Of a DNA stretch of 64,000 nt, positions 1 through 64,000 are shown one piece after another; within the stretch, counting starts at the first letter, position 1, and each line of letters starts with the position of its first letter. Made by a program: the position numbers and the translations under genes. This DNA is from Fimbriimonas sp. (GTDB lineage Bacteria; Armatimonadota; Fimbriimonadia; Fimbriimonadales; Fimbriimonadaceae), in the NCBI GenBank assembly GCA_029866005.1, contig JARXAE010000023.1, forward strand, positions 62,001 to 126,000, read 5' to 3'. The notes beneath the pieces were generated by a model. It had not been told where the DNA came from, did no database searches, and was given only the letters and a program-made list of their open reading frames with translations.

Positions 1-692
1 CGATGAAGATCATGCAAACCGCCCGAGGTTCAAAAATCGCTCGCGAGAAAATCGCCCAAGACTTTGACCACTTTATTTACGTCAGCGAGTTCAGCCGAAA
101 GATCATCGAGCCTCATCTTCCCAAATCAACACCCTCAACAACAATCTACAACCCAGTTTCCTCAGAGCAACAACCCATCACCACGCAACGAGGAGATGCA
201 TTCACCTATGTGGGCCGCCTATCCCAAGAAAAGGGCGTTGTCGGATTCGCAAAAGCCGCCCGGATTGCCGACGTGAAGTGCCAATTCATTGGCGATGGCC
301 CAGAGAGAGAAGCAATCCTCGCCGCAAATCCCACGGCGATCCTCACAGGCTGGCTTACGCACAGTGAAGTTCAAGCCAAAATAGGCCAAAGCCGAGCCCT
401 CGTCATGCCCTCTCTTTGGTACGAAACCGCTGGACTAGCCGTCATTGAAGCCGTAGCCCAAGGGATCCCTGCGATCGTCGCCAAGAACTGCGCCTCCACC
501 GAATACGTTGAACACGGAAAAACAGGTGTCCACTATCAAGGTGAGAAAGAGCTTGCCACGATCCTAACCGCAATGACCCAAGAGCGTGCTACAGAACTCG
601 GAGCAGCAGCATACGATCAATATTGGCAGACCCCATTAACAACAAAAAAACACCTGGATCAACTGATCCAGGTGTATCAGAACCTCGTTTAG
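1..692 (+). CDS. GT4-family glycosyltransferase, C-terminal part (cut by window edge)
   Basis: This is the nucleotide-sugar-binding C-terminal half of a GT-B fold glycosyltransferase. Visible are the start of the second Rossmann domain (YVGRLSQEKG), the beta-alpha step ending in IGDGPERE, and the GT4 donor-site motif around PSLWYETAGLAVIEA (E-x7-E type). About 229 residues are present, while the family is usually 350-420, and the frame is open to the window edge, so the N-terminal acceptor domain lies outside. The ATG at base 3 is unlikely to be the true start. It closely resembles the genes at 4421 and 5623, so it probably acts on the same cell-surface glycan. Its stop codon overlaps the stop of the convergent gmd gene by 4 bp. 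Donor and acceptor cannot be told from sequence. Confidence 0.85.
   Translation, partial: MKIMQTARGSKIAREKIAQDFDHFIYVSEFSRKIIEPHLPKSTPSTTIYNPVSSEQQPITTQRGDAFTYVGRLSQEKGVVGFAKAARIADVKCQFIGDGPEREAILAANPTAILTGWLTHSEVQAKIGQSRALVMPSLWYETAGLAVIEAVAQGIPAIVAKNCASTEYVEHGKTGVHYQGEKELATILTAMTQERATELGAAAYDQYWQTPLTTKKHLDQLIQVYQNLV
641..675 (-). terminator. Intrinsic terminator of gmd, inside the opposing gene
   Basis: A perfect hairpin (arm cacctggatca at 651-661, two-base loop, complementary arm at 664-674) is followed on the minus strand by a run of seven T (plus-strand A run 644-650). It sits just past the gmd stop but within the last codons of the convergent glycosyltransferase gene. Confidence 0.85.
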
Positions 693-1723
693 TTGCTAAC
701 GAGTCCTTTCTCAGCTCGTTCGATATCCGCCTTCTGCATCGCCTCAACCAAGCCTTCGAAAGACATCTTTCGCTGCCATCCGAGGACGCTCTCTGCCTTC
801 GCTGGATCACCGATAAGTAACTCGACCTCAGCTGGCCGATAGAATGCGGGATTAATCTTGACAATCGTTCGTCCCGTCTTCTTGTCAATTCCCAGTTCCT
901 TCTCCGCTTCGCCTGTCCATTCGATCTCGAATCCGACATACTTTGCTGCGATCTCGACGAACTTTCGGACAGTGTGTGTCTCGTTGGTTGCCAATACGTA
1001 GTCGCCACCTTCGGGTTGCTGAAGCATTCGCCACATACCTTCGACGTAGTCTCCCGCAAAGCCCCAATCTCGCTTGGCGTCCATATTCCCCAGTTCCAGA
1101 ACAGCCTCGTGACCCCGAACCATATTTGCCAAGGTCGAAGTGATCTTTCGAGAAACAAATTCACGTCCTCGCAGGGGAGATTCGTGATTAAACAGAATTC
1201 CCGAAGAAGCGTGCATGTTATAAGACTCTCTGTAGTTCACCGTCATCCAGTGACCGAACAACTTAGCCACACCATAAGGCGAGCGGGGATAGAACGGCGT
1301 TGACTCCTTCTGGGGAATCTCTTGGACTTTGCCAAACATCTCCGAGGTCGATGCCTGATAGAAACGAGTCGCCGGGCTAAACTCACGGATCGACTCAAGA
1401 ATCCTAAGAACTGCCGTGCCGTCCGCATCTGCGGTATACATCGGCATCTCGAAGGAAGCAGCTACGAAACTTTGGGCAGCTAGGTTGAAAAACTCGTCCG
1501 GTTGAATCTTTCGAATCGTGCGAATAATATTGGTGTACTCACAGAGATCCATGGATACGTACTCGATCTCGTTTCGGACTCCCAATTCTTCGAGGCGCCA
1601 GAAGTTAGTGGACGCACTACGGCGCACGGCTCCGTAAACTTTGTAACCTTTCTCAAGGAGCAGTTTGGAAAGGTACGCCCCATCCTGCCCCGTAACGCCT
1701 GTAACAATTGCAACTTTCGACAT
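689..1723 (-). CDS. gmd: GDP-mannose 4,6-dehydratase
   Basis: Converts GDP-D-mannose to GDP-4-keto-6-deoxy-D-mannose, the first step to GDP-fucose, GDP-rhamnose or GDP-perosamine. At 344 residues it matches the family length. It is an extended SDR: the dinucleotide-binding TGVTGQDG is at residues 8-15, the RR of GAVRRSAS fits NADP binding, and the catalytic set T126, E128, Y150 and K154 (STSEMFG and SPYGVAK) is intact. The C-terminal substrate region (NPAFYRPAEVELLIGDP) is also typical. The gene lies 6 bp downstream of a glycosyltransferase and ends in a strong terminator. No GDP-fucose synthase or other follow-on enzyme is visible in the window, so the final sugar is unknown. It supplies a deoxysugar donor to the surrounding cluster. 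Confidence 0.95.
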   Translation of the reverse strand: MSKVAIVTGVTGQDGAYLSKLLLEKGYKVYGAVRRSASTNFWRLEELGVRNEIEYVSMDLCEYTNIIRTIRKIQPDEFFNLAAQSFVAASFEMPMYTADADGTAVLRILESIREFSPATRFYQASTSEMFGKVQEIPQKESTPFYPRSPYGVAKLFGHWMTVNYRESYNMHASSGILFNHESPLRGREFVSRKITSTLANMVRGHEAVLELGNMDAKRDWGFAGDYVEGMWRMLQQPEGGDYVLATNETHTVRKFVEIAAKYVGFEIEWTGEAEKELGIDKKTGRTIVKINPAFYRPAEVELLIGDPAKAESVLGWQRKMSFEGLVEAMQKADIERAEKGLVSN

Positions 1724-1729
1724 AGATCT

Positions 1730-2857
1730 CTATCTTCCTACCGTCAAACGAAAAACCTCGTGCAGATGGTCCACACTGGCTTCCCAAGTAAAGCGAGTCG
1801 CAAATTCCTTGCCACCCGCCGCCATTCGGCTTAATTCCGTCTCATTTCCTAAAGCATTTGCCAGGGCTTCCGAGATCGAATTCACATTCTCCGGATCGCA
1901 GTAGTAAGCCCATTCACCCGCAACTTCGGGCAACGAGCTCGTGCGGCTGGTCACCACTGGAGCCCCTGCAATCATTGCCTCAAGAACCGGAATCCCGAAT
2001 CCCTCCACATAAGATACCAAGGCAAATAGCTTGCACTTGTTAAGGAGCAAGTTTAACTGCTGATCGGAAACGTAGCCCAAGAAAACAATCCGGTCCCTTG
2101 CGGGCGAAGCCTCAACGACACCAGCCAATTCCGAATTCAGCCATCCTTTCGCCCCGGCGATGTATAACTTCACATCTGGCACCGCCGCGAACGCCTCTAT
2201 AAGTCCAACCAAATTCTTACGAGGCTCAAGTGTGCTCACAGTAAAAACAAAGGGCACATCCAACGGCGGCAACCCTTCCCTTTCGATAACAGACATCTCC
2301 TCCTCCGTGAGTTGACTAACGTCGTTCCCAGGTCCGTTGTAGCAAACCGTGATCTTCTCTGCTGGCACGCCATAGGCTGTGCTCAGTTCTTTCTTTGAGT
2401 ACTCAGAAACCGTAAAAACTTTGGTCGCCAACCGGCACCCAGTGGCCGTCATCCAATCAAGAATCAGACGATTACGAGGTGTGTACCACTGAGGGTGCGT
2501 ACGCGGAAAGGCATCGTGGACGAGTGTCGTCATCGGAAGCTTGCAGCCAAATGGTAAGTTCGCGAACAGCGAGTGAACAAGATCGCAGCCAAGTTTCTTA
2601 GCTTCCCTACCAACTTGGAAATGTTCCCAATACAGGCGGTGCGCCACACCTTTCACCTCAATTCGGTGCCAATGGATCCAATTGCACGCATCCCACTCTG
2701 GCGACAATTCGACATTGCGATTAACAAAAATGTCGTATTGAACTCCCCGGTCTTTACGAACGATTTCCTCAAGGACCCGTGCCATGTTCCGCCCAACCCC
2801 CGCAAACCGCTTCCCTGGTTCGGTTGTGAAGATAAATGCGGAGATTGCGATACGCAT
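1730..2857 (-). CDS. GT4-family glycosyltransferase (mannosyltransferase-like)
   Basis: A complete 375-residue GT-B glycosyltransferase. The N-terminal half has a glycine-rich acceptor loop (KRFAGVGRNMARVL), TTLVHDAFP and VFTVSEYSKKEL. The C-terminal half has TVSTLEPRKNL and the donor motif EGFGIPVLEAMIAGAPVV. This TVSTLEPRKN type is common in mannosyl- or rhamnosyl-transferases of O-antigen clusters, which fits the adjacent gmd, but the donor is an inference. It is transcribed with gmd (6 bp gap) and follows another glycosyltransferase by 48 bp. It resembles the gene at 6852 in the same motifs. No membrane segment is seen, so it probably works at the cytoplasmic face of the membrane. Confidence 0.88.
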   Translation of the reverse strand: MRIAISAFIFTTEPGKRFAGVGRNMARVLEEIVRKDRGVQYDIFVNRNVELSPEWDACNWIHWHRIEVKGVAHRLYWEHFQVGREAKKLGCDLVHSLFANLPFGCKLPMTTLVHDAFPRTHPQWYTPRNRLILDWMTATGCRLATKVFTVSEYSKKELSTAYGVPAEKITVCYNGPGNDVSQLTEEEMSVIEREGLPPLDVPFVFTVSTLEPRKNLVGLIEAFAAVPDVKLYIAGAKGWLNSELAGVVEASPARDRIVFLGYVSDQQLNLLLNKCKLFALVSYVEGFGIPVLEAMIAGAPVVTSRTSSLPEVAGEWAYYCDPENVNSISEALANALGNETELSRMAAGGKEFATRFTWEASVDHLHEVFRLTVGR

Positions 2858-2905
2858 ACGGCTGTGACTTTACCAGTTCCCTAGAAAAGGAGCCTGACCG
2901 TAAAG

Positions 2906-4234
2906 TTATCGGAGAGTTGCCTGCTGGTCTTGAGTAACCGGCTGAGGTACGCCTGATACTCGATACAAAGAATCCTCAACAAGCCCAATAATGTGGTCCT
3001 GGGTGAAGTGATTTTGCACTCGCTCTATTCCTCGGGCTGATAGCCGCTCACCAACGCTTGGCTGCTGCAGAATGAGCTTCATGTGAGCGGCGAGTTCTTC
3101 ATCACTCGTTCGATTGTAAATCAAACCACACTCAGTGTTAACCACGATCTCCTCAATGGCCCCCGATCGTGCTGCTATCAACGGCGCTCCTGCCGCCATC
3201 GCCTCGATATTCGTATTCCCAAACGGCTCATCAAACACGCTTGGCGATATGAACGCGGTAGCCCGCCTCATGTGTTGAATCACTTGATCACGAGTCAATT
3301 TGCCAAGGAACTTGACTCGGTGTTGTAACCCCAATTTGACGACACTCTGCTCGAAGTACTCGACTGTTTCAGGTTCAGCGCCGCCCGCGATCCACATCTC
3401 CCACGGTTCATCGGGAAGCTGACGATCAAGCGATGATGCTCCTCGGATAGCGATCTGAATCCCCTTGTACAAAGCAAGCCTAGACGCAACAAGGAAAACC
3501 GGCGGCGAAAATCGATCTTCGAATCCAACCGGTGTGAGCGGCTGCTCGAAACCACGGTGAATAACTGACAGATTCTCAGCGGGAAAGCCCAGTTCAACAA
3601 ACCGCCCCTTCATAAAATGCGACACCAGGGTCACGTTTTTGATGTCAATTTTTCTCTCGCGATGAAACCGGATCGGTGAGAACAAGTTCAAAATTGCTCG
3701 CTTCGCCTTATTGCCGAACAGATACGAAGCCAGCCACTCGTCCCCTTGGTGATACATCACTGGAATACCCTTTGCAGTTAGCTGGTGGATAACCGAGGTT
3801 CCAATCAGGTGTAGTCCAAAAACGTAAGCGACATCATACTCTCGACCCGCGAGAAACTTGCGCATTGCGGCCTCGTTTGACCGAGACACCTGCAACATCC
3901 CAAGAATTGATGCAATGTTCGCAAATCGCATTGAGAACTGATTCGACAGGCTCGAGAGTGAAAAGTCGAGTTTCCCGTCTCCGGATTGAAGAGAGTTCGC
4001 CAAAGTCCAACCATCCTTAACCGTGGACAGCCGAAAAATCCGGTTGACGAAGTGTCGGTCAGCGCGATGTCCCTGGAAAGTACTTCGAAACTTGCTCGTA
4101 ACGACATCAACTTCGTGACCCAAATCTCGTAGGCTCTCTGCATTCCGCAGGGCACTCAGCTCAAACCCCCCATCATAATCGGGAGGGCACAGGTTCGTTA
4201 CCACCAGTATTCGCAATTTACGATCGTTCTTCAA
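2906..4234 (-). CDS. GT4-family glycosyltransferase
   Basis: A 442-residue GT-B enzyme, first gene of a three-gene minus-strand unit with the 1730 glycosyltransferase and gmd. The N-terminus ILVVTNLCPPDYDGGFELSA is the usual first strand and loop of GT4 enzymes that act on lipid-linked sugars. The C-terminal domain shows LVASRLALYKGIQ, WIAGGAEPE and the donor motif PSVFDEPFGNTNIEAMAAG. It is somewhat longer than its cluster neighbours because of a longer middle section containing YHQGDEW. The transcript begins in the 186 bp divergent gap shared with the gene at 4421. Role inferred: adds one sugar to the repeat unit of the cell-surface polysaccharide. Confidence 0.87.
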   Translation of the reverse strand: MKNDRKLRILVVTNLCPPDYDGGFELSALRNAESLRDLGHEVDVVTSKFRSTFQGHRADRHFVNRIFRLSTVKDGWTLANSLQSGDGKLDFSLSSLSNQFSMRFANIASILGMLQVSRSNEAAMRKFLAGREYDVAYVFGLHLIGTSVIHQLTAKGIPVMYHQGDEWLASYLFGNKAKRAILNLFSPIRFHRERKIDIKNVTLVSHFMKGRFVELGFPAENLSVIHRGFEQPLTPVGFEDRFSPPVFLVASRLALYKGIQIAIRGASSLDRQLPDEPWEMWIAGGAEPETVEYFEQSVVKLGLQHRVKFLGKLTRDQVIQHMRRATAFISPSVFDEPFGNTNIEAMAAGAPLIAARSGAIEEIVVNTECGLIYNRTSDEELAAHMKLILQQPSVGERLSARGIERVQNHFTQDHIIGLVEDSLYRVSGVPQPVTQDQQATLR

Positions 4235-4420
4235 CTTATCTCCAAACCTAAAACAACAACCAAGGGTTCAATGCACACCAACAGTGTAATACGAACTCTC
4301 AGATTTGCACGCTAGCAAAACTAACCAGTTTTGTGAGGTTCTGACGATTTCTCCTCGATGTTCTTTGCAGACGTATTCCCCCTCCTCTTCTGCTCCATTC
4401 AGTCCCATAATTAACCTAGC

Positions 4421-5626
4421 ATGAATGTGATCCTCATCTGCGAATCCGCCCGCATCACCGGCGGAGCAGAGCGGGTTGCTGTCCTCGAAGCCCTTGAGCT
4501 TCGGAAAAGAGGAATCCGAGTCGGCTTCATCGCGGCCGACCTTATCGCCGACCCTCGGCTAGCCGAAGCGGGTGTAGAACTACTTCTGCTCGAGGCAAAC
4601 AGCTGGTTTGAAGAGACAGATAAGCTAAAAAGGAACAAAATGTTCTTCTCAAACCCCTTCGTCCGCGAACCAGTCGAAGCTTTCCTCAAGCAATACTCCC
4701 CCGAACAGACCGTCATTCACATCCACTCTTTCCGACTGAAGCTCACCGGAACTCCGATCGCGATCGCCCAAAAGATGGGCTTCCGAACCGTCTTCCACTG
4801 CAACGAATACGCCACCATTTGCCCAACGTCCCTCTATTACAACCACCGAACACAAGCCAACTGTGAGCTTAAACCGCTCTCAATCGGTTGCATCACCTGC
4901 GAATGCCAAGGGCAAAACATCCGGCACAAAATCCCAAAACTGACCAATCACTTTGGGAACAAATACCTACTGAAGCTTTATCGCCGAGCAGATCTCTTCA
5001 TCGCCGTCTCGCCCCTCAATGAGCGAACGCTAATCCCCCACCTTCCCAAACCACCCATCATCGTCAACTACCCCCACGCCTATCCAACACCGGAAGAGAT
5101 GGGCTCAAATGAAGGTCAAGAATTCGCATTCATCGGCCGCCTTGTCCCCGAAAAGGCCCCCGATACGTTTCTCCAAGCCGCAAAGCTTGCCGGAGTCAAA
5201 GCAGTAATCATCGGAGGCGGACCAATGGAAGAAGGACTTCGCGCCGCCCACCCTGAGGCCCGCTTCACCGGCTGGCTCTCTGATCAGCCCCTCAAAGACG
5301 AGCTAAAGAACATCCGTGCCCTCGTCATCCCCTCACGATGGCGAGAGACATTCGGACTCACCGTCGTTGATGCTATTCACAGAGGTATCCCTGTCATCTC
5401 CACAACCAACGTCGGCGCAAGCCAAGTCGTTCTGGAATCAGGTGCCGGCATCGTGACTGAGGAAGTCACTCCCCAATCGCTAGCAGACGCGATGAAGACT
5501 CTGCAAGATCAGGACACTTGGACCAAGATGCGCGAAGCGGCCCTCGTTTGGTCCAAGTCTAATCCGCGTTCAACCGAGCAATTCGTTGACCGAATCCTCG
5601 AACTGTTCACCCCACTCGTCAAATGA
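4421..5626 (+). CDS. GT4-family glycosyltransferase with cysteine-rich insert
   Basis: A 401-residue GT-B enzyme, first of three glycosyltransferase genes joined by 4 bp overlaps (4421, 5623, 6852). The acceptor loop is ARITGGAERVA and the donor motif is PSRWRETFGLTVVDAI, with Asp in place of the usual second Glu. An insert after FHCNEYATICP carries further cysteines (CELKPLSIGC, CECQ), which could bind a metal or form disulfides. The gene at 5623 has the same insert pattern, so the two are paralogues, probably from an old tandem duplication. Donor and acceptor are unknown. No signal peptide or membrane helix is seen. Confidence 0.87.
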   Translation: MNVILICESARITGGAERVAVLEALELRKRGIRVGFIAADLIADPRLAEAGVELLLLEANSWFEETDKLKRNKMFFSNPFVREPVEAFLKQYSPEQTVIHIHSFRLKLTGTPIAIAQKMGFRTVFHCNEYATICPTSLYYNHRTQANCELKPLSIGCITCECQGQNIRHKIPKLTNHFGNKYLLKLYRRADLFIAVSPLNERTLIPHLPKPPIIVNYPHAYPTPEEMGSNEGQEFAFIGRLVPEKAPDTFLQAAKLAGVKAVIIGGGPMEEGLRAAHPEARFTGWLSDQPLKDELKNIRALVIPSRWRETFGLTVVDAIHRGIPVISTTNVGASQVVLESGAGIVTEEVTPQSLADAMKTLQDQDTWTKMREAALVWSKSNPRSTEQFVDRILELFTPLVK

Positions 5627-6855
5627 ACAACTTCTCAAACGTGGTGATTGTGGTGGAGGGCGGAGGACCAACCGGCGGAGCCGAGCGTGTTGCGTTCGAG
5701 ACTGTTGAACTTCTCAGCGCTCATGGAATCCCCGTTCGAATCATCTCGTCGGCAAGCCAAATTGACCAGAAGTACCTAAACCTGCCCGGCGTCACAGGAA
5801 TTGCTCTTGGTCTCCCACCAGTGTGGGAAAAGTTCTTCAGCAAAAACCGAATTCTTAGCTACCCCCTACGTAACGAAGATCGATCCCTGCTGCCAATCTA
5901 TATGGACGCTCTTAAGGGTCTGAACCCTGAACAAACTGTCGTCCACATTCACGGGTTCCACAGCCACTTCTCCCATCTCATCATCTCCGCCAGCCTCGAG
6001 CAGGGCTTCCGTACTCATCTCCACGCCCACGACTACGGCTACATCTGTCCCAACACAACCCTCTTCAACTATCCCGAAAACCGCATCTGCGAGCTAGATC
6101 CCCTCTCTACCGCTTGCCAATCCAGCGCATGCATAAGTGCTACTGATCAAAACATCAAGCAATTCCGATTTCGACGAGCGATCACCGCATTCGAGAGCAA
6201 AAAGCTGCACGAGCGACTAACCTCGATCGTCTGCCCATCACCATTCGCCCGAGAGATCATGGCGAAGAAGCTCGGCGACCTCGGCAAGCTCAGGGTTCTG
6301 CGCTGCCCTGTTCAACCCGCATCTCCGGATAAACTGAACCCCGCAGCAAGTCAAACCTACTTGTGGATCGGCCGACTCACCGCCGAAAAGAACCCCGATG
6401 TTGCCCTCAAAGCCGCTGACCTCGCCGGCATCACCTTGACCATCATCGGCGACGGCCCACTCCGAACCATACTCGAAAAGGAATTCCCTCACCACAACTT
6501 CCTCGGCTGGAAATCTCCCGAGGAGGTGAATGAACTACAAAGCACTGCAAGGTGTCTTGTCATGAGCTCAGCCTGGTACGAAACCGCATCTCTCGTCGTG
6601 CTCGAGTGCCTCGCAGCCGGAATCCCTTGTATCATCGGTAACCGAAGCGCCGCCACCTCCTGGCTCACGGACGAAGAGAACGGAATCACATTTGAGAACG
6701 GCTCCGTTACCTCCCTCGCCGAAGCCCTCGAGAAAGCCAAAGACGATTCAGCCATCGACCGAATGAGCGAAAACGCCTACGCCCGCTACCGGCAAGACCC
6801 CTGCTCGCCCGAAAACTACACCCGCGACTTAATGGAGGTCTATAACCTCAAGTGA
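5623..6855 (+). CDS. GT4-family glycosyltransferase, paralogue of the preceding gene
   Basis: A 410-residue GT-B glycosyltransferase whose ATG overlaps the previous stop by 4 bp, indicating translational coupling. GPTGGAERVAFETVE matches the acceptor loop of the 4421 protein. The same insert follows HAHDYGYICP, with CELDPLSTAC and SACI. The C-terminal domain has WIGRLTAEKNPDVALKAA, IGDGPLR and SSAWYETASLVVLECLAAG. Because it shares order, insert and motifs with the 4421 protein yet differs through most of its length, I infer an ancient duplicate with a changed substrate. It also resembles the truncated gene at the left edge. Confidence 0.87.
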   Translation: MNNFSNVVIVVEGGGPTGGAERVAFETVELLSAHGIPVRIISSASQIDQKYLNLPGVTGIALGLPPVWEKFFSKNRILSYPLRNEDRSLLPIYMDALKGLNPEQTVVHIHGFHSHFSHLIISASLEQGFRTHLHAHDYGYICPNTTLFNYPENRICELDPLSTACQSSACISATDQNIKQFRFRRAITAFESKKLHERLTSIVCPSPFAREIMAKKLGDLGKLRVLRCPVQPASPDKLNPAASQTYLWIGRLTAEKNPDVALKAADLAGITLTIIGDGPLRTILEKEFPHHNFLGWKSPEEVNELQSTARCLVMSSAWYETASLVVLECLAAGIPCIIGNRSAATSWLTDEENGITFENGSVTSLAEALEKAKDDSAIDRMSENAYARYRQDPCSPENYTRDLMEVYNLK

Positions 6856-7970
6856 GACTAGGACTCCAAGCCACCAATATCTTCTTTGAAGGAAGCAAAC
6901 ACGCCGGAGTCTCGCGCAGCAGTCTTCAACTCCTCGAGGCAATTCTAAAGCGAAATGAACACGAGTATGTCGTGTTCGTACGACCCGATTCACCTATCCC
7001 CGAGCACTGGCTGAAAATGCCCCATGTGGAGGTCGTCCGAGTATCAAAACGAACCCGAACCTGGCACCTTATCGGTCGCGACCTCGAACCTCTCCGCCAC
7101 AACCTCAAAAACTGGTTCTCGGTGAGTGGCTACGTCCCCCGCACACCTGGCGTTAAAACCGCAACCCTCATCCACGACATCTTCTTCCACACCTTCGCCG
7201 ACACCTACACCGAGGAAGACAGGATCATCCACGAGCGCATGTACGCCAACTCAGCAAAACACGCATCCTTCGTCTTCTCAAACAGCCAAAGCACTGCCAA
7301 GCAATTCTCAAACCACTTCGGCTACCCCCTTGAGCGGATCACCCCCCTCCCCTTTGGTGTCGGCCAACCACCAGGACTTGGAGACGATCTCCCCCACCTA
7401 ACTCAAGATGACCGCCAAGCAATCGGACTCCCCGACGGCAAGTTCATCCTTTCCGTCAGCACCCTCGAACCACGTAAAAACTTCCCACGCCTGCTTCGAG
7501 CATTTAGTCAAGTCGCGGACCACCCGGCTTTAGCAGGTCACACCCTCGCCGTAGCCGGTGGCAAAGGCTGGAAAACCTCGGAGATCTTCGACGAAATCGC
7601 CGCCTCTGGCCTAACGGATCGCATTGTTTTCCTGGGCTACATACAAGACGAAACGCTGATCAAGCTCTACCGAGCTGCCGAATTCGCCGTCACCGCGAGT
7701 CTTGAGGAAGGCTTCGGCATCCCAATTCTCGAAGCCCTCACCTATGGCTGCCCGATCTGCAGCAGCAACACTGGTGCCCTCAAGGAAGTCGGTGGTGACC
7801 TCCCGATCTACTTCGACCCAACGGATGAATCACAAATCAGCCAAGCCCTCATCCAATCTGCTCAACGAAAGAACCGTGAGGAACTCATCACTCTCGGAGT
7901 AGAGCGAAGCCGCCAATTCGGATGGGACAAATCTGCCGAAGCCGTCCTAGTCGCCTTTCAGAGCCCCTGA
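6852..7970 (+). CDS. GT4-family glycosyltransferase
   Basis: A 372-residue GT-B enzyme starting at a GTG that overlaps the preceding stop (GTGA). Signatures are KHAGVSRSSLQLLEAI near the N-terminus, ATLIHDIFF, FSNSQSTAKQF, SVSTLEPRKNFPRLL and the donor motif EEGFGIPILEALTYG. It belongs to the same TLEPRKN subgroup as the 1730 protein rather than to the cysteine-insert pair upstream. It is the last gene of the plus-strand run and overlaps the convergent flippase gene tail to tail by 24 bp. Likely role: one glycosidic linkage of the surface polysaccharide repeat unit. Confidence 0.87.
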   Translation: MRLGLQATNIFFEGSKHAGVSRSSLQLLEAILKRNEHEYVVFVRPDSPIPEHWLKMPHVEVVRVSKRTRTWHLIGRDLEPLRHNLKNWFSVSGYVPRTPGVKTATLIHDIFFHTFADTYTEEDRIIHERMYANSAKHASFVFSNSQSTAKQFSNHFGYPLERITPLPFGVGQPPGLGDDLPHLTQDDRQAIGLPDGKFILSVSTLEPRKNFPRLLRAFSQVADHPALAGHTLAVAGGKGWKTSEIFDEIAASGLTDRIVFLGYIQDETLIKLYRAAEFAVTASLEEGFGIPILEALTYGCPICSSNTGALKEVGGDLPIYFDPTDESQISQALIQSAQRKNREELITLGVERSRQFGWDKSAEAVLVAFQSP

Positions 7971-9485
7971 ACCAAACAGCTTCACCGCAATGCTCCGCTT
8001 CCGAAGCTTCTCTCGAACGCTATTCGGAAGCGTAACCAAGCTCATCCGAGTCGCAATCACAAACGATCCAATACTCGCAACGGGCATCAACAACACAAAT
8101 ACGATCGCCTCTCGCCCTACGGGTACGCCCTTCAAAGCCCAAGATATTGCCCCCGCGATGATGGTCGTCACTGCGATCGCCCCGCCGAGTCGACCAATGT
8201 ACCACCACATCGTATCGTCCTTAACGATCCACTTGGTGAGCATCCAATGAATGGGGACAAGCTGAACGATATCGATCATAGCATTCATCCAGCCCAGACC
8301 CACAAGTCCGAATTTCTTAGAAATTGGCCCCGTAGCAAAGACGGTCACCACCGCATTCCACAGCGCGAACGGAAACAGCAATTGTGCTTTCTTGAATGCG
8401 TAAAAAGCAGTCGTAATGATTCCAAAGTTCATTTCGAATGTGTAGTAGATGGCCATCAAAATGCTGAGTTCCGCAAATCCAGGATAGTCTTTTCGAACCC
8501 AAGCTTTCAGGATAACCACTGAGAAGCCAGCCGAAACGATCATAACGCAGGCATACAGCACTGAAACAAATGAGACATTTCGCCGCAAGATCGTTTTGAA
8601 CTTTGCAGACTCATTTTGAGCAGAATGCACCATTTCCGGAACCATCATGGTGGTAGCGCTTCCAACAATTTGCACTAAGCTCTGCGGAATCTTAGTTGCG
8701 ATATTGTAAATCGTCACAAAGTCCATCCCTGCGACACTCCCTAAGATCACCTTGTCCGCGGTACCAGCAATCCTGCCCGAAATGTTCCCCGGATAACTCC
8801 TTAACCCAACTGAGATCACCTCGCGTGCGACCCCTCGATCAAACCCAAATCGCAAGTACTCGCTGCCAAAACGCTTTCGGAAAAGATACAGCGTAATCGT
8901 CAGCGTCAAGACTGACTCAAACACCCCGGCAGCCATCATCGCTACAGGGCTGCGAGTCGCCAGTACCAAAACAAAGTTAAAGATCAGCGCAATGCTCGGG
9001 ACCACCGATCCACTGACTGCAAGTTGAGAAAACTCCTCTTTTGCATAAAAGGGATGAGTCAGCGTCGAACCAATCGAGTCCGCAAGCATTTGAAACGCAG
9101 CCAATCCAAACATCATCGGCATAATCGTCTGGAACTGGTCGTACTTAGGCCCATTCAGCACCTGCCAGCCGAGCCCCAAAAGAAGCCCGCCTAAAATACC
9201 AACGATTCCGTTGAGAACCATGCCCGTCTGAAAGCACTTCCAGAACTTCCCTTCATCCATCCTGGCGTTCGTCATCATCGAATGCCGAATACCCTGCGGA
9301 AGGTCAAGATCGATGAGCTGAATCATCGAGCGCACACTCATCACCCAAAGCGCGAACCCGTTTCCTTCTTCACCCAAAATCTTTAGGCAGACCGGCAAGA
9401 AAGCCAACTGCAAGAGGATAACTACCGTCTTCGAGCCCATTAACAGAGTCGCAGCCGATGCCCGATTCGTCTGGGCGGATGTCAT
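7947..9485 (-). CDS. Wzx-like polysaccharide repeat-unit flippase
   Basis: A 512-residue polytopic membrane protein of the MATE/PST (MOP) superfamily, expected to flip undecaprenyl-linked repeat units across the inner membrane. Hydrophobic segments run through almost the whole length, about 12-14 in number, with a typical first helix region (TVVILLQLAFLPVCLKILGEEGNG broken over two segments). The gene starts 4 bp inside the end of the polymerase gene (ATGA overlap), so flippase and polymerase are translationally coupled. Its 3' end overlaps the convergent glycosyltransferase. The assignment rests on topology and cluster context, since the family has few invariant residues. Confidence 0.82.
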   Translation of the reverse strand: MTSAQTNRASAATLLMGSKTVVILLQLAFLPVCLKILGEEGNGFALWVMSVRSMIQLIDLDLPQGIRHSMMTNARMDEGKFWKCFQTGMVLNGIVGILGGLLLGLGWQVLNGPKYDQFQTIMPMMFGLAAFQMLADSIGSTLTHPFYAKEEFSQLAVSGSVVPSIALIFNFVLVLATRSPVAMMAAGVFESVLTLTITLYLFRKRFGSEYLRFGFDRGVAREVISVGLRSYPGNISGRIAGTADKVILGSVAGMDFVTIYNIATKIPQSLVQIVGSATTMMVPEMVHSAQNESAKFKTILRRNVSFVSVLYACVMIVSAGFSVVILKAWVRKDYPGFAELSILMAIYYTFEMNFGIITTAFYAFKKAQLLFPFALWNAVVTVFATGPISKKFGLVGLGWMNAMIDIVQLVPIHWMLTKWIVKDDTMWWYIGRLGGAIAVTTIIAGAISWALKGVPVGREAIVFVLLMPVASIGSFVIATRMSLVTLPNSVREKLRKRSIAVKLFGSGALKGD

Positions 9486-10903
9486 CCGATATTGATTCCC
9501 AACTTTCGCAAGCCATTGGCAACCGCGACTCTGAAGCGCACGAACTGATCCGTCAGCTGCATCTGCTCCGCCTCCTCACGCCAAGTTGGCGAAGATAAGC
9601 TAAAAACGATGGCTGCAAGGCAGCCGACCGTGGTGTAGACGAGGCTGTTTCCGGTGAGACTAAAGAACAGTATCGAAATAGACACAAGGATTCCCGACAC
9701 GGCCCAAGAGGCTGCAGCCGGTGCCCCCAGAAGGATTCGCATGAGGAGCCCTAAGAACGTAGTGACCACAAATGCACCCGCAAGCACCACGCCAACCCAA
9801 CCATAACAGGCTCTCACCATGATGTAGAGATTGTCGATAACCGTGGTGGAATATTTATCAGGACTGTTCGCGTTGCCGGTCGCGAGAATCAAACTTCCAT
9901 CCGGTCCAATTCCTGTCGCGGGGCGGAGCATAATCGCTGGTTCTGCCTCCTTCCATGCAAGCTGCCGAGCCATGAGTGCGGGATCATTCTGCGTCCCACG
10001 AAGTCCGTAAACAAACTTGCTGGGAAACGCGACAATCGGTAGCGCAATGATACAGAGTGCAACTATCGAGAAAATCACGGATTGCGCACGATCTCTTCGC
10101 CAAATGAAGAATCCGAATGCGAGCACACAAAGTCCAATCCCGGCGTAATACATCGACCGATACTGTGCGCTAAGGATTACTAAAGAGAAAAATGCGATAC
10201 CGAGCCATTCCCACCATTTCAAGTTTCGAAACCAGAGTGGAGAACCTAACATCGCCATTCCAAGCATTCCCTGAAACCCAAGTTGCGAGGGATAGTTCGT
10301 GAGGCCGGTGGGTCGATAGATACCCGGAGGCTGCTTTTCGAGGCCTACGAAGATATTCCGGGCATTCGCTACATTGAAGTTTTGGAGTAGACCAACTAAA
10401 CCACTGAGAACAAGTACACCGATTATTGTCCACTTTACAACATCTCGATTTCGCTCGTTAATGTAGGTCGCCTGAATAACCGACAAAGACGTTGCTCCGT
10501 AAAAAAGCAGACAAGTCGTATGCCATCCCAATGAGTTACCCAAATTTCGTCCAAAGTCAGCGTTTGCCAAGACCCCGCTTGTTAACGTGTACCCATAAAA
10601 CAGGAACAACCCAAAAACCGTCCAGGGGACACGAGTAGGTAGCCGAAATAGAGCGTTACCCAAACTCACTTGAAGGAGTGAACTGATAACAACAACAGGT
10701 GTTACAGCCCAACCATAACCCTTAAACTGAATATCGTAATAGACTGTGGACATGAACAGTGCATAGAGCACGTGCAAAAATGACCAAGCCACGAACCACG
10801 AGCCGTATCCAAACGTACGCTTCGACACATCCTGCCGATCTACGCGGGATTGTCCCATCCCCGCGAATCGTTTGCGAGTACTGTTCGTGGTTCGGTAGGC
10901 CAT
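9482..10903 (-). CDS. Wzy-like O-antigen polymerase / ligase family membrane protein
   Basis: A 473-residue membrane protein with roughly ten to twelve hydrophobic segments. It has the large hydrophilic loop typical of Wzy/WaaL proteins between about residues 290 and 350, containing GLRGTQNDPALMARQLAWKE and GIGPDGS. It is expected to polymerise flipped repeat units on the periplasmic side. Its start overlaps the stop of the upstream chain-length gene by one base (TGATG), and its stop overlaps the flippase start, so three coupled genes encode length control, polymerisation and flipping. A ligase role (WaaL/PglL type) cannot be ruled out, because the PF04932 fold is shared. Confidence 0.8.
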   Translation of the reverse strand: MAYRTTNSTRKRFAGMGQSRVDRQDVSKRTFGYGSWFVAWSFLHVLYALFMSTVYYDIQFKGYGWAVTPVVVISSLLQVSLGNALFRLPTRVPWTVFGLFLFYGYTLTSGVLANADFGRNLGNSLGWHTTCLLFYGATSLSVIQATYINERNRDVVKWTIIGVLVLSGLVGLLQNFNVANARNIFVGLEKQPPGIYRPTGLTNYPSQLGFQGMLGMAMLGSPLWFRNLKWWEWLGIAFFSLVILSAQYRSMYYAGIGLCVLAFGFFIWRRDRAQSVIFSIVALCIIALPIVAFPSKFVYGLRGTQNDPALMARQLAWKEAEPAIMLRPATGIGPDGSLILATGNANSPDKYSTTVIDNLYIMVRACYGWVGVVLAGAFVVTTFLGLLMRILLGAPAAASWAVSGILVSISILFFSLTGNSLVYTTVGCLAAIVFSLSSPTWREEAEQMQLTDQFVRFRVAVANGLRKLGINIG

Positions 10904-13002
10904 CAGTTCCGTGAGCGATACGCAGCCGAATTGCCAAACGGCTCCTCAGTTTGCGATGCCTGAGTCAGTACGATTCCAACAAACTTTGCTCCTGACTTTT
11001 CAAGAATCTCTTGAGCAACCGGAATTGAGCGATAGCTTGTGCTCTTAGCGCTTACCACCATGTAACAGTGATCAACATACTGGGCCAATCGAGAACAGTC
11101 AGCAAAAACATCAACCGGCGGGCAGTGAACAACAACGGTATCCCCTTTGTCCCTAAGATCACCAATCATCGCCTGCAAGTGTGAAGTAAGTACATCAGCC
11201 ATCCCCGAAGAACTCATGGTTCCGGCCGGAAGAATCGTGAGATTATCGTGCTCGGTGCTCACAAACAGGTCGGAAGATTCTCCAGGCAGAATCGTTCTTC
11301 CAAGAATATCCGCAACCCCGCTCCTGCCCTCAAGACCGAACACGCGGCTCAATCGAGACGCGCGCAGATCAGCATCAACCAAGATCGTCTTGGACCCCGT
11401 CTTCGACATCGCGACCGCAAACTCTGCCGCTGCGATCGACGAGTCAACCATGTCGCCAACCGCCGAGAACAGAATCACGTTTGGCCGCTGTTCTTGAGCA
11501 AGCAAGCTAAAAGCCATGAACCGGAAGCTTTCAATCGGTTTGAACGATGGCTCTTTGATCATGAGCGAGTGTCGTTTAGCAAGGGCGCCTGGCAGAGCAG
11601 GGATCGAAGCAGCCACTGGCAAGGCGGTCATCTCCGAAAGCTGCCAGCTGGTATGGATCGGCAACTTGAATGACTCCCGAGCAAAGGAGTAGGCCAGACC
11701 AATCATCGCACCAAGGAATCCACCGAGGATGACGAATTTCTTGACGTCAGGAGCCACTGGCCCGAACGCCTCGATCACCCGTGGGTCAGCGCTCGAAACG
11801 ATCGTAGTCGTCCGAGAATCTCGTGCAGTTCGAAGCTCACTCGCCATCTTCTGGGACCTTTGATAGTCCTCTTCATTGACAAGTCTGTTACGAACCAGAT
11901 CTAGGTAGGTGGACTCCATCCCTGGCATATTGAGCATCTTTTGCTCGTATTCCAAGATGGAACGATTAATTGGCCCAAGCTGACTCTCCAACGACTTCGC
12001 CTGCGCCTGTGTCCTAATCAAACTGAGCTGAGTGTCAGTGTATGCCGTCGCCAAAGTGCTAGTACCGGCTCCTTTGATCGTTCGGATATTCTTCTCAGCC
12101 GAAGCCAACCTGCTTCTGCAGGCGACGAGTTTTTCTTTCGCTCGTTGGACTGTAGGTGCACCGTCTTCATACGTCTGCCGAGCAATCGCCAGCTCATTTT
12201 CTGCCTGAACGACCAATTGTCGAAGTCCGTCAACTCCTGGATCAGGCAAACTTGTTTGTACTGAATCAGAGAATTTGTCGATTGTTGCCAGCTTCGCTTG
12301 AAGCTGGTTTGCGGATGCCAGCACGCCAGCCAGCTCGGCCTCAACCGCAGCACGCTTCTGGCGCAAAATTTCAATACTCTGAGTCAGAGCCCGTCCTGAT
12401 TCACCCAAATCAACCACATTGCTCGAAACCTTGAGCTCTCGAATCTTTCGATCGATCTCGTCGAGCTTGGACTTTGCGGTCTTAGTGGAGTTCTCAACGA
12501 TATCAACCGCTTCTCGAACCGCCGTAGCTGCCCCCTGCTTCCGATAGTCAGAAAAGGCATAAGCAACGTTATTCGCAATCGCCGCGGCCGCAACTGGGCT
12601 CATGGCTCGTACTTTCAGTTTAACGACGCGGACGGAGTCCGGAGCGTAGGAGTTCAAAGCACCGGGGATGTCCAATTCGTACATCGGATAAAGCTGCTGA
12701 AACATAGAAACCGAACCCAACTCCTCATCGCGAGTCTCCTTCGCAGCCAAGTCCATGCCTTCTTTAAAAATTCGTTGAGACTTCAAGATGCCTGTGTCGC
12801 TATCAAGGTCGTTCAACAATCCTGCCAGGAGAACTTTTCTGATGCTGATCGGCATCGAGTTATCCGAAGTCAATTGCGGACTACCGACCTTCATTTCCAC
12901 TTCAGCCTGATAAACCTTTGGAGTGCGAAACGCCCAAAACCAGGCGAGAAGCCCTAAAGTTGCCGAAACAATCAGCATGCGTCGAAGGTGTACCTTTAAC
13001 AT
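10903..13002 (-). CDS. Wzz/Wzc-like chain-length regulator with degenerate tyrosine-kinase domain
   Basis: A 699-residue two-part protein. The N-terminal half is a polysaccharide co-polymerase: membrane helix at about 9-26, large periplasmic region with long coiled coils (about 160-400), second helix near 422-441. The C-terminal part (about 480-690) has the BY-kinase fold: Walker A' ILVDADLR at 540-547 is intact. At the Walker A position (511-522, LFSAVGDMVDSS) the Gly-Lys-Ser/Thr is absent, and the Walker B position reads VVVHCPP instead of the usual Asp-containing strand. The tail has only one tyrosine rather than a cluster. I infer an inactive pseudokinase, so chain length would be set without autophosphorylation, or by an ATPase encoded elsewhere. 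It heads the wzz-wzy-wzx unit. Confidence 0.85.
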   Translation of the reverse strand: MLKVHLRRMLIVSATLGLLAWFWAFRTPKVYQAEVEMKVGSPQLTSDNSMPISIRKVLLAGLLNDLDSDTGILKSQRIFKEGMDLAAKETRDEELGSVSMFQQLYPMYELDIPGALNSYAPDSVRVVKLKVRAMSPVAAAAIANNVAYAFSDYRKQGAATAVREAVDIVENSTKTAKSKLDEIDRKIRELKVSSNVVDLGESGRALTQSIEILRQKRAAVEAELAGVLASANQLQAKLATIDKFSDSVQTSLPDPGVDGLRQLVVQAENELAIARQTYEDGAPTVQRAKEKLVACRSRLASAEKNIRTIKGAGTSTLATAYTDTQLSLIRTQAQAKSLESQLGPINRSILEYEQKMLNMPGMESTYLDLVRNRLVNEEDYQRSQKMASELRTARDSRTTTIVSSADPRVIEAFGPVAPDVKKFVILGGFLGAMIGLAYSFARESFKLPIHTSWQLSEMTALPVAASIPALPGALAKRHSLMIKEPSFKPIESFRFMAFSLLAQEQRPNVILFSAVGDMVDSSIAAAEFAVAMSKTGSKTILVDADLRASRLSRVFGLEGRSGVADILGRTILPGESSDLFVSTEHDNLTILPAGTMSSSGMADVLTSHLQAMIGDLRDKGDTVVVHCPPVDVFADCSRLAQYVDHCYMVVSAKSTSYRSIPVAQEILEKSGAKFVGIVLTQASQTEEPFGNSAAYRSRN

Positions 13003-13176
13003 AAATTTTCGATTCCAGACCTAATAAAGACATGAACCGTGCCAATCCGTTCCCAAACTAGCGCGGCGCTCCCTAAGTATCGGATAATTTCAACCGACAA
13101 ACCACCTAAGAAGGATGCTAGATTCCGGGGAAACAAGCAAGATCACCAGTGGCTTTCTCTATTATGCGATAATTCG

Positions 13177-13884
13177 CTAGTAAGCTCCACGCCCAGTGAT
13201 CACGGCAATCGGAGTTCTGATCAAAATACGGGCATCCGTTCGAAATCCGATCTTCTGTACGTACTCAATATCCAACCGCACCATCTCCTCAAAACTGAGG
13301 TCGCTACGACCCATGACTTGCCAGAAACAGGTCATTCCTTGCGGCACCGTCATCCGACTTTTCTCGACGCCGACCAATTTGTCGCCTTGGTGAACAGGCA
13401 ACGGGCGAGGACCAACCAGACTCATGTCACCAAGAAAAACGTTTATGAGCTGAGGTAACTCATCGATGCTGTACTTTCGGATGAACTTTCCGCAGGGAAT
13501 GATTCGCGGATCATCCTTCATCTTAAAGATCGCACCGTTGGACTCGTTGCACGTCTTCTCCATTTCAAGCTGGCGCTTATCTGCGTCAACATACATGCTC
13601 CGGAACTTCAAAAACTGGAACGGTTTTCCATCTTTGCCGTACCGCGAGCTCTTATAAAGCACTGGACCAGGCGAAGAGATGAAAATGATCAAGGAGATCA
13701 GGAAGAAGAATGGGAACAAAATGAGCAATAACGCGCCAGAAATCACGATGTCGAACACCCTCTTGATCGTGAAATAACCTTGCCACTTGATGGGCGATAT
13801 AAGAGGATGGTCAGACCCGGTAATACCAACCACCGAAATGATTTTCGGTTCGTCACTTCCAACTAACTTAGAATCCAGTGCCAA
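13177..13884 (-). CDS. Initiating sugar-phosphate transferase (bacterial sugar transferase family)
   Basis: A 235-residue member of PF02397. It transfers a sugar-1-phosphate from a nucleotide sugar to undecaprenyl phosphate and so starts each polysaccharide repeat unit. Visible hallmarks are KRVFDIVISG leading into one membrane hairpin at about 40-70, FLKFRSM, the acidic SIDELPQLINV, GDMSLVGPRP and MTCFWQVMGRSDLSFEEM. It has the single-helix form like PglC or WecP, without the extra N-terminal helices of WbaP/WcaJ. It lies 67 bp downstream of glmS and 174 bp upstream of the chain-length gene. Linkage to glmS suggests a HexNAc-type first sugar, which is inference. Confidence 0.92.
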   Translation of the reverse strand: MALDSKLVGSDEPKIISVVGITGSDHPLISPIKWQGYFTIKRVFDIVISGALLLILFPFFFLISLIIFISSPGPVLYKSSRYGKDGKPFQFLKFRSMYVDADKRQLEMEKTCNESNGAIFKMKDDPRIIPCGKFIRKYSIDELPQLINVFLGDMSLVGPRPLPVHQGDKLVGVEKSRMTVPQGMTCFWQVMGRSDLSFEEMVRLDIEYVQKIGFRTDARILIRTPIAVITGRGAY

Positions 13885-13951
13885 TCTCCGACGCCTCCAA
13901 ACAAATATTGTCGGCTACCCTTCCCGTCTCTCCTCAGGGAGGTAGCCAAAA

Positions 13952-15781
13952 TCATTCCACCGTGACAGATTTCGCCAAGTTTCTCGGCTGATCGATCTCG
14001 TGCCCGTTCAATCGAGCGATGTGGTACGACAATAATTGTAGCGGGACAATCGCTAAAAGCGCGTTAAGAAACTCGAACTTCGTTCGCGGAATTCTGATTA
14101 CGTGATCCGCCGCCTGCTCTGTGATCGTGTCATCTTCCGTCACAATCGCAATCACTTTCCCACTTCTAGCCTGAACTTCCTTCATATTCGAAACGACCTT
14201 CTCCCGAATCCGAGGATCCGTCGCGCCAAAGATCGAGACGACGTCATTTGTGATTAGGGCCAAAGGCCCATGTTTCATTTCGCCCGCCGGATACTCCTGA
14301 GTCGGAATATAGGCGATCTCCTTCAACTTCAGCGCCCCTTCCGCTGCGACAAAAGCATCTGCCCCTCGGCCCAAGAAGAAGCACAGAGGCATATCCTTAA
14401 TCTCTGCCGCCAACTTGACGATTTCATCCTCAAGCAACAAGCACTTCTCCGCGAATCCGTCCATCTGAAGCAGCTCATCCGCCCACTCCTCAACCTTAAC
14501 TCCCGGCACTTCCTGCACCTGAGCTATGTATAGCCCCAGAAGAGCAAACACCATGACCTGAGCCGTGTAAGCCTTGGTCGAGGCCACACTAATCTCCGGT
14601 CCCGCCTGAGTAAAGATGGTTCGATCGCACTCTCGAGCGATGCTCGACCCAATCACGTTGACAATCCCCAAAGTCCGAATCCGCCGATCCTTACACAGCT
14701 TCAAAGCCGCCAAAGTGTCCGCCGTCTCACCACTCTGGGAAACAAAAATCGCCAACGACTTCGGCGACAAAACCGGATCGCCATACCGAAACTCGGACGA
14801 GTAATAAACATCCGTCGGCAACCGAAGAACCGACTCAAAGAAGTGCTTGCCCATCAGCCCGGCATGGTACGCCGTACCGCAAGCGATGATATTCACCCGG
14901 TCGATCTCGTTCCAAACGTTCTCGCCAAATATCCCCTCAAGCCGGATCCGAGACTTTTCGTCAATCCTTCCGGCTGTGACCTGACGCATTACTTGAGGCT
15001 GCTCATGAACCTCTTTCAGCATAAAGTGTTCAAATCCGCCCCGCTCCGCACTCGCAATATCCCAATCAATGTGCGTCGTCTTAACCGGCAACGGACGACC
15101 ATCCGAGTCGATCAAAGTGATCCCATCTCGGGTCAGAACCGCGACCACATGCTCCTCAACAATCACCACTTCGCGGGTGTAAGGCAGCAAAGCCGGAATG
15201 TCCGAAGCCAGCAGATTTTCACCAACGCCCATCCCCAAAACCAGCGGAGAAGCGTTACGGGTGCAAACAATCTTGTCCTTCTCCGTATTTGACATCACGA
15301 CCAGAGCAAATGCCCCTCGCAGCCGCTTCGCCGACCTCCGAACGGCTTCCTCCAAAGAAACCCCGTTCGCGTACTCCTCGCCAATGACGTGCGCCGCGAC
15401 TTCGGTATCCGTCTGCGACTTGAACTTGTGCCCCTTTGCAATCAGCTGTTCCTTCAGCTCCAGGTAGTTCTCAATGATCCCGTTATGGATAACCGCCACC
15501 CGCTCAAACTGATCGTAGTGAGGGTGAGCATTCTCATCCGTAGGTCCACCATGAGTGGCCCAGCGGCTATGCGCAATCGCAAGCTCCGCCTGCTTCGGAG
15601 ATTCAAACAGAACCTTCCCAAGCTCGCTCAGCTTCCCTGCCCGCTTGGTGACCGCAATCTTGTCATCCTGCAGGTAGGCAATCCCAGCACTGTCGTAGCC
15701 CCGGTATTCCAGGCGCTTTAGTTGGTCAAATACAACGTCAACTGCGTTTTTCGGTCCGACGTATCCGGCAATTCCGCACAC
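13952..15781 (-). CDS. glmS: Glutamine--fructose-6-phosphate aminotransferase
   Basis: Makes glucosamine-6-phosphate from fructose-6-phosphate and glutamine, the entry step to UDP-GlcNAc. The 609-residue length is standard. A GTG start gives MCGIAGYVG, so Cys2 becomes the catalytic N-terminal cysteine after Met removal. The Ntn glutaminase domain (GYDSAGIA, SRWATHG, HNGIIENY) is followed by two SIS domains (CGTAYHAG, SQSGETADT, STKAYTAQ) and the conserved end DQPRNLAKSVTVE. The upstream 216 bp hold no recognisable glmS ribozyme core, so control may be by other means. It precedes the sugar-phosphate transferase and feeds both peptidoglycan and surface polysaccharide. Confidence 0.97.
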   Translation of the reverse strand: MCGIAGYVGPKNAVDVVFDQLKRLEYRGYDSAGIAYLQDDKIAVTKRAGKLSELGKVLFESPKQAELAIAHSRWATHGGPTDENAHPHYDQFERVAVIHNGIIENYLELKEQLIAKGHKFKSQTDTEVAAHVIGEEYANGVSLEEAVRRSAKRLRGAFALVVMSNTEKDKIVCTRNASPLVLGMGVGENLLASDIPALLPYTREVVIVEEHVVAVLTRDGITLIDSDGRPLPVKTTHIDWDIASAERGGFEHFMLKEVHEQPQVMRQVTAGRIDEKSRIRLEGIFGENVWNEIDRVNIIACGTAYHAGLMGKHFFESVLRLPTDVYYSSEFRYGDPVLSPKSLAIFVSQSGETADTLAALKLCKDRRIRTLGIVNVIGSSIARECDRTIFTQAGPEISVASTKAYTAQVMVFALLGLYIAQVQEVPGVKVEEWADELLQMDGFAEKCLLLEDEIVKLAAEIKDMPLCFFLGRGADAFVAAEGALKLKEIAYIPTQEYPAGEMKHGPLALITNDVVSIFGATDPRIREKVVSNMKEVQARSGKVIAIVTEDDTITEQAADHVIRIPRTKFEFLNALLAIVPLQLLSYHIARLNGHEIDQPRNLAKSVTVE

Positions 15782-15935
15782 CTGATCAGTTTACTTGGTT
15801 AAGGTCAATCGTTGGACCGCCTTGGTACTTTAGGCAACAGGGGTGCGAATACACCTGGGGAACTTCCTACCAAATTCCAATTGTGGGGCGCGAAACCCTG
15901 TACTCACCAACCTGTCCCACAGGCTTGAAGTCTAA

Positions 15936-15954
15936 GCCCAGCATCAGTCTGGGC
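15936..15954 (-). terminator. Short hairpin between the oxidoreductase and glmS
   Basis: A six-base stem (gcccag and ctgggc around a seven-base loop) lies 44 bp past the oxidoreductase stop on the minus strand. A smaller hairpin (cctgt/acagg) is at 15911-15923. The T tract is weak (TTAGACTT), so termination is only possible, not clear. Confidence 0.3.
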
Positions 15955-15997
15955 CCAACTCCTTCGTGCTTTCCGCTTACCGCTGCCAGCTTATCGC

Positions 15998-17152
15998 TTA
16001 AAGCGAGACCCAGCCGCGCCTCTCGCTACTCACTTCCACTGCATCCAGAACCCGCTGGTTCTCATACCCATCCACAAAATCCGGCGAGATCGCCCGACCT
16101 TCGCACATCGCCGTCACCGCATCTGCAACCAGGTTCACAAACGTGTGTTCGTATCCAATAATGTGCCCTACTGGCCAATACTGCCCGGCATAAGGGTGCA
16201 CCGACTCGGTGGCCTGGATCAGCCGGAAACCCTGATACCCCTCTGGGTCCTCGGCATTGTAATACTCCAGCTCGTTCATCTTCTCAAGGTTAAACACCAC
16301 CGACCCCTTCGAGCCATTAATCTCGAACGAGTTCTTGTTCTTGCGTCCAACCGCAAAACGCGAGGCTTCAAACGTCCCCAGGGCTCCGTTCTTAAACCTC
16401 GCCAAGAACATCGCCGCGTCGTCAACCGTCACTTCGCCCATCTCCGAAGTCGCCTCAGCGCCAAGCGAATCGTTGATCGCCCCAGCCAAAGGTCGCTGCT
16501 TGATAAAGGTGTGCAGATGCCCACAGACCTCATCGAACTCGCCGACCAGGTGCCTAGCAAGGTCAATGATGTGTGCGTTGATATCCCCGTGAGTTCCTGA
16601 CCCCGCGATCTCCTTCTGAAGACGCCATACGAGCGGAAACGCCGGATCAGCAATCCAATCCTGAAGATAAACCGCTCGGAAGTGATAAATCGTCCCCAGC
16701 TTCCCTTCCTCGATCATCTTCTTAACCAAAGCAACCGCCGGAGCCTTCCGGTAGTTATGGAAAACCGCATTCGGAACCCCCGCGGCCTTAACCGCCTCCA
16801 GCATCGCCTTCGCTTCGGGCAAAGTATTGCCAATCGGCTTCTCGCACCAAACCGCCTTCCCGGCCCTTGCCGCCTCGATCGCAATCTCCGCGTGCAAATT
16901 CCCCGGAGTCGAGATGTCAATAATGTCGATCTCAGGGTTAGCAACAACCTTGCGCCAATCGGTCTCAACATTGGCCCACCCCATCGTCTCCGCAGCTGCC
17001 GTCACCGCCGCCTGGTTCCGCCCGCAAATCGTGTGCATATTGATCTGCGCCGGAAGGTCAAAGAACCGATTCGCCTGCCGATACGCATTGCTGTGCGCCT
17101 TGCCCATAAACTGATAACCGATCAACCCAACGTTCAACTGCTTCTTTGCCAT
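15998..17152 (-). CDS. Gfo/Idh/MocA-family NAD(P)-dependent oxidoreductase
   Basis: A 384-residue sugar or polyol dehydrogenase-like enzyme. The N-terminal Rossmann domain begins [17 protein letters not shown], continues through [13 protein letters not shown]-like strands and has the family motif CEKPIG at about residue 100. The C-terminal alpha/beta domain contains [14 protein letters not shown] (the catalytic-region His/Asp helix) and a long sheet ending near [13 protein letters not shown]. It resembles the dehydrogenases of Armatimonadota and Planctomycetota that act on inositol or unusual sugars, but the substrate is unknown. It stands alone on the minus strand, downstream of the groEL terminator. 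A link to polysaccharide metabolism is suggested only by position. Confidence 0.85.
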
Positions 17153-17236
17153 TCCGCGAACATTTTACACCCCCTGGAGCGCGGAAGCCCCCGTCCGCGA
17201 AGCCAACGTTCAAGCAAAGCACAGAACTAGGCTCAT

Positions 17237-17265
17237 AAAAAAGGGGAGCCTGTAGGCTCCCCTTT
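17237..17265 (-). terminator. Intrinsic terminator of the groES-groEL operon
   Basis: Perfect stem (aaggggagcct at 17241-17251 with its complement at 17254-17264, loop of two bases), extended by one A-T pair. On the minus strand it is followed by a T run (plus-strand A run 17237-17242). It begins about 20 bp past the groEL stop. Confidence 0.9.
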
Positions 17266-17286
17266 CAACTCAACCAACCTCACGCA

Positions 17287-19214
<1,928 letters not shown>

Positions 19215-19272
19215 ACTTTTCCTAGCCAGATGAAAATTTGGGGTTTCCACCTCGAACGGGTCGAGAACGGTA

Positions 19273-19299
19273 TTAGCAGTTTACCCCCGAGAGTGCTAA
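19273..19299. promoter_or_regulatory. CIRCE operator (HrcA-binding site)
   Basis: The nine-base half-sites ttagcagtt (19273-19281) and gagtgctaa (19291-19299) are separated by exactly nine bases. The consensus is TTAGCACTC-N9-GAGTGCTAA, so one half is perfect and the other has two mismatches. It lies about 60 bp upstream of groES, the classic place for HrcA heat-shock repression. hrcA itself is not in the window. Confidence 0.9.
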
Positions 19300-19397
19300 C
19301 GTCAACCGTCAGCCAACTGTTTCAATCAAAGCAGAGAATCCCCCGCATTTCTACTGGTTAACCCACTTTTTGTAGTCATTTTCTGTGAATATGGACT

Positions 19398-19427
19398 TAT
19401 CAGTGCCGATATACGTCATCACTGATA
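19398..19427. promoter_or_regulatory. Inverted repeat upstream of the LolA/thioredoxin-like gene
   Basis: Perfect eight-base arms tatcagtg (19398-19405) and cactgata (19420-19427) around 14 bases, centred about 65 bp before the next plus-strand start. A second small hairpin with a T-rich loop (gcacgg/ccgtgc) follows near 19443. It may be a repressor operator, but no known consensus is matched. Confidence 0.3.
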
Positions 19428-19477
19428 TGAAAGTTTAAGGCGCACGGTTTTTTCCGTGCCCTTGCTTAAGCACTATT

Positions 19478-20488
19478 ATGCTCACTTCAGCACTTTTTCT
19501 TGCATTATCAAACGGGCAACAGGTCGACGCCCAAGAAGTCGCCAATCGCTATCTTCGGCAGCTCAAAAACGCCTCGGCGATTTCAGGAGTATTCAGCCTA
19601 TCGCTGGGCGGTGCCGCAATCGGAACTGGCGAGGCAAATTTCGCGATCAACCGAGAAGGGCAATTTAGAGTTTCCACAAGCGGGTCAGAGGAGATCTTTG
19701 ACGGACGATACAAGTTTGTTCGAGATATCACCAAAATGACCTATCAGGTCTTCGATAGCCGCTCCGTTGGCTTCCCGCTCCTCACCCCATTCGAACCAAT
19801 CGTTCAATCAAAATCGATTTCAGACCGAACAGCCCCTATCTTCACCGGTACCGGATCTCCAGTCGTCACAGACTTTGATGGTGCCAGCTCAGTGCAAATG
19901 GCTTTCGGCGATACCCGTCGATACATCAATCCAGCCACCGGTCTTCCCAGCGGCTTCACGTTGAATGCGAATGGGGTGCAATACAAGGGCGTCTTCAAGC
20001 AGGTGAACCTTGAGCCACGTCTGAGTAACAATACCTTCGTTTTTGAACCAAAACCAGGCGAGCGACAAGTCCCAGTCGTGACTCCGGGCCTCGCAAAGAT
20101 AGGAGCCCAGCTCGCAGGTGCCAACGACAAGCCACTCGCCGGTAGTTTCAGCAACACAATCCTAACCGTGGTGGTGTACACGAGAGCCAGCCAAACCGCC
20201 TCTAACGACGCAATGATTGCCCTCGGAAACCTCGCCCGAAAGTCTCGGCCCTTGCTCAACGTTATCGCCATCAACTCCGAAAACCAATCAGCAAATCAGT
20301 TCTTCCGGGGACGGCGAAACCCAGTCCCCACGATCCAAGACACCGCCAATCTCACCCAGGCTGCCAGAGTCACTCAGTTCCCAACCATGATCGTCGTCGA
20401 CCGCGACGGCCGAATAGTCCACGCCGAAGCTGCTGGAATGGAAGGCACCCTTAAATCCGTCCTCCAAAGCAACGGCTACACGTTCTGA
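19478..20488 (+). CDS. Exported protein with LolA-like N-terminal and thioredoxin-like C-terminal halves
   Basis: A 336-residue protein with a short hydrophobic start (MLTSALFLALSNGQQ) that could be a signal peptide. Residues about 20-195 resemble the beta-rich DUF2092/LolA-like fold (ANRYLRQLKNASAISGVFSL, INREGQFRV, INPATGLPSGFTLNANG). Residues about 210-336 resemble a thioredoxin-like domain: a beta strand TILTVVVYTRAS, then FPTMIVVDRDGRIVHAEAAGM with the cis-Pro position kept, but without any CxxC. It therefore cannot do disulfide chemistry and may bind a lipid, peptide or thiol partner. No operon partner is obvious. The function is unknown and the fold calls are inference from pattern only. 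Confidence 0.6.
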   Translation: MLTSALFLALSNGQQVDAQEVANRYLRQLKNASAISGVFSLSLGGAAIGTGEANFAINREGQFRVSTSGSEEIFDGRYKFVRDITKMTYQVFDSRSVGFPLLTPFEPIVQSKSISDRTAPIFTGTGSPVVTDFDGASSVQMAFGDTRRYINPATGLPSGFTLNANGVQYKGVFKQVNLEPRLSNNTFVFEPKPGERQVPVVTPGLAKIGAQLAGANDKPLAGSFSNTILTVVVYTRASQTASNDAMIALGNLARKSRPLLNVIAINSENQSANQFFRGRRNPVPTIQDTANLTQAARVTQFPTMIVVDRDGRIVHAEAAGMEGTLKSVLQSNGYTF

Positions 20489-20503
20489 AGCGCCGAAAGG
20501 CAA

Positions 20504-20539
20504 TAGGACATATGAGTCTTAACAGACCTATATGTCCTA
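20504..20539. terminator. Long hairpin between convergent genes
   Basis: Ten-base perfect arms (taggacatat and atatgtccta) enclose a further imperfect stem (gtct/agac) with a four-base loop. It lies between two convergent stop codons, so it probably works as a terminator in both directions, although neither side has a clean T run. Confidence 0.55.
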
Positions 20540-20556
20540 TCCAATCCTCCAAGCCC

Positions 20557-20859
20557 TTAGCTCTCCAACCGAGCCCGAACCATATCCACCCGTCCCGACT
20601 CCAAAAACGGCACCCCTTCTTCCTCTAGGCGCTGCCGCTGCTCGTTCTCAAACATCGGATTTCGCTTAACAATGGGAAACTCACCCTTCTTGTTACACAC
20701 TCGCCACCACGGAAATGTTTCCGGATCGATGTGCTTGATCAACTGGCCAACTTGTCGTCCGCTAGTTCCAATTTGAGACCCAACATCTCCGTAGGCGAGG
20801 ACTTTGCCGCGAGGAATCCGATTGACGGCCTCGACCACTGACATCTGCAACTGAGTCAT
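20557..20859 (-). CDS. Alkyltransferase-like protein (ATL, MGMT fold without the catalytic cysteine)
   Basis: A 100-residue protein of the O6-alkylguanine-DNA alkyltransferase DNA-binding domain. It has the winged-helix part IPRGKVLAYGDVGSQIG (recognition helix and Arg finger region near SGRQVGQL). At the active site, where MGMT has PCHR, it reads PWWRV at residues 50-54, so Trp51 replaces the alkyl-accepting cysteine. ATL proteins are known to bind O6-alkylguanine, flip the base and hand the lesion to nucleotide-excision repair rather than reverse it. The gene stands alone on the minus strand, with a long hairpin past its stop. Its length and sequence match ATL closely, so confidence in the family is high. 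Confidence 0.88.
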   Translation of the reverse strand: MTQLQMSVVEAVNRIPRGKVLAYGDVGSQIGTSGRQVGQLIKHIDPETFPWWRVCNKKGEFPIVKRNPMFENEQRQRLEEEGVPFLESGRVDMVRARLES

Positions 20860-20955
20860 AACCCGATTCTACGCTCTTAGAAGCCTGAGCGCCTATCTTC
20901 AAATCTCAAGTCACGTGCAGAACAATACTCCCGGACCAATCCCTCGAACCCAAAC

Positions 20956-20986
20956 AAAAAGCCCTCAGCGAATCTCGCTGAGGGCT
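20956..20986 (-). terminator. Intrinsic terminator of clpC
   Basis: Twelve-base perfect stem (agccctcagcga at 20960-20971, complement at 20975-20986) with a three-base loop. On the minus strand it is followed by a short T run (plus-strand A run 20956-20960). It lies about 20 bp past the clpC stop. Confidence 0.88.
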
Positions 20987-21006
20987 GAAGGCAGAAGGCT
21001 GACAGC

Positions 21007-23538
21007 TTACGACTGAACCAGTTCTTTCTTCTTCTTCTTTCCGCCGTCTTCCGGCTCGATCTTCTTGAAGACGATCTTGCCGTCTTCCTCGACGTCCGCC
21101 AGAATCGCGTCGCCCTCGGCGAATCGACCCAGCAACATCTCTTCGGAAAGAGGATCTTCGATGAACCGCTGAACTGCCCGTCGCAGAGGCCGCGCACCCA
21201 TATTTGGATCGTAGCCCTGCTCGACGAGAAGGTTCTTCACCGCCTCGCTCAGCTCCAGAGTAATACCCATCGAAGCCGCCTGCTCGTTCACTCGCTTCAT
21301 GTAGAGGTCCGCAATCTGCAGAATCTCTTCCTTCTTCAGGTGATGGAACACGATGATCTCGTCAACGCGGTTGAGGAACTCGGGCCGGAAGGTCTTCTTC
21401 ATCTCATCCAGCATCTTGTTCTTCATGTGCTCATAAGTCTTCGGATCGTTGACATCCTGTCGGGTGTCGCGGAATCCAAGCGCCTTATCCATCTCGATCG
21501 GCTTCACACCGACGTTCGACGTCATGACGATCAAGGTATTTCGGAAGTCGACGGTTCGCCCTTGGCTATCCGTCAGCTGACCATCCTCGAGCACCTGCAG
21601 GAGCAAGTTGAAGACCTCAGGGTGTGCCTTCTCGATCTCATCAAGAAGAACCACGCAGTACGGATTACGTCGAACGGCCTCTGTTAGCTGACCGCCCTCA
21701 TCGTATCCCACATATCCCGGAGGGGCGCCAACCAGTCGCGAAATACTGAATCTCTCCATGTACTCGCTCATATCGATGCGAACCATGTTCGATTCCTTAT
21801 CGTAAAGGTAAGCCGCCAAAGCCTTCGCCAGCTCGGTCTTACCGATTCCGGTTGGTCCCATAAAGATGAAGCTACCCATCGGTCGCTTCGGATCCTTAAG
21901 TCCGCTTCGCGAGCGTCGAATCGCCCGGCTAACCGCAACGACAGCGTCGTGCTGACCAATAATCCTCTTATGGAGGTCCTCCTCCATCGCAAGCAGCTTC
22001 TGACTCTCAGTCGCCACAATCTTGGTCACCGGAATACCGGTCCACGACGTCACAATCCCCGCGATCTCGGCTTCGTTCACGATCGGCTCAATCTTAACTT
22101 CCGCCGACCATGCCTCTTCCCGAACCCTTACGGACTCTTCCAAAGCTTCCTTCTCGGCGACGAGCTTATCAAGCTTCTCCGTCTCCGTCGAACGCTTCTC
22201 AAGGTGCTCGATCTCAGTGATGATCTTGTTCAACTTCACTCGATCATCCCGAACGTCCTTCGGCGGCAAACTCTGGTGCAGCCGAACCCGCGAAGCAGCC
22301 TCGTCGACCAAGTCAATCGCCTTATCTGGCAACGTCCGATCCGAAATGTATCGCTGCGAGAGTTGCACCGAAGCGACAATCGCGTCATCAGTGATCTCCA
22401 CCTGGTGGTGAGCCTCGTACCGCTCGCGCAGTCCCTTCAGAATCTCAATCGCCTCTTCCTCAGATGGCTCCTTGACCTTAACCGACTGGAACCTTCGCTC
22501 CAAAGCCGCATCCTTTTCGATGTACTTACGGAACTCGTCCTGAGTCGTCGCGCCAATGCACTGCAGTTCGCCACGAGCCAAAGCAGGCTTCATGATGTTG
22601 CTGGCGTCGATCGCACCCTCTGCGGCGCCCGCGCCAACCAGCGTATGTAGCTCGTCGATAAATAAGATCACCTGGCCATCGGCCCGGCGAACTTCTTCCA
22701 TCACTTTCTTCATCCGCTCTTCAAACTCACCGCGATACTTGGTGCCCGCGACCAAAGCCGCAAGATCCAACGAAACAATTCTCTTGTCTTTGAGAATGTC
22801 CGGAATATCGCCATTCACAATCCGCGAAGCAAGTCCCTCAGCGATGGCAGTCTTACCAACACCTGGCTCACCGATAAGGCAAGGATTGTTCTTGGTTCGC
22901 CGACACAGAATCTGCATCACGCGCTCAATCTCGTTCTGCCGACCAACGACCGGATCCAGCCGACCCTCGCGAGCAAGCTCGGTCAAATCTCGACCAAACT
23001 CATCCAAAGTAGCCGTCTTAGCGCCCGAAGTCGAGCCAGAAGACGAAGACCGTGAGGACGATGAAGACGAAGACGCCGAACCAGAAGTTGGCTTCGAAGT
23101 CGTATCGTTATCCTGGAGTCCCATCACCTCACGTCGAGCCTTCTCCAGCTCAACGCCTAGCTTCGCCAAAACCCGCCCCGCTAGCCCATCGCCTTCGCGA
23201 ATCAGGCCAAGCAGAAGGTGCTCGGTTCCAATATAGTTGTTGTTCAGGTTGCGCGCTTCGTCATAAGCAAGGTCAATAACCCGCTTCGCCCGAGGCGTCA
23301 GAGTCATATCCTGATTCGGCCTCGCGTCGCCTCTCGGCAGCTGCTTTTCAACCTCCGCGCGAACGCGGTTAAGTGAAACACCAAGCTTGTCGAGTACCCG
23401 CGCAGCAACACTGTCGGATTCTCGCACCAGACCAAGCAACAGGTGTTCGGTGGAGACGTATCCCTCACCAAACTTCTGCGCCTCTTCCTGGGCGTAGAAC
23501 ACGACCTTTCGCGCTCGTTCCGTAAATCTTTGCCACAT
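21007..23538 (-). CDS. clpC: ATP-dependent Clp protease ATPase subunit ClpC
   Basis: An 843-residue AAA+ unfoldase that feeds proteins to ClpP. Two Clp-N repeats (about 1-70 and 75-145) are followed by a serine-rich linker at 152-172. AAA module 1 has Walker A GEPGVGKT at 223-230 and Walker [11 protein letters not shown] near 291-300. A coiled middle domain at about 415-480 ([21 protein letters not shown] split) is followed by AAA module 2 with GPTGIGKT at 561-568. The short middle domain and start ([20 protein letters not shown]) mark ClpC rather than ClpB. The linker, almost pure serine for about 20 residues, is unusual. No mcsA, mcsB or ctsR gene is adjacent. It has a long leader and its own terminator. 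Confidence 0.96.
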
Positions 23539-23627
23539 ATGCTTGTTGTTTCCTTTGGCTCCCCATTCCAGGTTCGCCGTCCCTACTACTACGTCAGACG
23601 CCCGGCGTTTATTCGAGTTCCTCAGGG

Positions 23628-23662
23628 GAGTCTTTGGTCTCCATAAGCGAGTCCAAAGACTC
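23628..23662 (-). promoter_or_regulatory. Inverted repeat in the clpC leader region
   Basis: Perfect ten-base arms gagtctttgg (23628-23637) and ccaaagactc (23653-23662) flank 15 bases, about 90-125 bp upstream of the clpC start. It may be a regulator site or leader hairpin. It does not match the CtsR heptad repeat or CIRCE. Confidence 0.35.
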
Positions 23663-23782
23663 TCAGGAGATTACCCCGCCACCCTCTGACGTACCTGTCA
23701 TTATTGGCAGGCAGTGTTAAGACGGTTAGGCATCATCGAAAGTGCCTTGCGACAATTGAGAACTCCGTGCTAATCTCCCAAC

Positions 23783-24478
23783 ATGTTCGCTCTTGCCGCA
23801 ATCCTCCTAACCCAACAAGTCGATCGCAACGTCGTCTACCGAACAATCAACGGAAAATCACTCCAACTCGACGCCTACCGAGCCACCAAACCAAACGGCC
23901 GAGTCTTCATCGCCATCCACGGCGGCGGCTTCACCGGAGGCAACAAGGGCGGAAACACCGGCGAACTGTGCCAATACCTCTCCCAACGCGGCTACACCTG
24001 CTTCGACATCAACTATCGCCTCCAGCGTGACGTCGGCGGAACCATCCAAACCGCTATCGATGCTGCTGTCGACGACGCCTCCGCCGCCTACAACTGGGCC
24101 GTCTCCAACTCCGCCAAATACGGCGGCGACCCCAAGCGCATCGGAATGGGCGGCAGCTCCGCCGGAGCCATCACATCCCTCTTCACCGCCTACTCCCGCA
24201 ACACGCCCGTCAAAGCCGTCATTGACCTCTGGGGCGGAATGTACGGCAAAGAATCCGATATGAAACGCGGCGAAGCCCCAGTACTCATCATCCACGGACG
24301 CAACGACCGAACCGTTGCCTTCAGCCACGCAACCAACCTCGCTAATCGAGCCGCATCAGAGGGAATCAAGCACAAACTTCTCTCCAACGAAGGTGGCCAC
24401 ACCCTCGCCCTTACGACAAGAATCGAAGGCAAAACCCTCCTCGATCACATCGAGTCCTTCCTGAACGAAAACCTCTAA
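23783..24478 (+). CDS. Alpha/beta hydrolase (carboxylesterase / BD-FAE type)
   Basis: A 231-residue esterase-like hydrolase. The oxyanion-hole motif HGGG is at 46-49, the nucleophile elbow GSSAG has Ser126, and a likely acid is Asp175 in HGRNDRT with the base His206 in GGHT. These form a full triad. The oxyanion and nucleophile motifs are those of the hormone-sensitive lipase and feruloyl-esterase-like group. The N-terminus (MFALAAILLTQQ) is short and hydrophobic and may direct export. It is convergent with a second hydrolase gene, only 10 bp away, on the other strand. The substrate is unknown, with short-chain acyl or acetyl esters of carbohydrate the best guess. Confidence 0.85.
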   Translation: MFALAAILLTQQVDRNVVYRTINGKSLQLDAYRATKPNGRVFIAIHGGGFTGGNKGGNTGELCQYLSQRGYTCFDINYRLQRDVGGTIQTAIDAAVDDASAAYNWAVSNSAKYGGDPKRIGMGGSSAGAITSLFTAYSRNTPVKAVIDLWGGMYGKESDMKRGEAPVLIIHGRNDRTVAFSHATNLANRAASEGIKHKLLSNEGGHTLALTTRIEGKTLLDHIESFLNENL

Positions 24479-24488
24479 GTTCCGCAGT

Positions 24489-25199
24489 TCACCGCCGAAA
24501 CTTCAGCAGCCACTCGTAAAACTCGTCCTTCAAATAGAACTCCGTCCAAACGTCGTGAGTCCCGCCCACAACCTGCGTGAAAATCGGTGATCCCCCCGCC
24601 GCCTTCATCGCGTCCACCATCGCCACACTCTGAGCGAACGGAACTGCCGGATCCTTATCCCCGTGCACAACCCAAGTCGGAACCTTTGCAAAAGAAGCAG
24701 CCGAACCAGGGTCCCCGCCCCCACAAACCGGAGCAATCGCCGCGAACCGCTTCGGCTGGGCCGCCACCAAAGCCCAAGTCCCGTACCCGCCCATGCTGAT
24801 GCCGGTCAGATACTCCCGCGACCGATCCACCCGAAACTTCTTCTCAAGGTCGTTCAACAACCCAATCAGCTCATCCGCATCCCAGTTCCGCCGCTCCGGA
24901 CACTGCGGAGCAACCACAATAAACGGAAACTTCTTCCCCGCCGCCGCCAGCTTCATCGGCCCATGAACCTTCAAAAGCTCAAGGTTCGTCCCCCGCTCGC
25001 CCGACCCGTGCAAAAACACCAACAACGGATACCGCTTCCCCCGCGCCGTCTCATAATCCTCCGGAACCGAGACCAGGTACTGCAACGAAGCCCGCTTAAC
25101 AATCGGCCCCTCAAACTTCCCCGCCGAAATCCCCTGCCCAGTTCCCGCAGGACTCCCCGCACCCTGCAACATCGACGCCCAAACAATCGCCCCAACCAT
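24489..25199 (-). CDS. Secreted alpha/beta hydrolase, PHB-depolymerase/esterase type
   Basis: A 236-residue hydrolase with a hydrophobic start that may be a signal peptide. The core runs from YPLLVFLHGSGERG (oxyanion region) through GISMGGYG with nucleophile Ser135, HGDKDPAVP with acid Asp183, and GGTHDVW with His225. This arrangement is that of dienelactone-hydrolase-like predicted peptidases and esterases (COG4099 type). The 176 bp upstream contain a copy of the palindromic repeat element, placed between this gene and the stop of the gene at 25376. The substrate is unknown. Together with the neighbouring hydrolases it suggests breakdown of plant or microbial esters outside the cell. Confidence 0.85.
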   Translation of the reverse strand: MVGAIVWASMLQGAGSPAGTGQGISAGKFEGPIVKRASLQYLVSVPEDYETARGKRYPLLVFLHGSGERGTNLELLKVHGPMKLAAAGKKFPFIVVAPQCPERRNWDADELIGLLNDLEKKFRVDRSREYLTGISMGGYGTWALVAAQPKRFAAIAPVCGGGDPGSAASFAKVPTWVVHGDKDPAVPFAQSVAMVDAMKAAGGSPIFTQVVGGTHDVWTEFYLKDEFYEWLLKFRR

Positions 25200-25264
25200 C
25201 CCCGAACTTTACCGCACGTCGCCCGCGTCGAAACCGCTTCCAACCTCTAACTTCCAACTTGCGG

Positions 25265-25376
25265 GCGGCACCGCCGCGTAGGGCACGGGTCCCAAAGTCG
25301 GATGGAAGGTGCAGCGAACGCGGAGCCTTCCGTCCGACTTTGGGAGGGGATTGGCCTTGGGCTCGCGCGGTGCCGC
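25265..25376. repeat. Palindromic repeat element, copy 1 (full length)
   Basis: A 112 bp element with perfect ten-base ends (gcggcaccgc at 25265-25274, gcggtgccgc at 25367-25376). An inner stem of 19 bases is 18/19 matched (25291-25309 with 25326-25344) around a 16-base loop containing agcgaacgcgg. It shares two strongly conserved blocks with copy 3 (cgcgtagggcacggg-like and gggattggccttgggc). Its right end overlaps the stop codon of the next gene. Confidence 0.85.
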
Positions 25377-26281
25377 TAGAAGACCGCTCGACTCAGAAAC
25401 TCCATTTCTTTCCGAACCTGTTCTCGAGTCCCTATCGCAAGATAGTGATAAAAAAAGTGCCATCCAGGGGGATCAGATAGCTTCACCCGAGATACGCAGT
25501 TCCACTTCACTACTTTCTCGGATTTGAATCGCCAACGACCGTAGCGGTTCACGTCGCGCTCTTTCTGGTACTCCCCAGGTGGGGCCGCAGGAACATAGAT
25601 TCCCATGGCAAACTTGCCGTCGGGTGTTGAAAACACGATTGGATCAAGTTGCTCTCCTGGCCCGTCGCTTAGGGGTTCGAGTTTGGAAGATTTGGCATCG
25701 AATCGGAAGAACTTTGAGAACTCTGCAGGCATGTAACCAGTCAGCGATTCAAAAACCGCCTGTTTCTGGCGCTCGTTAGGATGGGCGCCAAAAACTACTT
25801 GGTATTCGATCAGTTGCGACCGACCCAACGTTCCTATGGTGACGTACTTGGTCATGTACCAAGGGGAGAGCACCGTGGTGTTTTTAGCAAGATTCGAGCC
25901 TGAACTCTCGCCCGGAGCAAGCCAGAAGGCGAGCCGGCTATTCGCGATAAGCCGATTGTCCTTTGCGTCGATAGACAGCAGGTCAGAAGAAGACGTCGGA
26001 CCGGTTCCATCACTCCGCGAACCAGCCTCTGTCGGGTTGTAAGTCTCATCTGTGATCGGCGATCCGCCATCAAAGTTCGCCGCCGACTGCAACTGCCGAC
26101 CGTGGTCAGTCGAATCGATGAACTCCTTCCCTCGCCATTTCAGTGAATGAATCGCTCCAGCCACCCGCGTTGTCGTCGTAATAACTATTTCCGAGTCCGG
26201 CGTTCGACCTCGAATCACCGCATCCCCTGAGACCTGCGTGAGCAACAAGCTGACAGCCGAGATCATGTCCCAATTTACCAC
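25376..26281 (-). CDS. Unrecognised exported protein
   Basis: A 301-residue protein that I do not recognise. The start is MVNWDMISAVSLLLTQVSG, or MISAVSLLLTQ from the second ATG at 26266, which looks like a signal peptide. The body is rich in beta-strand patterns and polar loops (SLKWRGKEFIDSTDHGRQLQSA, YNPTEAGSRSDGTG, WYMTKYVTIG, GWHFFYHYLAIGTREQVRKEM). The DHGRQLQ and NPTEAGS stretches look like conserved ligand or catalytic loops of an unnamed secreted family, possibly with a sugar-binding beta-sandwich fold. Its stop codon sits in the end of repeat copy 1 and its start is near repeat copy 2. No function can be assigned. Confidence 0.75.
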   Translation of the reverse strand: MVNWDMISAVSLLLTQVSGDAVIRGRTPDSEIVITTTTRVAGAIHSLKWRGKEFIDSTDHGRQLQSAANFDGGSPITDETYNPTEAGSRSDGTGPTSSSDLLSIDAKDNRLIANSRLAFWLAPGESSGSNLAKNTTVLSPWYMTKYVTIGTLGRSQLIEYQVVFGAHPNERQKQAVFESLTGYMPAEFSKFFRFDAKSSKLEPLSDGPGEQLDPIVFSTPDGKFAMGIYVPAAPPGEYQKERDVNRYGRWRFKSEKVVKWNCVSRVKLSDPPGWHFFYHYLAIGTREQVRKEMEFLSRAVF

Positions 26282-26367
26282 CCTCGCTCAGGAGAAGCAA
26301 CAATCGGACTTCCTGGGGCCCAAACTGCAAAACCCCTAACTACCCCGCACCCGCAACCCCCGCAGCT

Positions 26368-26428
26368 CCGCCGCGTAGGGCACGGGTCCCAAAGTCGGAC
26401 GGAATGCGCAGCGCATGCGGAGCCGTTT
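26368..26428. repeat. Palindromic repeat element, copy 2 (left half)
   Basis: About 60 bp matching the left half of copy 1: the ccgccgcg start, the agggcacgggtcccaaagtcgga block and the loop with cgcatgcggagcc. The right half is missing and no closing arm is found. It lies in the 162 bp gap between two minus-strand genes, close to the stop of the 26444 gene. Confidence 0.8.
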
Positions 26429-26443
26429 CACATCATCAATATT

Positions 26444-27274
26444 CTAAAGTCGCCACATCTGGCCGGCCCAGCTCTCATTCGACGGACGCCGACCCGACCG
26501 AACATCCGTCAGCCAAGAATCAATCCCTTCTTCCTTTGCAAACGACCATCCCTCTTTGCACCGAAGAAGGTAGTTCTCGACCGCTTTAAATTGCTGTTTT
26601 CCAAGCAACTCATCCGCCAGCCGCATCCGAGGCCCGAATGAGCTCGTCACCGGAGAAAATGTGTCTACGGACCGAATCAGATGCTCTCCGGCAGCCTCAA
26701 TCTTCCCCTCCCTCAGAGCAATCAAGCCAGACATCTGGTGTCCATAATGCAGTGCATCCCCATTCACTCCGGTCGGAAACTGATAGGTTGACCGACTTAA
26801 ACGGTCAGCCGCAATCGCCTTTGGATACTTAGTTTCGCCACCATAGACAAACACATAGCCTGCAGTGCGAGCCAGGCTATCAAACGCAAACCGATCAATT
26901 TTTGCATCCGCTAACTGCAACAATGCTTTCTGGACTATTCCGAGGGAAGCCCGGCAAGTCTTGGCTCGCCCCTCCTCCAGGTTCGCAAGATCGGATACAA
27001 AATCGTCAATCTTTTCAATATTTTCCGGGCTGACTTTTGGAACAGTCAAACCTGAGGCCCGTATTACTGCCGGATCGCTTTCGAACGTTGTTCCCGCCAG
27101 CGCATTCTTAACCACCGAGGCGGAAACGCCGAAGAGTCCATCTGAGAAAGCTTTGACGGATACAACCCCCACAGCGACTCCCGCTGCCATCATCACCATC
27201 GTTCGCCCGCTATGCATACTGATTACAATACTGCAGCCTTTTAGGCAAAAGATGCCTAGAACGATCACCTTCAT
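26444..27274 (-). CDS. Unrecognised protein with N-terminal membrane anchor
   Basis: A protein of up to 276 residues that I do not recognise. The ATG at 27217 (MHSGRTMVMMAAGVAVGVVSVKAF) is a more natural start than 27274 and gives one N-terminal hydrophobic helix or signal anchor and 257 residues. The rest is soluble and mostly helical, with repeats of the look of TPR-type helices in the last half (DALHYGHQMSGLIALREGKIEAAGEHL, RMRLADELLGKQQFKAVENYLLRC). A scaffold role at the membrane is possible. It is on the minus strand upstream of the 25376 gene. No function can be assigned. Confidence 0.7.
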   Translation of the reverse strand: MKVIVLGIFCLKGCSIVISMHSGRTMVMMAAGVAVGVVSVKAFSDGLFGVSASVVKNALAGTTFESDPAVIRASGLTVPKVSPENIEKIDDFVSDLANLEEGRAKTCRASLGIVQKALLQLADAKIDRFAFDSLARTAGYVFVYGGETKYPKAIAADRLSRSTYQFPTGVNGDALHYGHQMSGLIALREGKIEAAGEHLIRSVDTFSPVTSSFGPRMRLADELLGKQQFKAVENYLLRCKEGWSFAKEEGIDSWLTDVRSGRRPSNESWAGQMWRL

Positions 27275-27427
27275 TAAATACTCAGAATCACCCTCATCCC
27301 AGTAACTCCACCATCATATTCACACACTTACCGCATTGGAGATGAAGCTTCCTTGGGCTCGGTCAAAGCCACCAACAATCTGCAACCACCAGGTTGACAA
27401 AACCCCGAAATCATCGCCTATAGAGTG

Positions 27428-28459
27428 ATGATCGAATACGACGACACCGACCAAACCCAAGACCCCGACTTCTGGACCAAAGACCACTACCCAGAAAAGC
27501 AGCCAAGCCAAGAAATCCCCTTCCCCTGCTACCCGGACCGCGAACCCACTCCCGCCCGCCACCAGTTCCAACAGGTCAAATCGAAGAACCTCAGCACCTA
27601 CTCCCGCGCCAACGGGGCCGAAACCCTCTTCGTCAAAAACTCCCTCATCCTCCTCTCCGGCCTCCCCAAATCCGGAAAAACTACCCTCGCCGTGGCCCTC
27701 GCCGATGCCATCGTCAAAGGAAAACCCTTCGCCGGATTCCGTCTGCCCAAAACCGCCGTCGGCTACGTCAGCTTCGACGACTCCCCCGCCGAAATCCTCG
27801 CCGCCATCGACCGCCACGATGACCTAACCGAAGACTCCCCCTTCTTCCTGAGCATCATGAACGACCCCATCGACACCCGCGATGGCCTCGAACAAATCGA
27901 AGACTTTCTCATCAGTCAAAGAGGCGGAGTCGTCATCATCGACTCCCTCCACGCCGCTCTCACCAAATCCCAAACCCGCGACGCCCGCCAAGTCCGAAAC
28001 CTCATCACCCCCCTCAAACGCGTAGCCGAACGCGCCGGAACCATCATCCTCATCCACCACACCGACGCCCACGGAAAACGCGCCGGAGACCACACCCAAA
28101 TCCAAGCCGCCGTCAGCCAAACCGTCCTCATGTCTACCCAAGAAAATGACGGCTTCCGCCTCATCAAACTCCAATGTAAAGGAAGAGGCGCAGGCTCCTA
28201 TAGAAAAATCCACCTCCTAAGCCGCAGCGAAACCCACTACCAACCCCACAATCCTAACCCAACTGCCAACCTCCACGCCTTTGACCGGAGTACCAAACCG
28301 ATCATCGAAGCACTATTCAAAGGGCCCAAGACCGTGAACGAACTAGTCGAACTGACGAATCTATCGCCACAACGAATCTACAAACGCATCAAACACCTAG
28401 TTACCCACGGGTACGTCCTTTTCTCCAGTGCCCGTCCCCGCAGGTTCAAAATTGCCTAA
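27428..28459 (+). CDS. RepA-like AAA ATPase with C-terminal winged-helix domain
   Basis: A 343-residue RecA-fold ATPase of the AAA_25/RepA kind. Walker A GLPKSGKTT is at about 78-86, Walker B VVIID near 168-172, and the family's IIHH-type sensor (IILIHHTDAHGKRAG) near 207-219. A loop region of helicase type follows (QAAVSQTVLM). Residues about 295-340 form a winged helix (TVNELVELTNLSPQRIYKRIKHL). AAA_25 proteins are usually plasmid or phage replicative helicases or appear next to primases, but none is seen here. The gene stands alone, followed by a repeat-rich 360 bp gap. Start is ATG 27428, with an adjacent GTG at 27425. The codon use is very C-rich at third positions. It may be a relic of an integrated element. 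Confidence 0.75.
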   Translation: MIEYDDTDQTQDPDFWTKDHYPEKQPSQEIPFPCYPDREPTPARHQFQQVKSKNLSTYSRANGAETLFVKNSLILLSGLPKSGKTTLAVALADAIVKGKPFAGFRLPKTAVGYVSFDDSPAEILAAIDRHDDLTEDSPFFLSIMNDPIDTRDGLEQIEDFLISQRGGVVIIDSLHAALTKSQTRDARQVRNLITPLKRVAERAGTIILIHHTDAHGKRAGDHTQIQAAVSQTVLMSTQENDGFRLIKLQCKGRGAGSYRKIHLLSRSETHYQPHNPNPTANLHAFDRSTKPIIEALFKGPKTVNELVELTNLSPQRIYKRIKHLVTHGYVLFSSARPRRFKIA

Positions 28460-28464
28460 CCGAA

Positions 28465-28643
28465 TTACCCCGCTTTACCCACTTTACAAGCAAGAAATGA
28501 CCCAACCGAACCTGAGTTACCCCGTTTACCCACCTACCCTCTCCGATTCCCAACCGACAACTTCTAACTGTCAACTACAAGCCAACAAACCAAATCCGCT
28601 GCCCTGCAGCGTAGGTACTCCCGACTCCCAACTACAAGCCAAC
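28465..28643. repeat. Short direct repeats after the RepA-like gene
   Basis: Two direct-repeat pairs lie in the gap after the ATPase stop. The motif ttaccccg-ttta-cccac occurs at 28465-28482 and 28517-28533. The 15-base motif caactacaagccaac occurs at 28572-28586 and 28629-28643. No gene is visible here. The arrangement is reminiscent of replication iterons but too short to prove it. Confidence 0.6.
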
Positions 28644-28649
28644 CAACCC

Positions 28650-28693
28650 CCATCCACAACCCATCCACAACCCACCCAAAACCCACCCAAAAC
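28650..28693. repeat. Four tandem 11 bp units
   Basis: Four head-to-tail 11-base units: ccatccacaac twice, then ccacccaaaac twice. The block sits immediately before repeat copy 3 and is strongly C-rich on the plus strand. It is too short and lacks spacers, so it is not a CRISPR array. Confidence 0.85.
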
Positions 28694-28694
28694 C

Positions 28695-28806
28695 GCGGCC
28701 CCGCCGCGCAGGGCACGGGACCCAAGGTGTCTTCGTTCCCAAAGCGAATGCGGCGGGAACGGAGACGTCTTGGGTGGGGATTGGCCTTGGGCAAGCGCGG
28801 GGCCGC
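28695..28806. repeat. Palindromic repeat element, copy 3 (full length)
   Basis: A 112 bp element with perfect ten-base ends (gcggccccgc at 28695-28704 and gcggggccgc at 28797-28806). An inner 20-base stem matches 17 of 20 (28721-28740 with 28755-28774) around a 14-base loop with agcgaatgcgg. The stem sequences differ from copy 1 but remain complementary, while gggcacggg and gggattggccttgggc are conserved. It lies 15 bp past the stop of the minus-strand gene at 28821. Confidence 0.85.
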
Positions 28807-28820
28807 TCGGACTCCTGCCG

Positions 28821-29222
28821 CTATCTCGCTGGAGCCACCGCGTCGCCAGGCGCCGGGCGATCTGCCGGCGAGTCCATGGCGGGTGGAGCGATAACCCGCG
28901 GTTCCGCAGGAGTTGGGGCACCGCTCAAGAGCAGAACCCCAAGAAGCACCATAAACATGAGCGCAAACGCCACCAGAGTGATCGCAATAACCTGCTGCCG
29001 CTGTCGGTTCAGTGGAGCAAGAGCCACGACCTGCGAACCCCGCATCGCCGTCAGAGCCGCCGCAACCTCGCCAACCGACTTGCCGCTGACCTCAGCCACG
29101 TCCCGAATCGTCGGCTGCTCCGAATCCATCACGCCGTCCGACGACGCCAAGCGAGACAACAACTCCCGAAGCTCGCCCGCCGGAACCCGAACTTTCGCCA
29201 CATCGTCCCCAAACTTGTTCAT
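28821..29222 (-). CDS. Small membrane-anchored protein with possible helix-turn-helix
   Basis: A 133-residue protein that I do not recognise. The cytoplasmic N-terminal part (about 1-72) contains TIRDVAEVSGKSVGEVAAALTAM, which resembles a helix-turn-helix. One transmembrane helix spans about 78-101 (VIAITLVAFALMFMVLLGVLL). The outside tail is proline- and alanine-rich (GAPTPAEPRVIAPP). The layout resembles anti-sigma-like or membrane-sensing regulators, but no partner sigma gene is adjacent. It lies between the GDSL-lipase unit and repeat copy 3. Function unknown. Confidence 0.65.
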   Translation of the reverse strand: MNKFGDDVAKVRVPAGELRELLSRLASSDGVMDSEQPTIRDVAEVSGKSVGEVAAALTAMRGSQVVALAPLNRQRQQVIAITLVAFALMFMVLLGVLLLSGAPTPAEPRVIAPPAMDSPADRPAPGDAVAPAR

Positions 29223-29300
29223 TCAGCCTACTTTACAACCAACATACACGAAACTCAGCATCGAGGATGCACCCAAGCGAAAAACCCGAACCCCTAACCG

Positions 29301-30014
29301 TCAAAGCCCAGGGTCGCCAGTTGGAGCCGGAGCCAAGTCAACCTCCGCCCGCTTGCCAAGCCACCGGCTCAACAGCGGACGCAAACCGTCCGCCCAAACC
29401 TGGTACCCCGCCACCGAAGGATGCAACCCATCCGGAAGCATCCCCGGCATATCCGTAAACCCCTTGTTCACATCCAAAAACGTCACTTTCGAAGCCTTAG
29501 CAACGAGCCGCAACTCAGAGTTGACCCCCGGAACCAACTCGCCGACCGTCCCCGTCCGTGGAAAAACCCCGGTCAAAACAATCCGAGCCTTCGGAGCCCG
29601 CGACCGACACTCCGCCAAGATCGCCGCCACCCGCCGACCCAACAAGGGTGCAGCATCCACCCGGCCCAACAACCCCGGCAAATCATTCGTCCCCGCGAGC
29701 ACGACAATGACGTTCGGATTCACCCCATCCAACTCGCCATTCCGCACTCGCCACAAGATATTGAGCGTGGTGTCACCACCCCACCCAAAATCTCCCGCGT
29801 TCCAGCCCCAGAAATTCTTCTTCCAGTGCTCCAAAAACGGCGCGTACTGTGCATCCGAGCAACCCCACCGCCGAGTAATCGAGTCTCCCAAGAAGTACAG
29901 ATCGATCCGTCCGCTCCGAGCCTTCACGAGCAGCTGCTCGTGCGCAATCTGCGACTTCCGATCTGTCCGCTCGACAGCCTCAACCGGAGGAAGAGCTTGA
30001 ACCGCAAAAATCAT
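29301..30014 (-). CDS. SGNH/GDSL-family hydrolase
   Basis: A 237-residue esterase-like hydrolase. The catalytic Ser45 is in FLGDSIT (block I), block II is GDFGWGGD near 74-81, block III is AGTND with Asn110, and the block V pair Asp195/His198 is in DGLHPS. All SGNH residues are present, so it should be active on ester bonds, for example acetyl groups on glycans or lipids. Its start ATG overlaps the stop of the upstream 5'-nucleotidase gene by 4 bp (ATGA), so the two are coupled. The N-terminus MIFAVQALPPVEA is short for a signal peptide, and location is uncertain. The C-terminal tail is Pro-rich. Confidence 0.88.
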   Translation of the reverse strand: MIFAVQALPPVEAVERTDRKSQIAHEQLLVKARSGRIDLYFLGDSITRRWGCSDAQYAPFLEHWKKNFWGWNAGDFGWGGDTTLNILWRVRNGELDGVNPNVIVVLAGTNDLPGLLGRVDAAPLLGRRVAAILAECRSRAPKARIVLTGVFPRTGTVGELVPGVNSELRLVAKASKVTFLDVNKGFTDMPGMLPDGLHPSVAGYQVWADGLRPLLSRWLGKRAEVDLAPAPTGDPGL

Positions 30015-31498
30015 TTCGAAACGCGAATCTCGTTCTGCTCCGGAATCGGAGAATACGCCTTCAGGAAGTCAACAAATGCATCCAGATCAATCAGCCCCGT
30101 ATCCGTCTTCTTCACATCCTTCAGCGTCTGCAGCCCATCACCGCCACCCGCCATGAAGTTGTTGACCGTCACCTTATACATCTTTGCCGGATCAACCACC
30201 GCTCCGCCGATCTTAACATCGCGAACTCCACCCCCGGCCAGTGCAAACGTGAACCCCTTCGAAGGAATCAAGTTCCCTTTCGAGTCATTGAGAAGCTGCA
30301 CGATCTGCGCCCCAGTCATTTCCGCAACCACAAGCGTATTCCGGAAAGGACAAATCGCATTCGCCGCTCCGTAAGTGATCTTGCCCGCCTCAAGATTTGC
30401 CCGAACTCCACCCGGATTCATCAGGGCCGCAACTGCTCCAAGCTTCTCCGTCGCCATCAAGTACGAATCCGCGATCAAGTATCCGACCTTCGTTCGATCC
30501 GTCAGCGCAACCGCCGAAGTCCCGACCTGGGTATTCCCCATCGCCTCAATCGGCTTTCGGAAAGCATCAACCAGCGCCGCGATGTCCGGATCTTCAGGAA
30601 TCGACTCGTCCACAACAATCGGCTCCGGATTCAGAACCTTGACCAGCCGACCCGCCGCATCGAACTGCAGCTTCATCTTGCCCATCACCTTGCCCCACTC
30701 CCAAGCCTGGAAAATCGGAACCGTCGCTCCCTTCGAGTCCTTCTCAATCGTCGGGAACGGGCCAATCGCCGGACGCCAACCATCAATCGCCGGAGTCCCC
30801 AGCGGGGTGTGGCTATGACCGCCAATAATGAGATCCACATCGCGCAGACCCTTCGCCATCAACCGGTCGAAGTCATAGCCAATGTGCGACATAACAATGA
30901 TCTTGTTCACGCCCTGCTTGGTCAAATCATCAACCGCCTTCTGCGTGCTCTCAATATGCGGCCCCGCCTTCAAAGCGTTGCCGAGAGTGGTCAGGTTCGG
31001 CAGATCATCAGTAATCACTCCGACGATTCCGATCTTCTGACCCTCAACATTGATGATCGTCGAAGGCTTGATCCACGGGCGAAGGCTCGGGAAATCTGTC
31101 ATGTCGACATTACATCCGATAAGCGGAAACTTCGCGCGCTTCGCGTATTCAACAAGCGCCAAATCACCCTTATCAAACTCATGATTCCCAATCGTCTGGG
31201 CTTGATATCCAAGCGCATTCATGATTGTAAGGTCCGCAAGACCGTCGTACATATTGAAGTAAAGCGTTCCTTGGAAAACGTCGCCCGCGTTAAGCAAAAG
31301 AACGTTCTTCTCAGCCTTTCGCACCCGCTTAATGAGCGTTGCGTGTCGAGCATAGCCACCATAAGTCTTGCCCTTGATCGCCGTAGGCTCGATATGAGCA
31401 TGCAGGTCGTTTGTGTGCAAAATCGTAACGGTCAGCGGCTTCTGGGCTGGGCTGAACGAAACAATCGAAAGTCCAAGCAAAATTGCGGTCTGGCGCAT
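30011..31498 (-). CDS. 5'-nucleotidase / 2',3'-cyclic phosphodiesterase family protein
   Basis: A 495-residue secreted metallophosphoesterase of the UshA/YfkN family. The signal peptide ends near residue 19. Metal ligands start with TILHTNDLHAH (Asp31, His33), then GNHEFD and the downstream MSHIGYD and GGHSHTPLG. The C-terminal substrate-binding domain (VTDRTKVGYLIAD, NPGGVRANLEAGKITYGAANAICPF split) supplies the aromatic nucleotide pocket. It probably dephosphorylates extracellular nucleotides to scavenge phosphate and nucleosides. It is the first gene of a two-gene unit with the GDSL hydrolase and is divergent from the outer-membrane-like protein at 31535, with 36 bp between. Confidence 0.92.
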   Translation of the reverse strand: MRQTAILLGLSIVSFSPAQKPLTVTILHTNDLHAHIEPTAIKGKTYGGYARHATLIKRVRKAEKNVLLLNAGDVFQGTLYFNMYDGLADLTIMNALGYQAQTIGNHEFDKGDLALVEYAKRAKFPLIGCNVDMTDFPSLRPWIKPSTIINVEGQKIGIVGVITDDLPNLTTLGNALKAGPHIESTQKAVDDLTKQGVNKIIVMSHIGYDFDRLMAKGLRDVDLIIGGHSHTPLGTPAIDGWRPAIGPFPTIEKDSKGATVPIFQAWEWGKVMGKMKLQFDAAGRLVKVLNPEPIVVDESIPEDPDIAALVDAFRKPIEAMGNTQVGTSAVALTDRTKVGYLIADSYLMATEKLGAVAALMNPGGVRANLEAGKITYGAANAICPFRNTLVVAEMTGAQIVQLLNDSKGNLIPSKGFTFALAGGGVRDVKIGGAVVDPAKMYKVTVNNFMAGGGDGLQTLKDVKKTDTGLIDLDAFVDFLKAYSPIPEQNEIRVSK

Positions 31499-31534
31499 GG
31501 TCTTATTGTATCCGAGGCGGGTAGAACCGTACGG

Positions 31535-32305
31535 ATGTTCCGACGACTCGCTGGGCTAGGTGTTCTTCTTCTCGCTGGTTCAGCATTCGGTCAAGTTCAA
31601 GGCTGGTCGGGGCAGCTCAACTTCAACTTCACCGCCGCCCAATCGGCTCTCAATAGCTCATCCGTCTTTGTCAACCTGAGGGCAGTGAACAAGCTGAGAA
31701 TGGGCAACCAGCTGGAGTACTCGCTGTTTTACGGACTGAGCAGGCAGACAAATGCAACGACCGGTTTGAACGATACAACCGAAGACCGATGGAGCGTCGG
31801 GGCGCACTACGACACGCCCTCCAGCCGCCGGAAGTTTGGCTTTATCGATCAGCGCTTCGACCGCAACGCGGTTGTCCAACTCGGATCGCGATCGGTGACC
31901 ACCGTCGGCTACGGCTACTTCGCAGTGCGTACCGAGAACCCCTTCAAGACTGGTCGCGTGGATACGGTGGGTGATGCCGAGTGGAAAATCACCGCCGGTC
32001 TGAGCTACCTAACCGAAACCTATCTTAATGACCTCGGGTCCCGCAACGCCCCCGGCTTGCAGTTTGCATCCTCGTTCCGAAAGGTCTTTAAGAAAGGCGT
32101 CTCGGTCAATCACTACCTCGAGTTCTATCCAGCCTTCGACCGCTTCGACGACTTTTTCCTCACGAGCAACCTCAACCTCGGAATCCCAATCTCCCAACGA
32201 ATCTCTCTCGCCGTTGCCTGGATCGCCGACTACGACGCCACCCCCGCTCCCGGAGCAAGAAAAGACAACTCGCGCTACGCGCTAACATTGGGCTACCGAT
32301 TCTAG
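31535..32305 (+). CDS. DUF481-like outer-membrane beta-barrel protein
   Basis: A 256-residue protein starting at ATG 31535, with a signal peptide ([18 protein letters not shown]) and a series of alternating beta strands ending in the aromatic-terminated LTLGYRF, typical of outer-membrane barrels. The pattern of strand pairs ([54 protein letters not shown]) resembles the DUF481/YdiY salt-induced outer-membrane group. Bases upstream read through in frame but match nothing and overlap the opposite nucleotidase gene, so I exclude them. The stop overlaps the convergent carB-N stop by 4 bp. A pore or adhesion role is unknown. It supports a diderm envelope. Confidence 0.75.
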
Positions 32306-34161
32306 GCGCGACTCAGCGCGTCGTCTTCGACTTCGAATGTGCCGTAGTAGTAGGGCGTATTCGATTCGAATTCACCCGCGCAGGTATCGACCATCTTGAA
32401 TACGGGTTGGACTTTTTGCTGGTTGATGGCGCTAAGAAGGAACATCGAATATCGCCAGCGAGGATCTTCAACATCGTATTTTTCAAAGAACCAATTTCTA
32501 GGCGTCGGATCGTTCAGCTCATCCATCTGTTCGAAAATCTCGCCCAGCTTTTCGTCCGCCGGAAGTTCGTCCGTTATCATTGCTTCAAGTAACTCTGCAG
32601 GAACCTTCAAGTCTTTCGTAAGTTCACGAAGTTTCATCAAGTCTGCCTTGTACTCGGGAGTAATTCCAATGAGCGACTCAATTGACGGAGAGGAGAAGCC
32701 GATCAAAAAAGCTCGACGAATCACATCTCTCATGGAATCCAGGTCGTCGAGCGCACTTATGTTTACAAGCTCCTGCTCAACTTCGACCAGCTTCTGCAGC
32801 TTCCGCAGGAACCACTTGTCAACCTTGCAAATCTTGTTCACCCGATCTAGCGACCAGCCGCGGCGAATCGCCTCAATAATCGCCCACATCCGGTCATCGG
32901 TTGGCTGCTTCACGCTTGCTTCCAGAGTCACGTCATCCTGAGCCTGATACTTCTCATGGCGCAAGTCCTTCTGCTTCACCTCAAGCCCCCGAATCGCCTT
33001 CATCATGGCGGCCTCGAAGGTTCGGTCAATCGCCATCACTTCCCCGGTGGCTTTCATCTGCGTGAAGAGAGTTCGGTCGCCAGTAGCGAACTTATCGAAC
33101 GGGAAGCGAGGGAGCTTCACAACACAGTAGTCAAGAGCGGGCTCAAAGGCCGACTTGGTGGTCCCGGTGACTTGGTTATCGATCTCGTCCAGAGTTCGCC
33201 CAACTGCGATCTTGGCCGCAACCCGAGCGATCGGGTAACCGGTCGCCTTTGATGCCAAAGCCGACGAGCGCGAGACGCGCGGGTTGACCTCGATGATGTA
33301 GTAGTCAAAAGAATGCGGGTTGACCGCGAGTTGAACGTTACAACCACCTTCAATACCGAGGGCAGAAATGATCTTGAGTGACGCCGTTCGGAGCATGTGA
33401 TACTCAAGGTCACTCAGCGTCTGTGATGGTGCCACGACGATCGAGTCACCGGTGTGGACTCCCATCGGATCGAAATTCTCCATGTTGCAGACTGTGATCA
33501 CCGTTCCAATCGAGTCTCGCATTACTTCGTACTCGACCTCCTTCCAGCCGAGGAGCGAGCGCTCAACCATAATCTGGCTGCGCATCGAGAGTTTCAGACC
33601 CTTTCGGCCAGTCTCCATCAGTTCCTCTCGGGTATTCGCTATCCCTCCTCCCGTACCACCCAAAGTGTAAGCAGGGCGGATAATGCACGGATAGGGGACT
33701 AAATCCAGAACCGCTTCGAGCTCGGTTTCGTTGCTTACAATCCAGCTTTCCGGAACGGGCTCTTTGATCTCACGCATAAGTGCGCGAAAAGACTCTCGAT
33801 CCTCGGCCTGCTTGATCGCACTGAGCGGAGTTCCGAGAACCCTAACATTGTATTTCTCCAGCACTCCTGCATCTTCTAGCTGGGTCGCTAGGTTCAGACC
33901 AGTTTGTCCACCGAGAGTCGGAAGTAGCGCATCCGGTCGCTCGCGCTCGATGATGCGGGTGCAGAAATCGAGGGTCATCGGCTCGATGTAGAGGGCATCA
34001 GCAACGCCCGGATCGGTCATGATCGTGGCGGGGTTTGAGTTGAGGAGAACAACCGAATGCCCTTCCTCACGAAGGCTCTTACACGCCTGAGTCCCTGCGT
34101 AATCAAACTCCGCTGCTTGACCGATGACGATTGGTCCGGAGCCGATTACTAAGACTTTCAT
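32302..34161 (-). CDS. carB: Carbamoyl-phosphate synthase large subunit, N-terminal half (split CarB)
   Basis: Makes carbamoyl phosphate for arginine and pyrimidine synthesis. Only the N-terminal synthetase unit plus the oligomerisation domain is present: 619 residues against about 1,070 in one-piece CarB. Signatures are [59 protein letters not shown] and [20 protein letters not shown]. The protein stops just after [19 protein letters not shown], the end of the oligomerisation region, so the break is exactly at the domain boundary. The C-terminal synthetase half is not in the window. Similar split CarB is known in Aquifex and some archaea. The oligomerisation region also carries an insert of around 60 residues. 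carA is 1.6 kb upstream, separated by an unrelated pair. Confidence 0.9.
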
Positions 34162-34181
34162 TAAAACAGTAGTTTACCGAC

Positions 34182-34213
34182 AAAAAAACTCCCTCGTCAG
34201 CGACGAGGGAGTT
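34182..34213 (-). terminator. Intrinsic terminator of the prepilin/lipoprotein unit
   Basis: Twelve-base perfect stem (aactccctcgtc at 34187-34198 and its complement at 34202-34213) with a three-base loop and a minus-strand T run (plus-strand A run 34182-34188). It lies between the small lipoprotein stop and the carB start. Confidence 0.92.
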
Positions 34214-34231
34214 GGTGCAACAGAGGCCGAC

Positions 34232-34393
34232 TTATCTTCCTTCGCTGCGTTTCATCCGCTCGGGATTATTTGACGGAGCCACCTCGGGTGGCGGACCGTT
34301 GAGCGCTGGACTCTCGTCCGCGCTCCCGCTGCATCCGGCAAGCACTCCAAGGGTGGTACCTGCTAAGGCTAAAAGCATCAGAAGTCTTGCCAT
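34232..34393 (-). CDS. Small lipoprotein
   Basis: A 53-residue protein with a clear lipoprotein signal: MARLLMLLALAGTTLGVLAGC, with lipobox LAGC. The mature part is only about 32 residues, polar and Pro-rich (SADESPALNGPPPEV...). I start it at the ATG at 34393, since the frame upstream is coding for the preceding prepilin in another frame. It follows the prepilin-like gene by 4 bp and shares its terminator. Pairing with a prepilin suggests a role at the pilus or secretion apparatus. Its function is unknown. Confidence 0.75.
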   Translation of the reverse strand: MARLLMLLALAGTTLGVLAGCSGSADESPALNGPPPEVAPSNNPERMKRSEGR

Positions 34394-34397
34394 CGTC

Positions 34398-35297
34398 TTA
34401 GTAGATCGAAGCTGGATCCCAGTTCGCAAAGTCAAAGTCTGGCCGGAACAAGTACGAGTGGCAGCCCCACCGATCATACCATCCGTCTGGACCACCCGTC
34501 TGTCGATAATTCGTCAGCGGGTCGGTTCTTGGATCGGTTAGGCTGTTTGTCAGCGAGCCATTTCGGCGAAACTTTGCCGACGAATCTGCGAAACTGTAGT
34601 TTGCTCCGCCTCCGTGCAAATCCCAACCAACGCCATTGTTTGGATTCGTACCACTCCACTGTCCGTTTACGCCCGAACTACAGGCCGCAGTTGGCGGGAC
34701 GTAGGTGCAAGGAGCGTTGAGATTCACGCAGAAGAGGTACGGGCTCACGTATGCGATGCCGGCCATCGCCCGGCGACCAAACATCGTCCAGAACGCAGGC
34801 AAGCTGCTTGGTGCAGCGACGGCTGTGCTACTCCAAGAGTTCAAGAGTCCATTCATTGAGTAGGAGACACCGGGAACACTCGCCGGAGCTTGTTGCCCAA
34901 GGGAGAGCACTCCACCACTGGCCACCCTTTGCGCACCCGGGCTGAAGAGCATTTGCGTATTCTTCATGTATGGCTGCGTGTTATTGGCCCAAAATGTCGC
35001 AACCACGTTCAGGTCATTCACGGTGTGCCCGGCGACCCAGTTGCCAATTGGCACGAACATGTCGTAGCTGTACTCATTGTATCGATCGGTTGGTGCGTAG
35101 GTCGTTGGGAATACGTCATCCGCATCAGCCAAGTAGATTTGGGTTGCGGTTCCGATCTGCTTGATGTTTGCGAGACACGAAGTCTTTTTTGCAGCAGCCT
35201 TCGCTTGCGCAAATACGGGGAAGAGAATTGCTGCGAGAATCGCGATGATCGCGATCACAACCAGCAGTTCGATTAGAGTGAACGCCTTTGTTTTCAT
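34398..35297 (-). CDS. Prepilin-like protein (type II/IV pseudopilin, H-x9-DG group)
   Basis: A 299-residue secreted protein with a type IV prepilin leader ([17 protein letters not shown]; cleavage before Phe6, Glu at mature position 5) and the long hydrophobic stalk helix. The head domain contains [18 protein letters not shown], which in this group begins the H-x9-DG-like C-terminal protein family of Planctomycetota and Armatimonadota, and [18 protein letters not shown] near its end. Such proteins are usually many per genome and are thought to be surface or secretion-related. It is expressed with the 53-residue lipoprotein gene. A second paralogue is at 51929. Confidence 0.88.
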
Positions 35298-35431
35298 GGG
35301 AATTTCTTTTTAAGGTCGGAAGACCAGATAATCGCTGGGTCAAGCCCTGAGCAAGACTCCACTCAACTATACAAAACAATCTGAGGGAAATGTTAGCGAA
35401 TGGTTAAATTTCTCAAGGAAATTGTTTAACG

Positions 35432-35776
35432 TTATCGGACGAAGTGAATCTCTACGATCCGGCTATTTTCCCAGAGCAGCAGTGAATCAAGAACTGGCTT
35501 CCCTTTCGCAATCTCCCGAGCATCCTCGAAAGACACTCTTTTTGTATCTCCACTCAGCATCCCAGGTTGCGCCATGTAGCTGATTGCATCGTCGACGGAT
35601 GGAAAGCAAGAGAGTCCGTTTACTGTCATTCCGTCGGGGGTGGTGGCATTGTTGCAGGCATACTTCCCCTCGCCCACCGAGATCAAGTAGATCTCGTCAG
35701 GAAAGTTGCTGATGGAATCCCACATGCCCTCATCAAACGATGAGATCAGCGGATTTTCTAAAAGCTCAATTGACAT
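35432..35776 (-). CDS. Unrecognised small protein overlapping carA
   Basis: A 114-residue protein starting at the ATG at 35776 (MSIELLENPLISSFDEGMWD), 11 bp inside the end of carA, so it is translated after carA. Earlier in-frame sequence is part of the carA reading frame and is excluded. The sequence is acidic and soluble, with a possible alpha-beta fold (IYLISVGEGKYACNNA, CFPSVDDAISYM, SFEDAREIA, SRIVEIHFVR). No motif or membrane segment is seen and I do not recognise the family. The tight overlap with carA hints at co-regulation but not at function. Confidence 0.65.
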   Translation of the reverse strand: MSIELLENPLISSFDEGMWDSISNFPDEIYLISVGEGKYACNNATTPDGMTVNGLSCFPSVDDAISYMAQPGMLSGDTKRVSFEDAREIAKGKPVLDSLLLWENSRIVEIHFVR

Positions 35777-36869
35777 TCTTGATTCTCTCAACAAACTGGG
35801 CGAAGTAGGGGCGGGAGTCCCACGGTCCAGGTGCGGCTTCTGGGTGATACTGGATGCTCCATGCGTCCGCATCTGGAACAGACATTCCCTCGACAGTACC
35901 GTCATTGACATTGATTTGAGTCACTTCGCCCCTTGTGCCGGTGAGGCTTTCGGGGTCAATCGCGTATCCGTGATTCTGGCTCGTGATGGTTACCTTTCCA
36001 GAAGTCAGGTCCTTTACCGCGTGATTTGATCCCCGATGTCCATATTTCAGCTTGAAGGTCTTACCACCCACCGCATGGCAGAGCATTTGGTTTCCGAGAC
36101 AGATGCCAAACATCGGTCTTTTTCCGAGGAGATTACTAACGGTCGAAACCACCCCTTCTAACCGCTGGGGATCGCCTGGGCCAGGGCTGAGGAAAATTCC
36201 GTCTGGTTTCCAACTCATCACTTCATCCGCAGTGGCGGTTGCGGGCAACACGATGGGGCGGCAACCTGCTCTCCAGAATCTTCGAAGAATATTGAACTTC
36301 AAGCCACAATCCAGGACTACAAGCCGCGGGCGCCCAGCAGGATCAGGCTCGGATACCGCTTCCTTGCCTTCGGGCCCCCATTTGTATGCACTCTTCGTTG
36401 TGACCGTGAGAACATAATCCTGTTCGTCGTAACCTGCTGCCTCAGCCAGCCTCAATTTGCCCTCGAGTGGATCGTCGCAGATCACTCCCATCGTGACTCC
36501 CGCACTTCGGATGTGCTTGGTGATCATCCGAGTGTCGAGACCTTGGATGCCTGCAACTCCTCGCTCCTTCAAAAGCGCATTGATCGTTCGGTTTGATCGC
36601 CAGTTCGAGGGATCTTCGCAGGCTTCTCGGACAATGAGACCACTTGGTTGAATCTTGTCCGACTCAAAATCGTCGTCGTTGATCCCGTAGTTACCGATCA
36701 TCGGGTAGGTGAGCATCACCATTTGCCCCGCATAGCTTGGGTCGGTAAGAATCTCCTGGTAGCCGGTCATACCGGTATTAAAGACCACTTCTCCGATGCC
36801 GGAAACATCAGCACCAAGGGGTTTCCCCTCATATTGGGAACCATCACTAAGGAGCAGGAAACGCTTCAA
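35766..36869 (-). CDS. carA: Carbamoyl-phosphate synthase small subunit
   Basis: The glutaminase subunit that supplies ammonia to CarB. The protein is 367 residues. The N-terminal CPSase_sm domain (VFNTGMTGYQEILTDPSYAGQ) leads to the class I GATase domain with nucleophile Cys257 in GICLGNQML and the His342/Glu344 pair in QYHPEA. Lys/Gly positions of the oxyanion strand (SPGPGDP) are present. It follows a GH65-like gene by 21 bp in what appears to be a run of five minus-strand genes. Its end overlaps an unknown gene. Unusually, it is not adjacent to carB, of which only the first half is nearby. Confidence 0.96.
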   Translation of the reverse strand: MKRFLLLSDGSQYEGKPLGADVSGIGEVVFNTGMTGYQEILTDPSYAGQMVMLTYPMIGNYGINDDDFESDKIQPSGLIVREACEDPSNWRSNRTINALLKERGVAGIQGLDTRMITKHIRSAGVTMGVICDDPLEGKLRLAEAAGYDEQDYVLTVTTKSAYKWGPEGKEAVSEPDPAGRPRLVVLDCGLKFNILRRFWRAGCRPIVLPATATADEVMSWKPDGIFLSPGPGDPQRLEGVVSTVSNLLGKRPMFGICLGNQMLCHAVGGKTFKLKYGHRGSNHAVKDLTSGKVTITSQNHGYAIDPESLTGTRGEVTQINVNDGTVEGMSVPDADAWSIQYHPEAAPGPWDSRPYFAQFVERIKNVN

Positions 36870-36890
36870 CCTAGACGAGTAGGATACCCG

Positions 36891-38681
36891 CTAGGAGCCG
36901 CTCGCAGGTTGAATAGTCACCTTTTCTGGCGTTATCTCCACCCTATACTTTTGACCATCGATGATCATTGGGTTGATCATCAAACTCTCCCACTTCGGCG
37001 GTAAGCATGGCTTGCAGCTGAGCCACCACCCGGATTTCAGCTTCTTTCTCCAAACTGCGCCGTCTAAGGGCTTGTCGTCAAATCTGAATCCAGCAAAACC
37101 GTAGATAACCGTGTTCAGACAACCAGCCGCTCCGGTGTAGAAATAGGTCCGCTCGGAAGACCGCTTCTCGCTGAACAGCATTTGAGGACCTTTGACGAAC
37201 GGTTCCCACGATCGCTTCCAGGCATCGTACGCCTTCTCTTTTTCTCCCAGTCGCGCCCAAATAGTAGCGTGGATGGCGTCGCTCATTGCAGGGCCGTTCT
37301 TGCTGACTTTGCCCTCAAACCGCTCCATCATCACCCGCGCCTGCTTCTCAGCGGGTGGGTACTGGAGCGGAAAGATCGACAGTACTGCCGCGGCCTGCTT
37401 GTAGCCTCGCTCATTGTCGTTGTCGTACGTCAGAAACGAATTCGCATCCTTAGGCAGTTTGAACTTCGTGGGTCCATCCCACTTGCGCCCATTCATTGCC
37501 CACTGCGCGAGGAGATTTGTGTATAGATCATTGTCGCCGATGTGGTTCTCGTCGGGAGACATCACATCTTTGATTTCGCGTCCGCTCACATCTGCGATCG
37601 ACCTGTTCTCAAAGAACCTAGCCACGCCACTTGCAACCTTGCCAACTTCTGACGGCGATGCAATTCCCGCCTGCTCACTCAGATTTAAACCCCAGAGCAC
37701 CGAACCCGAAATGTGGTGTTCCTTGACGCTCGAGGCCCGGACTGTCTCCTTCCCAGTGACCGAAGACTCCCATGGAAACATCATTCCGCTATTCGGTTTC
37801 TTGAAGAATTCCGCTGCATTCTTCTCCGCCTGCGCGGCCCGATCTAGTCGGTACCGGTTCATGGATCTCACCGCATCCGGCTGCAGGAAAAGCATCGAAG
37901 GCAGAACCCAAACATCCATGTCCCAAAACGTATGTCCGAAGTAAAGCGAGTTACTGAGCCCGAATGGTGCGAACCCGTTTTTTCGGATTGGGAGTTGAGG
38001 GCGGCTCACCGCCCTAGCCACAATACTTGTCGTCTTCTCGACAAATGCGGCATCCGCTGGAGGGCCAATCAGTTTGATCGACGGTATTTGAGCACCTTCG
38101 ATCTTGACGCTGTTCTTTTCCGAGGTCTGGAGAATGTCGGTCACGAACGGCACGAGCCCGGATCGAAAATGAAACGTGTAAGTGCGGTCCGTATCGGGAT
38201 TATTGCGATCATGGCCCTGTGAGGCCAAGATTCTTGGGTCCTGTTTCACCGAGATTGGCGTCTGGCTCCCAATCACTTCGACGTTGCAAACATAACCGCT
38301 GGTTGGTGATCCTATATCGTCGCCAGTTGTCACGATAACTTTGACATTGCCAGCATCGTAGGATGCGCGAACCTGGGGCGATGGAACTGTTGGCTCCACA
38401 GATTCCTTCCAGGTGCTCATCGCAGGGAGCTTGACCGGCCAGAGAATCTTTACACGGTTTTGATGAATCTTTTCTTCGCCTTCGCTCTCAAATCCGTCGG
38501 TGTAAATCAGATCGAATCCGGCGTCGGAGAAGTTCGTTAGACGATAGTCCGAACCCTGAACAATGAGATCACGTACAATCGATCCAGCTTGTCGCTTCTG
38601 TGGTCCCTCTGGTTGACCACATCCGTAGATCAATGCGGAAGCGATCAACCCCAAACTCCAAACCCCGAACCGATCCCTCAC
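36891..38681 (-). CDS. GH65/PGGHG-like glycoside hydrolase lipoprotein
   Basis: A 596-residue lipoprotein (lipobox LIYGC, Cys21). The C-terminal two thirds have the (alpha/alpha)6-barrel signature of GH65 enzymes and the related protein-glucosylgalactosylhydroxylysine glucosidase: FWDMDVW at 252-258 with MLFLQPDAVRSMNRYRL after it, FPWES at 302-306, EHHISG and the general-acid loop SPDENHIGDNDLYTN, with Glu378 the likely proton donor. It should hydrolyse or phosphorolyse an alpha-glucoside or related disaccharide at the cell surface. Its ATG overlaps the upstream 881-residue protein's stop by 4 bp, so the two are translated together. It is the second gene of a run ending in carA. Confidence 0.8.
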   Translation of the reverse strand: MRDRFGVWSLGLIASALIYGCGQPEGPQKRQAGSIVRDLIVQGSDYRLTNFSDAGFDLIYTDGFESEGEEKIHQNRVKILWPVKLPAMSTWKESVEPTVPSPQVRASYDAGNVKVIVTTGDDIGSPTSGYVCNVEVIGSQTPISVKQDPRILASQGHDRNNPDTDRTYTFHFRSGLVPFVTDILQTSEKNSVKIEGAQIPSIKLIGPPADAAFVEKTTSIVARAVSRPQLPIRKNGFAPFGLSNSLYFGHTFWDMDVWVLPSMLFLQPDAVRSMNRYRLDRAAQAEKNAAEFFKKPNSGMMFPWESSVTGKETVRASSVKEHHISGSVLWGLNLSEQAGIASPSEVGKVASGVARFFENRSIADVSGREIKDVMSPDENHIGDNDLYTNLLAQWAMNGRKWDGPTKFKLPKDANSFLTYDNDNERGYKQAAAVLSIFPLQYPPAEKQARVMMERFEGKVSKNGPAMSDAIHATIWARLGEKEKAYDAWKRSWEPFVKGPQMLFSEKRSSERTYFYTGAAGCLNTVIYGFAGFRFDDKPLDGAVWRKKLKSGWWLSCKPCLPPKWESLMINPMIIDGQKYRVEITPEKVTIQPASGS

Positions 38682-41323
38682 TGCCGCCCCAGGTCCACGC
38701 CTTTTGCCACCATCGAAACCAACGCATTCTGATCGTTGATCAGTTCCAGGACGCGTTGTCGATACCCCTCTGGAACCCGACCGTTCAGCGTGTGCAATGC
38801 CTTGATCCGAACCGCCGTCGAAGCCGAATTCAGACCAGAGCCCGCCATCCTCAGCGACTCAGCAGTTCCGATCAGCCCCATGAGCTCAACACCAAGCAAC
38901 AACGACTTCTCATCCGAGCGGGCTAACAACGACCTCCCCAAGGGCATCCCCCGAGCCGACTTAGCCAGGAACCCGAGCGCCGCTCGGCGGATCACCAAGT
39001 CTTGATTCGTCAGCAATGCCTCCATGGTGGGAGCCATAGATTCATCGGCCAACACCGCCAAAGCGATCATTGCGTCTTCTGCCGTAATCGCGTCTCCGCT
39101 CAGAACAATTCCCGAAATCTGATCGACAGCTTCTTTTGCTCCAGCAACCGCAGCGTAGCGAACTGCCGCACGCCGGGTGAAGTCGTTCTTCAGCCCTTCA
39201 AGGACCGTACCCTTGAGTTCAGTGATTTCTGCCAAAGTCGCTACCTGATAAAGCGAGGCCCGGGCGAACGGATTGGCTTTTCCGAACTGCTCGAGCAGCG
39301 TGGCCTTTGCAGCGTTCTCATTCAGGACAAGCGCAGCCGCAACTTTGATCATCGGGTTGGGTGCAGTTCCCGCAAACTGGGAGCAGAATCGAGCCAAGGC
39401 TGGCTCCCCGATCTCCGCGAGTTTGCGAGCCGCGAGTGTTACCCGCCCACCCCCCGACCGAACTTGCTCCCAAAGAGCATCGATTTCCTCAGTTTTTGCA
39501 GTCACTGAACCAGGCTTGATTGAAGGAGCCTCAGACGGAGCGCTCTCCTCAGTTGCAAGACTGATACCCTGAGATCCGGAAGAATACGCAGTTCCAGGAA
39601 GCGGCCCTTCGGCAAAGGCGTCATCGCCGCCCAGGTTAACAAATAGGGCAATGCCCGGGCGCCCGTTCACCAAAGTTCCAACTCCGACCGGTCCTGCGTA
39701 GCGATCAGAACCACTCTCATCCATGAAAACTGCAACTGAGCCTTCTTGTGCCAATGCGGGTCGACTATCTCGCGCCGCGTACAGATCATCTCCTTCGCGG
39801 TCGAGCAATATAGCAACCGAGCGATCGGTCGCATGGGCGTGACACGCACCTTTACGAACCACATAGGTATCGTCGCCTTCCAAATCAAACTGAGCTGCAA
39901 CTCCCTCTTCCGTTGCGGATGCCTGAGATTGGGTCAGCGCCAGGTAAGTGTCGTTGCCGACCGCGTCATAAACTGAACCGATTCCGAACGCTCGAGCCGA
40001 ACCTTGCGAGTCGGTGCCCGCTTCATACAGATCGTCTCCGGCAAAGTCAGTGAGAAGTCCGACTCCACCAGGCATCAATCCAGAGTAGCCTTGAGAGCGG
40101 CAGAGATAGCCCCCGAAGTTTGAATCGTCCGCGACCAAGCCTCCAGCTCGGTACCGATCGTTTCCACCCAAGTTGACGAGCCAACCCGTTCCGCCTAGCA
40201 TCCCCGCGCCCTGCCCTAAATAGCCAATTTTTAAAGTGTCCGAGCCTTTGCCAACCAGCAAGATTCCCGAGCCTGCGATGCCAAATCCTTGACCCAATGA
40301 TCGACTCTCGATCCGGCATTGTTGATCGACGACCGCTATGCCAACTCCTCCAACTCCTGCACCGTACGACAGCGCCTTTCCATACAAATCAGGACGAACG
40401 CCCAAGAAATGTGCAACCCCTACTCCAAGAATCCCGGTCCCGCCTGCTGCGTCCTTGAAATCTGCCTTTGTATCGTTTCCGAAGTCGATCAGGACAGAGG
40501 CGTTCCCAATGCCCGCCCCATAACGCCCCTTGTAGCGGTTGCGTCCCCCAAGATCAATACACAGTCCAGAGGCGACTGCAGTGTGATCGTCATCTCCGGA
40601 TCCACGAATCTCGACGGGAATGCTGTTGACGGTGAATGTTGCAGACCCTTTCCAGCCCGCACTTGCCGCCTGTCGTAATCCAGGAATCGCTGCCTCGGTC
40701 GCCGCTGCCAGTTCTTGAGCCGCTTCTCGAATCGTGGCCAACTCAACCTTTGCGAGAGCACTTGCCAAATCCATCGACGACATTCTGGGCTTCGAAACGA
40801 ATTCAAACGTGATCTCCGTTCCCTGAGCAGCCCAAAGTGGCAGAGACTCAATCAGACCCCGTTTCTCTTCTGGCGAGAGCTTGACCAGCGCTCGACGAAT
40901 CTTGACATTAGCGAAGGCGATTGCGCTCAACAAGTCGCCAACCGGCGCTCTCAGGTTTTCTGGAAGTATGACCGTTGGAGGAAGCAGCACTTGTTCAATC
41001 GCAACGGTGTTCGATGGCGGATCACCGTAAACAGCTGAAAAGGCTTGCTTGAGCATCAGCTTGAGGCTGGGATTACTCTTTTCGTGGAGACCAATTAGCT
41101 TCTCGATCGCTACGATGGGTTTCGCTAAACACTCTGAAACGATTGGTGGAGCAAACTGATATGCCCGACTTTGACGAGCCATGCCAAGGTCTTCTTCCGA
41201 TAGCACGGCAATCTGCAATGCCTGAGCAATAACCGTCTTCTCCCCTGGCGTCATTTGACCCGTGGAAGTACCCGCAAGAAAACCCGCGCCCACCAGCATC
41301 CCAAGAAGCCAAAACTGTTTCAC
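38678..41323 (-). CDS. Large exported repeat protein: GDDxY repeats followed by HEAT-like repeats
   Basis: An 881-residue protein with a GTG start at 41323 (VKQFWLLGMLVGAGFLAGTSTGQ gives a signal peptide; the ATG at 41299 is an alternative). After an alpha-helical region there are about eleven units of 25-35 residues, each with a hydrophobic strand, then D-x-x-G-D/N-D-x-Y and a Gly/Ser-rich loop. Examples are LTDFAGDDLYEAG, YDAVGNDTYLAL, FDLEGDDTYVVR, LDREGDDLYAAR and MDESGSDRYAGP. The C-terminal 230 residues look like HEAT-type helices (ITAEDAMIALAVLADESMAPTM). This is a probable solenoid, maybe calcium-binding through the Asp-rich turns. I do not recognise it as a named family. It is coupled to the GH65-like lipoprotein and so may sit at the cell surface with it. 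Confidence 0.75.
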   Translation of the reverse strand: MKQFWLLGMLVGAGFLAGTSTGQMTPGEKTVIAQALQIAVLSEEDLGMARQSRAYQFAPPIVSECLAKPIVAIEKLIGLHEKSNPSLKLMLKQAFSAVYGDPPSNTVAIEQVLLPPTVILPENLRAPVGDLLSAIAFANVKIRRALVKLSPEEKRGLIESLPLWAAQGTEITFEFVSKPRMSSMDLASALAKVELATIREAAQELAAATEAAIPGLRQAASAGWKGSATFTVNSIPVEIRGSGDDDHTAVASGLCIDLGGRNRYKGRYGAGIGNASVLIDFGNDTKADFKDAAGGTGILGVGVAHFLGVRPDLYGKALSYGAGVGGVGIAVVDQQCRIESRSLGQGFGIAGSGILLVGKGSDTLKIGYLGQGAGMLGGTGWLVNLGGNDRYRAGGLVADDSNFGGYLCRSQGYSGLMPGGVGLLTDFAGDDLYEAGTDSQGSARAFGIGSVYDAVGNDTYLALTQSQASATEEGVAAQFDLEGDDTYVVRKGACHAHATDRSVAILLDREGDDLYAARDSRPALAQEGSVAVFMDESGSDRYAGPVGVGTLVNGRPGIALFVNLGGDDAFAEGPLPGTAYSSGSQGISLATEESAPSEAPSIKPGSVTAKTEEIDALWEQVRSGGGRVTLAARKLAEIGEPALARFCSQFAGTAPNPMIKVAAALVLNENAAKATLLEQFGKANPFARASLYQVATLAEITELKGTVLEGLKNDFTRRAAVRYAAVAGAKEAVDQISGIVLSGDAITAEDAMIALAVLADESMAPTMEALLTNQDLVIRRAALGFLAKSARGMPLGRSLLARSDEKSLLLGVELMGLIGTAESLRMAGSGLNSASTAVRIKALHTLNGRVPEGYRQRVLELINDQNALVSMVAKGVDLGRQ

Positions 41324-41389
41324 TACCCAGCATTTTAACGAGTAGCCAGGGCTTGGTGACGATTCTGCCAATTCTTTCGTCAGAATCTT

Positions 41390-42529
41390 GTGATGGAGGT
41401 GAGAGCCAAGTATCGTGTCGTGGCCTCTATCTGCGCATGTGTGGCAGCAATTTCCGCATTTGGTCGGTGGCAATTAGCTCGAACTGGGGCTGCTTCAACC
41501 CGGCTGACTGTTGCGCAGAACCAGCCAACCACGGTCAAATTTCCACCCGCTCCGAAACTTCCGGCCCCTAACTTCCTCAGATACAGCGCTCTAACAGTGC
41601 CGGATATCAACGGAATAGACCTTGCAGATAATGGTGCTGCGCTAACAGTATCTGTTGACCCCGACAGCCAAAAACGAACCTACATCTTTTTGGGACCGGA
41701 CCAGACCCGGAAGACTTTTTCGCCAGTGAAAGCCGAGACTCGCTACGCAATGTCCCAGTCTGGTCGCCTTTTTGAGTTTTTGACCGGTCCCGCCACTTTC
41801 GGCTTTCCTCGAAGGGCAGGCTACCGGGTGGAGGTGAGTGACTTGGCCTATGGATCAACGAGCCTCATGGGGACAAATCGTCGCCTTCTTAATGATGGCC
41901 TCATGATTGGGTATCAGTTTGGTGCGAACAACGAAACCACAATCTGGCTCAGTAAGCAAGGTAAGCGCTTAAAGCCAATTCTTAGATCCAAAGACCAACC
42001 CGTCATTGGCGAAGTTGATGACAAAGAGCTGATCTGGATTTGGAACATCCAGCGGGAAGGTAGACAACTAAAGCACCTACTTCACAGGGTGAACCAGGCC
42101 ACCACCACCGAAATCACCTTACCAGCGATCGCAGGATCTCCGAAGGTCATCACAACTACTCGAGACATATCCATTCTCACCGTGCGAACCACCGATCGAG
42201 AAACCAGAAATCGGGCGTTTCGCCTTCAGAATGGAACTTGGAAAGAGATAATGCCCCCCCGGGGCAGCTCAAGCATGATCATCCAGAAGGTCACGAACGA
42301 CGGCCTGATGTTTGGCGGTCTGCAATTTGACGCCTCAACGTTTATTCCGGCGGTATGGAAGGATGGCGTCGCCTACGACCTTCGTCGACACCCGGAGTGG
42401 CCGATCGGTGGTCAGGAGTCCTACATTGAACTTGCAAATCGCCGAGGAGACCTCATCGTCACCAGTCTGGGCTTGGGGGGAGAATCTGACAGAACCACCA
42501 CCTTCCTTCGTCGCTTATCCGGGGAGTAA
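41390..42529 (+). CDS. Unrecognised exported protein
   Basis: A 379-residue protein (GTG at 41390 or ATG at 41393). The N-terminus has a hydrophobic stretch (VVASICACVAAISAFGRWQL) that looks like a membrane anchor or signal. The rest is beta-rich with repeated short strands (GIDLADNGAALTVSVDP, YAMSQSGRLFEFL, IGYQFGANNETTIWLS, WKEIMPP, GGLQFDASTFIPAVWKDG), typical of beta-propeller-like HAF or extracellular repeat proteins. VWKDGVAYDL resembles HAF repeats. Its 3' end overlaps trpS by 15 bp, tail to tail. No catalytic motif was found and the function is unknown. Confidence 0.7.
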   Translation: MMEVRAKYRVVASICACVAAISAFGRWQLARTGAASTRLTVAQNQPTTVKFPPAPKLPAPNFLRYSALTVPDINGIDLADNGAALTVSVDPDSQKRTYIFLGPDQTRKTFSPVKAETRYAMSQSGRLFEFLTGPATFGFPRRAGYRVEVSDLAYGSTSLMGTNRRLLNDGLMIGYQFGANNETTIWLSKQGKRLKPILRSKDQPVIGEVDDKELIWIWNIQREGRQLKHLLHRVNQATTTEITLPAIAGSPKVITTTRDISILTVRTTDRETRNRAFRLQNGTWKEIMPPRGSSSMIIQKVTNDGLMFGGLQFDASTFIPAVWKDGVAYDLRRHPEWPIGGQESYIELANRRGDLIVTSLGLGGESDRTTTFLRRLSGE

Positions 42530-43516
42530 CCCCATCGCCGAGCGAACCTCAGCCATCGTCTGACCGGCGACTTCCCTCGCCTTCTTGGCACCCTCCTTCA
42601 GGATGTCCTGAACATCATCATTGCTCAGGGCATTACGCCGCGCGCGGATTGGGCGGAAGTATTCGTTGATCGCTTCAATACAAGCCGATTTGTTTTGCAT
42701 GCATCCGCGCTCGCCTTTGCGGTCTTCGTCCCAAAGCGTCTCCCAGTCGGGCGAGTAGATCTTCAGATACTGGCAAACTGCGCACCCTTCTGGAATACCG
42801 GGGTCGGTCTTCTTGATCTTGCTCGGTGTGGTGTAGGCACTCTTCACTTTCGCGGCGGTCTCGTCCTCAGTTTCGCTCAAGAAGATGCAGTTATCGTAAC
42901 TCTTGCTCATCTTCCGCATGTCAAGACCAGGGAGCTTTGCTCTGGTCTCATCTTCGGGAATGAGATACTTGTAGGTCTGGAAGACTTCTCGATCGAAGAG
43001 CCGATTGAACCGTATTCCGATGTCGTTACCGATCTCAAGGTGTGGAGCCTGGTCACGCCCGACAGGGACGCCGTAGGGGCGGTAAAGAAGAATATCCGCG
43101 GTCTGAAGGACAGGGTAGCCGAGGAGTCCGTAGGGTTCCCTTTCAACTCCTTCAATCTCGTCCTTCTTCTCCTTATAAGTCGGAGTTCTCTCCAGCCAGC
43201 CCAAGGGAGTCACCATGCTGAAAAGCACATGGAGCTCGGCATGTTCTTTCACGTGACTTTGAACGAAGATCGCCGCTCTCGATGGATCGATCCCGGCCGC
43301 AATGTAGTCTTTCGTGATCTCAATCGTGTTCTGAGCAAGGCTCTCAGTGTCATCCAGCGTGGTCAGTGCGTGCCAATCCGCCACCATGCAGAACATGTCG
43401 TACCCCTCGTTCTGCAGATTCACCCAGTTCCGAAGCGCACCCTCATAGTTACCCAAATGCCCGCCCTTGGGATTGGTCGGACGCATTCCACTCAGGATTC
43501 GCTTCGATGTACTCAC
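42515..43516 (-). CDS. trpS: Tryptophanyl-tRNA synthetase
   Basis: Charges tRNA-Trp. The reading frame continues upstream, but the family start is best placed at the GTG at 43516 (STSKRILSGMRPTN follows), giving 333 residues. The class I signatures are intact: GHLGNY (the HIGH motif) near residue 19 and KMSKSYDN (KMSKS). The region GYPVLQTADILLY with PVGRDQAPHLEIGNDI is the Trp/ATP site typical of bacterial TrpRS. It is the last gene of a minus-strand run: esterase, lysA, M50 protease, trpS. The 3' end overlaps the plus-strand 41390 gene by 15 bp. Confidence 0.97.
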   Translation of the reverse strand: MSTSKRILSGMRPTNPKGGHLGNYEGALRNWVNLQNEGYDMFCMVADWHALTTLDDTESLAQNTIEITKDYIAAGIDPSRAAIFVQSHVKEHAELHVLFSMVTPLGWLERTPTYKEKKDEIEGVEREPYGLLGYPVLQTADILLYRPYGVPVGRDQAPHLEIGNDIGIRFNRLFDREVFQTYKYLIPEDETRAKLPGLDMRKMSKSYDNCIFLSETEDETAAKVKSAYTTPSKIKKTDPGIPEGCAVCQYLKIYSPDWETLWDEDRKGERGCMQNKSACIEAINEYFRPIRARRNALSNDDVQDILKEGAKKAREVAGQTMAEVRSAMGLLPG

Positions 43517-43539
43517 CCGAAGGTTATACCTTTGGCAAC

Positions 43540-44223
43540 CTAGCCACGGCCAAGGAGGAAGCGGAGCGTCGGCCACATCGTACGATCCATGTACCACCCG
43601 ATCGGATTAAACGCATTCCCCGGAATCAAAACCAACACCAAGAATAGGATCATTCCCGGACCGTGGCAGAACCTATACCAGGCGTTCCGCTGGGCGGTCG
43701 GCATCAAGGCCCCGACGAGCCAGTGACCGTCGAGCGGACCAAACGGGATCATGTTGAAGAAGAACATGCCCAGATTCATGATCAGCGACATTGTCACCCA
43801 GTAGGAGGCGAATGCTCCGCCAGACTGCAACGCCAGAGAAGGGCTGTTCAACACCTGCAGGTTGAACTCAACCAATCCGAATCGAAGGAGGAGCGCGTAG
43901 AAAACGGCCTGGCCAAAATTCGAGATCGGCCCCATGATGACGCTGATAAAGTGATCCCAGCGCGGGTTACGCATTGCGTTCACATTAACCATAACCGGAC
44001 GACCCCAACCAATTCCTGCCCCCGTCGCGGAGGCAAGCACCATCATAATCGTTCCAATCGGGTCAAGGTGGGCAAGCGGATTCAACGTCACCCGACCTTG
44101 AGCCCTAGGTGTCATATCACCAGCCATATCGGCAAACTTAGCGTGGCAATACTCGTGCAGGCCAACCGCAGGAATAAACACGAGCAAACGCAACAGCGCA
44201 CCGACGAGATCAAAATCTTGCAT
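43540..44223 (-). CDS. Site-2 protease-type metallopeptidase (M50 family)
   Basis: A 227-residue membrane peptidase. The zinc motif HEYCH is at 23-27 in the first hydrophobic segment (VFIPAVGLHEYCHA), and the third ligand motif PLDGH is at 163-167. Four to five transmembrane helices are predicted by eye. The sequence VTLNPLAHLDPIGTIM is typical of the FwdE/YwhC group of M50 proteases, which often lack a PDZ domain. Targets may be transmembrane regulators, but none is linked. The gene is 3 bp from lysA and 23 bp from trpS, so it is in the same unit. Confidence 0.9.
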   Translation of the reverse strand: MQDFDLVGALLRLLVFIPAVGLHEYCHAKFADMAGDMTPRAQGRVTLNPLAHLDPIGTIMMVLASATGAGIGWGRPVMVNVNAMRNPRWDHFISVIMGPISNFGQAVFYALLLRFGLVEFNLQVLNSPSLALQSGGAFASYWVTMSLIMNLGMFFFNMIPFGPLDGHWLVGALMPTAQRNAWYRFCHGPGMILFLVLVLIPGNAFNPIGWYMDRTMWPTLRFLLGRG

Positions 44224-44226
44224 GGG

Positions 44227-45543
44227 TTAGAGTCCCTCCGGAATGATCTCACGGGCGAACATCTCATCATACGTTTCAGGTCGCTGAATGAGTGCAAATT
44301 CCCCGTTGCTTCTCCGCAAAACCGTCGCTGGACGCTGGTATCGGTTGTAGTTGCTCGCCATGCTGCTGTTGTACGCACCCGTAGTCAGAATCTGAAGCAA
44401 CTCTCCTGGTTCAGGTATTCGGGAAAGCTCAACATCTGGGAACAATGTGTCCGTTTCGCAGTGCCGCCCAGCAACCGTCACAATGGCTCCTTCACCAACT
44501 TCTCGAGTAAACGACATTGCGCCCGGGCCGTCGGTCTGGTACTCCCATTTCGAATCCCGCAGAAGTTCAACCTGATACTGCGCTCCGTACATCACCGGTC
44601 GAGGATTGTCCGCCAAACCACCATCCACCGCGACATAAGTCTTCTCCCCAACCGGCTTCACGACTCCTACCCGGTAGAGCGTCACTCCACACTCCGCGAT
44701 CAGGCTGCGTCCTGGCTCCATCCCAATGAGCGGTTCCATCCCGGCCTCTTCAAGAACAGGTCGAACTCTTGACATAATGCGGTAGACGTAATCCTCAATC
44801 GACTCAGGCTCGTCCGAGTCCAAGTACTTCACACCAAGACCGCCGCCAACGTTGAGATAGTCGAACGACACTCCGTGTTTGGTGCTCATTTCCGCGAGCC
44901 AGATTCCGAGCAATTCGGCCGCATTCTCCTGAGCCTCTCCGTCCATGAGTTGAGAGCCGACGTGGCAATGGATTCCAACGATCTCGATTTCCCTCTTTCG
45001 AGCGTGGAGCAAGGCTTCTTCCGCGGCACCGTTGGCCAAATTGAATCCGAATTTTGTATCTGCCTGGCCCGTGGAAATCTTTGCGTGAGTCTTCGGGTCC
45101 ACGCCGGGTGCGACTCTCAAAACGAACTTTGTCGCACATTGGGGCAGGGTGGCGATCATGTCAATCTCGCCGAGATGGTCAATCATCACATGGCTGACGC
45201 CTTGCTCGAGCGCGAAGCGCAGTTCATCAAGGCTCTTGTTGTTTCCGTGCAAGTGGCAATGGCTCGCCGGAACTCCTGCCCTGAGCGCCGCCTCAAGTTC
45301 ACCGCGACTGGCAACATCAATTGTCGCCCCCGCGTCATGCGCAACCTTGAGTGCAGCCACCGTGGAGTTTGCCTTGCTGGCAAAGCTCACCTCATAGCGA
45401 GGCCAAAGCGCCGCCAACGCACCTCGATATCGTCGAATTCGCTCGCACAAGCCACCCTCGTCGATAACGTAAAGGGGGGTACCAAACTCAGTTGAGAGTG
45501 CGTAGGCATCCTCGGCAGTTAATCTGAATCTTGAGTCGGACAC
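44227..45543 (-). CDS. lysA: Diaminopimelate decarboxylase
   Basis: Makes L-lysine from meso-diaminopimelate, a PLP-dependent type III fold enzyme. From the GTG at 45543 (MSDSRFRLTAEDAYAL) it is 438 residues, the family length. Frame continues upstream but into the neighbouring esterase. The PLP lysine is in SFASKANST (Lys57), the glycine-rich phosphate loop is in LNVGGGLGVKYL, and GMEPGRSLI plus HCETDTLFPD are the active-site blocks. Its gene overlaps no other coding start. Together with asd elsewhere in the window it supports a DAP pathway to peptidoglycan and lysine. Confidence 0.96.
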   Translation of the reverse strand: MSDSRFRLTAEDAYALSTEFGTPLYVIDEGGLCERIRRYRGALAALWPRYEVSFASKANSTVAALKVAHDAGATIDVASRGELEAALRAGVPASHCHLHGNNKSLDELRFALEQGVSHVMIDHLGEIDMIATLPQCATKFVLRVAPGVDPKTHAKISTGQADTKFGFNLANGAAEEALLHARKREIEIVGIHCHVGSQLMDGEAQENAAELLGIWLAEMSTKHGVSFDYLNVGGGLGVKYLDSDEPESIEDYVYRIMSRVRPVLEEAGMEPLIGMEPGRSLIAECGVTLYRVGVVKPVGEKTYVAVDGGLADNPRPVMYGAQYQVELLRDSKWEYQTDGPGAMSFTREVGEGAIVTVAGRHCETDTLFPDVELSRIPEPGELLQILTTGAYNSSMASNYNRYQRPATVLRRSNGEFALIQRPETYDEMFAREIIPEGL

Positions 45544-45565
45544 TCGTCTAAGCGTACCAGCCAGG

Positions 45566-46516
45566 CTACTGGTACCTATCAAACCAGTCAAGGATCGCTT
45601 TCGTTGCATCGAAAGTCGCAACATTCGGTCCCATCATCCTGTCCGCGAAGCCCTTTGTACCACCGGGCCAAGCGTGTCCATGTCCCTCCAATCTCAGGAC
45701 TCTAACGATCTGCCGCGGGTCTTCGCCACGTGCTTCAAAGACCTTCTCCTTTTCGGATGGAGCTGATTCAACGAATTCAGACTCGATTCCTTGCCATCGT
45801 GCCCAAAGCTTGAGCATTGTGAGCACCGAGCGACTGTCTTTCTTGCCCCAAGGCGAATTGGATTCTCCGCCGTTCCAGGGCGAAATAGGATCCTCCGATC
45901 CACAGATAAAAAGCGACGGAATTGGCTGATCGGCTTTGCCAACCAGTTTGGGTGGGACTTGACCGCTCACACTTGCGATCGCTCGAACCCGGCTCTTCCA
46001 ATTCATGGCAAGTTGGTAGGTCATGCCTGAGCCGTTCGAGTGACCGGTGATAAACAACGGTGTCTTACCGAGTTTCGCCTCTGCCCGCTTGACAAGGGCC
46101 TCAAAAAATCCGAGATCGTCGATTTTCGTTCGGGGTGACGTTGGGGGAATCTGACCGGAATTCCATAAGTTCGGATTCGTCCTAAAATTAGCTGGCTTTC
46201 CTGCCTGAGCTGGTTGACCAGTGGGAACCAGAACCGCATAGCCCCGTTCGTTTGCTGCCTTGATGATTCGGCTGTTCTCGGCAAATTGCGGTCCGTTTCC
46301 GCCAGCCCCATGCATGGCGATAATCAGCCCCTTTAGCTTAACATCAGGTGCGATCAGCGAGTATTCCCACTTGATTCCGTTATGTTCGAGGATTTCCGTC
46401 GGCAGGTTCTGCTTGGCTTTACCGAGCACAAAGATGGCGATGGGAACACAAATCATCAGCAAGTAGAAACGCCATCGGCGAGCTCGGGTTCGATTTAGTA
46501 GCGATTTGTCAGCCAT
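45566..46516 (-). CDS. PHB-depolymerase/feruloyl-esterase-like hydrolase, membrane-anchored
   Basis: A 316-residue alpha/beta hydrolase with an N-terminal membrane anchor at about 17-34 (YLLMICVPIAIFVLGKA). The oxyanion stretch is IIAMHGAGGNG, the nucleophile elbow GHSNGSG has Ser160, the acid is likely Asp209 in CGSEDP, and His281 is in GHGHAWPGG. This final motif is typical of the LpqC/PhaZ poly(3-hydroxybutyrate) depolymerase and feruloyl-esterase group. It is the first gene in the minus-strand unit containing lysA, an M50 protease and trpS. It is divergent from the 46616 gene. The substrate is unknown: an ester, acting outside the cytoplasm. Confidence 0.88.
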   Translation of the reverse strand: MADKSLLNRTRARRWRFYLLMICVPIAIFVLGKAKQNLPTEILEHNGIKWEYSLIAPDVKLKGLIIAMHGAGGNGPQFAENSRIIKAANERGYAVLVPTGQPAQAGKPANFRTNPNLWNSGQIPPTSPRTKIDDLGFFEALVKRAEAKLGKTPLFITGHSNGSGMTYQLAMNWKSRVRAIASVSGQVPPKLVGKADQPIPSLFICGSEDPISPWNGGESNSPWGKKDSRSVLTMLKLWARWQGIESEFVESAPSEKEKVFEARGEDPRQIVRVLRLEGHGHAWPGGTKGFADRMMGPNVATFDATKAILDWFDRYQ

Positions 46517-46615
46517 TTGATCCTGGTGCTTGTTACCCTTCCTCTAGAGAGATGTTTGTTTAAAGCAGCAGAAAGTTCGAGGCTACCTGGAGAAACTTTG
46601 TCGTAAAATACGCAG

Positions 46616-47137
46616 GTGAGCAGGTTCCGAGAAGTAGTGGGACTCTTCAGTATTGAACTTGGTCAGGCCATCAGGTCGCCAAGTTTTTGGCTCTCTATGC
46701 TCACCCGAACATTGGTGCTATTCTTGGGATTGAGCATGCTTTTCAAATGGGCATACCGGGCTGAGAACTGGACTTTCAATCGAGCCGCTGAAATGGTGTT
46801 TACCAATTGGAGTTTCTACCTTCTGGCTATAGGGTTTGGTGCCTTTGGTCGAGCGGTCGACGACAGGAACTTGTCGATCTCGGAAATCGCTAGAGTGCTG
46901 ACTCATCGGACACTTACCCTTTCTCGACCTCTCGATCTTTTTGCTGTGATCGGTCTCTTCTTGGCCGGCGTAGGGGAGCAATCTTACGCAACGCTGATTG
47001 CACTGATCTGCGGCGCGATTCATGTAAATCGAATCATCGGTTGCGATGCGTCCAAGGAACTAAAAAGTCTGCCTCACAGAGAAAAGAAGAGGGGGTTCGC
47101 CACCTACGAAGGCGACTTCCCCCCTCAAACTCGTTAG
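46616..47137 (+). CDS. Unrecognised membrane protein
   Basis: A 173-residue protein with a GTG start. It has three hydrophobic segments (LTRTLVLFLGLSMLFKWAY near 29-47, WSFYLLAIGFGAFGRAV near 64-80, LFAVIGLFLAGVGEQSYATLIALICG near 108-133) and an acidic-basic C-terminus. No motif known to me is present. Its 3' end (47081-47124) contains the hairpin that ends ahcY on the other strand. It could be a subunit of an exporter or a small membrane modifier, but nothing nearby indicates which. Confidence 0.6.
   Translation: MSRFREVVGLFSIELGQAIRSPSFWLSMLTRTLVLFLGLSMLFKWAYRAENWTFNRAAEMVFTNWSFYLLAIGFGAFGRAVDDRNLSISEIARVLTHRTLTLSRPLDLFAVIGLFLAGVGEQSYATLIALICGAIHVNRIIGCDASKELKSLPHREKKRGFATYEGDFPPQTR
47081..47124 (-). 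terminator. Likely intrinsic terminator of ahcY
   Basis: A G+C-rich imperfect hairpin (ggggg with ccccc, plus an inner cgcc/ggcg) starts about 20 bp past the ahcY stop on the minus strand, followed by a pyrimidine-rich tail (TCTTCTTTTC). It lies inside the last codons of the opposite gene. Confidence 0.6.
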
Positions 47138-47144
47138 CCTAAAA

Positions 47145-48560
<1,416 letters not shown>

Positions 48561-48596
48561 TTGTTATCCTTTCCTTATGTTAGTTGGTCTGGAAAC

Positions 48597-48629
48597 AAAA
48601 AAGCCCATGACCAACTTTCGATCATGAGC
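48597..48629 (-). terminator. Riboswitch-controlled terminator in the ahcY leader
   Basis: Eight-base stem (plus-strand gcccatga at 48603-48610 with tcatgagc at 48622-48629, one G-U pair) with an 11-base loop, followed on the minus strand by six T (48597-48602). The GCTC at its 5' arm is also part of the conserved riboswitch end, so binding of SAH should block this hairpin. It lies about 40 bp upstream of ahcY. Confidence 0.85.
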
Positions 48630-48681
48630 GCCGTTTATTCGCCGAGCCTCGCCACTCGAAAGTGACTGCAACGCCCCTCGG
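48626..48681 (-). ncRNA. SAH riboswitch
   Basis: On the minus strand the leader contains CCGAGGGGCGTTGCAG, a small hairpin, then GAGGCTCGG and AACGGCGCTC-like sequence (ACGGCGCTC). These are the conserved blocks of the S-adenosylhomocysteine riboswitch (Weinberg and colleagues): the P1 helix is CCGAG with CTCGG and the pseudoknot involves GCG(T/C) with GGCGC. It precedes ahcY, the usual target, and its 3' end shares bases with a terminator hairpin. Confidence 0.92.
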
Positions 48682-48793
48682 CTACTTACTATTATGGCGC
48701 TGCAAGCTCAAAAGTTACCAAATTTCAATGTTTTTTGAAAGGAACTAGCTTCTGACCCGCGTCTCCAACAGCTCTACAGATAAACTCTGCGGC

Positions 48794-50581
48794 GTGACGG
48801 AACCACAAACTGGATTGCGAAGACTCTGGCAGTATGCCGGGCCCCACCGAGGCCAAGTCTGGTTGGCTTCAATCTACACCACCCTGGGCAAAGTCATGGA
48901 CGTGGTTCCCGAGGTCCTAATTGGGGCCGTGATCGATGTCATCGTTCGAGGAAAAGGCTCCTTCCTCGCCGTCCAGTTTGGCGTCGAAGATCGGTGGCAA
49001 CAGCTCGTGATTCTCACCATTGCAAACGCCCTGTGTTGGATTCTCGAGTCGGTCTTCGGCTACTTCAGCGCCGTCACTTGGCGGAACCTGTCCCAAACGA
49101 TTGAGCACGAGATGCGAATCGGGTTGTACGACCATGTCCAGAAGCTCGAGCTTGCCTGGTTTGAGGATACGACAAGCGGTGGTCTGATGAGCGTGATGAA
49201 CGACGATATCAACCAGCTTGAGCGTTTCCTCGATGGCGGTGCCGCCTCCATCATCACCGTTTTCTGGAACGTCATTCTCGTCGGTGCCGTGTTCTTCGTC
49301 AGTTCGCCTCTGCTGACACTGCTCGCCTTCTTGCCGATCCCGCTGATCGTTCTTGGCTCGGTGAAGTACCAGAATAGCCTCAAGCCTCGTTACGCAAGAG
49401 TCCGTGAGGCCGTCTCTGAAATGGGATCGGTGCTCGGAACGAACCTCGGCGGCATCAGCACCATCAAGGCATTCACATCTGAACTACTGGAGTCCAAACG
49501 TGTCGAAGCGGCGTCGGCTGAATACCGAGATGCGAACCGTGAAGCCATCAAGTACTCCGCCGGATTCGTCCCTCTGATCCGCATGTTGATCCTTACGGGT
49601 TTCACCTGTACCCTTGTCTTTGGCGGCTGGCTTGTCCTCAATGGGCGCATGGAAGTGGGTGTGTATTCGGTGCTAGTATTCATGACTCAACGGCTCCTTT
49701 GGCCGATGACCGGGCTCGGAGATACGCTCGATCAGTACCAAAGGGCAATGGCATCAACGAACCGAATCTTTGGACTCCTGAACACCCAGCCCAAAATGGT
49801 GGAGGGCGCGGCGATACTCGAAACCCCAATCAAAGGCGAGATCAAGTTCGAGAATGTCATCTTTGGCTACACGCCTGAGCAGCCCATTCTCAAAGGAATC
49901 AACTTCCACATCCCGGTTGGGGAAACTCACGCAATCATCGGAGCCACTGGCGCCGGAAAATCAACCATCATCCGGCTATTGTTGCGGTTCTATGACACCA
50001 TATCCGGCCAAGTCACCTTGGACGGAACAGATATCAAGAGTCTCAGCTATGCCAGCCTCCGCGGAGCCTGCGGGTACGTTGCTCAAGACGTCTTCCTGTT
50101 TCACGGCACCGTGCGAGAGAACATTCGTTACGGTCGAGAACAAGCCACCGACCTGGAAATTGAAGAAGCCGCACAGCAAGCCGAAGCGCACGACTTCATA
50201 CAATCGTTGCCAGACGGTTACGACACGGTCGTCGGCGAACGTGGGCAAAAGTTGAGCGGAGGGCAGAGGCAACGCATCTCGCTAGCCAGGGCGATCCTCC
50301 GAAATCCCGCGATCCTCGTGCTCGACGAAGCAACATCTGCCGTCGACAATGAAACCGAAGCCGCCATCCAAAGGTCGTTGGCTCACGTCACCAAGGGCAG
50401 AACATCCCTCGTCATCGCCCACCGACTCTCGACGGTTCGGGATGCTGACAAAATCTGGGTTCTGGAAGCCGGGCGGGTCACCGAATCAGGTCGACACGAG
50501 GAGTTACTACAAAACAACGGGCTCTACGCCGCACTCTGGCGAGTCCAGACAGGAGAACTCAACCTCGTTCAGCCTTCGTAG
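48794..50581 (+). CDS. ABC-type multidrug/lipid exporter (half-transporter)
   Basis: A 595-residue fused exporter: six transmembrane helices in residues about 20-310 (MsbA/BmrA type), then an ATPase domain with Walker A GATGAGKST starting at residue 383, the signature LSGGQRQRIS, Walker B VLDEATSAVD and the switch His in IAHRL. As a half-transporter it must dimerise. The GTG start gives MTEPQTGLRRLWQYAG. It is divergent from ahcY, across the riboswitch leader. It may export lipid, drug or peptide, and nothing nearby narrows this. Confidence 0.92.
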   Translation: MTEPQTGLRRLWQYAGPHRGQVWLASIYTTLGKVMDVVPEVLIGAVIDVIVRGKGSFLAVQFGVEDRWQQLVILTIANALCWILESVFGYFSAVTWRNLSQTIEHEMRIGLYDHVQKLELAWFEDTTSGGLMSVMNDDINQLERFLDGGAASIITVFWNVILVGAVFFVSSPLLTLLAFLPIPLIVLGSVKYQNSLKPRYARVREAVSEMGSVLGTNLGGISTIKAFTSELLESKRVEAASAEYRDANREAIKYSAGFVPLIRMLILTGFTCTLVFGGWLVLNGRMEVGVYSVLVFMTQRLLWPMTGLGDTLDQYQRAMASTNRIFGLLNTQPKMVEGAAILETPIKGEIKFENVIFGYTPEQPILKGINFHIPVGETHAIIGATGAGKSTIIRLLLRFYDTISGQVTLDGTDIKSLSYASLRGACGYVAQDVFLFHGTVRENIRYGREQATDLEIEEAAQQAEAHDFIQSLPDGYDTVVGERGQKLSGGQRQRISLARAILRNPAILVLDEATSAVDNETEAAIQRSLAHVTKGRTSLVIAHRLSTVRDADKIWVLEAGRVTESGRHEELLQNNGLYAALWRVQTGELNLVQPS

Positions 50582-50628
50582 GGATCCAATCTGGCTCATT
50601 TTGTGCCGTTCAGACGTACAATAAACTA

Positions 50629-51495
50629 ATGAAGCGCGTTCTTCTGTTTCTCGCGACCAACCTACTGGTTGGTGCTCTTTTGTTTGCCGTGACCTCAGCA
50701 CTTGGACTGAGAGGCTGGGCAGATTCTCGTGGGATCAACTACACGATGCTCATGATCAGCTCGGTCATCTATGGGTTCGCAGGAGCATTTATCTCCCTTG
50801 GATTGTCGCGGATCATTGCAAAGTGGATGATGGGCATCAAGCTTGTTTCTCCAACCGAGTATGGACCATTCGGACAGGTTGCGCGAGATGTTCAGATGCT
50901 TGCGGAGAGGGCTGGACTGCCAGCGACTCCGGAGGTCGGAATCTACGAAAGCGATGAAATGAATGCTTTCGCAACGGGTCCGACACAACGACGTTCGCTC
51001 GTCGCCGTATCGACGGGACTACTCGCGAACATGCCTCCCGAAGAGGTTCGAGCGGTTCTTGCCCATGAAATCGCCCACATCAAGAACGGAGACATGGTCA
51101 CGATGACGCTTCTTCAAGGAGTTATCAACTCCTTTGCGATCTTCTTGGCACGAATCATCGCTTGGGCGGCTTCCAACGTCGTTGATTCGAAGCTGTCGGG
51201 CATCGTCTATTTTGTTGTCAACATTGCTCTTCAACTCCTATTCACTTTCTTGGGATCGTTCATCACGATGGCGTTCTCTCGGGCAAGGGAGTTCCGAGCC
51301 GATGCTGGCGCTGCAGATCTCGTAGGCGCTGCCCCAATGGCCTCAGCCCTGAACACCCTCAAGCTGAAGTACCAGCCGCTGGACGCGCAGAATGGACTTC
51401 AGACGGCGAAAATCGCCGACAATTCAGGTCTCTTCAAGCTGCTCGCATCGCACCCGCCACTTGAAGATCGCATCGCCGCTCTTCGTTCCCGATGA
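50629..51495 (+). CDS. htpX: HtpX-family M48 metalloprotease
   Basis: A 288-residue inner-membrane zinc protease that removes damaged membrane proteins. The zinc motif HEIAHIKNGD is in the first third. Membrane helices are at about 5-25, 36-56, 155-175 and 193-214. The third ligand lies in the conserved EFRADAGAADLVGA, and the tail has HPPLEDRIAALR. The gene follows the ABC exporter by 47 bp and its stop overlaps the next start by 4 bp. The assignment is firm. Confidence 0.95.
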   Translation: MKRVLLFLATNLLVGALLFAVTSALGLRGWADSRGINYTMLMISSVIYGFAGAFISLGLSRIIAKWMMGIKLVSPTEYGPFGQVARDVQMLAERAGLPATPEVGIYESDEMNAFATGPTQRRSLVAVSTGLLANMPPEEVRAVLAHEIAHIKNGDMVTMTLLQGVINSFAIFLARIIAWAASNVVDSKLSGIVYFVVNIALQLLFTFLGSFITMAFSRAREFRADAGAADLVGAAPMASALNTLKLKYQPLDAQNGLQTAKIADNSGLFKLLASHPPLEDRIAALRSR

Positions 51496-51782
51496 AACCT
51501 GCCCCTAAACTATCCAAGGATGACGTCGAGAAGCTGAGCCGAGGCAAAGCTTCTCGATCCAAAGCTGGCAGTCGGGGCGTTGGTCATCGCTTGACTGCCC
51601 GAGAACGAAGTCTATTCGAGGCTGCGAAGAAGCAAGGCTTCCTCAAAATTCCCGTAACGGGCATTCGCGAAAATGTGAGGAACGTTTACCAAAAGTGGTG
51701 CTTGGCGGTTGGCCAAACCGCGGTCATCCTCGAGCCCGAAGAACACAACCCCACTCAAATTTCGACAGATTCTGAAGCGTAA
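51492..51782 (+). CDS. Unrecognised small basic protein
   Basis: A 96-residue protein starting with ATGA overlap at the htpX stop, so it is co-translated with it. It is very basic at the N-terminus (KASRSKAGSRGVGHRL) and has no membrane segment. The C-terminal half (VRNVYQKWCLAVGQTAVIL) may form a small alpha/beta unit, and the tail is acidic. DNA- or RNA-binding is conceivable from charge alone. I do not recognise it. Confidence 0.6.
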   Translation: MKPAPKLSKDDVEKLSRGKASRSKAGSRGVGHRLTARERSLFEAAKKQGFLKIPVTGIRENVRNVYQKWCLAVGQTAVILEPEEHNPTQISTDSEA

Positions 51783-51928
51783 GTCAGCAATCTCGGCATG
51801 CCCGTTCAAAGTCATTGATGACGATTGGCCTTCAGATTTGTCGAACTCACTGATCCTCCCAGATGAGAGTCGCCTAATCGTCAGATTTGTAAAATTCGAC
51901 GCCAACCGGCTCCGTTAGCATCATTGTC

Positions 51929-52747
51929 ATGCGACGAGCCTTCACCCTTATCGAACTTCTTGTGGTCATCGCGATTATCGCCATTCTCGCGGCGATCCTC
52001 TTCCCAGTCTTTGCTCAGGCGAAACTGGCAGCCAAGAAGACTGCAAGCATCAGCAACATGAAGCAGGTCGCTCTCGGGACCCAGATTTACATCGGAGACA
52101 GCGACGACGTTATGCCTCCGCTTCGCTGGTACAACCCGGCTGATCTGTCGATCCCGAGCACCTACGGCTTTTACTTCTATCCGGTGCTTCTGCAACCCTA
52201 CACAAAGAACACCGAACTCTTCCTGGACCCCAACGACCAAGGCGACGATCCGGCCATGCGCTACACAGGATGCCCCGGAGCGCCTCGGTTTGACAAGTCT
52301 GGATGCGCCTATTGGTATCTCATGGGGGCTTTCCCCAGCTACGGCTACAATCGGCGCTACATGAATACTCAGACTGCGGGAGCTTTTGGAGCTCTGACCT
52401 ACTTCGGAGTGTCTGCCACATCCCTTGGCTCGCCTGCTCAGACGGTCGTGTTTGCTGAGGCTACTGGAAAAGACCTCGTCTCCCCCGGCCAACCAATCGT
52501 CCGACAGCCGGTGGGATACCACCGCGTTGATGCACCGTCTTTCTGGCTTCCGCCGGCGTCAGCAAGCCCAGCCGCCATTGGCATTGATGCACGCATTCAG
52601 GGCCAGCTCTGGGGACGCTACGACGCTAAGAAGGTGATTGTGAACTGGCTGGACGGCCACACTAAGTATGTTCCGATTGACTCCTTAGTCGGCCAAGGGA
52701 CAACCGTACAAGAGAGAGATCGATACTGGAACGGTCTCGGAAACTGA
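51929..52747 (+). CDS. Prepilin-like protein (H-x9-DG group)
   Basis: A 272-residue paralogue of the protein at 34398. The leader [16 protein letters not shown] and the following helix ([14 protein letters not shown] split) give the type IV prepilin signal. The head has KQVALGTQIYIGDSDDVMPP, a middle with PGAPRFDKSGCAYWYL and an end with VNWLDGHTKYVPID, which fits the H-x9-DG C-terminal pattern (DGH) of the family. It stands alone, in front of a good terminator. Type IV-like secretion or surface role is inferred. Confidence 0.87.
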   Translation: MRRAFTLIELLVVIAIIAILAAILFPVFAQAKLAAKKTASISNMKQVALGTQIYIGDSDDVMPPLRWYNPADLSIPSTYGFYFYPVLLQPYTKNTELFLDPNDQGDDPAMRYTGCPGAPRFDKSGCAYWYLMGAFPSYGYNRRYMNTQTAGAFGALTYFGVSATSLGSPAQTVVFAEATGKDLVSPGQPIVRQPVGYHRVDAPSFWLPPASASPAAIGIDARIQGQLWGRYDAKKVIVNWLDGHTKYVPIDSLVGQGTTVQERDRYWNGLGN

Positions 52748-52754
52748 CCAAGCA

Positions 52755-52781
52755 AAACGCCCCGATCTAACCGGGGCGTTT
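52755..52781. terminator. Bidirectional terminator
   Basis: Perfect ten-base arms aaacgccccg (52755-52764) and cggggcgttt (52772-52781) with a seven-base loop, between the convergent prepilin and OB-fold genes. T-rich tails occur on both strands. Confidence 0.85.
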
Positions 52782-52804
52782 CAATGACTTTGGATTCAGT
52801 CTAG

Positions 52805-53191
52805 CTACTTGCCCAAAATCTTAAGCTTCGGAGCTTCGCCCTTTTTGCCACCAACGGTGACTTGATTCTTCACAGAGTAGTCCTCGTTGATCTTGTGCTC
52901 CTTTTCAAACTTCCCTTCGACTTCGACTTTATCGCCGTCTTTCGGAGCTTTATCGAGCTTGCCTCGGCCATAGATCGAGATTTTCTCTTTGCCATCGGTG
53001 AGGTCGAAAACATAGTAATCGTTTCCTGCCTTGCTTGTCTTGGCTTTAAACTTATCGACCTTGCCGGTCACTTTGACGGTCTTCTTGTCAAAGCTTTCAG
53101 GCTTTTTGACGAGATCGGAGATCTTGGCTGCGTCGGCGGCGAATGCTACGACAACAAGGCCAGCGAGGATGAGTGAGAGGGTGCGTTTCAT
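52805..53191 (-). CDS. Secreted OB-fold-like protein
   Basis: A protein of about 128 residues with a clear signal peptide (MKRTLSLILAGLVVVAFAADA) and a start at the ATG at 53191. The mature part (KKTVKVTGKVDKFKAKTSKAGNDYYVFDLTDGKEKISIYGRGKLDKAPKDGDKVEVEGKF in pieces) is a five-strand OB-type barrel pattern, as seen in tRNA_anti-like and DUF4131-related proteins. It probably binds a nucleic acid, carbohydrate or metal in the periplasm. Function is unknown. The gene lies 4 bp from the stop of apt and may share its transcript. Confidence 0.72.
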   Translation of the reverse strand: MKRTLSLILAGLVVVAFAADAAKISDLVKKPESFDKKTVKVTGKVDKFKAKTSKAGNDYYVFDLTDGKEKISIYGRGKLDKAPKDGDKVEVEGKFEKEHKINEDYSVKNQVTVGGKKGEAPKLKILGK

Positions 53192-53195
53192 GTTC

Positions 53196-53717
53196 TTAGA
53201 ATTCCAATAATGCATGGACGGGTTTGCCGCCCAAAGCGTTCCTTCCGTTGAGAAAGGTTAAATCAATCATAAAGCCAAAGCCAGCAACCTCTCCACCAAG
53301 GCGCTCAACAAGCCGTTGGGCGGCGGCGGCAGTACCTCCAGTTGCAAGAAGATCATCGATGATGTACGCCCTCTGGCCGGGAAGGATGGCGTCGGTGTGC
53401 ATTTCGACGGTATTCGTTCCGTATTCAAGCGAATACTCTTCGGTGATTCGCTCGTAAGGCAGCTTGCCCAGCTTACGAACCATTGCAAATGGGAGCTTTG
53501 CTTGCAGCGCGATCGGAGTTCCGAAGACAAAGCCTCGACTCTCGATTCCGACGATGACGTCGGCTCCGCTTTCTATTGCCTTGGCGGTCATCAGGTCAAT
53601 GACTTGCTGGAAAGCCGCCGGATTCTCTAAAACCGGAGTGATGTCTTTGAAGAGGATTCCTGGTTTAGGAAAATCGGGTACATCGCGAATCAGCGACGCG
53701 GCGAGGAGCTCAGCCAT
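53196..53717 (-). CDS. apt: Adenine phosphoribosyltransferase
   Basis: Salvages adenine to AMP with PRPP. The 173-residue length is standard. The PRPP motif AYIIDDLLATGGTA is at 117-130. FPKPGILFKDITP (the adenine/hood region) and VGIESRGFVFG are typical. It is divergent from the SRAP gene. It follows as first gene of a unit with the OB-fold gene. Product and family are clear. Confidence 0.97.
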   Translation of the reverse strand: MAELLAASLIRDVPDFPKPGILFKDITPVLENPAAFQQVIDLMTAKAIESGADVIVGIESRGFVFGTPIALQAKLPFAMVRKLGKLPYERITEEYSLEYGTNTVEMHTDAILPGQRAYIIDDLLATGGTAAAAQRLVERLGGEVAGFGFMIDLTFLNGRNALGGKPVHALLEF

Positions 53718-53743
53718 ATTACGATAGAATACCTAGCACCTCT

Positions 53744-54385
53744 ATGTGCTCGGTGTACTACGCGAACCTCACCGCCGAAAAGCTCCAACGGGAGCTTCCC
53801 TTTTCGGTGCTTGAAGGATATTCGCCGAGGTTAAACCGGGGAATTGTTCGTCCGACGGACTGGGTGGATGCGATTTGTATGTCGGGGGTTTTACAACCGA
53901 TGCGGTGGGGATTTTCCCCCTCCTGGAGTCAGGAAGACTGGAAGGCAAAGCTGATCAACATCCGCGCTGAAACCGCGCCGGAGAAGCCAATGTTTAAGGC
54001 GGCATTTCGCGGTCGGCGGGCAGTGTTGCCGGTCAGTGGGTACTTCGAGTGGGTGGACGAAGAGGTCGAGCTACCCTCGCCCCAAGCCAGCCTCTTTAGC
54101 GATAAGCCCCTTACCAAAATCGAACAGCGGAAATATGCACTCGTCGTGCGAGGACACGACCCTTTCTTTTTTCCAGCCCTCTTTGAGGATTACTTGGATC
54201 CTAATGGCTCCGAGATCCGAACGGTTGGATTAATGACATGCGAACCCAACGGATTCACTCGAAAGTTTCACACACGAATGCCGGTAGTCCTGACCGGAAA
54301 GCAGGCCCTCGAGTGGCTTCGATCGGGAACACCAGATTTGCTCGGTCCACCGCCATACGCGGCGATGGACGCGATTAAAGTCTAG
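53744..54385 (+). CDS. SRAP-domain protein (YedK/HMCES abasic-site shield)
   Basis: A 213-residue SOS-response-associated peptidase. Cys2, the nucleophile that crosslinks to abasic sites in single-stranded DNA after Met removal, is present (MCSVYYANL). The other conserved residues are Asn72 (NIRAE), Glu102 (GYFEW) and His176 (KFHTRMPVVL). The family forms a covalent thiazolidine DNA-protein link that protects abasic sites in replication. It is divergent from apt and convergent with mrp, whose stop overlaps by 4 bp. Confidence 0.94.
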   Translation: MCSVYYANLTAEKLQRELPFSVLEGYSPRLNRGIVRPTDWVDAICMSGVLQPMRWGFSPSWSQEDWKAKLINIRAETAPEKPMFKAAFRGRRAVLPVSGYFEWVDEEVELPSPQASLFSDKPLTKIEQRKYALVVRGHDPFFFPALFEDYLDPNGSEIRTVGLMTCEPNGFTRKFHTRMPVVLTGKQALEWLRSGTPDLLGPPPYAAMDAIKV

Positions 54386-55440
54386 ACCGAGTCGACAGTC
54401 ATCGCCTTAATCGAAGCCTGCTGTGCAAGCCGTCCGGCAATTTGCTTCAGAGCGTCGGCTTGAGCCGATTGCGGATAGGCGACGACCGCCGGAATGCCCT
54501 GGTCTCCAGCCTGTGAGACTTGCGGGTCGAACGGCACTGAACCCAAGTAAGGAACCTTGAGCTGAGCGGCGAGGTCTTCCCCGGATAATCCCGAGAACAT
54601 CCTCGTCTCTGCGCCTGTGACCGGGTCGATCAGAACGCCCATGTTCTCAACAACACCCAGAATCGGAGAATTGAGTCGCTTGAAGAGCTGGACAGCCTTT
54701 CCAGCAATGTTCGCCGCAACATTATGAGGAGTAGAGACGATGACGACTCCGGTCAGCGGGACAAGTTGGGCGAGAGACATCGGAGCATCACCTGTTCCGG
54801 GAGGAAGGTCAACGAGCAGGTAGTCGAGGGTCCCCCAGTTGACATCCGCCAAGAGCTGACGCACGGTTCCGGCAACCATTGGGCCTCGCCACAGAACCGC
54901 TTGGTCATCGTCTAGCAGGTAGCCGATTGACATCGTGTGGACCCCAAATCGGAAGACTGGGACAATCTTCTGACCCTCGGTGAATGGCTTTTCGTTTTGC
55001 GCGCCGAGCAAAAGCGGCACGGACGGACCATAAACGTCTGCATCAAGAATTCCCACCCGAGCGCCCTTTTGTGCCAGTGCGACCGCCAGGTTGACAGTAA
55101 CCGTGCTCTTACCTACTCCTCCCTTTCCAGACGCAATTGCAATCACGTTCGCGACATCTGGCAGAAGATCTTGAGCCTCGCCGGGCCTTGCCCGCACCGT
55201 CGCCGTCATTTCGACTTCAACCGAAGTGACTCCCTCCAGACCTCTGACCGCATCCTCGGACTGAGACTTGAGCTCCTCCTTCACCGGACACGCTGGTGTC
55301 GTCAAGTTCACCGTGAAGGAGACCTTTCCGCCTTCGATCACGACATTCTTGACGAATCCGAGTGTGACAATATCGCGGTTTAAGTCAGGATCCATGACAA
55401 CCTTGAGGGCGTCAAGAACTGAGCTTTCGGTAAGGGGCAT
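54382..55440 (-). CDS. Mrp/ApbC-family P-loop ATPase (iron-sulfur carrier-like)
   Basis: A 352-residue protein from the ATG at 55440, with GAAGGA just before it. The N-terminal DUF59/MIP18 domain (about 1-85, TTPACPVKEEL with Cys51) is fused to a deviant-Walker P-loop ATPase: ASGKGGVGKST at about 104-113, ADVYGPSVPLL, VDLPPGTGD and VENMG. In most Mrp/ApbC proteins a CxxC pair follows the VENM strand and holds the Fe-S cluster. Here the same place reads IDPVTG (about 271-276), so the pair is missing. It may act only as an ATPase or through partner cysteines. Its end overlaps the SRAP gene. Confidence 0.9.
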   Translation of the reverse strand: MPLTESSVLDALKVVMDPDLNRDIVTLGFVKNVVIEGGKVSFTVNLTTPACPVKEELKSQSEDAVRGLEGVTSVEVEMTATVRARPGEAQDLLPDVANVIAIASGKGGVGKSTVTVNLAVALAQKGARVGILDADVYGPSVPLLLGAQNEKPFTEGQKIVPVFRFGVHTMSIGYLLDDDQAVLWRGPMVAGTVRQLLADVNWGTLDYLLVDLPPGTGDAPMSLAQLVPLTGVVIVSTPHNVAANIAGKAVQLFKRLNSPILGVVENMGVLIDPVTGAETRMFSGLSGEDLAAQLKVPYLGSVPFDPQVSQAGDQGIPAVVAYPQSAQADALKQIAGRLAQQASIKAMTVDSV

Positions 55441-55628
55441 TCCTTCAAGAGTACCTTCCCGGAATGGATGATCCCCTAGAATCAGTCCTAGCACGCATCC
55501 ATGTTTAACAAGTCGCCTAGGATCGCAGAGGGCCCACGTTTCGGGGAACTCGCGACCGACTTTATCAACACTGCTCACCTTTGCTCAGGCGTGACTAACC
55601 TGCTCGAACCCAATGAACTACACCTATC

Positions 55629-56657
55629 ATGGGGTACACCGAATGTGTGAGTTTTAATGTCGCCGTAGTCGGCGCTACTGGTGCCGTTGGGAATGAATTC
55701 CTCAAGCTTTTTTCCGAACGAGGTTTTCCCATAAACGAGTTGCGACTCCTAGCCTCGGCGAATTCTATTGGAAAGACCCTAGCATTCAAGGGGCAGTCGG
55801 TGGTCGTCTCAGAAGCAACGAAAGATTCGTTCAGCGGAGTTGACGTCGCCTTCTTCTCAGCCGGCGCTACTCGATCACGCGAACTCATCCCCTCCGCCTT
55901 GAACGCGGGGGCCCTGGTCGTTGACAATTCAAGTGCATTTCGCATGGACCCCGATGTTCCCCTCCTAGTTCCGGAAGTTAATCCGGGCGACTTTAACTCA
56001 AACACCCGCCTAATCAGCGTGCCGAATTGCACTGCGATACTGTTATGCGTCGCAATCAATTCGCTGCGAAGCTTGGGAACGATGAATCGGCTCATCGTCA
56101 GCACCTACCAAAGCGCAAGTGGAGGCGGTGCCGCGATGATGCACCACTTGGAAGCAGAAACCCGCGCGCTCGTCAATGGAACTGAATTGCCAACAACAAA
56201 ACTCAACCATCGGTACGCATTCAATCTCTTCAGTCACAACACCCCTATTGGCGAAGATGGCTACAACGAGGAGGAATCAAAGGTGATCGAGGAAACCCGG
56301 AAGATCCTCGGCATGCCTGACTTGAAAATCAACGTCACCTGCGTCCGAGTGCCGGTTCTGAGAGCGCACACCGAAACTGTCACAATTGAGTTTGACGGCG
56401 CTGCTCCAAGTGTCGAAGTAGTGCGGGAAGCAATCGCAAATGCCCCTGGAGTCCGACTGGTCGATGACCGAGCATCAAACCGCTTCCCTACCCCTCTTGA
56501 TGCAAGTGGTCAGGGCGATGTGCTGGTGGGGCGCGTTCGGCAAGATCTTTCAAACCCAAACGCACTTTGCCTCATGCTTTCCGGAGACCAGTTGCTCAAA
56601 GGAGCCGCACTCAATGCAGTGCAGATTGCCGAGCTCGTGCTAGGCATCGCAAAGTAA
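55629..56657 (+). CDS. asd: Aspartate-semialdehyde dehydrogenase
   Basis: Reduces aspartyl phosphate to aspartate semialdehyde in the lysine/DAP/threonine/methionine pathways. 342 residues. The NADP site is VAVVGATGAVG, the catalytic Cys134 lies in SVPNCTAI, and the family helix YQSASGGGAAMM is intact. ATG at 55629 was used, while a GTG at 55647 (giving MSFNVAVVGATG) is an alternative start, since neither has a strong ribosome-binding site. A strong terminator follows the stop. Confidence 0.96.
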   Translation: MGYTECVSFNVAVVGATGAVGNEFLKLFSERGFPINELRLLASANSIGKTLAFKGQSVVVSEATKDSFSGVDVAFFSAGATRSRELIPSALNAGALVVDNSSAFRMDPDVPLLVPEVNPGDFNSNTRLISVPNCTAILLCVAINSLRSLGTMNRLIVSTYQSASGGGAAMMHHLEAETRALVNGTELPTTKLNHRYAFNLFSHNTPIGEDGYNEEESKVIEETRKILGMPDLKINVTCVRVPVLRAHTETVTIEFDGAAPSVEVVREAIANAPGVRLVDDRASNRFPTPLDASGQGDVLVGRVRQDLSNPNALCLMLSGDQLLKGAALNAVQIAELVLGIAK

Positions 56658-56663
56658 ACAAAG

Positions 56664-56692
56664 AGGGCGCAACCATCGGTTGCGCCCTTTTT
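56664..56692 (+). terminator. Intrinsic terminator of asd
   Basis: Perfect eleven-base stem (agggcgcaacc at 56664-56674, complement at 56678-56688) with a three-base loop, followed by five T. It begins a few bases past the asd stop and also precedes the stop of the convergent lipoprotein gene at 56710. Confidence 0.9.
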
Positions 56693-56709
56693 GCGTGTCA
56701 ACGTCCAGA

Positions 56710-57915
56710 TCAGCGACGAGCGCGGCGTGGACCGAACGAAAAGTGGAACGGCTGTCCACCCAGTGAGCGTCCCTGCGAGTTCGTGAAGTAAGTGGTGAAG
56801 CCTAGGTTAGTCCCCGCCACAAGTTTGATCGAACTCGTGCCATTGGCGTTCATCACGTAAAGGCCACTGTCAGTCGCGCTACCAGTGAAGTTAATGAAGG
56901 AAACTTTAGTCTCATTTTCGTTAACTCCAAACCCGCTCTCGAAAACCGGATCTGTAGTAGTCACCCGAGTCGCACTACCAGATGGGAAGGGGACAGTAAA
57001 GAGCTCAGTCTGGGCTCCACCGCCGCCGCCCGACACTGGCTGCTGGCTAGCAAAATACAGCTTGGTTCCTGCTCGGTTCCAACTCGGAGTGTATGCCTCT
57101 GTGGCGAGAGTGGTGAGTGCAGTTCCTCCAGCGCCTGTGGTGTAGTTCATTGAGTAGAGATCAGAGCTCACTCCAGAAGGATTGTCCTTGCTGTAAACCA
57201 CGACTCGATTTGTAGAGTCCGGGCAAACCGCAAAGTCTCCGCCATCGTCTAGAATCGTCTCGGTTCCGCCTGCGGCAGGAACAACGAAAAGTTTGTAATT
57301 GAGGTCTCCTGGGCGCACAGCACTGAACAAAACATACTGCCCGTCTGGGCTGAATTGAACGTCGAGCACGTCGTCAAAAACTGTAGCGGTGAGTTGAGTC
57401 GAGCTGGCGGGATCAAGGGCCGAGTTACCTCGATAGAGTCGCATCTCGGTGCTGGTGCCGTTAACAATGTTGATAAAAGCGAACTGGTTGACCGTGTTCG
57501 GGTTTGCAGCCACCGCTTTCGTTGTGTCTCCACTGAATGAAGCCAGAACTGTCTCGTTGGTTCCGTCTTCCTTGATTGACTTAAGGAACACTCCGGTTCC
57601 GTCAAGCTGAGTGAAAAGGATCGCATTCGTCGGCAGCGATCCGGCGGTTCCACCCGTAGTGGAGGATGTTGTCGCGGTAGTGGCGGTAGTGGCCGTCGTC
57701 GCAGTGGTCGCAGTTGTCGCGGTGGTGGCTGTTGTTGCAGTCGTTGCAGTCGTTGCCGTGGTTGCCGTCGTCGCAGTTGTTGCAGTGGTAGCTGTGGTCG
57801 ATGTCGTTGCAGTGGTACCCGTTGCGGTTCCACCTCCGCCACCGCCGCCGCATGCGATCAGAACTATCGAACCGGCGACCGCCGAGATTGCTACCAAATT
57901 TGATTTGCGTTTCAT
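56710..57915 (-). CDS. TolB-like lipoprotein with Ala-Thr-Thr repeat linker
   Basis: A 401-residue lipoprotein. The lipobox is VLIAC, at Cys22, followed by seven glycines and then about 15 copies of the tripeptide Ala-Thr-Thr (one reading Ser-Thr-Thr), about 50 residues in all. The rest (about 95-400) shows PD40/WD40-like beta-propeller strands: LDVQFSPDGQYVLFSA, SWNRAGTKLYFAS, YVVPAAGGT-type blades. It probably extends a sensing or binding propeller away from the membrane with a flexible, likely glycosylated or simply stiff linker. The DNA of the linker is a degenerate nine-base repeat. Function unknown. Confidence 0.75.
   Translation of the reverse strand: MKRKSNLVAISAVAGSIVLIACGGGGGGGTATGTTATTSTTATTATTATTATTATTATTATTATTATTATTATTATTATTATTSSTTGGTAGSLPTNAILFTQLDGTGVFLKSIKEDGTNETVLASFSGDTTKAVAANPNTVNQFAFINIVNGTSTEMRLYRGNSALDPASSTQLTATVFDDVLDVQFSPDGQYVLFSAVRPGDLNYKLFVVPAAGGTETILDDGGDFAVCPDSTNRVVVYSKDNPSGVSSDLYSMNYTTGAGGTALTTLATEAYTPSWNRAGTKLYFASQQPVSGGGGGAQTELFTVPFPSGSATRVTTTDPVFESGFGVNENETKVSFINFTGSATDSGLYVMNANGTSSIKLVAGTNLGFTTYFTNSQGRSLGGQPFHFSFGPRRARR
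57663..57820. repeat. Degenerate 9 bp tandem repeat encoding Ala-Thr-Thr
   Basis: About 16 nine-base units, each reading gtN-gtN-gcN on the plus strand, so Ala-Thr-Thr on the minus strand. Third positions vary freely, which keeps the peptide but makes exact replication slippage less likely. It lies in the lipoprotein linker. Confidence 0.85.
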
Positions 57916-57920
57916 CAGTA

Positions 57921-57946
57921 AGAAAGCCCCTAAAAGCCGTAGGGCT
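57921..57946 (-). terminator. Weak hairpin after the nitrilase-family gene
   Basis: Five-base stem (agccc and gggct) with one flanking A-T pair, followed on the minus strand by TTTCTTACTG. It lies between the nitrilase-family stop and the lipoprotein start. Termination is only possible. Confidence 0.35.
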
Positions 57947-57959
57947 ACTTTACAGCATT

Positions 57960-58787
57960 TCAGGCATGTTTTGCTAATTTTGGGACCACAATCTCACCGT
58001 AAAGTTCGGGGCGACGCGATTCCAAGATGGTTGTTTCGTGCTTGCCGGGCACTGTGACATTTCGCTTAATGCGGGCGAGTTCCAGATCAAAGTCGGCAAT
58101 CAAGACTTTAGCCTCGTTTCCTCTTGCTTCATCCATAATTTGACCGTTCGGAGCGACTAGCTTGCTCTTTCCGATAAACGCGTACCCGTTCTCTGTGCCG
58201 ATTCGGTTTGCGGTAATGACAAACACTTTGTTCTCGACCGCCCTTGCGATACAGAGGTTGTCAGCTGAAATGTCAGCTCCGGTGGGCCAGTTCGTCGGAA
58301 TCGCAATGATATCGGCACCTTTAATTCCCAATGTTCTAGCCGCTTCCGGGTGGCGGACGTCGAAGCATATTAGAATCCCGATTCGTCCGGCGCTGGTTTC
58401 GAACACGTTGAGAGCATCACCTGTCTTCACAAACTTGTCGTAGCCAAGTTCAGGGAGGTGCGTCTTGCGATAAAACTCCGGCTCTTTATCGGTGTCAAAC
58501 AGGGCGGCTGTGTTGTAGCATCCCTCCTCGGCAAACCCAACAACGACGACCATGCCCGTTTGCTTGGCAGCCTCTCGGACGGGTGCTAACTTGTCCAACC
58601 CGATGCAAATACTCTGCGCTTCCTCCAGTGTAGAAACGCAATATCCAGTCAGCGCGCACTCAGGAAAAACAGCAAGCTTGACGCTGCGCCTCGCCAAGTT
58701 GTGAACATGCTCAACAATCCGAGCGATGTTCGCGCTCGGATTGTTGAACTCCACATCCATTTGGACGCTAGCCACTCGGACGTTCAT
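57960..58787 (-). CDS. Carbon-nitrogen hydrolase (nitrilase superfamily)
   Basis: A 275-residue amidase-like enzyme. The Glu-Lys-Cys triad is intact: Glu43 in FPECALTGY, Lys108 in YRKTHL and Cys141 in ICFDVRHPE. It splits a carbon-nitrogen bond in an amide or carbamoyl group, but the exact substrate of this branch is unknown (candidates include omega-amidase and N-carbamoyl-type activity). It directly follows the Sm-like gene (stop TAA, then ATG), which follows the class II aldolase by 15 bp, so the three are one unit. Confidence 0.92.
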   Translation of the reverse strand: MNVRVASVQMDVEFNNPSANIARIVEHVHNLARRSVKLAVFPECALTGYCVSTLEEAQSICIGLDKLAPVREAAKQTGMVVVVGFAEEGCYNTAALFDTDKEPEFYRKTHLPELGYDKFVKTGDALNVFETSAGRIGILICFDVRHPEAARTLGIKGADIIAIPTNWPTGADISADNLCIARAVENKVFVITANRIGTENGYAFIGKSKLVAPNGQIMDEARGNEAKVLIADFDLELARIKRNVTVPGKHETTILESRRPELYGEIVVPKLAKHA

Positions 58788-58964
58788 TTAGACCGCCGCG
58801 ACGGCAATGATGTTGCTGATGCAAAGAAACAGAGTTTCGGAGTCCTTCTTCACCTTCAGAAACTGCGCATCAGCAGCCTCTAACACCCCACGATGCTGGG
58901 CAACGTTTGCTCCAGTCTCAACGTGAACCACGACCTTCTTGCCAATCAACTCTTGAACGATCAT
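58788..58964 (-). CDS. Sm/LSm-like small protein
   Basis: A 58-residue protein missed by a length cutoff of 60. It reads MIVQELIGKKVVVHVETGA, then HRGVLEAADAQFLKVKKDSETLFLC and ISNIIAVAAV. The strand order with a GxL turn (HRGVLEA) and the end NIIAV look like an Sm fold (GKxVxVxxxxGxxxxGxLxxxDxxxLxL...IxxxNIxAV). Sm/LSm proteins form rings that bind RNA, and the family includes Hfq. It fills a gap between the aldolase and nitrilase genes, 15 bp and 0 bp apart, and the frame is fully open. Structure is inferred from pattern only. Confidence 0.65.
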   Translation of the reverse strand: MIVQELIGKKVVVHVETGANVAQHRGVLEAADAQFLKVKKDSETLFLCISNIIAVAAV

Positions 58965-58979
58965 TGCTCTGATTATCCC

Positions 58980-59999
58980 CTACTTTCCGTACAAACTGAC
59001 GCCGAGGCTCTTCAGTTCAGTTGCAGCCTGGATGACTCTTGCCTTCATGCCTGCCTCGGCCTTCTTCATGTACGACCTGGGATCATAAACCTTTTTATCG
59101 CCCATCTCGCCATCAATACGCAGGAGTCCATCGTAGTTCTTCATCACATGATCAACCACTGGGCGCGAGTAGTGGTACTGGCAGTCCGTATCGACGTTCA
59201 TTTTGACCACGCCGTACTCAAGAGTAGCGTGAATGTCGCTGAGTTCAGAGCCGCTTCCGCCGTGGAAGACGAGGTCTGCAATCGCGTTGTACTTCGCCCG
59301 AATCGCATCGTTACCGTTCTTCAGAATCTCTGGGTCAAGCTTGACGTTTCCAGGCTTGTACACGCCGTGGACGTTTCCGAAGGTGGCGGCGAGAGTGAAC
59401 TTTCCGAGAGCGTGAAGATGCTCGTAAACCATGACCATGTCGTCCGGTGTGGTGTAGAGCTTGCTGTGGTCGGCACTTGAGTTGTCAATCCCATCCTCTT
59501 CCCCTCCAACGAGTCCTGCCTCAACTTCGAGGACAATTCCCATGGGCCCCATCAACTTAAGAAGCTCGACAGAGGTCTTCATGTTTTCGACCATGGAGAG
59601 CTCCGATCCGTCAAACATGTGCCCATTGAACAACGGTACGAGACCAGCATCAACACGTCGTTGGCTTTCTGCGATCAGCGGACGAACAAATTTATCGACC
59701 TTGTCCGGAACACAGTGGTCTGTGGTCAGCGCAACGTAGCAAGGGAGGTCGGCGGCAACTCGGTGGGTGTACTCAGCAAGGGCGATCGCTCCGGTGGACA
59801 TCGACTTGATCGGTCCACTTGCAAACTCAGATCCGCCAGTACTGAACTGGATGATGCCGTCCGTCTTCGTCTCCGCAAAGGCAGCCAGTGCTGCATTGAG
59901 CGTTGAACTTGAGGTCACGTTGATTGAGGCCAACGCATAGTTCCCTTTCTGAGCCTCGTCGAGCATTCGATGAAATGTTGGCGCGTCTGGTACCGGCAT
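58980..59999 (-). CDS. fbaA: Class II fructose-bisphosphate aldolase
   Basis: A 339-residue zinc aldolase for glycolysis and gluconeogenesis. TTDHCVPDKV is the first zinc region, GPMGIVLEVEAGLVGGEEDG is split over the active-site loop, and ATFGNVHGVYKPGNVKL and VFHGGSGSE carry further zinc and phosphate ligands. KMNVDTDCQYHYSR ends the core. It is the first gene of a three-gene minus-strand unit with the Sm-like gene and nitrilase-family gene, and divergent from the VanZ-like gene by 17 bp. Confidence 0.96.
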   Translation of the reverse strand: MPVPDAPTFHRMLDEAQKGNYALASINVTSSSTLNAALAAFAETKTDGIIQFSTGGSEFASGPIKSMSTGAIALAEYTHRVAADLPCYVALTTDHCVPDKVDKFVRPLIAESQRRVDAGLVPLFNGHMFDGSELSMVENMKTSVELLKLMGPMGIVLEVEAGLVGGEEDGIDNSSADHSKLYTTPDDMVMVYEHLHALGKFTLAATFGNVHGVYKPGNVKLDPEILKNGNDAIRAKYNAIADLVFHGGSGSELSDIHATLEYGVVKMNVDTDCQYHYSRPVVDHVMKNYDGLLRIDGEMGDKKVYDPRSYMKKAEAGMKARVIQAATELKSLGVSLYGK

Positions 60000-60016
60000 A
60001 ATGACTATGTTATCCG

Positions 60017-60745
60017 ATGAAGCGCCTAGTTCCCCTGCTTGCCTTGGTTCCGCTCATCGTTTCCTATGGCACCTCAGGAAATTTTGTGCTTCCGACCATC
60101 GCCCTGGTCGCAGGATTCGCTTTGCTCTTAGCCGTCCTGGTGCCTGACCAGGACTCAGATTGGGTTCCTGCTCTCGGTCTTTTTTGGCTCGGCCCTCTCT
60201 CAGTGGTTTGGTCAGTGAGCGAGAGACGCGAGGGACGAGACATTTGGCAATATGGAGTCGCTGCCGGCCTACTGATTGCTGCAATCGGCACAGCAGTGCT
60301 TCTCCGTCGACCTCTGCTTAAGCACCACATTGCACTTGTTCTAGCAGCCGTGTTGACGTGGTGCGTTAGCTACTTTGGAGGCTCAAGTGGCTCCGCCGAC
60401 AACATGAAACCACTCTATTCGTTGTTCGGGTTGTCGCCGGATGCGACTTGGGCACTGATTCTAATGACAAGAAAGGTGATTCACGTCACTTTCTATTCGG
60501 CGCTGGCGACCTGCTTTTATCAGTATTTTCTTGTCGGCCGACGGAACGCAGTGATTCCATCGCTCACGTTTACATTGGTCATGGCGTGTTGCGACGAGTG
60601 GCGACAAAGCATGATGCCAAACCGCGCAGGTTCAGTTTGGGATGTAATTCTCGATTCTGGGGCGGCCTTCATCTGGCTCTGGTGGTGCTTCCTCAGAAAG
60701 CGTTCAACCAGCTCAGGAGCTCCAAGTTCTGATGTTCATGCATAA
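60017..60745 (+). CDS. VanZ-like membrane protein
   Basis: A 242-residue protein with about six to seven hydrophobic segments. The C-terminal half shows the VanZ-family pattern KVIHVTFYSALATCFY, then CDEWRQSMMPNRAGSVWDVILDSGAAFIWLWW, where DEWRQ and R-x-G-S-x-x-D are typical. VanZ proteins are linked to glycopeptide tolerance and envelope stress, but many homologues have no known role. Its 3' end overlaps the convergent 60693 gene by 53 bp. Function beyond family is unknown. Confidence 0.82.
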   Translation: MKRLVPLLALVPLIVSYGTSGNFVLPTIALVAGFALLLAVLVPDQDSDWVPALGLFWLGPLSVVWSVSERREGRDIWQYGVAAGLLIAAIGTAVLLRRPLLKHHIALVLAAVLTWCVSYFGGSSGSADNMKPLYSLFGLSPDATWALILMTRKVIHVTFYSALATCFYQYFLVGRRNAVIPSLTFTLVMACCDEWRQSMMPNRAGSVWDVILDSGAAFIWLWWCFLRKRSTSSGAPSSDVHA

Positions 60746-61127
60746 ACATCAGCGGATCGTCCTCTTGGTTGATCCATCTTAGTGCCTGAAACTTGTACCG
60801 GTCGAGTTGCTGATCCTGACCTCTTTCGAATCGAAAAGTCGGAACCAAGATGCCTGGTTCGATTATCGTCATCAAGTCACCGCACATGATGAGAGCATCC
60901 GCTTTTTCGAGGGCCTGATAAGGCTCCAATCTGATCACGGGGTACTTCAGCTCGCGCTCCTTTAGGAACAATCGCAACACTCGGCACATCGCATCACATG
61001 CCTCCGCATGCTCGTCCCAGCATCGAATCTCAATGGGACGTTCCGCGAAAAAATTCGCCAGGGTCGCGGAAATTTTCGGCGCCACTTCCATGTCACCAAA
61101 ACCCAATATTGCCAACCGATGAATCAC
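60693..61127 (-). CDS. Unrecognised Rossmann-like small protein
   Basis: A protein of about 144 residues starting at a GTG (VIHRLAILGFGDMEVAPKI). The N-terminus IHRLAILGFGDMEVAPKISATL with Gly-x-Gly looks like the first strand and turn of a nucleotide-binding fold. Further strands (IEIRCWDEHAEAC, YPVIRLEPYQALEKADALIMCGDLM) fit an alpha/beta protein such as the NAD-binding part of a family 4 glycosidase. It ends in EHQNLELLSWLNAF. It is divergent from the DUF5695-like gene by 20 bp. The function is unknown. Confidence 0.6.
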   Translation of the reverse strand: MIHRLAILGFGDMEVAPKISATLANFFAERPIEIRCWDEHAEACDAMCRVLRLFLKERELKYPVIRLEPYQALEKADALIMCGDLMTIIEPGILVPTFRFERGQDQQLDRYKFQALRWINQEDDPLMFMHEHQNLELLSWLNAF

Positions 61128-61147
61128 CGCAAGAATTCTACAGTAAG

Positions 61148-63673
61148 ATGAAGCCCGTGGACGATTTCGATTTCGGGTTCGAGCCGACGGAGCTTTCAAC
61201 ATCCGCAATCAGCTTCAATTTTCTGCCTTCAGGGCGAATCAACAGCCTCTGGCTGAATGAGTCGAACGGGCCGTTTTCATCCGATGTTCAGTTTGTCACT
61301 GGCCCCGTCGTGATGGCCGATGAAACAACCGACGACTACCTTCCGGGAACAATACTGCTCGGAGCTCGCACAAGCCCGGATGACCCCTGGATGGTGAGCC
61401 GGAATTCGTCAGCGACAGTAAAAAGTGGCGAAAGCAACATTGAGATTGACTACGATTTTTCTCTTCTCCCCGAGTTAGCCGTCACGGGAAACTTCTTTGA
61501 ATCCGAGGAGCAACCCGGAGTTGTCATCTGGGATATTGTCATCAAGAACAAGAGTCGTAAGAGCATCGAGATCGGCGAGCTTGGCTTTCCATTCGCCTTC
61601 CTAAACACCCTCGATGGGTTCCCACTCAATGACGAAGGTATGAACTCTCTGCTGACCGAAAGAATGGTGTTGCAGCACCATATTGGCGGGGCGGGAAGCT
61701 ATTTGGCAGCTCGGAGGATGTGCGGCGATTCGCCAGGACTACTTATCTATCCCGGAGTCGGAACTTCCTGGGAGTTTCATCACTCAGCTCCAATGTCGTT
61801 GAGAGTAAGCCCGGGCTGGGCTGGAGTGCCAATCGTCTATGTGCACAGCCGAGCTACCGCCGATCGGGAAGGCTGGGCAGACTGGTTTTACGGGCACAGC
61901 AGCCTCGTACTGGAACCAAAAGAAGAGAAGCAGTATCAACTTTGTTTCGCTCCGATCATGGGTCGGCATGGGTTCGAAGTTCCGTTGGCGTTAGCGGAGT
62001 ACAAGATCCCGACATTTAGGCTAAGCCAAGGGGCAGTGACTCCCGTGGACACTCAGAACTACATCGAGATCGCAGGAACTCGACCGGCTCAATTTGTTCC
62101 CGAAGCTGAGGATGCGGAAATCGAGTCAGAGAGTGACGAACACGGCGGAATCTTTGCGGTTTCTCGACGTGAGTCAGGACCGTTGCGGGTGCTGGTAGAG
62201 GACATGGATGGAAGGGAATCTTGGTGCCACCTCTTCTTCGTTCGGCCCCTTGCAGAACTAATCAATGCTCGCGCGCAATGGATTTTCGATAACCAGCTTA
62301 TTCGAAGCGGCACGTTTGAGCATGGAATTCTGCCGGCTGATAACAAGGAAAATGCGCCAGAACTCGACTGCTTCCAGACTCCTTGGGGAATCATTGGATC
62401 TCTTGCTGATGCAACCTTTCTTGTTGAAAAGAACATTGTCTATATGGACCCTGAACAGGTTCAGGCAATAGACCGATATGTAGAGGATTTCTTACTCAAA
62501 GTATTCCATAAGCCGCTCCAGAACACCTTTGCATCTGTCTGCCCGCCGGCGGCGGGAGCAATCGCTTACGACGCTTCACGAGCGCAGAGTTACGTTCATG
62601 CAATTCGATTTTATGAGGCAGTTTCCCGCCTCGCGCGGCACGCGAAGATGACCCGTAGCGAGGAAGGCTATTGTGAACTTGCCGACGGGCTCATTGAGGG
62701 ACTTCTCAAGTTCTCTGACCGCGAGGGACTCTATTCAACCGCTCTGTTTGGAGCGTCCGATCTCATCGAAAAACCAGCATGGAAGGAACTTCGGGACAAG
62801 TATCTGGAACAATATAGGCTTCCGTTTTGGGTCGGTCGGCACTTCTCCCTGACAACCCTCGACGAAGTCGCGGCGATCGCCGATCAGACTCATGCAATCT
62901 CCGCGACTGGGTCGGTAGAGCAACTGTTACTGACTCACCGCTCGACCTCACCAAACTGGTGGTCCTTCGGCACCGAGGCTCGACCGTTGGTCGATTATGA
63001 GCTTCATCCGGAGCTCTCAGATTACGGTGCGATGTACCCTTCCTACACCACGACTTCGCTTTCTCACACGCTCCTCAGCTGGCTCAATCGGGACTACACC
63101 CGATTAGACGAGCCCTCGTTACGTTTGGCGTTCGGTGGTCTGATGGCGCCCTGGGCCATGGTTCGCGAAGATGGCGCTGCCAGCATGGGCTTCTGTCCAG
63201 ATATGGCCTCTTCCCAGCGCGGGCTCTCGCCGCGCACGGGTGACATCGGCTTCGCCCTAGCAGAATTTATTCGACGTGCCACGGTTTGGGTCCTGCCATC
63301 CGCCGAGCGCGGATTTATCACGTTCGGGGGCAGTGTCGAAGCTTATCCACGCGACGGTAAGCCTTGCCTGAGAATCGTGCCTTGGGACGGGGTCGGTCGA
63401 CGAATCGTGATCAGACACATGAATGTTGAGATCACAGTTGAAGGAGCGAAAATCGACTCGTTGGAGCTCAATGCTGATCTCCGATGGATGACGCTGACAT
63501 TGGACAACCCAAATGAGGCTGTGCGACGGGAAGCCACGATTCGCATTGAAGGTCTGTGGGGAACCGCTTTCCAATGCTCCGAGGGAGCGGCAACTATGGA
63601 AGGCTCTCAATTGGTTATTCGGATGCCGATCGAAGGGGCAAGGCTAAGAGAGATCGAGATTACGCCGATCTAA
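61148..63673 (+). CDS. DUF5695-like large protein, probable glycoside-hydrolase fold
   Basis: An 841-residue protein from the ATG at 61148 (MKPVDDFDFGFEPTELSTSA); no signal peptide is obvious. It matches DUF5695-type proteins: an N-terminal beta-sandwich (SAISFNFLPSGRINSLWLN, AVTGNFFESEEQPGVVIWDI), a central section rich in aromatics and (from about 400) a helical region (AYDASRAQSYVHAIRFYEAV; YELHPELSDYGAMYPSYTTTSL) that resembles an (alpha/alpha) barrel of GH families, then a C-terminal beta domain. Acidic residues in the barrel could be catalytic. The substrate is unknown. It is divergent from the small Rossmann-like gene and ends in a terminator shared with rplE. Confidence 0.7.
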   Translation: MKPVDDFDFGFEPTELSTSAISFNFLPSGRINSLWLNESNGPFSSDVQFVTGPVVMADETTDDYLPGTILLGARTSPDDPWMVSRNSSATVKSGESNIEIDYDFSLLPELAVTGNFFESEEQPGVVIWDIVIKNKSRKSIEIGELGFPFAFLNTLDGFPLNDEGMNSLLTERMVLQHHIGGAGSYLAARRMCGDSPGLLIYPGVGTSWEFHHSAPMSLRVSPGWAGVPIVYVHSRATADREGWADWFYGHSSLVLEPKEEKQYQLCFAPIMGRHGFEVPLALAEYKIPTFRLSQGAVTPVDTQNYIEIAGTRPAQFVPEAEDAEIESESDEHGGIFAVSRRESGPLRVLVEDMDGRESWCHLFFVRPLAELINARAQWIFDNQLIRSGTFEHGILPADNKENAPELDCFQTPWGIIGSLADATFLVEKNIVYMDPEQVQAIDRYVEDFLLKVFHKPLQNTFASVCPPAAGAIAYDASRAQSYVHAIRFYEAVSRLARHAKMTRSEEGYCELADGLIEGLLKFSDREGLYSTALFGASDLIEKPAWKELRDKYLEQYRLPFWVGRHFSLTTLDEVAAIADQTHAISATGSVEQLLLTHRSTSPNWWSFGTEARPLVDYELHPELSDYGAMYPSYTTTSLSHTLLSWLNRDYTRLDEPSLRLAFGGLMAPWAMVREDGAASMGFCPDMASSQRGLSPRTGDIGFALAEFIRRATVWVLPSAERGFITFGGSVEAYPRDGKPCLRIVPWDGVGRRIVIRHMNVEITVEGAKIDSLELNADLRWMTLTLDNPNEAVRREATIRIEGLWGTAFQCSEGAATMEGSQLVIRMPIEGARLREIEITPI

Positions 63674-63708
63674 AAAAGGAGGGCATTTCTCAACGAAATG
63701 CCCTCCTT
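63672..63708. terminator. Bidirectional terminator between DUF5695-like gene and rplE
   Basis: Thirteen-base perfect stem (aaggagggcattt at 63676-63688 and complement at 63696-63708) with a seven-base loop. On the minus strand it is followed by a T run (plus-strand A run 63672-63677), which ends rplE. Confidence 0.9.
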
Positions 63709-63729
63709 CAGATTGATCGCTTTGAGAGC

Positions 63730-64000
63730 TTACTTCTCTCGAATCGGAAGTCCCATGGACTTCAAGAAGACGTGAGCTTCTTCGTCGGTCTTAGCGGTCG
63801 TGCAGAACACGATGTCCATTCCACGGATTCGATCGAATGTATCGTAAGGGATCTCAGGGAAAACGAGCTGCTCTTTGAGTCCAATAGCGTAGTTGCCGCG
63901 TCCGTCGAACGACTTGGCCGAAAGGCCTTGGAAGTCTCGGATTCGGGGAAGGACAACGGTAGCGAGTCGGTCGAAGAAGTGATACATCTGGTCGCCTCGG
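63730..64000 (-). CDS. rplE: Ribosomal protein L5, C-terminal part (cut by window edge)
   Basis: About 90 residues at the C-terminus of L5: [21 protein letters not shown], then [33 protein letters not shown], and [19 protein letters not shown] at the end. These are near-invariant in bacterial L5, which binds 5S rRNA. The gene is on the minus strand and starts beyond base 64000. It would normally lie inside the S10/spc operon. Here the operon runs leftward and rplE is its last gene before the terminator in this window, which is unusual because rpsN or rpsH usually follow rplE. Confidence 0.96.

Follow-up and report, generated by a model that had tools for sequence, protein, structure and literature searches.

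Hairpin repeats in the window

Intergenic repeats that keep their stems paired while the stem sequences change from copy to copy raise the question of what reads them, and in what form. We met this question in a stretch of 64,000 nucleotides from a Fimbriimonas sp. contig (JARXAE010000023.1, positions 62,001 to 126,000; hereafter, the window), whose host phylum, Armatimonadota, is poorly studied with respect to genome biology. An earlier note had described here two 112-bp palindromic copies with 10-bp inverted ends, together with a half copy, all intergenic and in a single orientation. The two full copies (A and C) lie exactly where that note had placed them, and the half copy (B), which it had set at 26368-26428, exists and is better placed with the limits given in Table 1. 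Each of the three lies between genes on the + strand, and copies A and B are antisense to both of their flanking genes.

The predicted fold of copies A and C comprises a 10-bp outer stem (P1), a short P2, an inner stem (P3) that measures 21 bp instead of the 19-20 bases first estimated, and a small apical hairpin. RNA minimum free energies were -77.9 kcal/mol for copy A and -76.3 kcal/mol for copy C, compared to shuffled means near -50, and none of 200 shuffles folded as well as either copy. With DNA folding parameters, the z values were -6.5 and -4.4, respectively. Although 34 of 112 positions differ between copies A and C, the observation that the differing stems stay paired held: 14 of the 21 inner-stem pairs differ, 11 of them by two-sided changes and 3 by one-sided changes that keep the pairing, with none broken, and the outer stem differs by a single compensated pair. 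The inner sequences reported as conserved are so, and the 5′ linker AGGGCACGGG is invariant (Table 1).

Table 1. Positions of the hairpin repeats, their parts, and the neighboring ATPase unit in the window
Feature	Position	Strand	Remarks
Full copy A, 112-bp hairpin repeat	25265-25376	+	RNA fold z -7.42; model R1 126.1 bits; homologous copies at the same locus in G018 and G001
Copy A, outer stem P1, 5′ arm	25265-25274	+	GCGGCACCGC; pairs with 25367-25376
Copy A, conserved 5′ linker AGGGCACGGG	25280-25289	+	Invariant in the eight copies of alignment A3
Copy A, inner stem P3, 5′ arm	25290-25310	+	Covarying helix
Copy A, inner stem P3, 3′ arm	25325-25345	+	Covarying helix
Copy A, conserved 3′ linker GGGGATTGGCCTTGGGC	25346-25362	+	Pattern match; common to the sister family
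Copy A, outer stem P1, 3′ arm	25367-25376	+	Pairs with 25265-25274
Copy B, truncated, 5′ half only, no longer foldable	26362-26428	+	First 63 bp 89% identical to copy A; fold z -0.65
Left end (L-end) of dispersed unit, GGTTGACAA N15 GCCTA, also promoter-like	27392-27420	+	30 occurrences in G000, 19 each in G001 and G018, 0 for the reversed control
AAA_25-type ATPase, C-terminal winged-helix-like region	27425-28459	+	PF13481, E 4e-18; paralogs carry the repeat just downstream
Full copy C, 112-bp hairpin repeat, other inner-stem lineage	28695-28806	+	RNA fold z -7.04; model R1 127.3 bits; 91% identical to a G018 copy at a different locus
Copy C, conserved 5′ linker AGGGCACGGG	28710-28719	+	Invariant
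Copy C, inner stem P3, 5′ arm	28720-28740	+	Fold
Copy C, inner stem P3, 3′ arm	28755-28775	+	Fold
Copy C, conserved 3′ linker GGGGATTGGCCTTGGGC	28776-28792	+	Pattern match; alignment A3

The window family covaries across three related genomes

The idea of an element family had been made to depend on further copies and on significant covariation, to be sought with a covariance model, and such a search found multiple intergenic copies with strong covariation in this genome and its relatives. A model built from eight copies (R1) gave 10 matches in the genome that holds the window (G000; 2.8 Mb), 12 in G018, and 5 in G001, counts that include a few reverse-strand echoes of strong copies, and no match in 17 other congeners. 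A model from 24 copies (R2), searched against 113 genomes of the order, matched the same three genomes and none of the remaining 110. Repeat counts throughout depend on the limited numbers of candidates that the searches scored. A chance origin of the repeat is excluded by the covariance model, with about 10 copies in its own genome and a best E value of about 1e-23.

Window-family copies are about 101-125 nt long. In an alignment of 24 of them that was fitted to the structure, and which therefore leans towards pairing, 32 of 42 pairs change on both sides, and covariation reached 0.534, compared to 0.197 after shuffling and at most 0.145 in slid controls. Alignment A3 (MAFFT, trimmed copies, no structural fitting) still gave 0.387 versus 0.162 for the control. 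The inner stem contains 62 G.T cells compared to 3 A.C cells, indicating that one defined strand is the folding strand.

A sister form extends the plan to about ten genera

When the 3′ linker was used to scan a genome collection, a locus (L097) emerged in another Fimbriimonadaceae genome, G113, which is apparently the same genome as G069. This genome gave 34 near matches versus 3 for the reversed control, and the matches listed included 15-16 clear elements of the same plan with a shorter inner stem, namely, P1, GGGGCAGA, P3, GAGGGATTGGCCTTGGGC, P1′. A viral-contig scan with a 16-mer and a genome-collection scan with GGATTGGCCTTGGGC returned mostly unrelated DNA, the useful matches being L097 and one locus in G001 (L081). 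A match to AGGGCACGGGNCCCAA in G023 was discarded since, judged by eye, it is apparently lipoamide acyltransferase-like coding sequence.

A model of 15 sister elements with clipped inner loops (R3) matched 17 of the 113 genomes, representing 10 genera of the same family (Fimbriimonadaceae), at E values up to 1e-3. With 45 candidates scored per genome, there were at least 43 matches in G069, at least 25 in G086, and at least 23 in G084. One R3 match is a window-type copy in G018 (E 3e-4), and this independent match links the window and sister groups; the sister form itself is present in the 16 genomes matched beyond this carrier. Sister copies are about 52-107 nt long.

The plan common to both groups is P1 - GGGGC[A/G] - P3 - GGG..TTGGC..[T/C]GGGC - P1′. 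Among 71 distinct superfamily sequences, all 19 modelled pairs change on both sides, with a covariation of 0.739 versus 0.159 after shuffling in an alignment fitted to the structure and of 0.490 versus 0.153 in the unfitted alignment A6. The sequences of P1 and P3 vary freely yet pair (P1 arms are, for instance, ATTTATTCATTC/GAATGAATGAAT and AATTTTTTGTTC/GAACAAAAAAT), and the linkers are fixed. The purine after GGGGC also covaries with the pyrimidine before GGGC (A-T 27, G-C 20, G-T 11, and A-C 1 in the superfamily; A-T 19 and G-C 3 in the window family). Wobbles in the superfamily helices are very rare, with 9 G.T in about 600 P1 cells and 4 G.T versus 21 A.C in P3. Copies with common stems occur in bursts, as in the seven G113 copies of the model with P3 ends CCGGAC..AACCGG. 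Stems differ widely even inside one genome, a diversity for which recent copying is not a sufficient explanation. In a separate observation, one stretch of G050 (L374, contig C4, 5237-8444) holds five sister-repeat copies within 3.2 kb, between tandem paralogous genes that are PEP-CTERM-type-like.

Copies lie near gene 3′ ends and, in the window family, on one skew strand

With genes called by a simple hexamer method, 14 of 24 window-family copies were located at most 60 bp from a gene 3′ end, and a single one of the 24 was in a divergent gap, compared to 41 of 153 gaps in the background. The tendency was weaker in the sister family (15 of 36 near a 3′ end; 5 of 34 divergent). Window-family copies were also found mostly on the strand of negative local GC skew (23 of 25 copies, about 16 of 18 loci), with a p value of about 0.001 that is optimistic since the loci are partly linked. 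Coding strands showed no mean skew, and the third-position skew of genes on the two strands had the same sign in most regions. This orientation bias fits insertion through replication-fork single strands; it is absent from the sister family (21 versus 15).

Gain or loss of copies and change in place

Older copies are conserved at the same locus, and orthologous copies occur in two or three species at several loci. Copy C and the G018 copy that is 91% identical to it are at different loci (Table 1). Presence differs between species: the G018 copies at C1:1667k and C2:5258 have no counterpart in G001, and the G092 copy at 2498403 is absent from the orthologous G093 site. The inner hairpin alone was lost at one site in G093, and the core at another, P1 being kept. 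In the apparent orthologs L355 (G093) and L366 (G092), one has lost exactly the inner hairpin but retains P1 and the two linkers. The filled and empty sites were too diverged at their edges to show whether a target site had been duplicated, and no such duplication was seen. The idea that P1 is a host-derived hairpin serving as the target was rejected as a general rule: an empty site in G001 has part of a P1 arm, but the site lacking the 2498403 copy has no palindrome.

Inner-stem differences between orthologous window-type copies are mostly single, with rare double changes (2), whereas those between different lineages are mainly double. Between G092 and G099, an orthologous sister-family stem was rewritten with its pairing kept; orthologs differ by whole-stem rewrites, as at site 222288; and the orthologous copies at site 2195603 in G092, G093, and G099 kept their pairing through several compensated changes, which suggests either function or template switching in place. 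At one further site, G094 carries the element and G099 an ordinary terminator-like hairpin. Pairing is thus kept between lineages and, at least sometimes, in place.

Comparison with transposases and known repeat families

A RAYT/IS200-type transposase had been proposed as a candidate partner. Y1 transposase genes do exist in 17 of 20 congeners; however, none of those inspected was near a copy, and no Y1/RAYT gene was common to all three carriers. The inspected Y1/RAYT flanks in G000, G001, and G018 consisted of other sequence, which in several cases included hairpin repeats of a different kind. Model R2 found no repeat copy at 8 Y1 loci, a tblastn search of 79 superfamily loci with 5 Y1 proteins was likewise negative, and Pfam detected no transposase or recombinase among the tested cluster genes. 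RAYT-like Y1 genes at six loci (L305, L306, L307, L308, L309, and L311) are flanked by hairpin repeats of their own, e.g., GATGCCTCCACAGTCGCACTGTGGAGGC. At the repeat, Rfam gave no family at the gathering score and, at a permissive threshold, chance-level matches alone on 12 loci. The sole gathering match in the window is a SAH riboswitch at 48619-48683.

REPs associated with RAYT (TnpA-REP) are intergenic hairpin repeats, mostly in convergent or codirectional gaps by gene 3′ ends, and are thought to be mobilized in trans (PMC3733652, PMC2817692, PMC8266576). The repeat likewise forms intergenic hairpins downstream of genes, with few in divergent gaps. REPs, however, are 20-40 bp long, usually present in high copy numbers, and mostly marked at one end by a GTAG or CGTC tag, whereas the units here are about 52-125 nt, with stems that vary within a genome, conserved internal linkers, and no associated RAYT; no terminal tetranucleotide was conserved in the aligned copies or flanks. 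ERIC, RUP, Correia, and other bacterial MITEs are foldable, interspersed intergenic repeats of about 100-170 bp without a transposase gene of their own (reviewed in PMC10969869 and PMC2229807). The repeat shares these traits, and its copies also show presence/absence polymorphism. ERIC-, RUP-, and Correia-type families are recognized by shared sequence, several of them by the terminal inverted repeats of a cognate IS. In contrast, the ends of the repeat are inverted but of free sequence, and no cognate transposon or IS was found for it.

The ends of IS200/IS605-type elements (IS608 and ISDra2) are recognized through subterminal secondary structures in one strand, and the lagging-strand template is targeted (PMC6006769). 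Secondary structure in one strand is a common point, but the repeat has no adjacent Y1 gene, its orientation bias is limited to the window clade, and its folding strand would be the leading-strand template if the G-rich strand is the leading strand. Integron attC sites are conserved in structure more than in sequence, as is the repeat, and are recognized as a folded single strand. They have conserved end boxes and are found in cassette arrays, whereas the repeat has free ends, fixed inner linkers, and dispersed copies; the integron-cassette idea was rejected because the ends are not conserved and clustered copies occur in both orientations.

The repeat therefore resembles REPs and MITEs in location, dispersion, and gain or loss but differs from them in size and lacks a terminal tag, a RAYT, and conserved termini, so we describe it as a variant of an intergenic palindromic mobile repeat. 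The suggestion of a REP-like or MITE-like family or an RNA element stands as regards a dispersed, covarying repeat and falls as regards the transposase link; the family is broader than a simple REP or MITE because stems differ within one genome while the linkers are fixed. Its signature of free-sequence helices, fixed internal linkers, and an extra covarying pair matches no Rfam family or RAYT-linked REP class tested. The open-access literature held no account of such a repeat in Armatimonadetes or Fimbriimonas, and the family is apparently undescribed.

What may read the folded strand

Fixed G-rich linkers between helices that are free in sequence yet paired point to something that reads the folded single strand. 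The explanation that we prefer, and to which we give an even chance, is that the copies form a Fimbriimonadaceae-wide group of non-autonomous, REP/MITE-like mobile hairpins recognized as a folded single strand. A trans-acting enzyme would recognize the linkers held between the two helices of one folded strand, most likely single-stranded DNA, with the linkers as its recognition surface, and would spread copies through this intermediate into intergenic gaps, mostly at gene 3′ ends. Since the enzyme would require paired stems and the linkers but no particular stem sequence, different burst lineages could have different stems. Covariation, interspersed copies, bursts, absences at orthologous sites, placement at gene 3′ ends, and the skew orientation of the window family speak for this reading. 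Against it are the negative search for a mobilizing enzyme, the lack of a skew bias in the sister family, the wide stem differences inside one genome, and the compensated changes in place at 2195603. In a wider formulation, which we advance more tentatively, the repeats of about ten Fimbriimonadaceae genera may form a class of structured RNA or single-stranded DNA modules. Their two helices, free in sequence, would hold out a fixed G-rich internal-loop core for a lineage-specific protein or mobilizing machine other than RAYT/REP.

The main rival to the mobile hairpin is a structured RNA element at mRNA 3′ ends (a terminator, stabilizer, or protein-binding site), with the folded RNA under selection and old copies functional in place. 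We regard it as possible but rather unlikely. Placement at gene 3′ ends agrees with it, as do the strand-specific wobble of the window family, the compensated changes in orthologous P3 stems of G092 and G099, and the terminator-like hairpin in G099 where G094 carries the element. In addition, a hand count of changed pairs between orthologs gave about 20 G.U versus 2 A.C (p of about 0.001 against an expectation of 25:17). However, copies A and B are antisense to both neighbors, superfamily helices almost lack wobbles, no consistent U-run (T-run) follows the hairpin in the copies and flanks viewed by eye, several copies differ in presence between species, and Rfam offers no match.

The earlier note had taken compensatory change as a sign of selection on structure. 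The pattern is real, but hairpins with compensatory substitutions can also be produced and preserved by template switching (PMC8794818), so that covariation alone is no proof of selection and part of the pattern could have arisen without it. We nonetheless consider it improbable that these are ordinary repeats that owe their continued pairing to template-switch mutation at DNA replication, with covariation overstating function. The near-perfect Watson-Crick stems of the superfamily, with few wobbles, and the whole-stem rewrite at 222288, which resembles a single event, are what such a process would leave; it does not account for invariant unpaired linkers in about ten genera, for the R/Y covariation, or for the strand-specific wobble of the window family.

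Favoring the mobile hairpin as we do, we note that identifying the reader of the linkers would reveal either a new kind of hairpin mobilization or a new, widespread 3′-end element. The family provides ready covariance models for this purpose and a natural experiment, in that some genomes have dozens of copies and their siblings lack them, and orthologous sites occur both filled and empty.

A mobile ATPase unit beside copy C

Copy C starts 236 bp after a gene for an AAA_25 ATPase. Its paralogous units occupy non-homologous sites, yet their alignments (82% over 1413 bp and 90% over 1126 bp) begin precisely at GGTTGACAA, a common start which indicates that the unit is repeated and mobile. The hairpin repeat is found inside or directly upstream of ATPase-type units at about half of its clade loci, and unit left ends were on the strand of negative local skew in 29 of 29 cases examined (27 of 27 with the downstream flank alone; 23 of 29 with the upstream flank alone). 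That the 112-bp repeat is a cis part of this unit, such as an origin or end hairpin, with solo copies as remnants, is very improbable. In favor of it, the ATPase family occurs in all three carriers versus 1 of 17 non-carriers (50% identity; p of about 0.0035). In two unit lineages the repeat is also placed between the ATPase and the right end, and in most others it precedes the left end by about 12-22 nt; such adjacency greatly exceeds the 0.6% expected by chance at each locus. Against it, no unit is close to about half of the window-family copies, the repeat is missing from four ATPase paralogs, and the sister family was found independently of the unit, with no such unit noticed there.

The unit is of some interest in its own right. 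In the window, it spans 27392-28540, and the ATPase, with its wHTH-like C terminus, is its sole evident gene. Its boundaries are common to paralogs at unrelated sites. The start codon follows the promoter-like start GGTTGACAA by about 26-35 bp, and near the right end is a TTGAACCT/CGAACCTGAG motif flanked by iteron-like pairs. Among the approximately 68 left ends in G000, G001, and G018, short derivatives of the unit (about 150-250 bp) appear to be dispersed, some with short reading frames, e.g., MIKFCRPRAKHPK, and in each copy TTGAACCT is flanked on its two sides by matched iterons whose sequence is particular to that copy.
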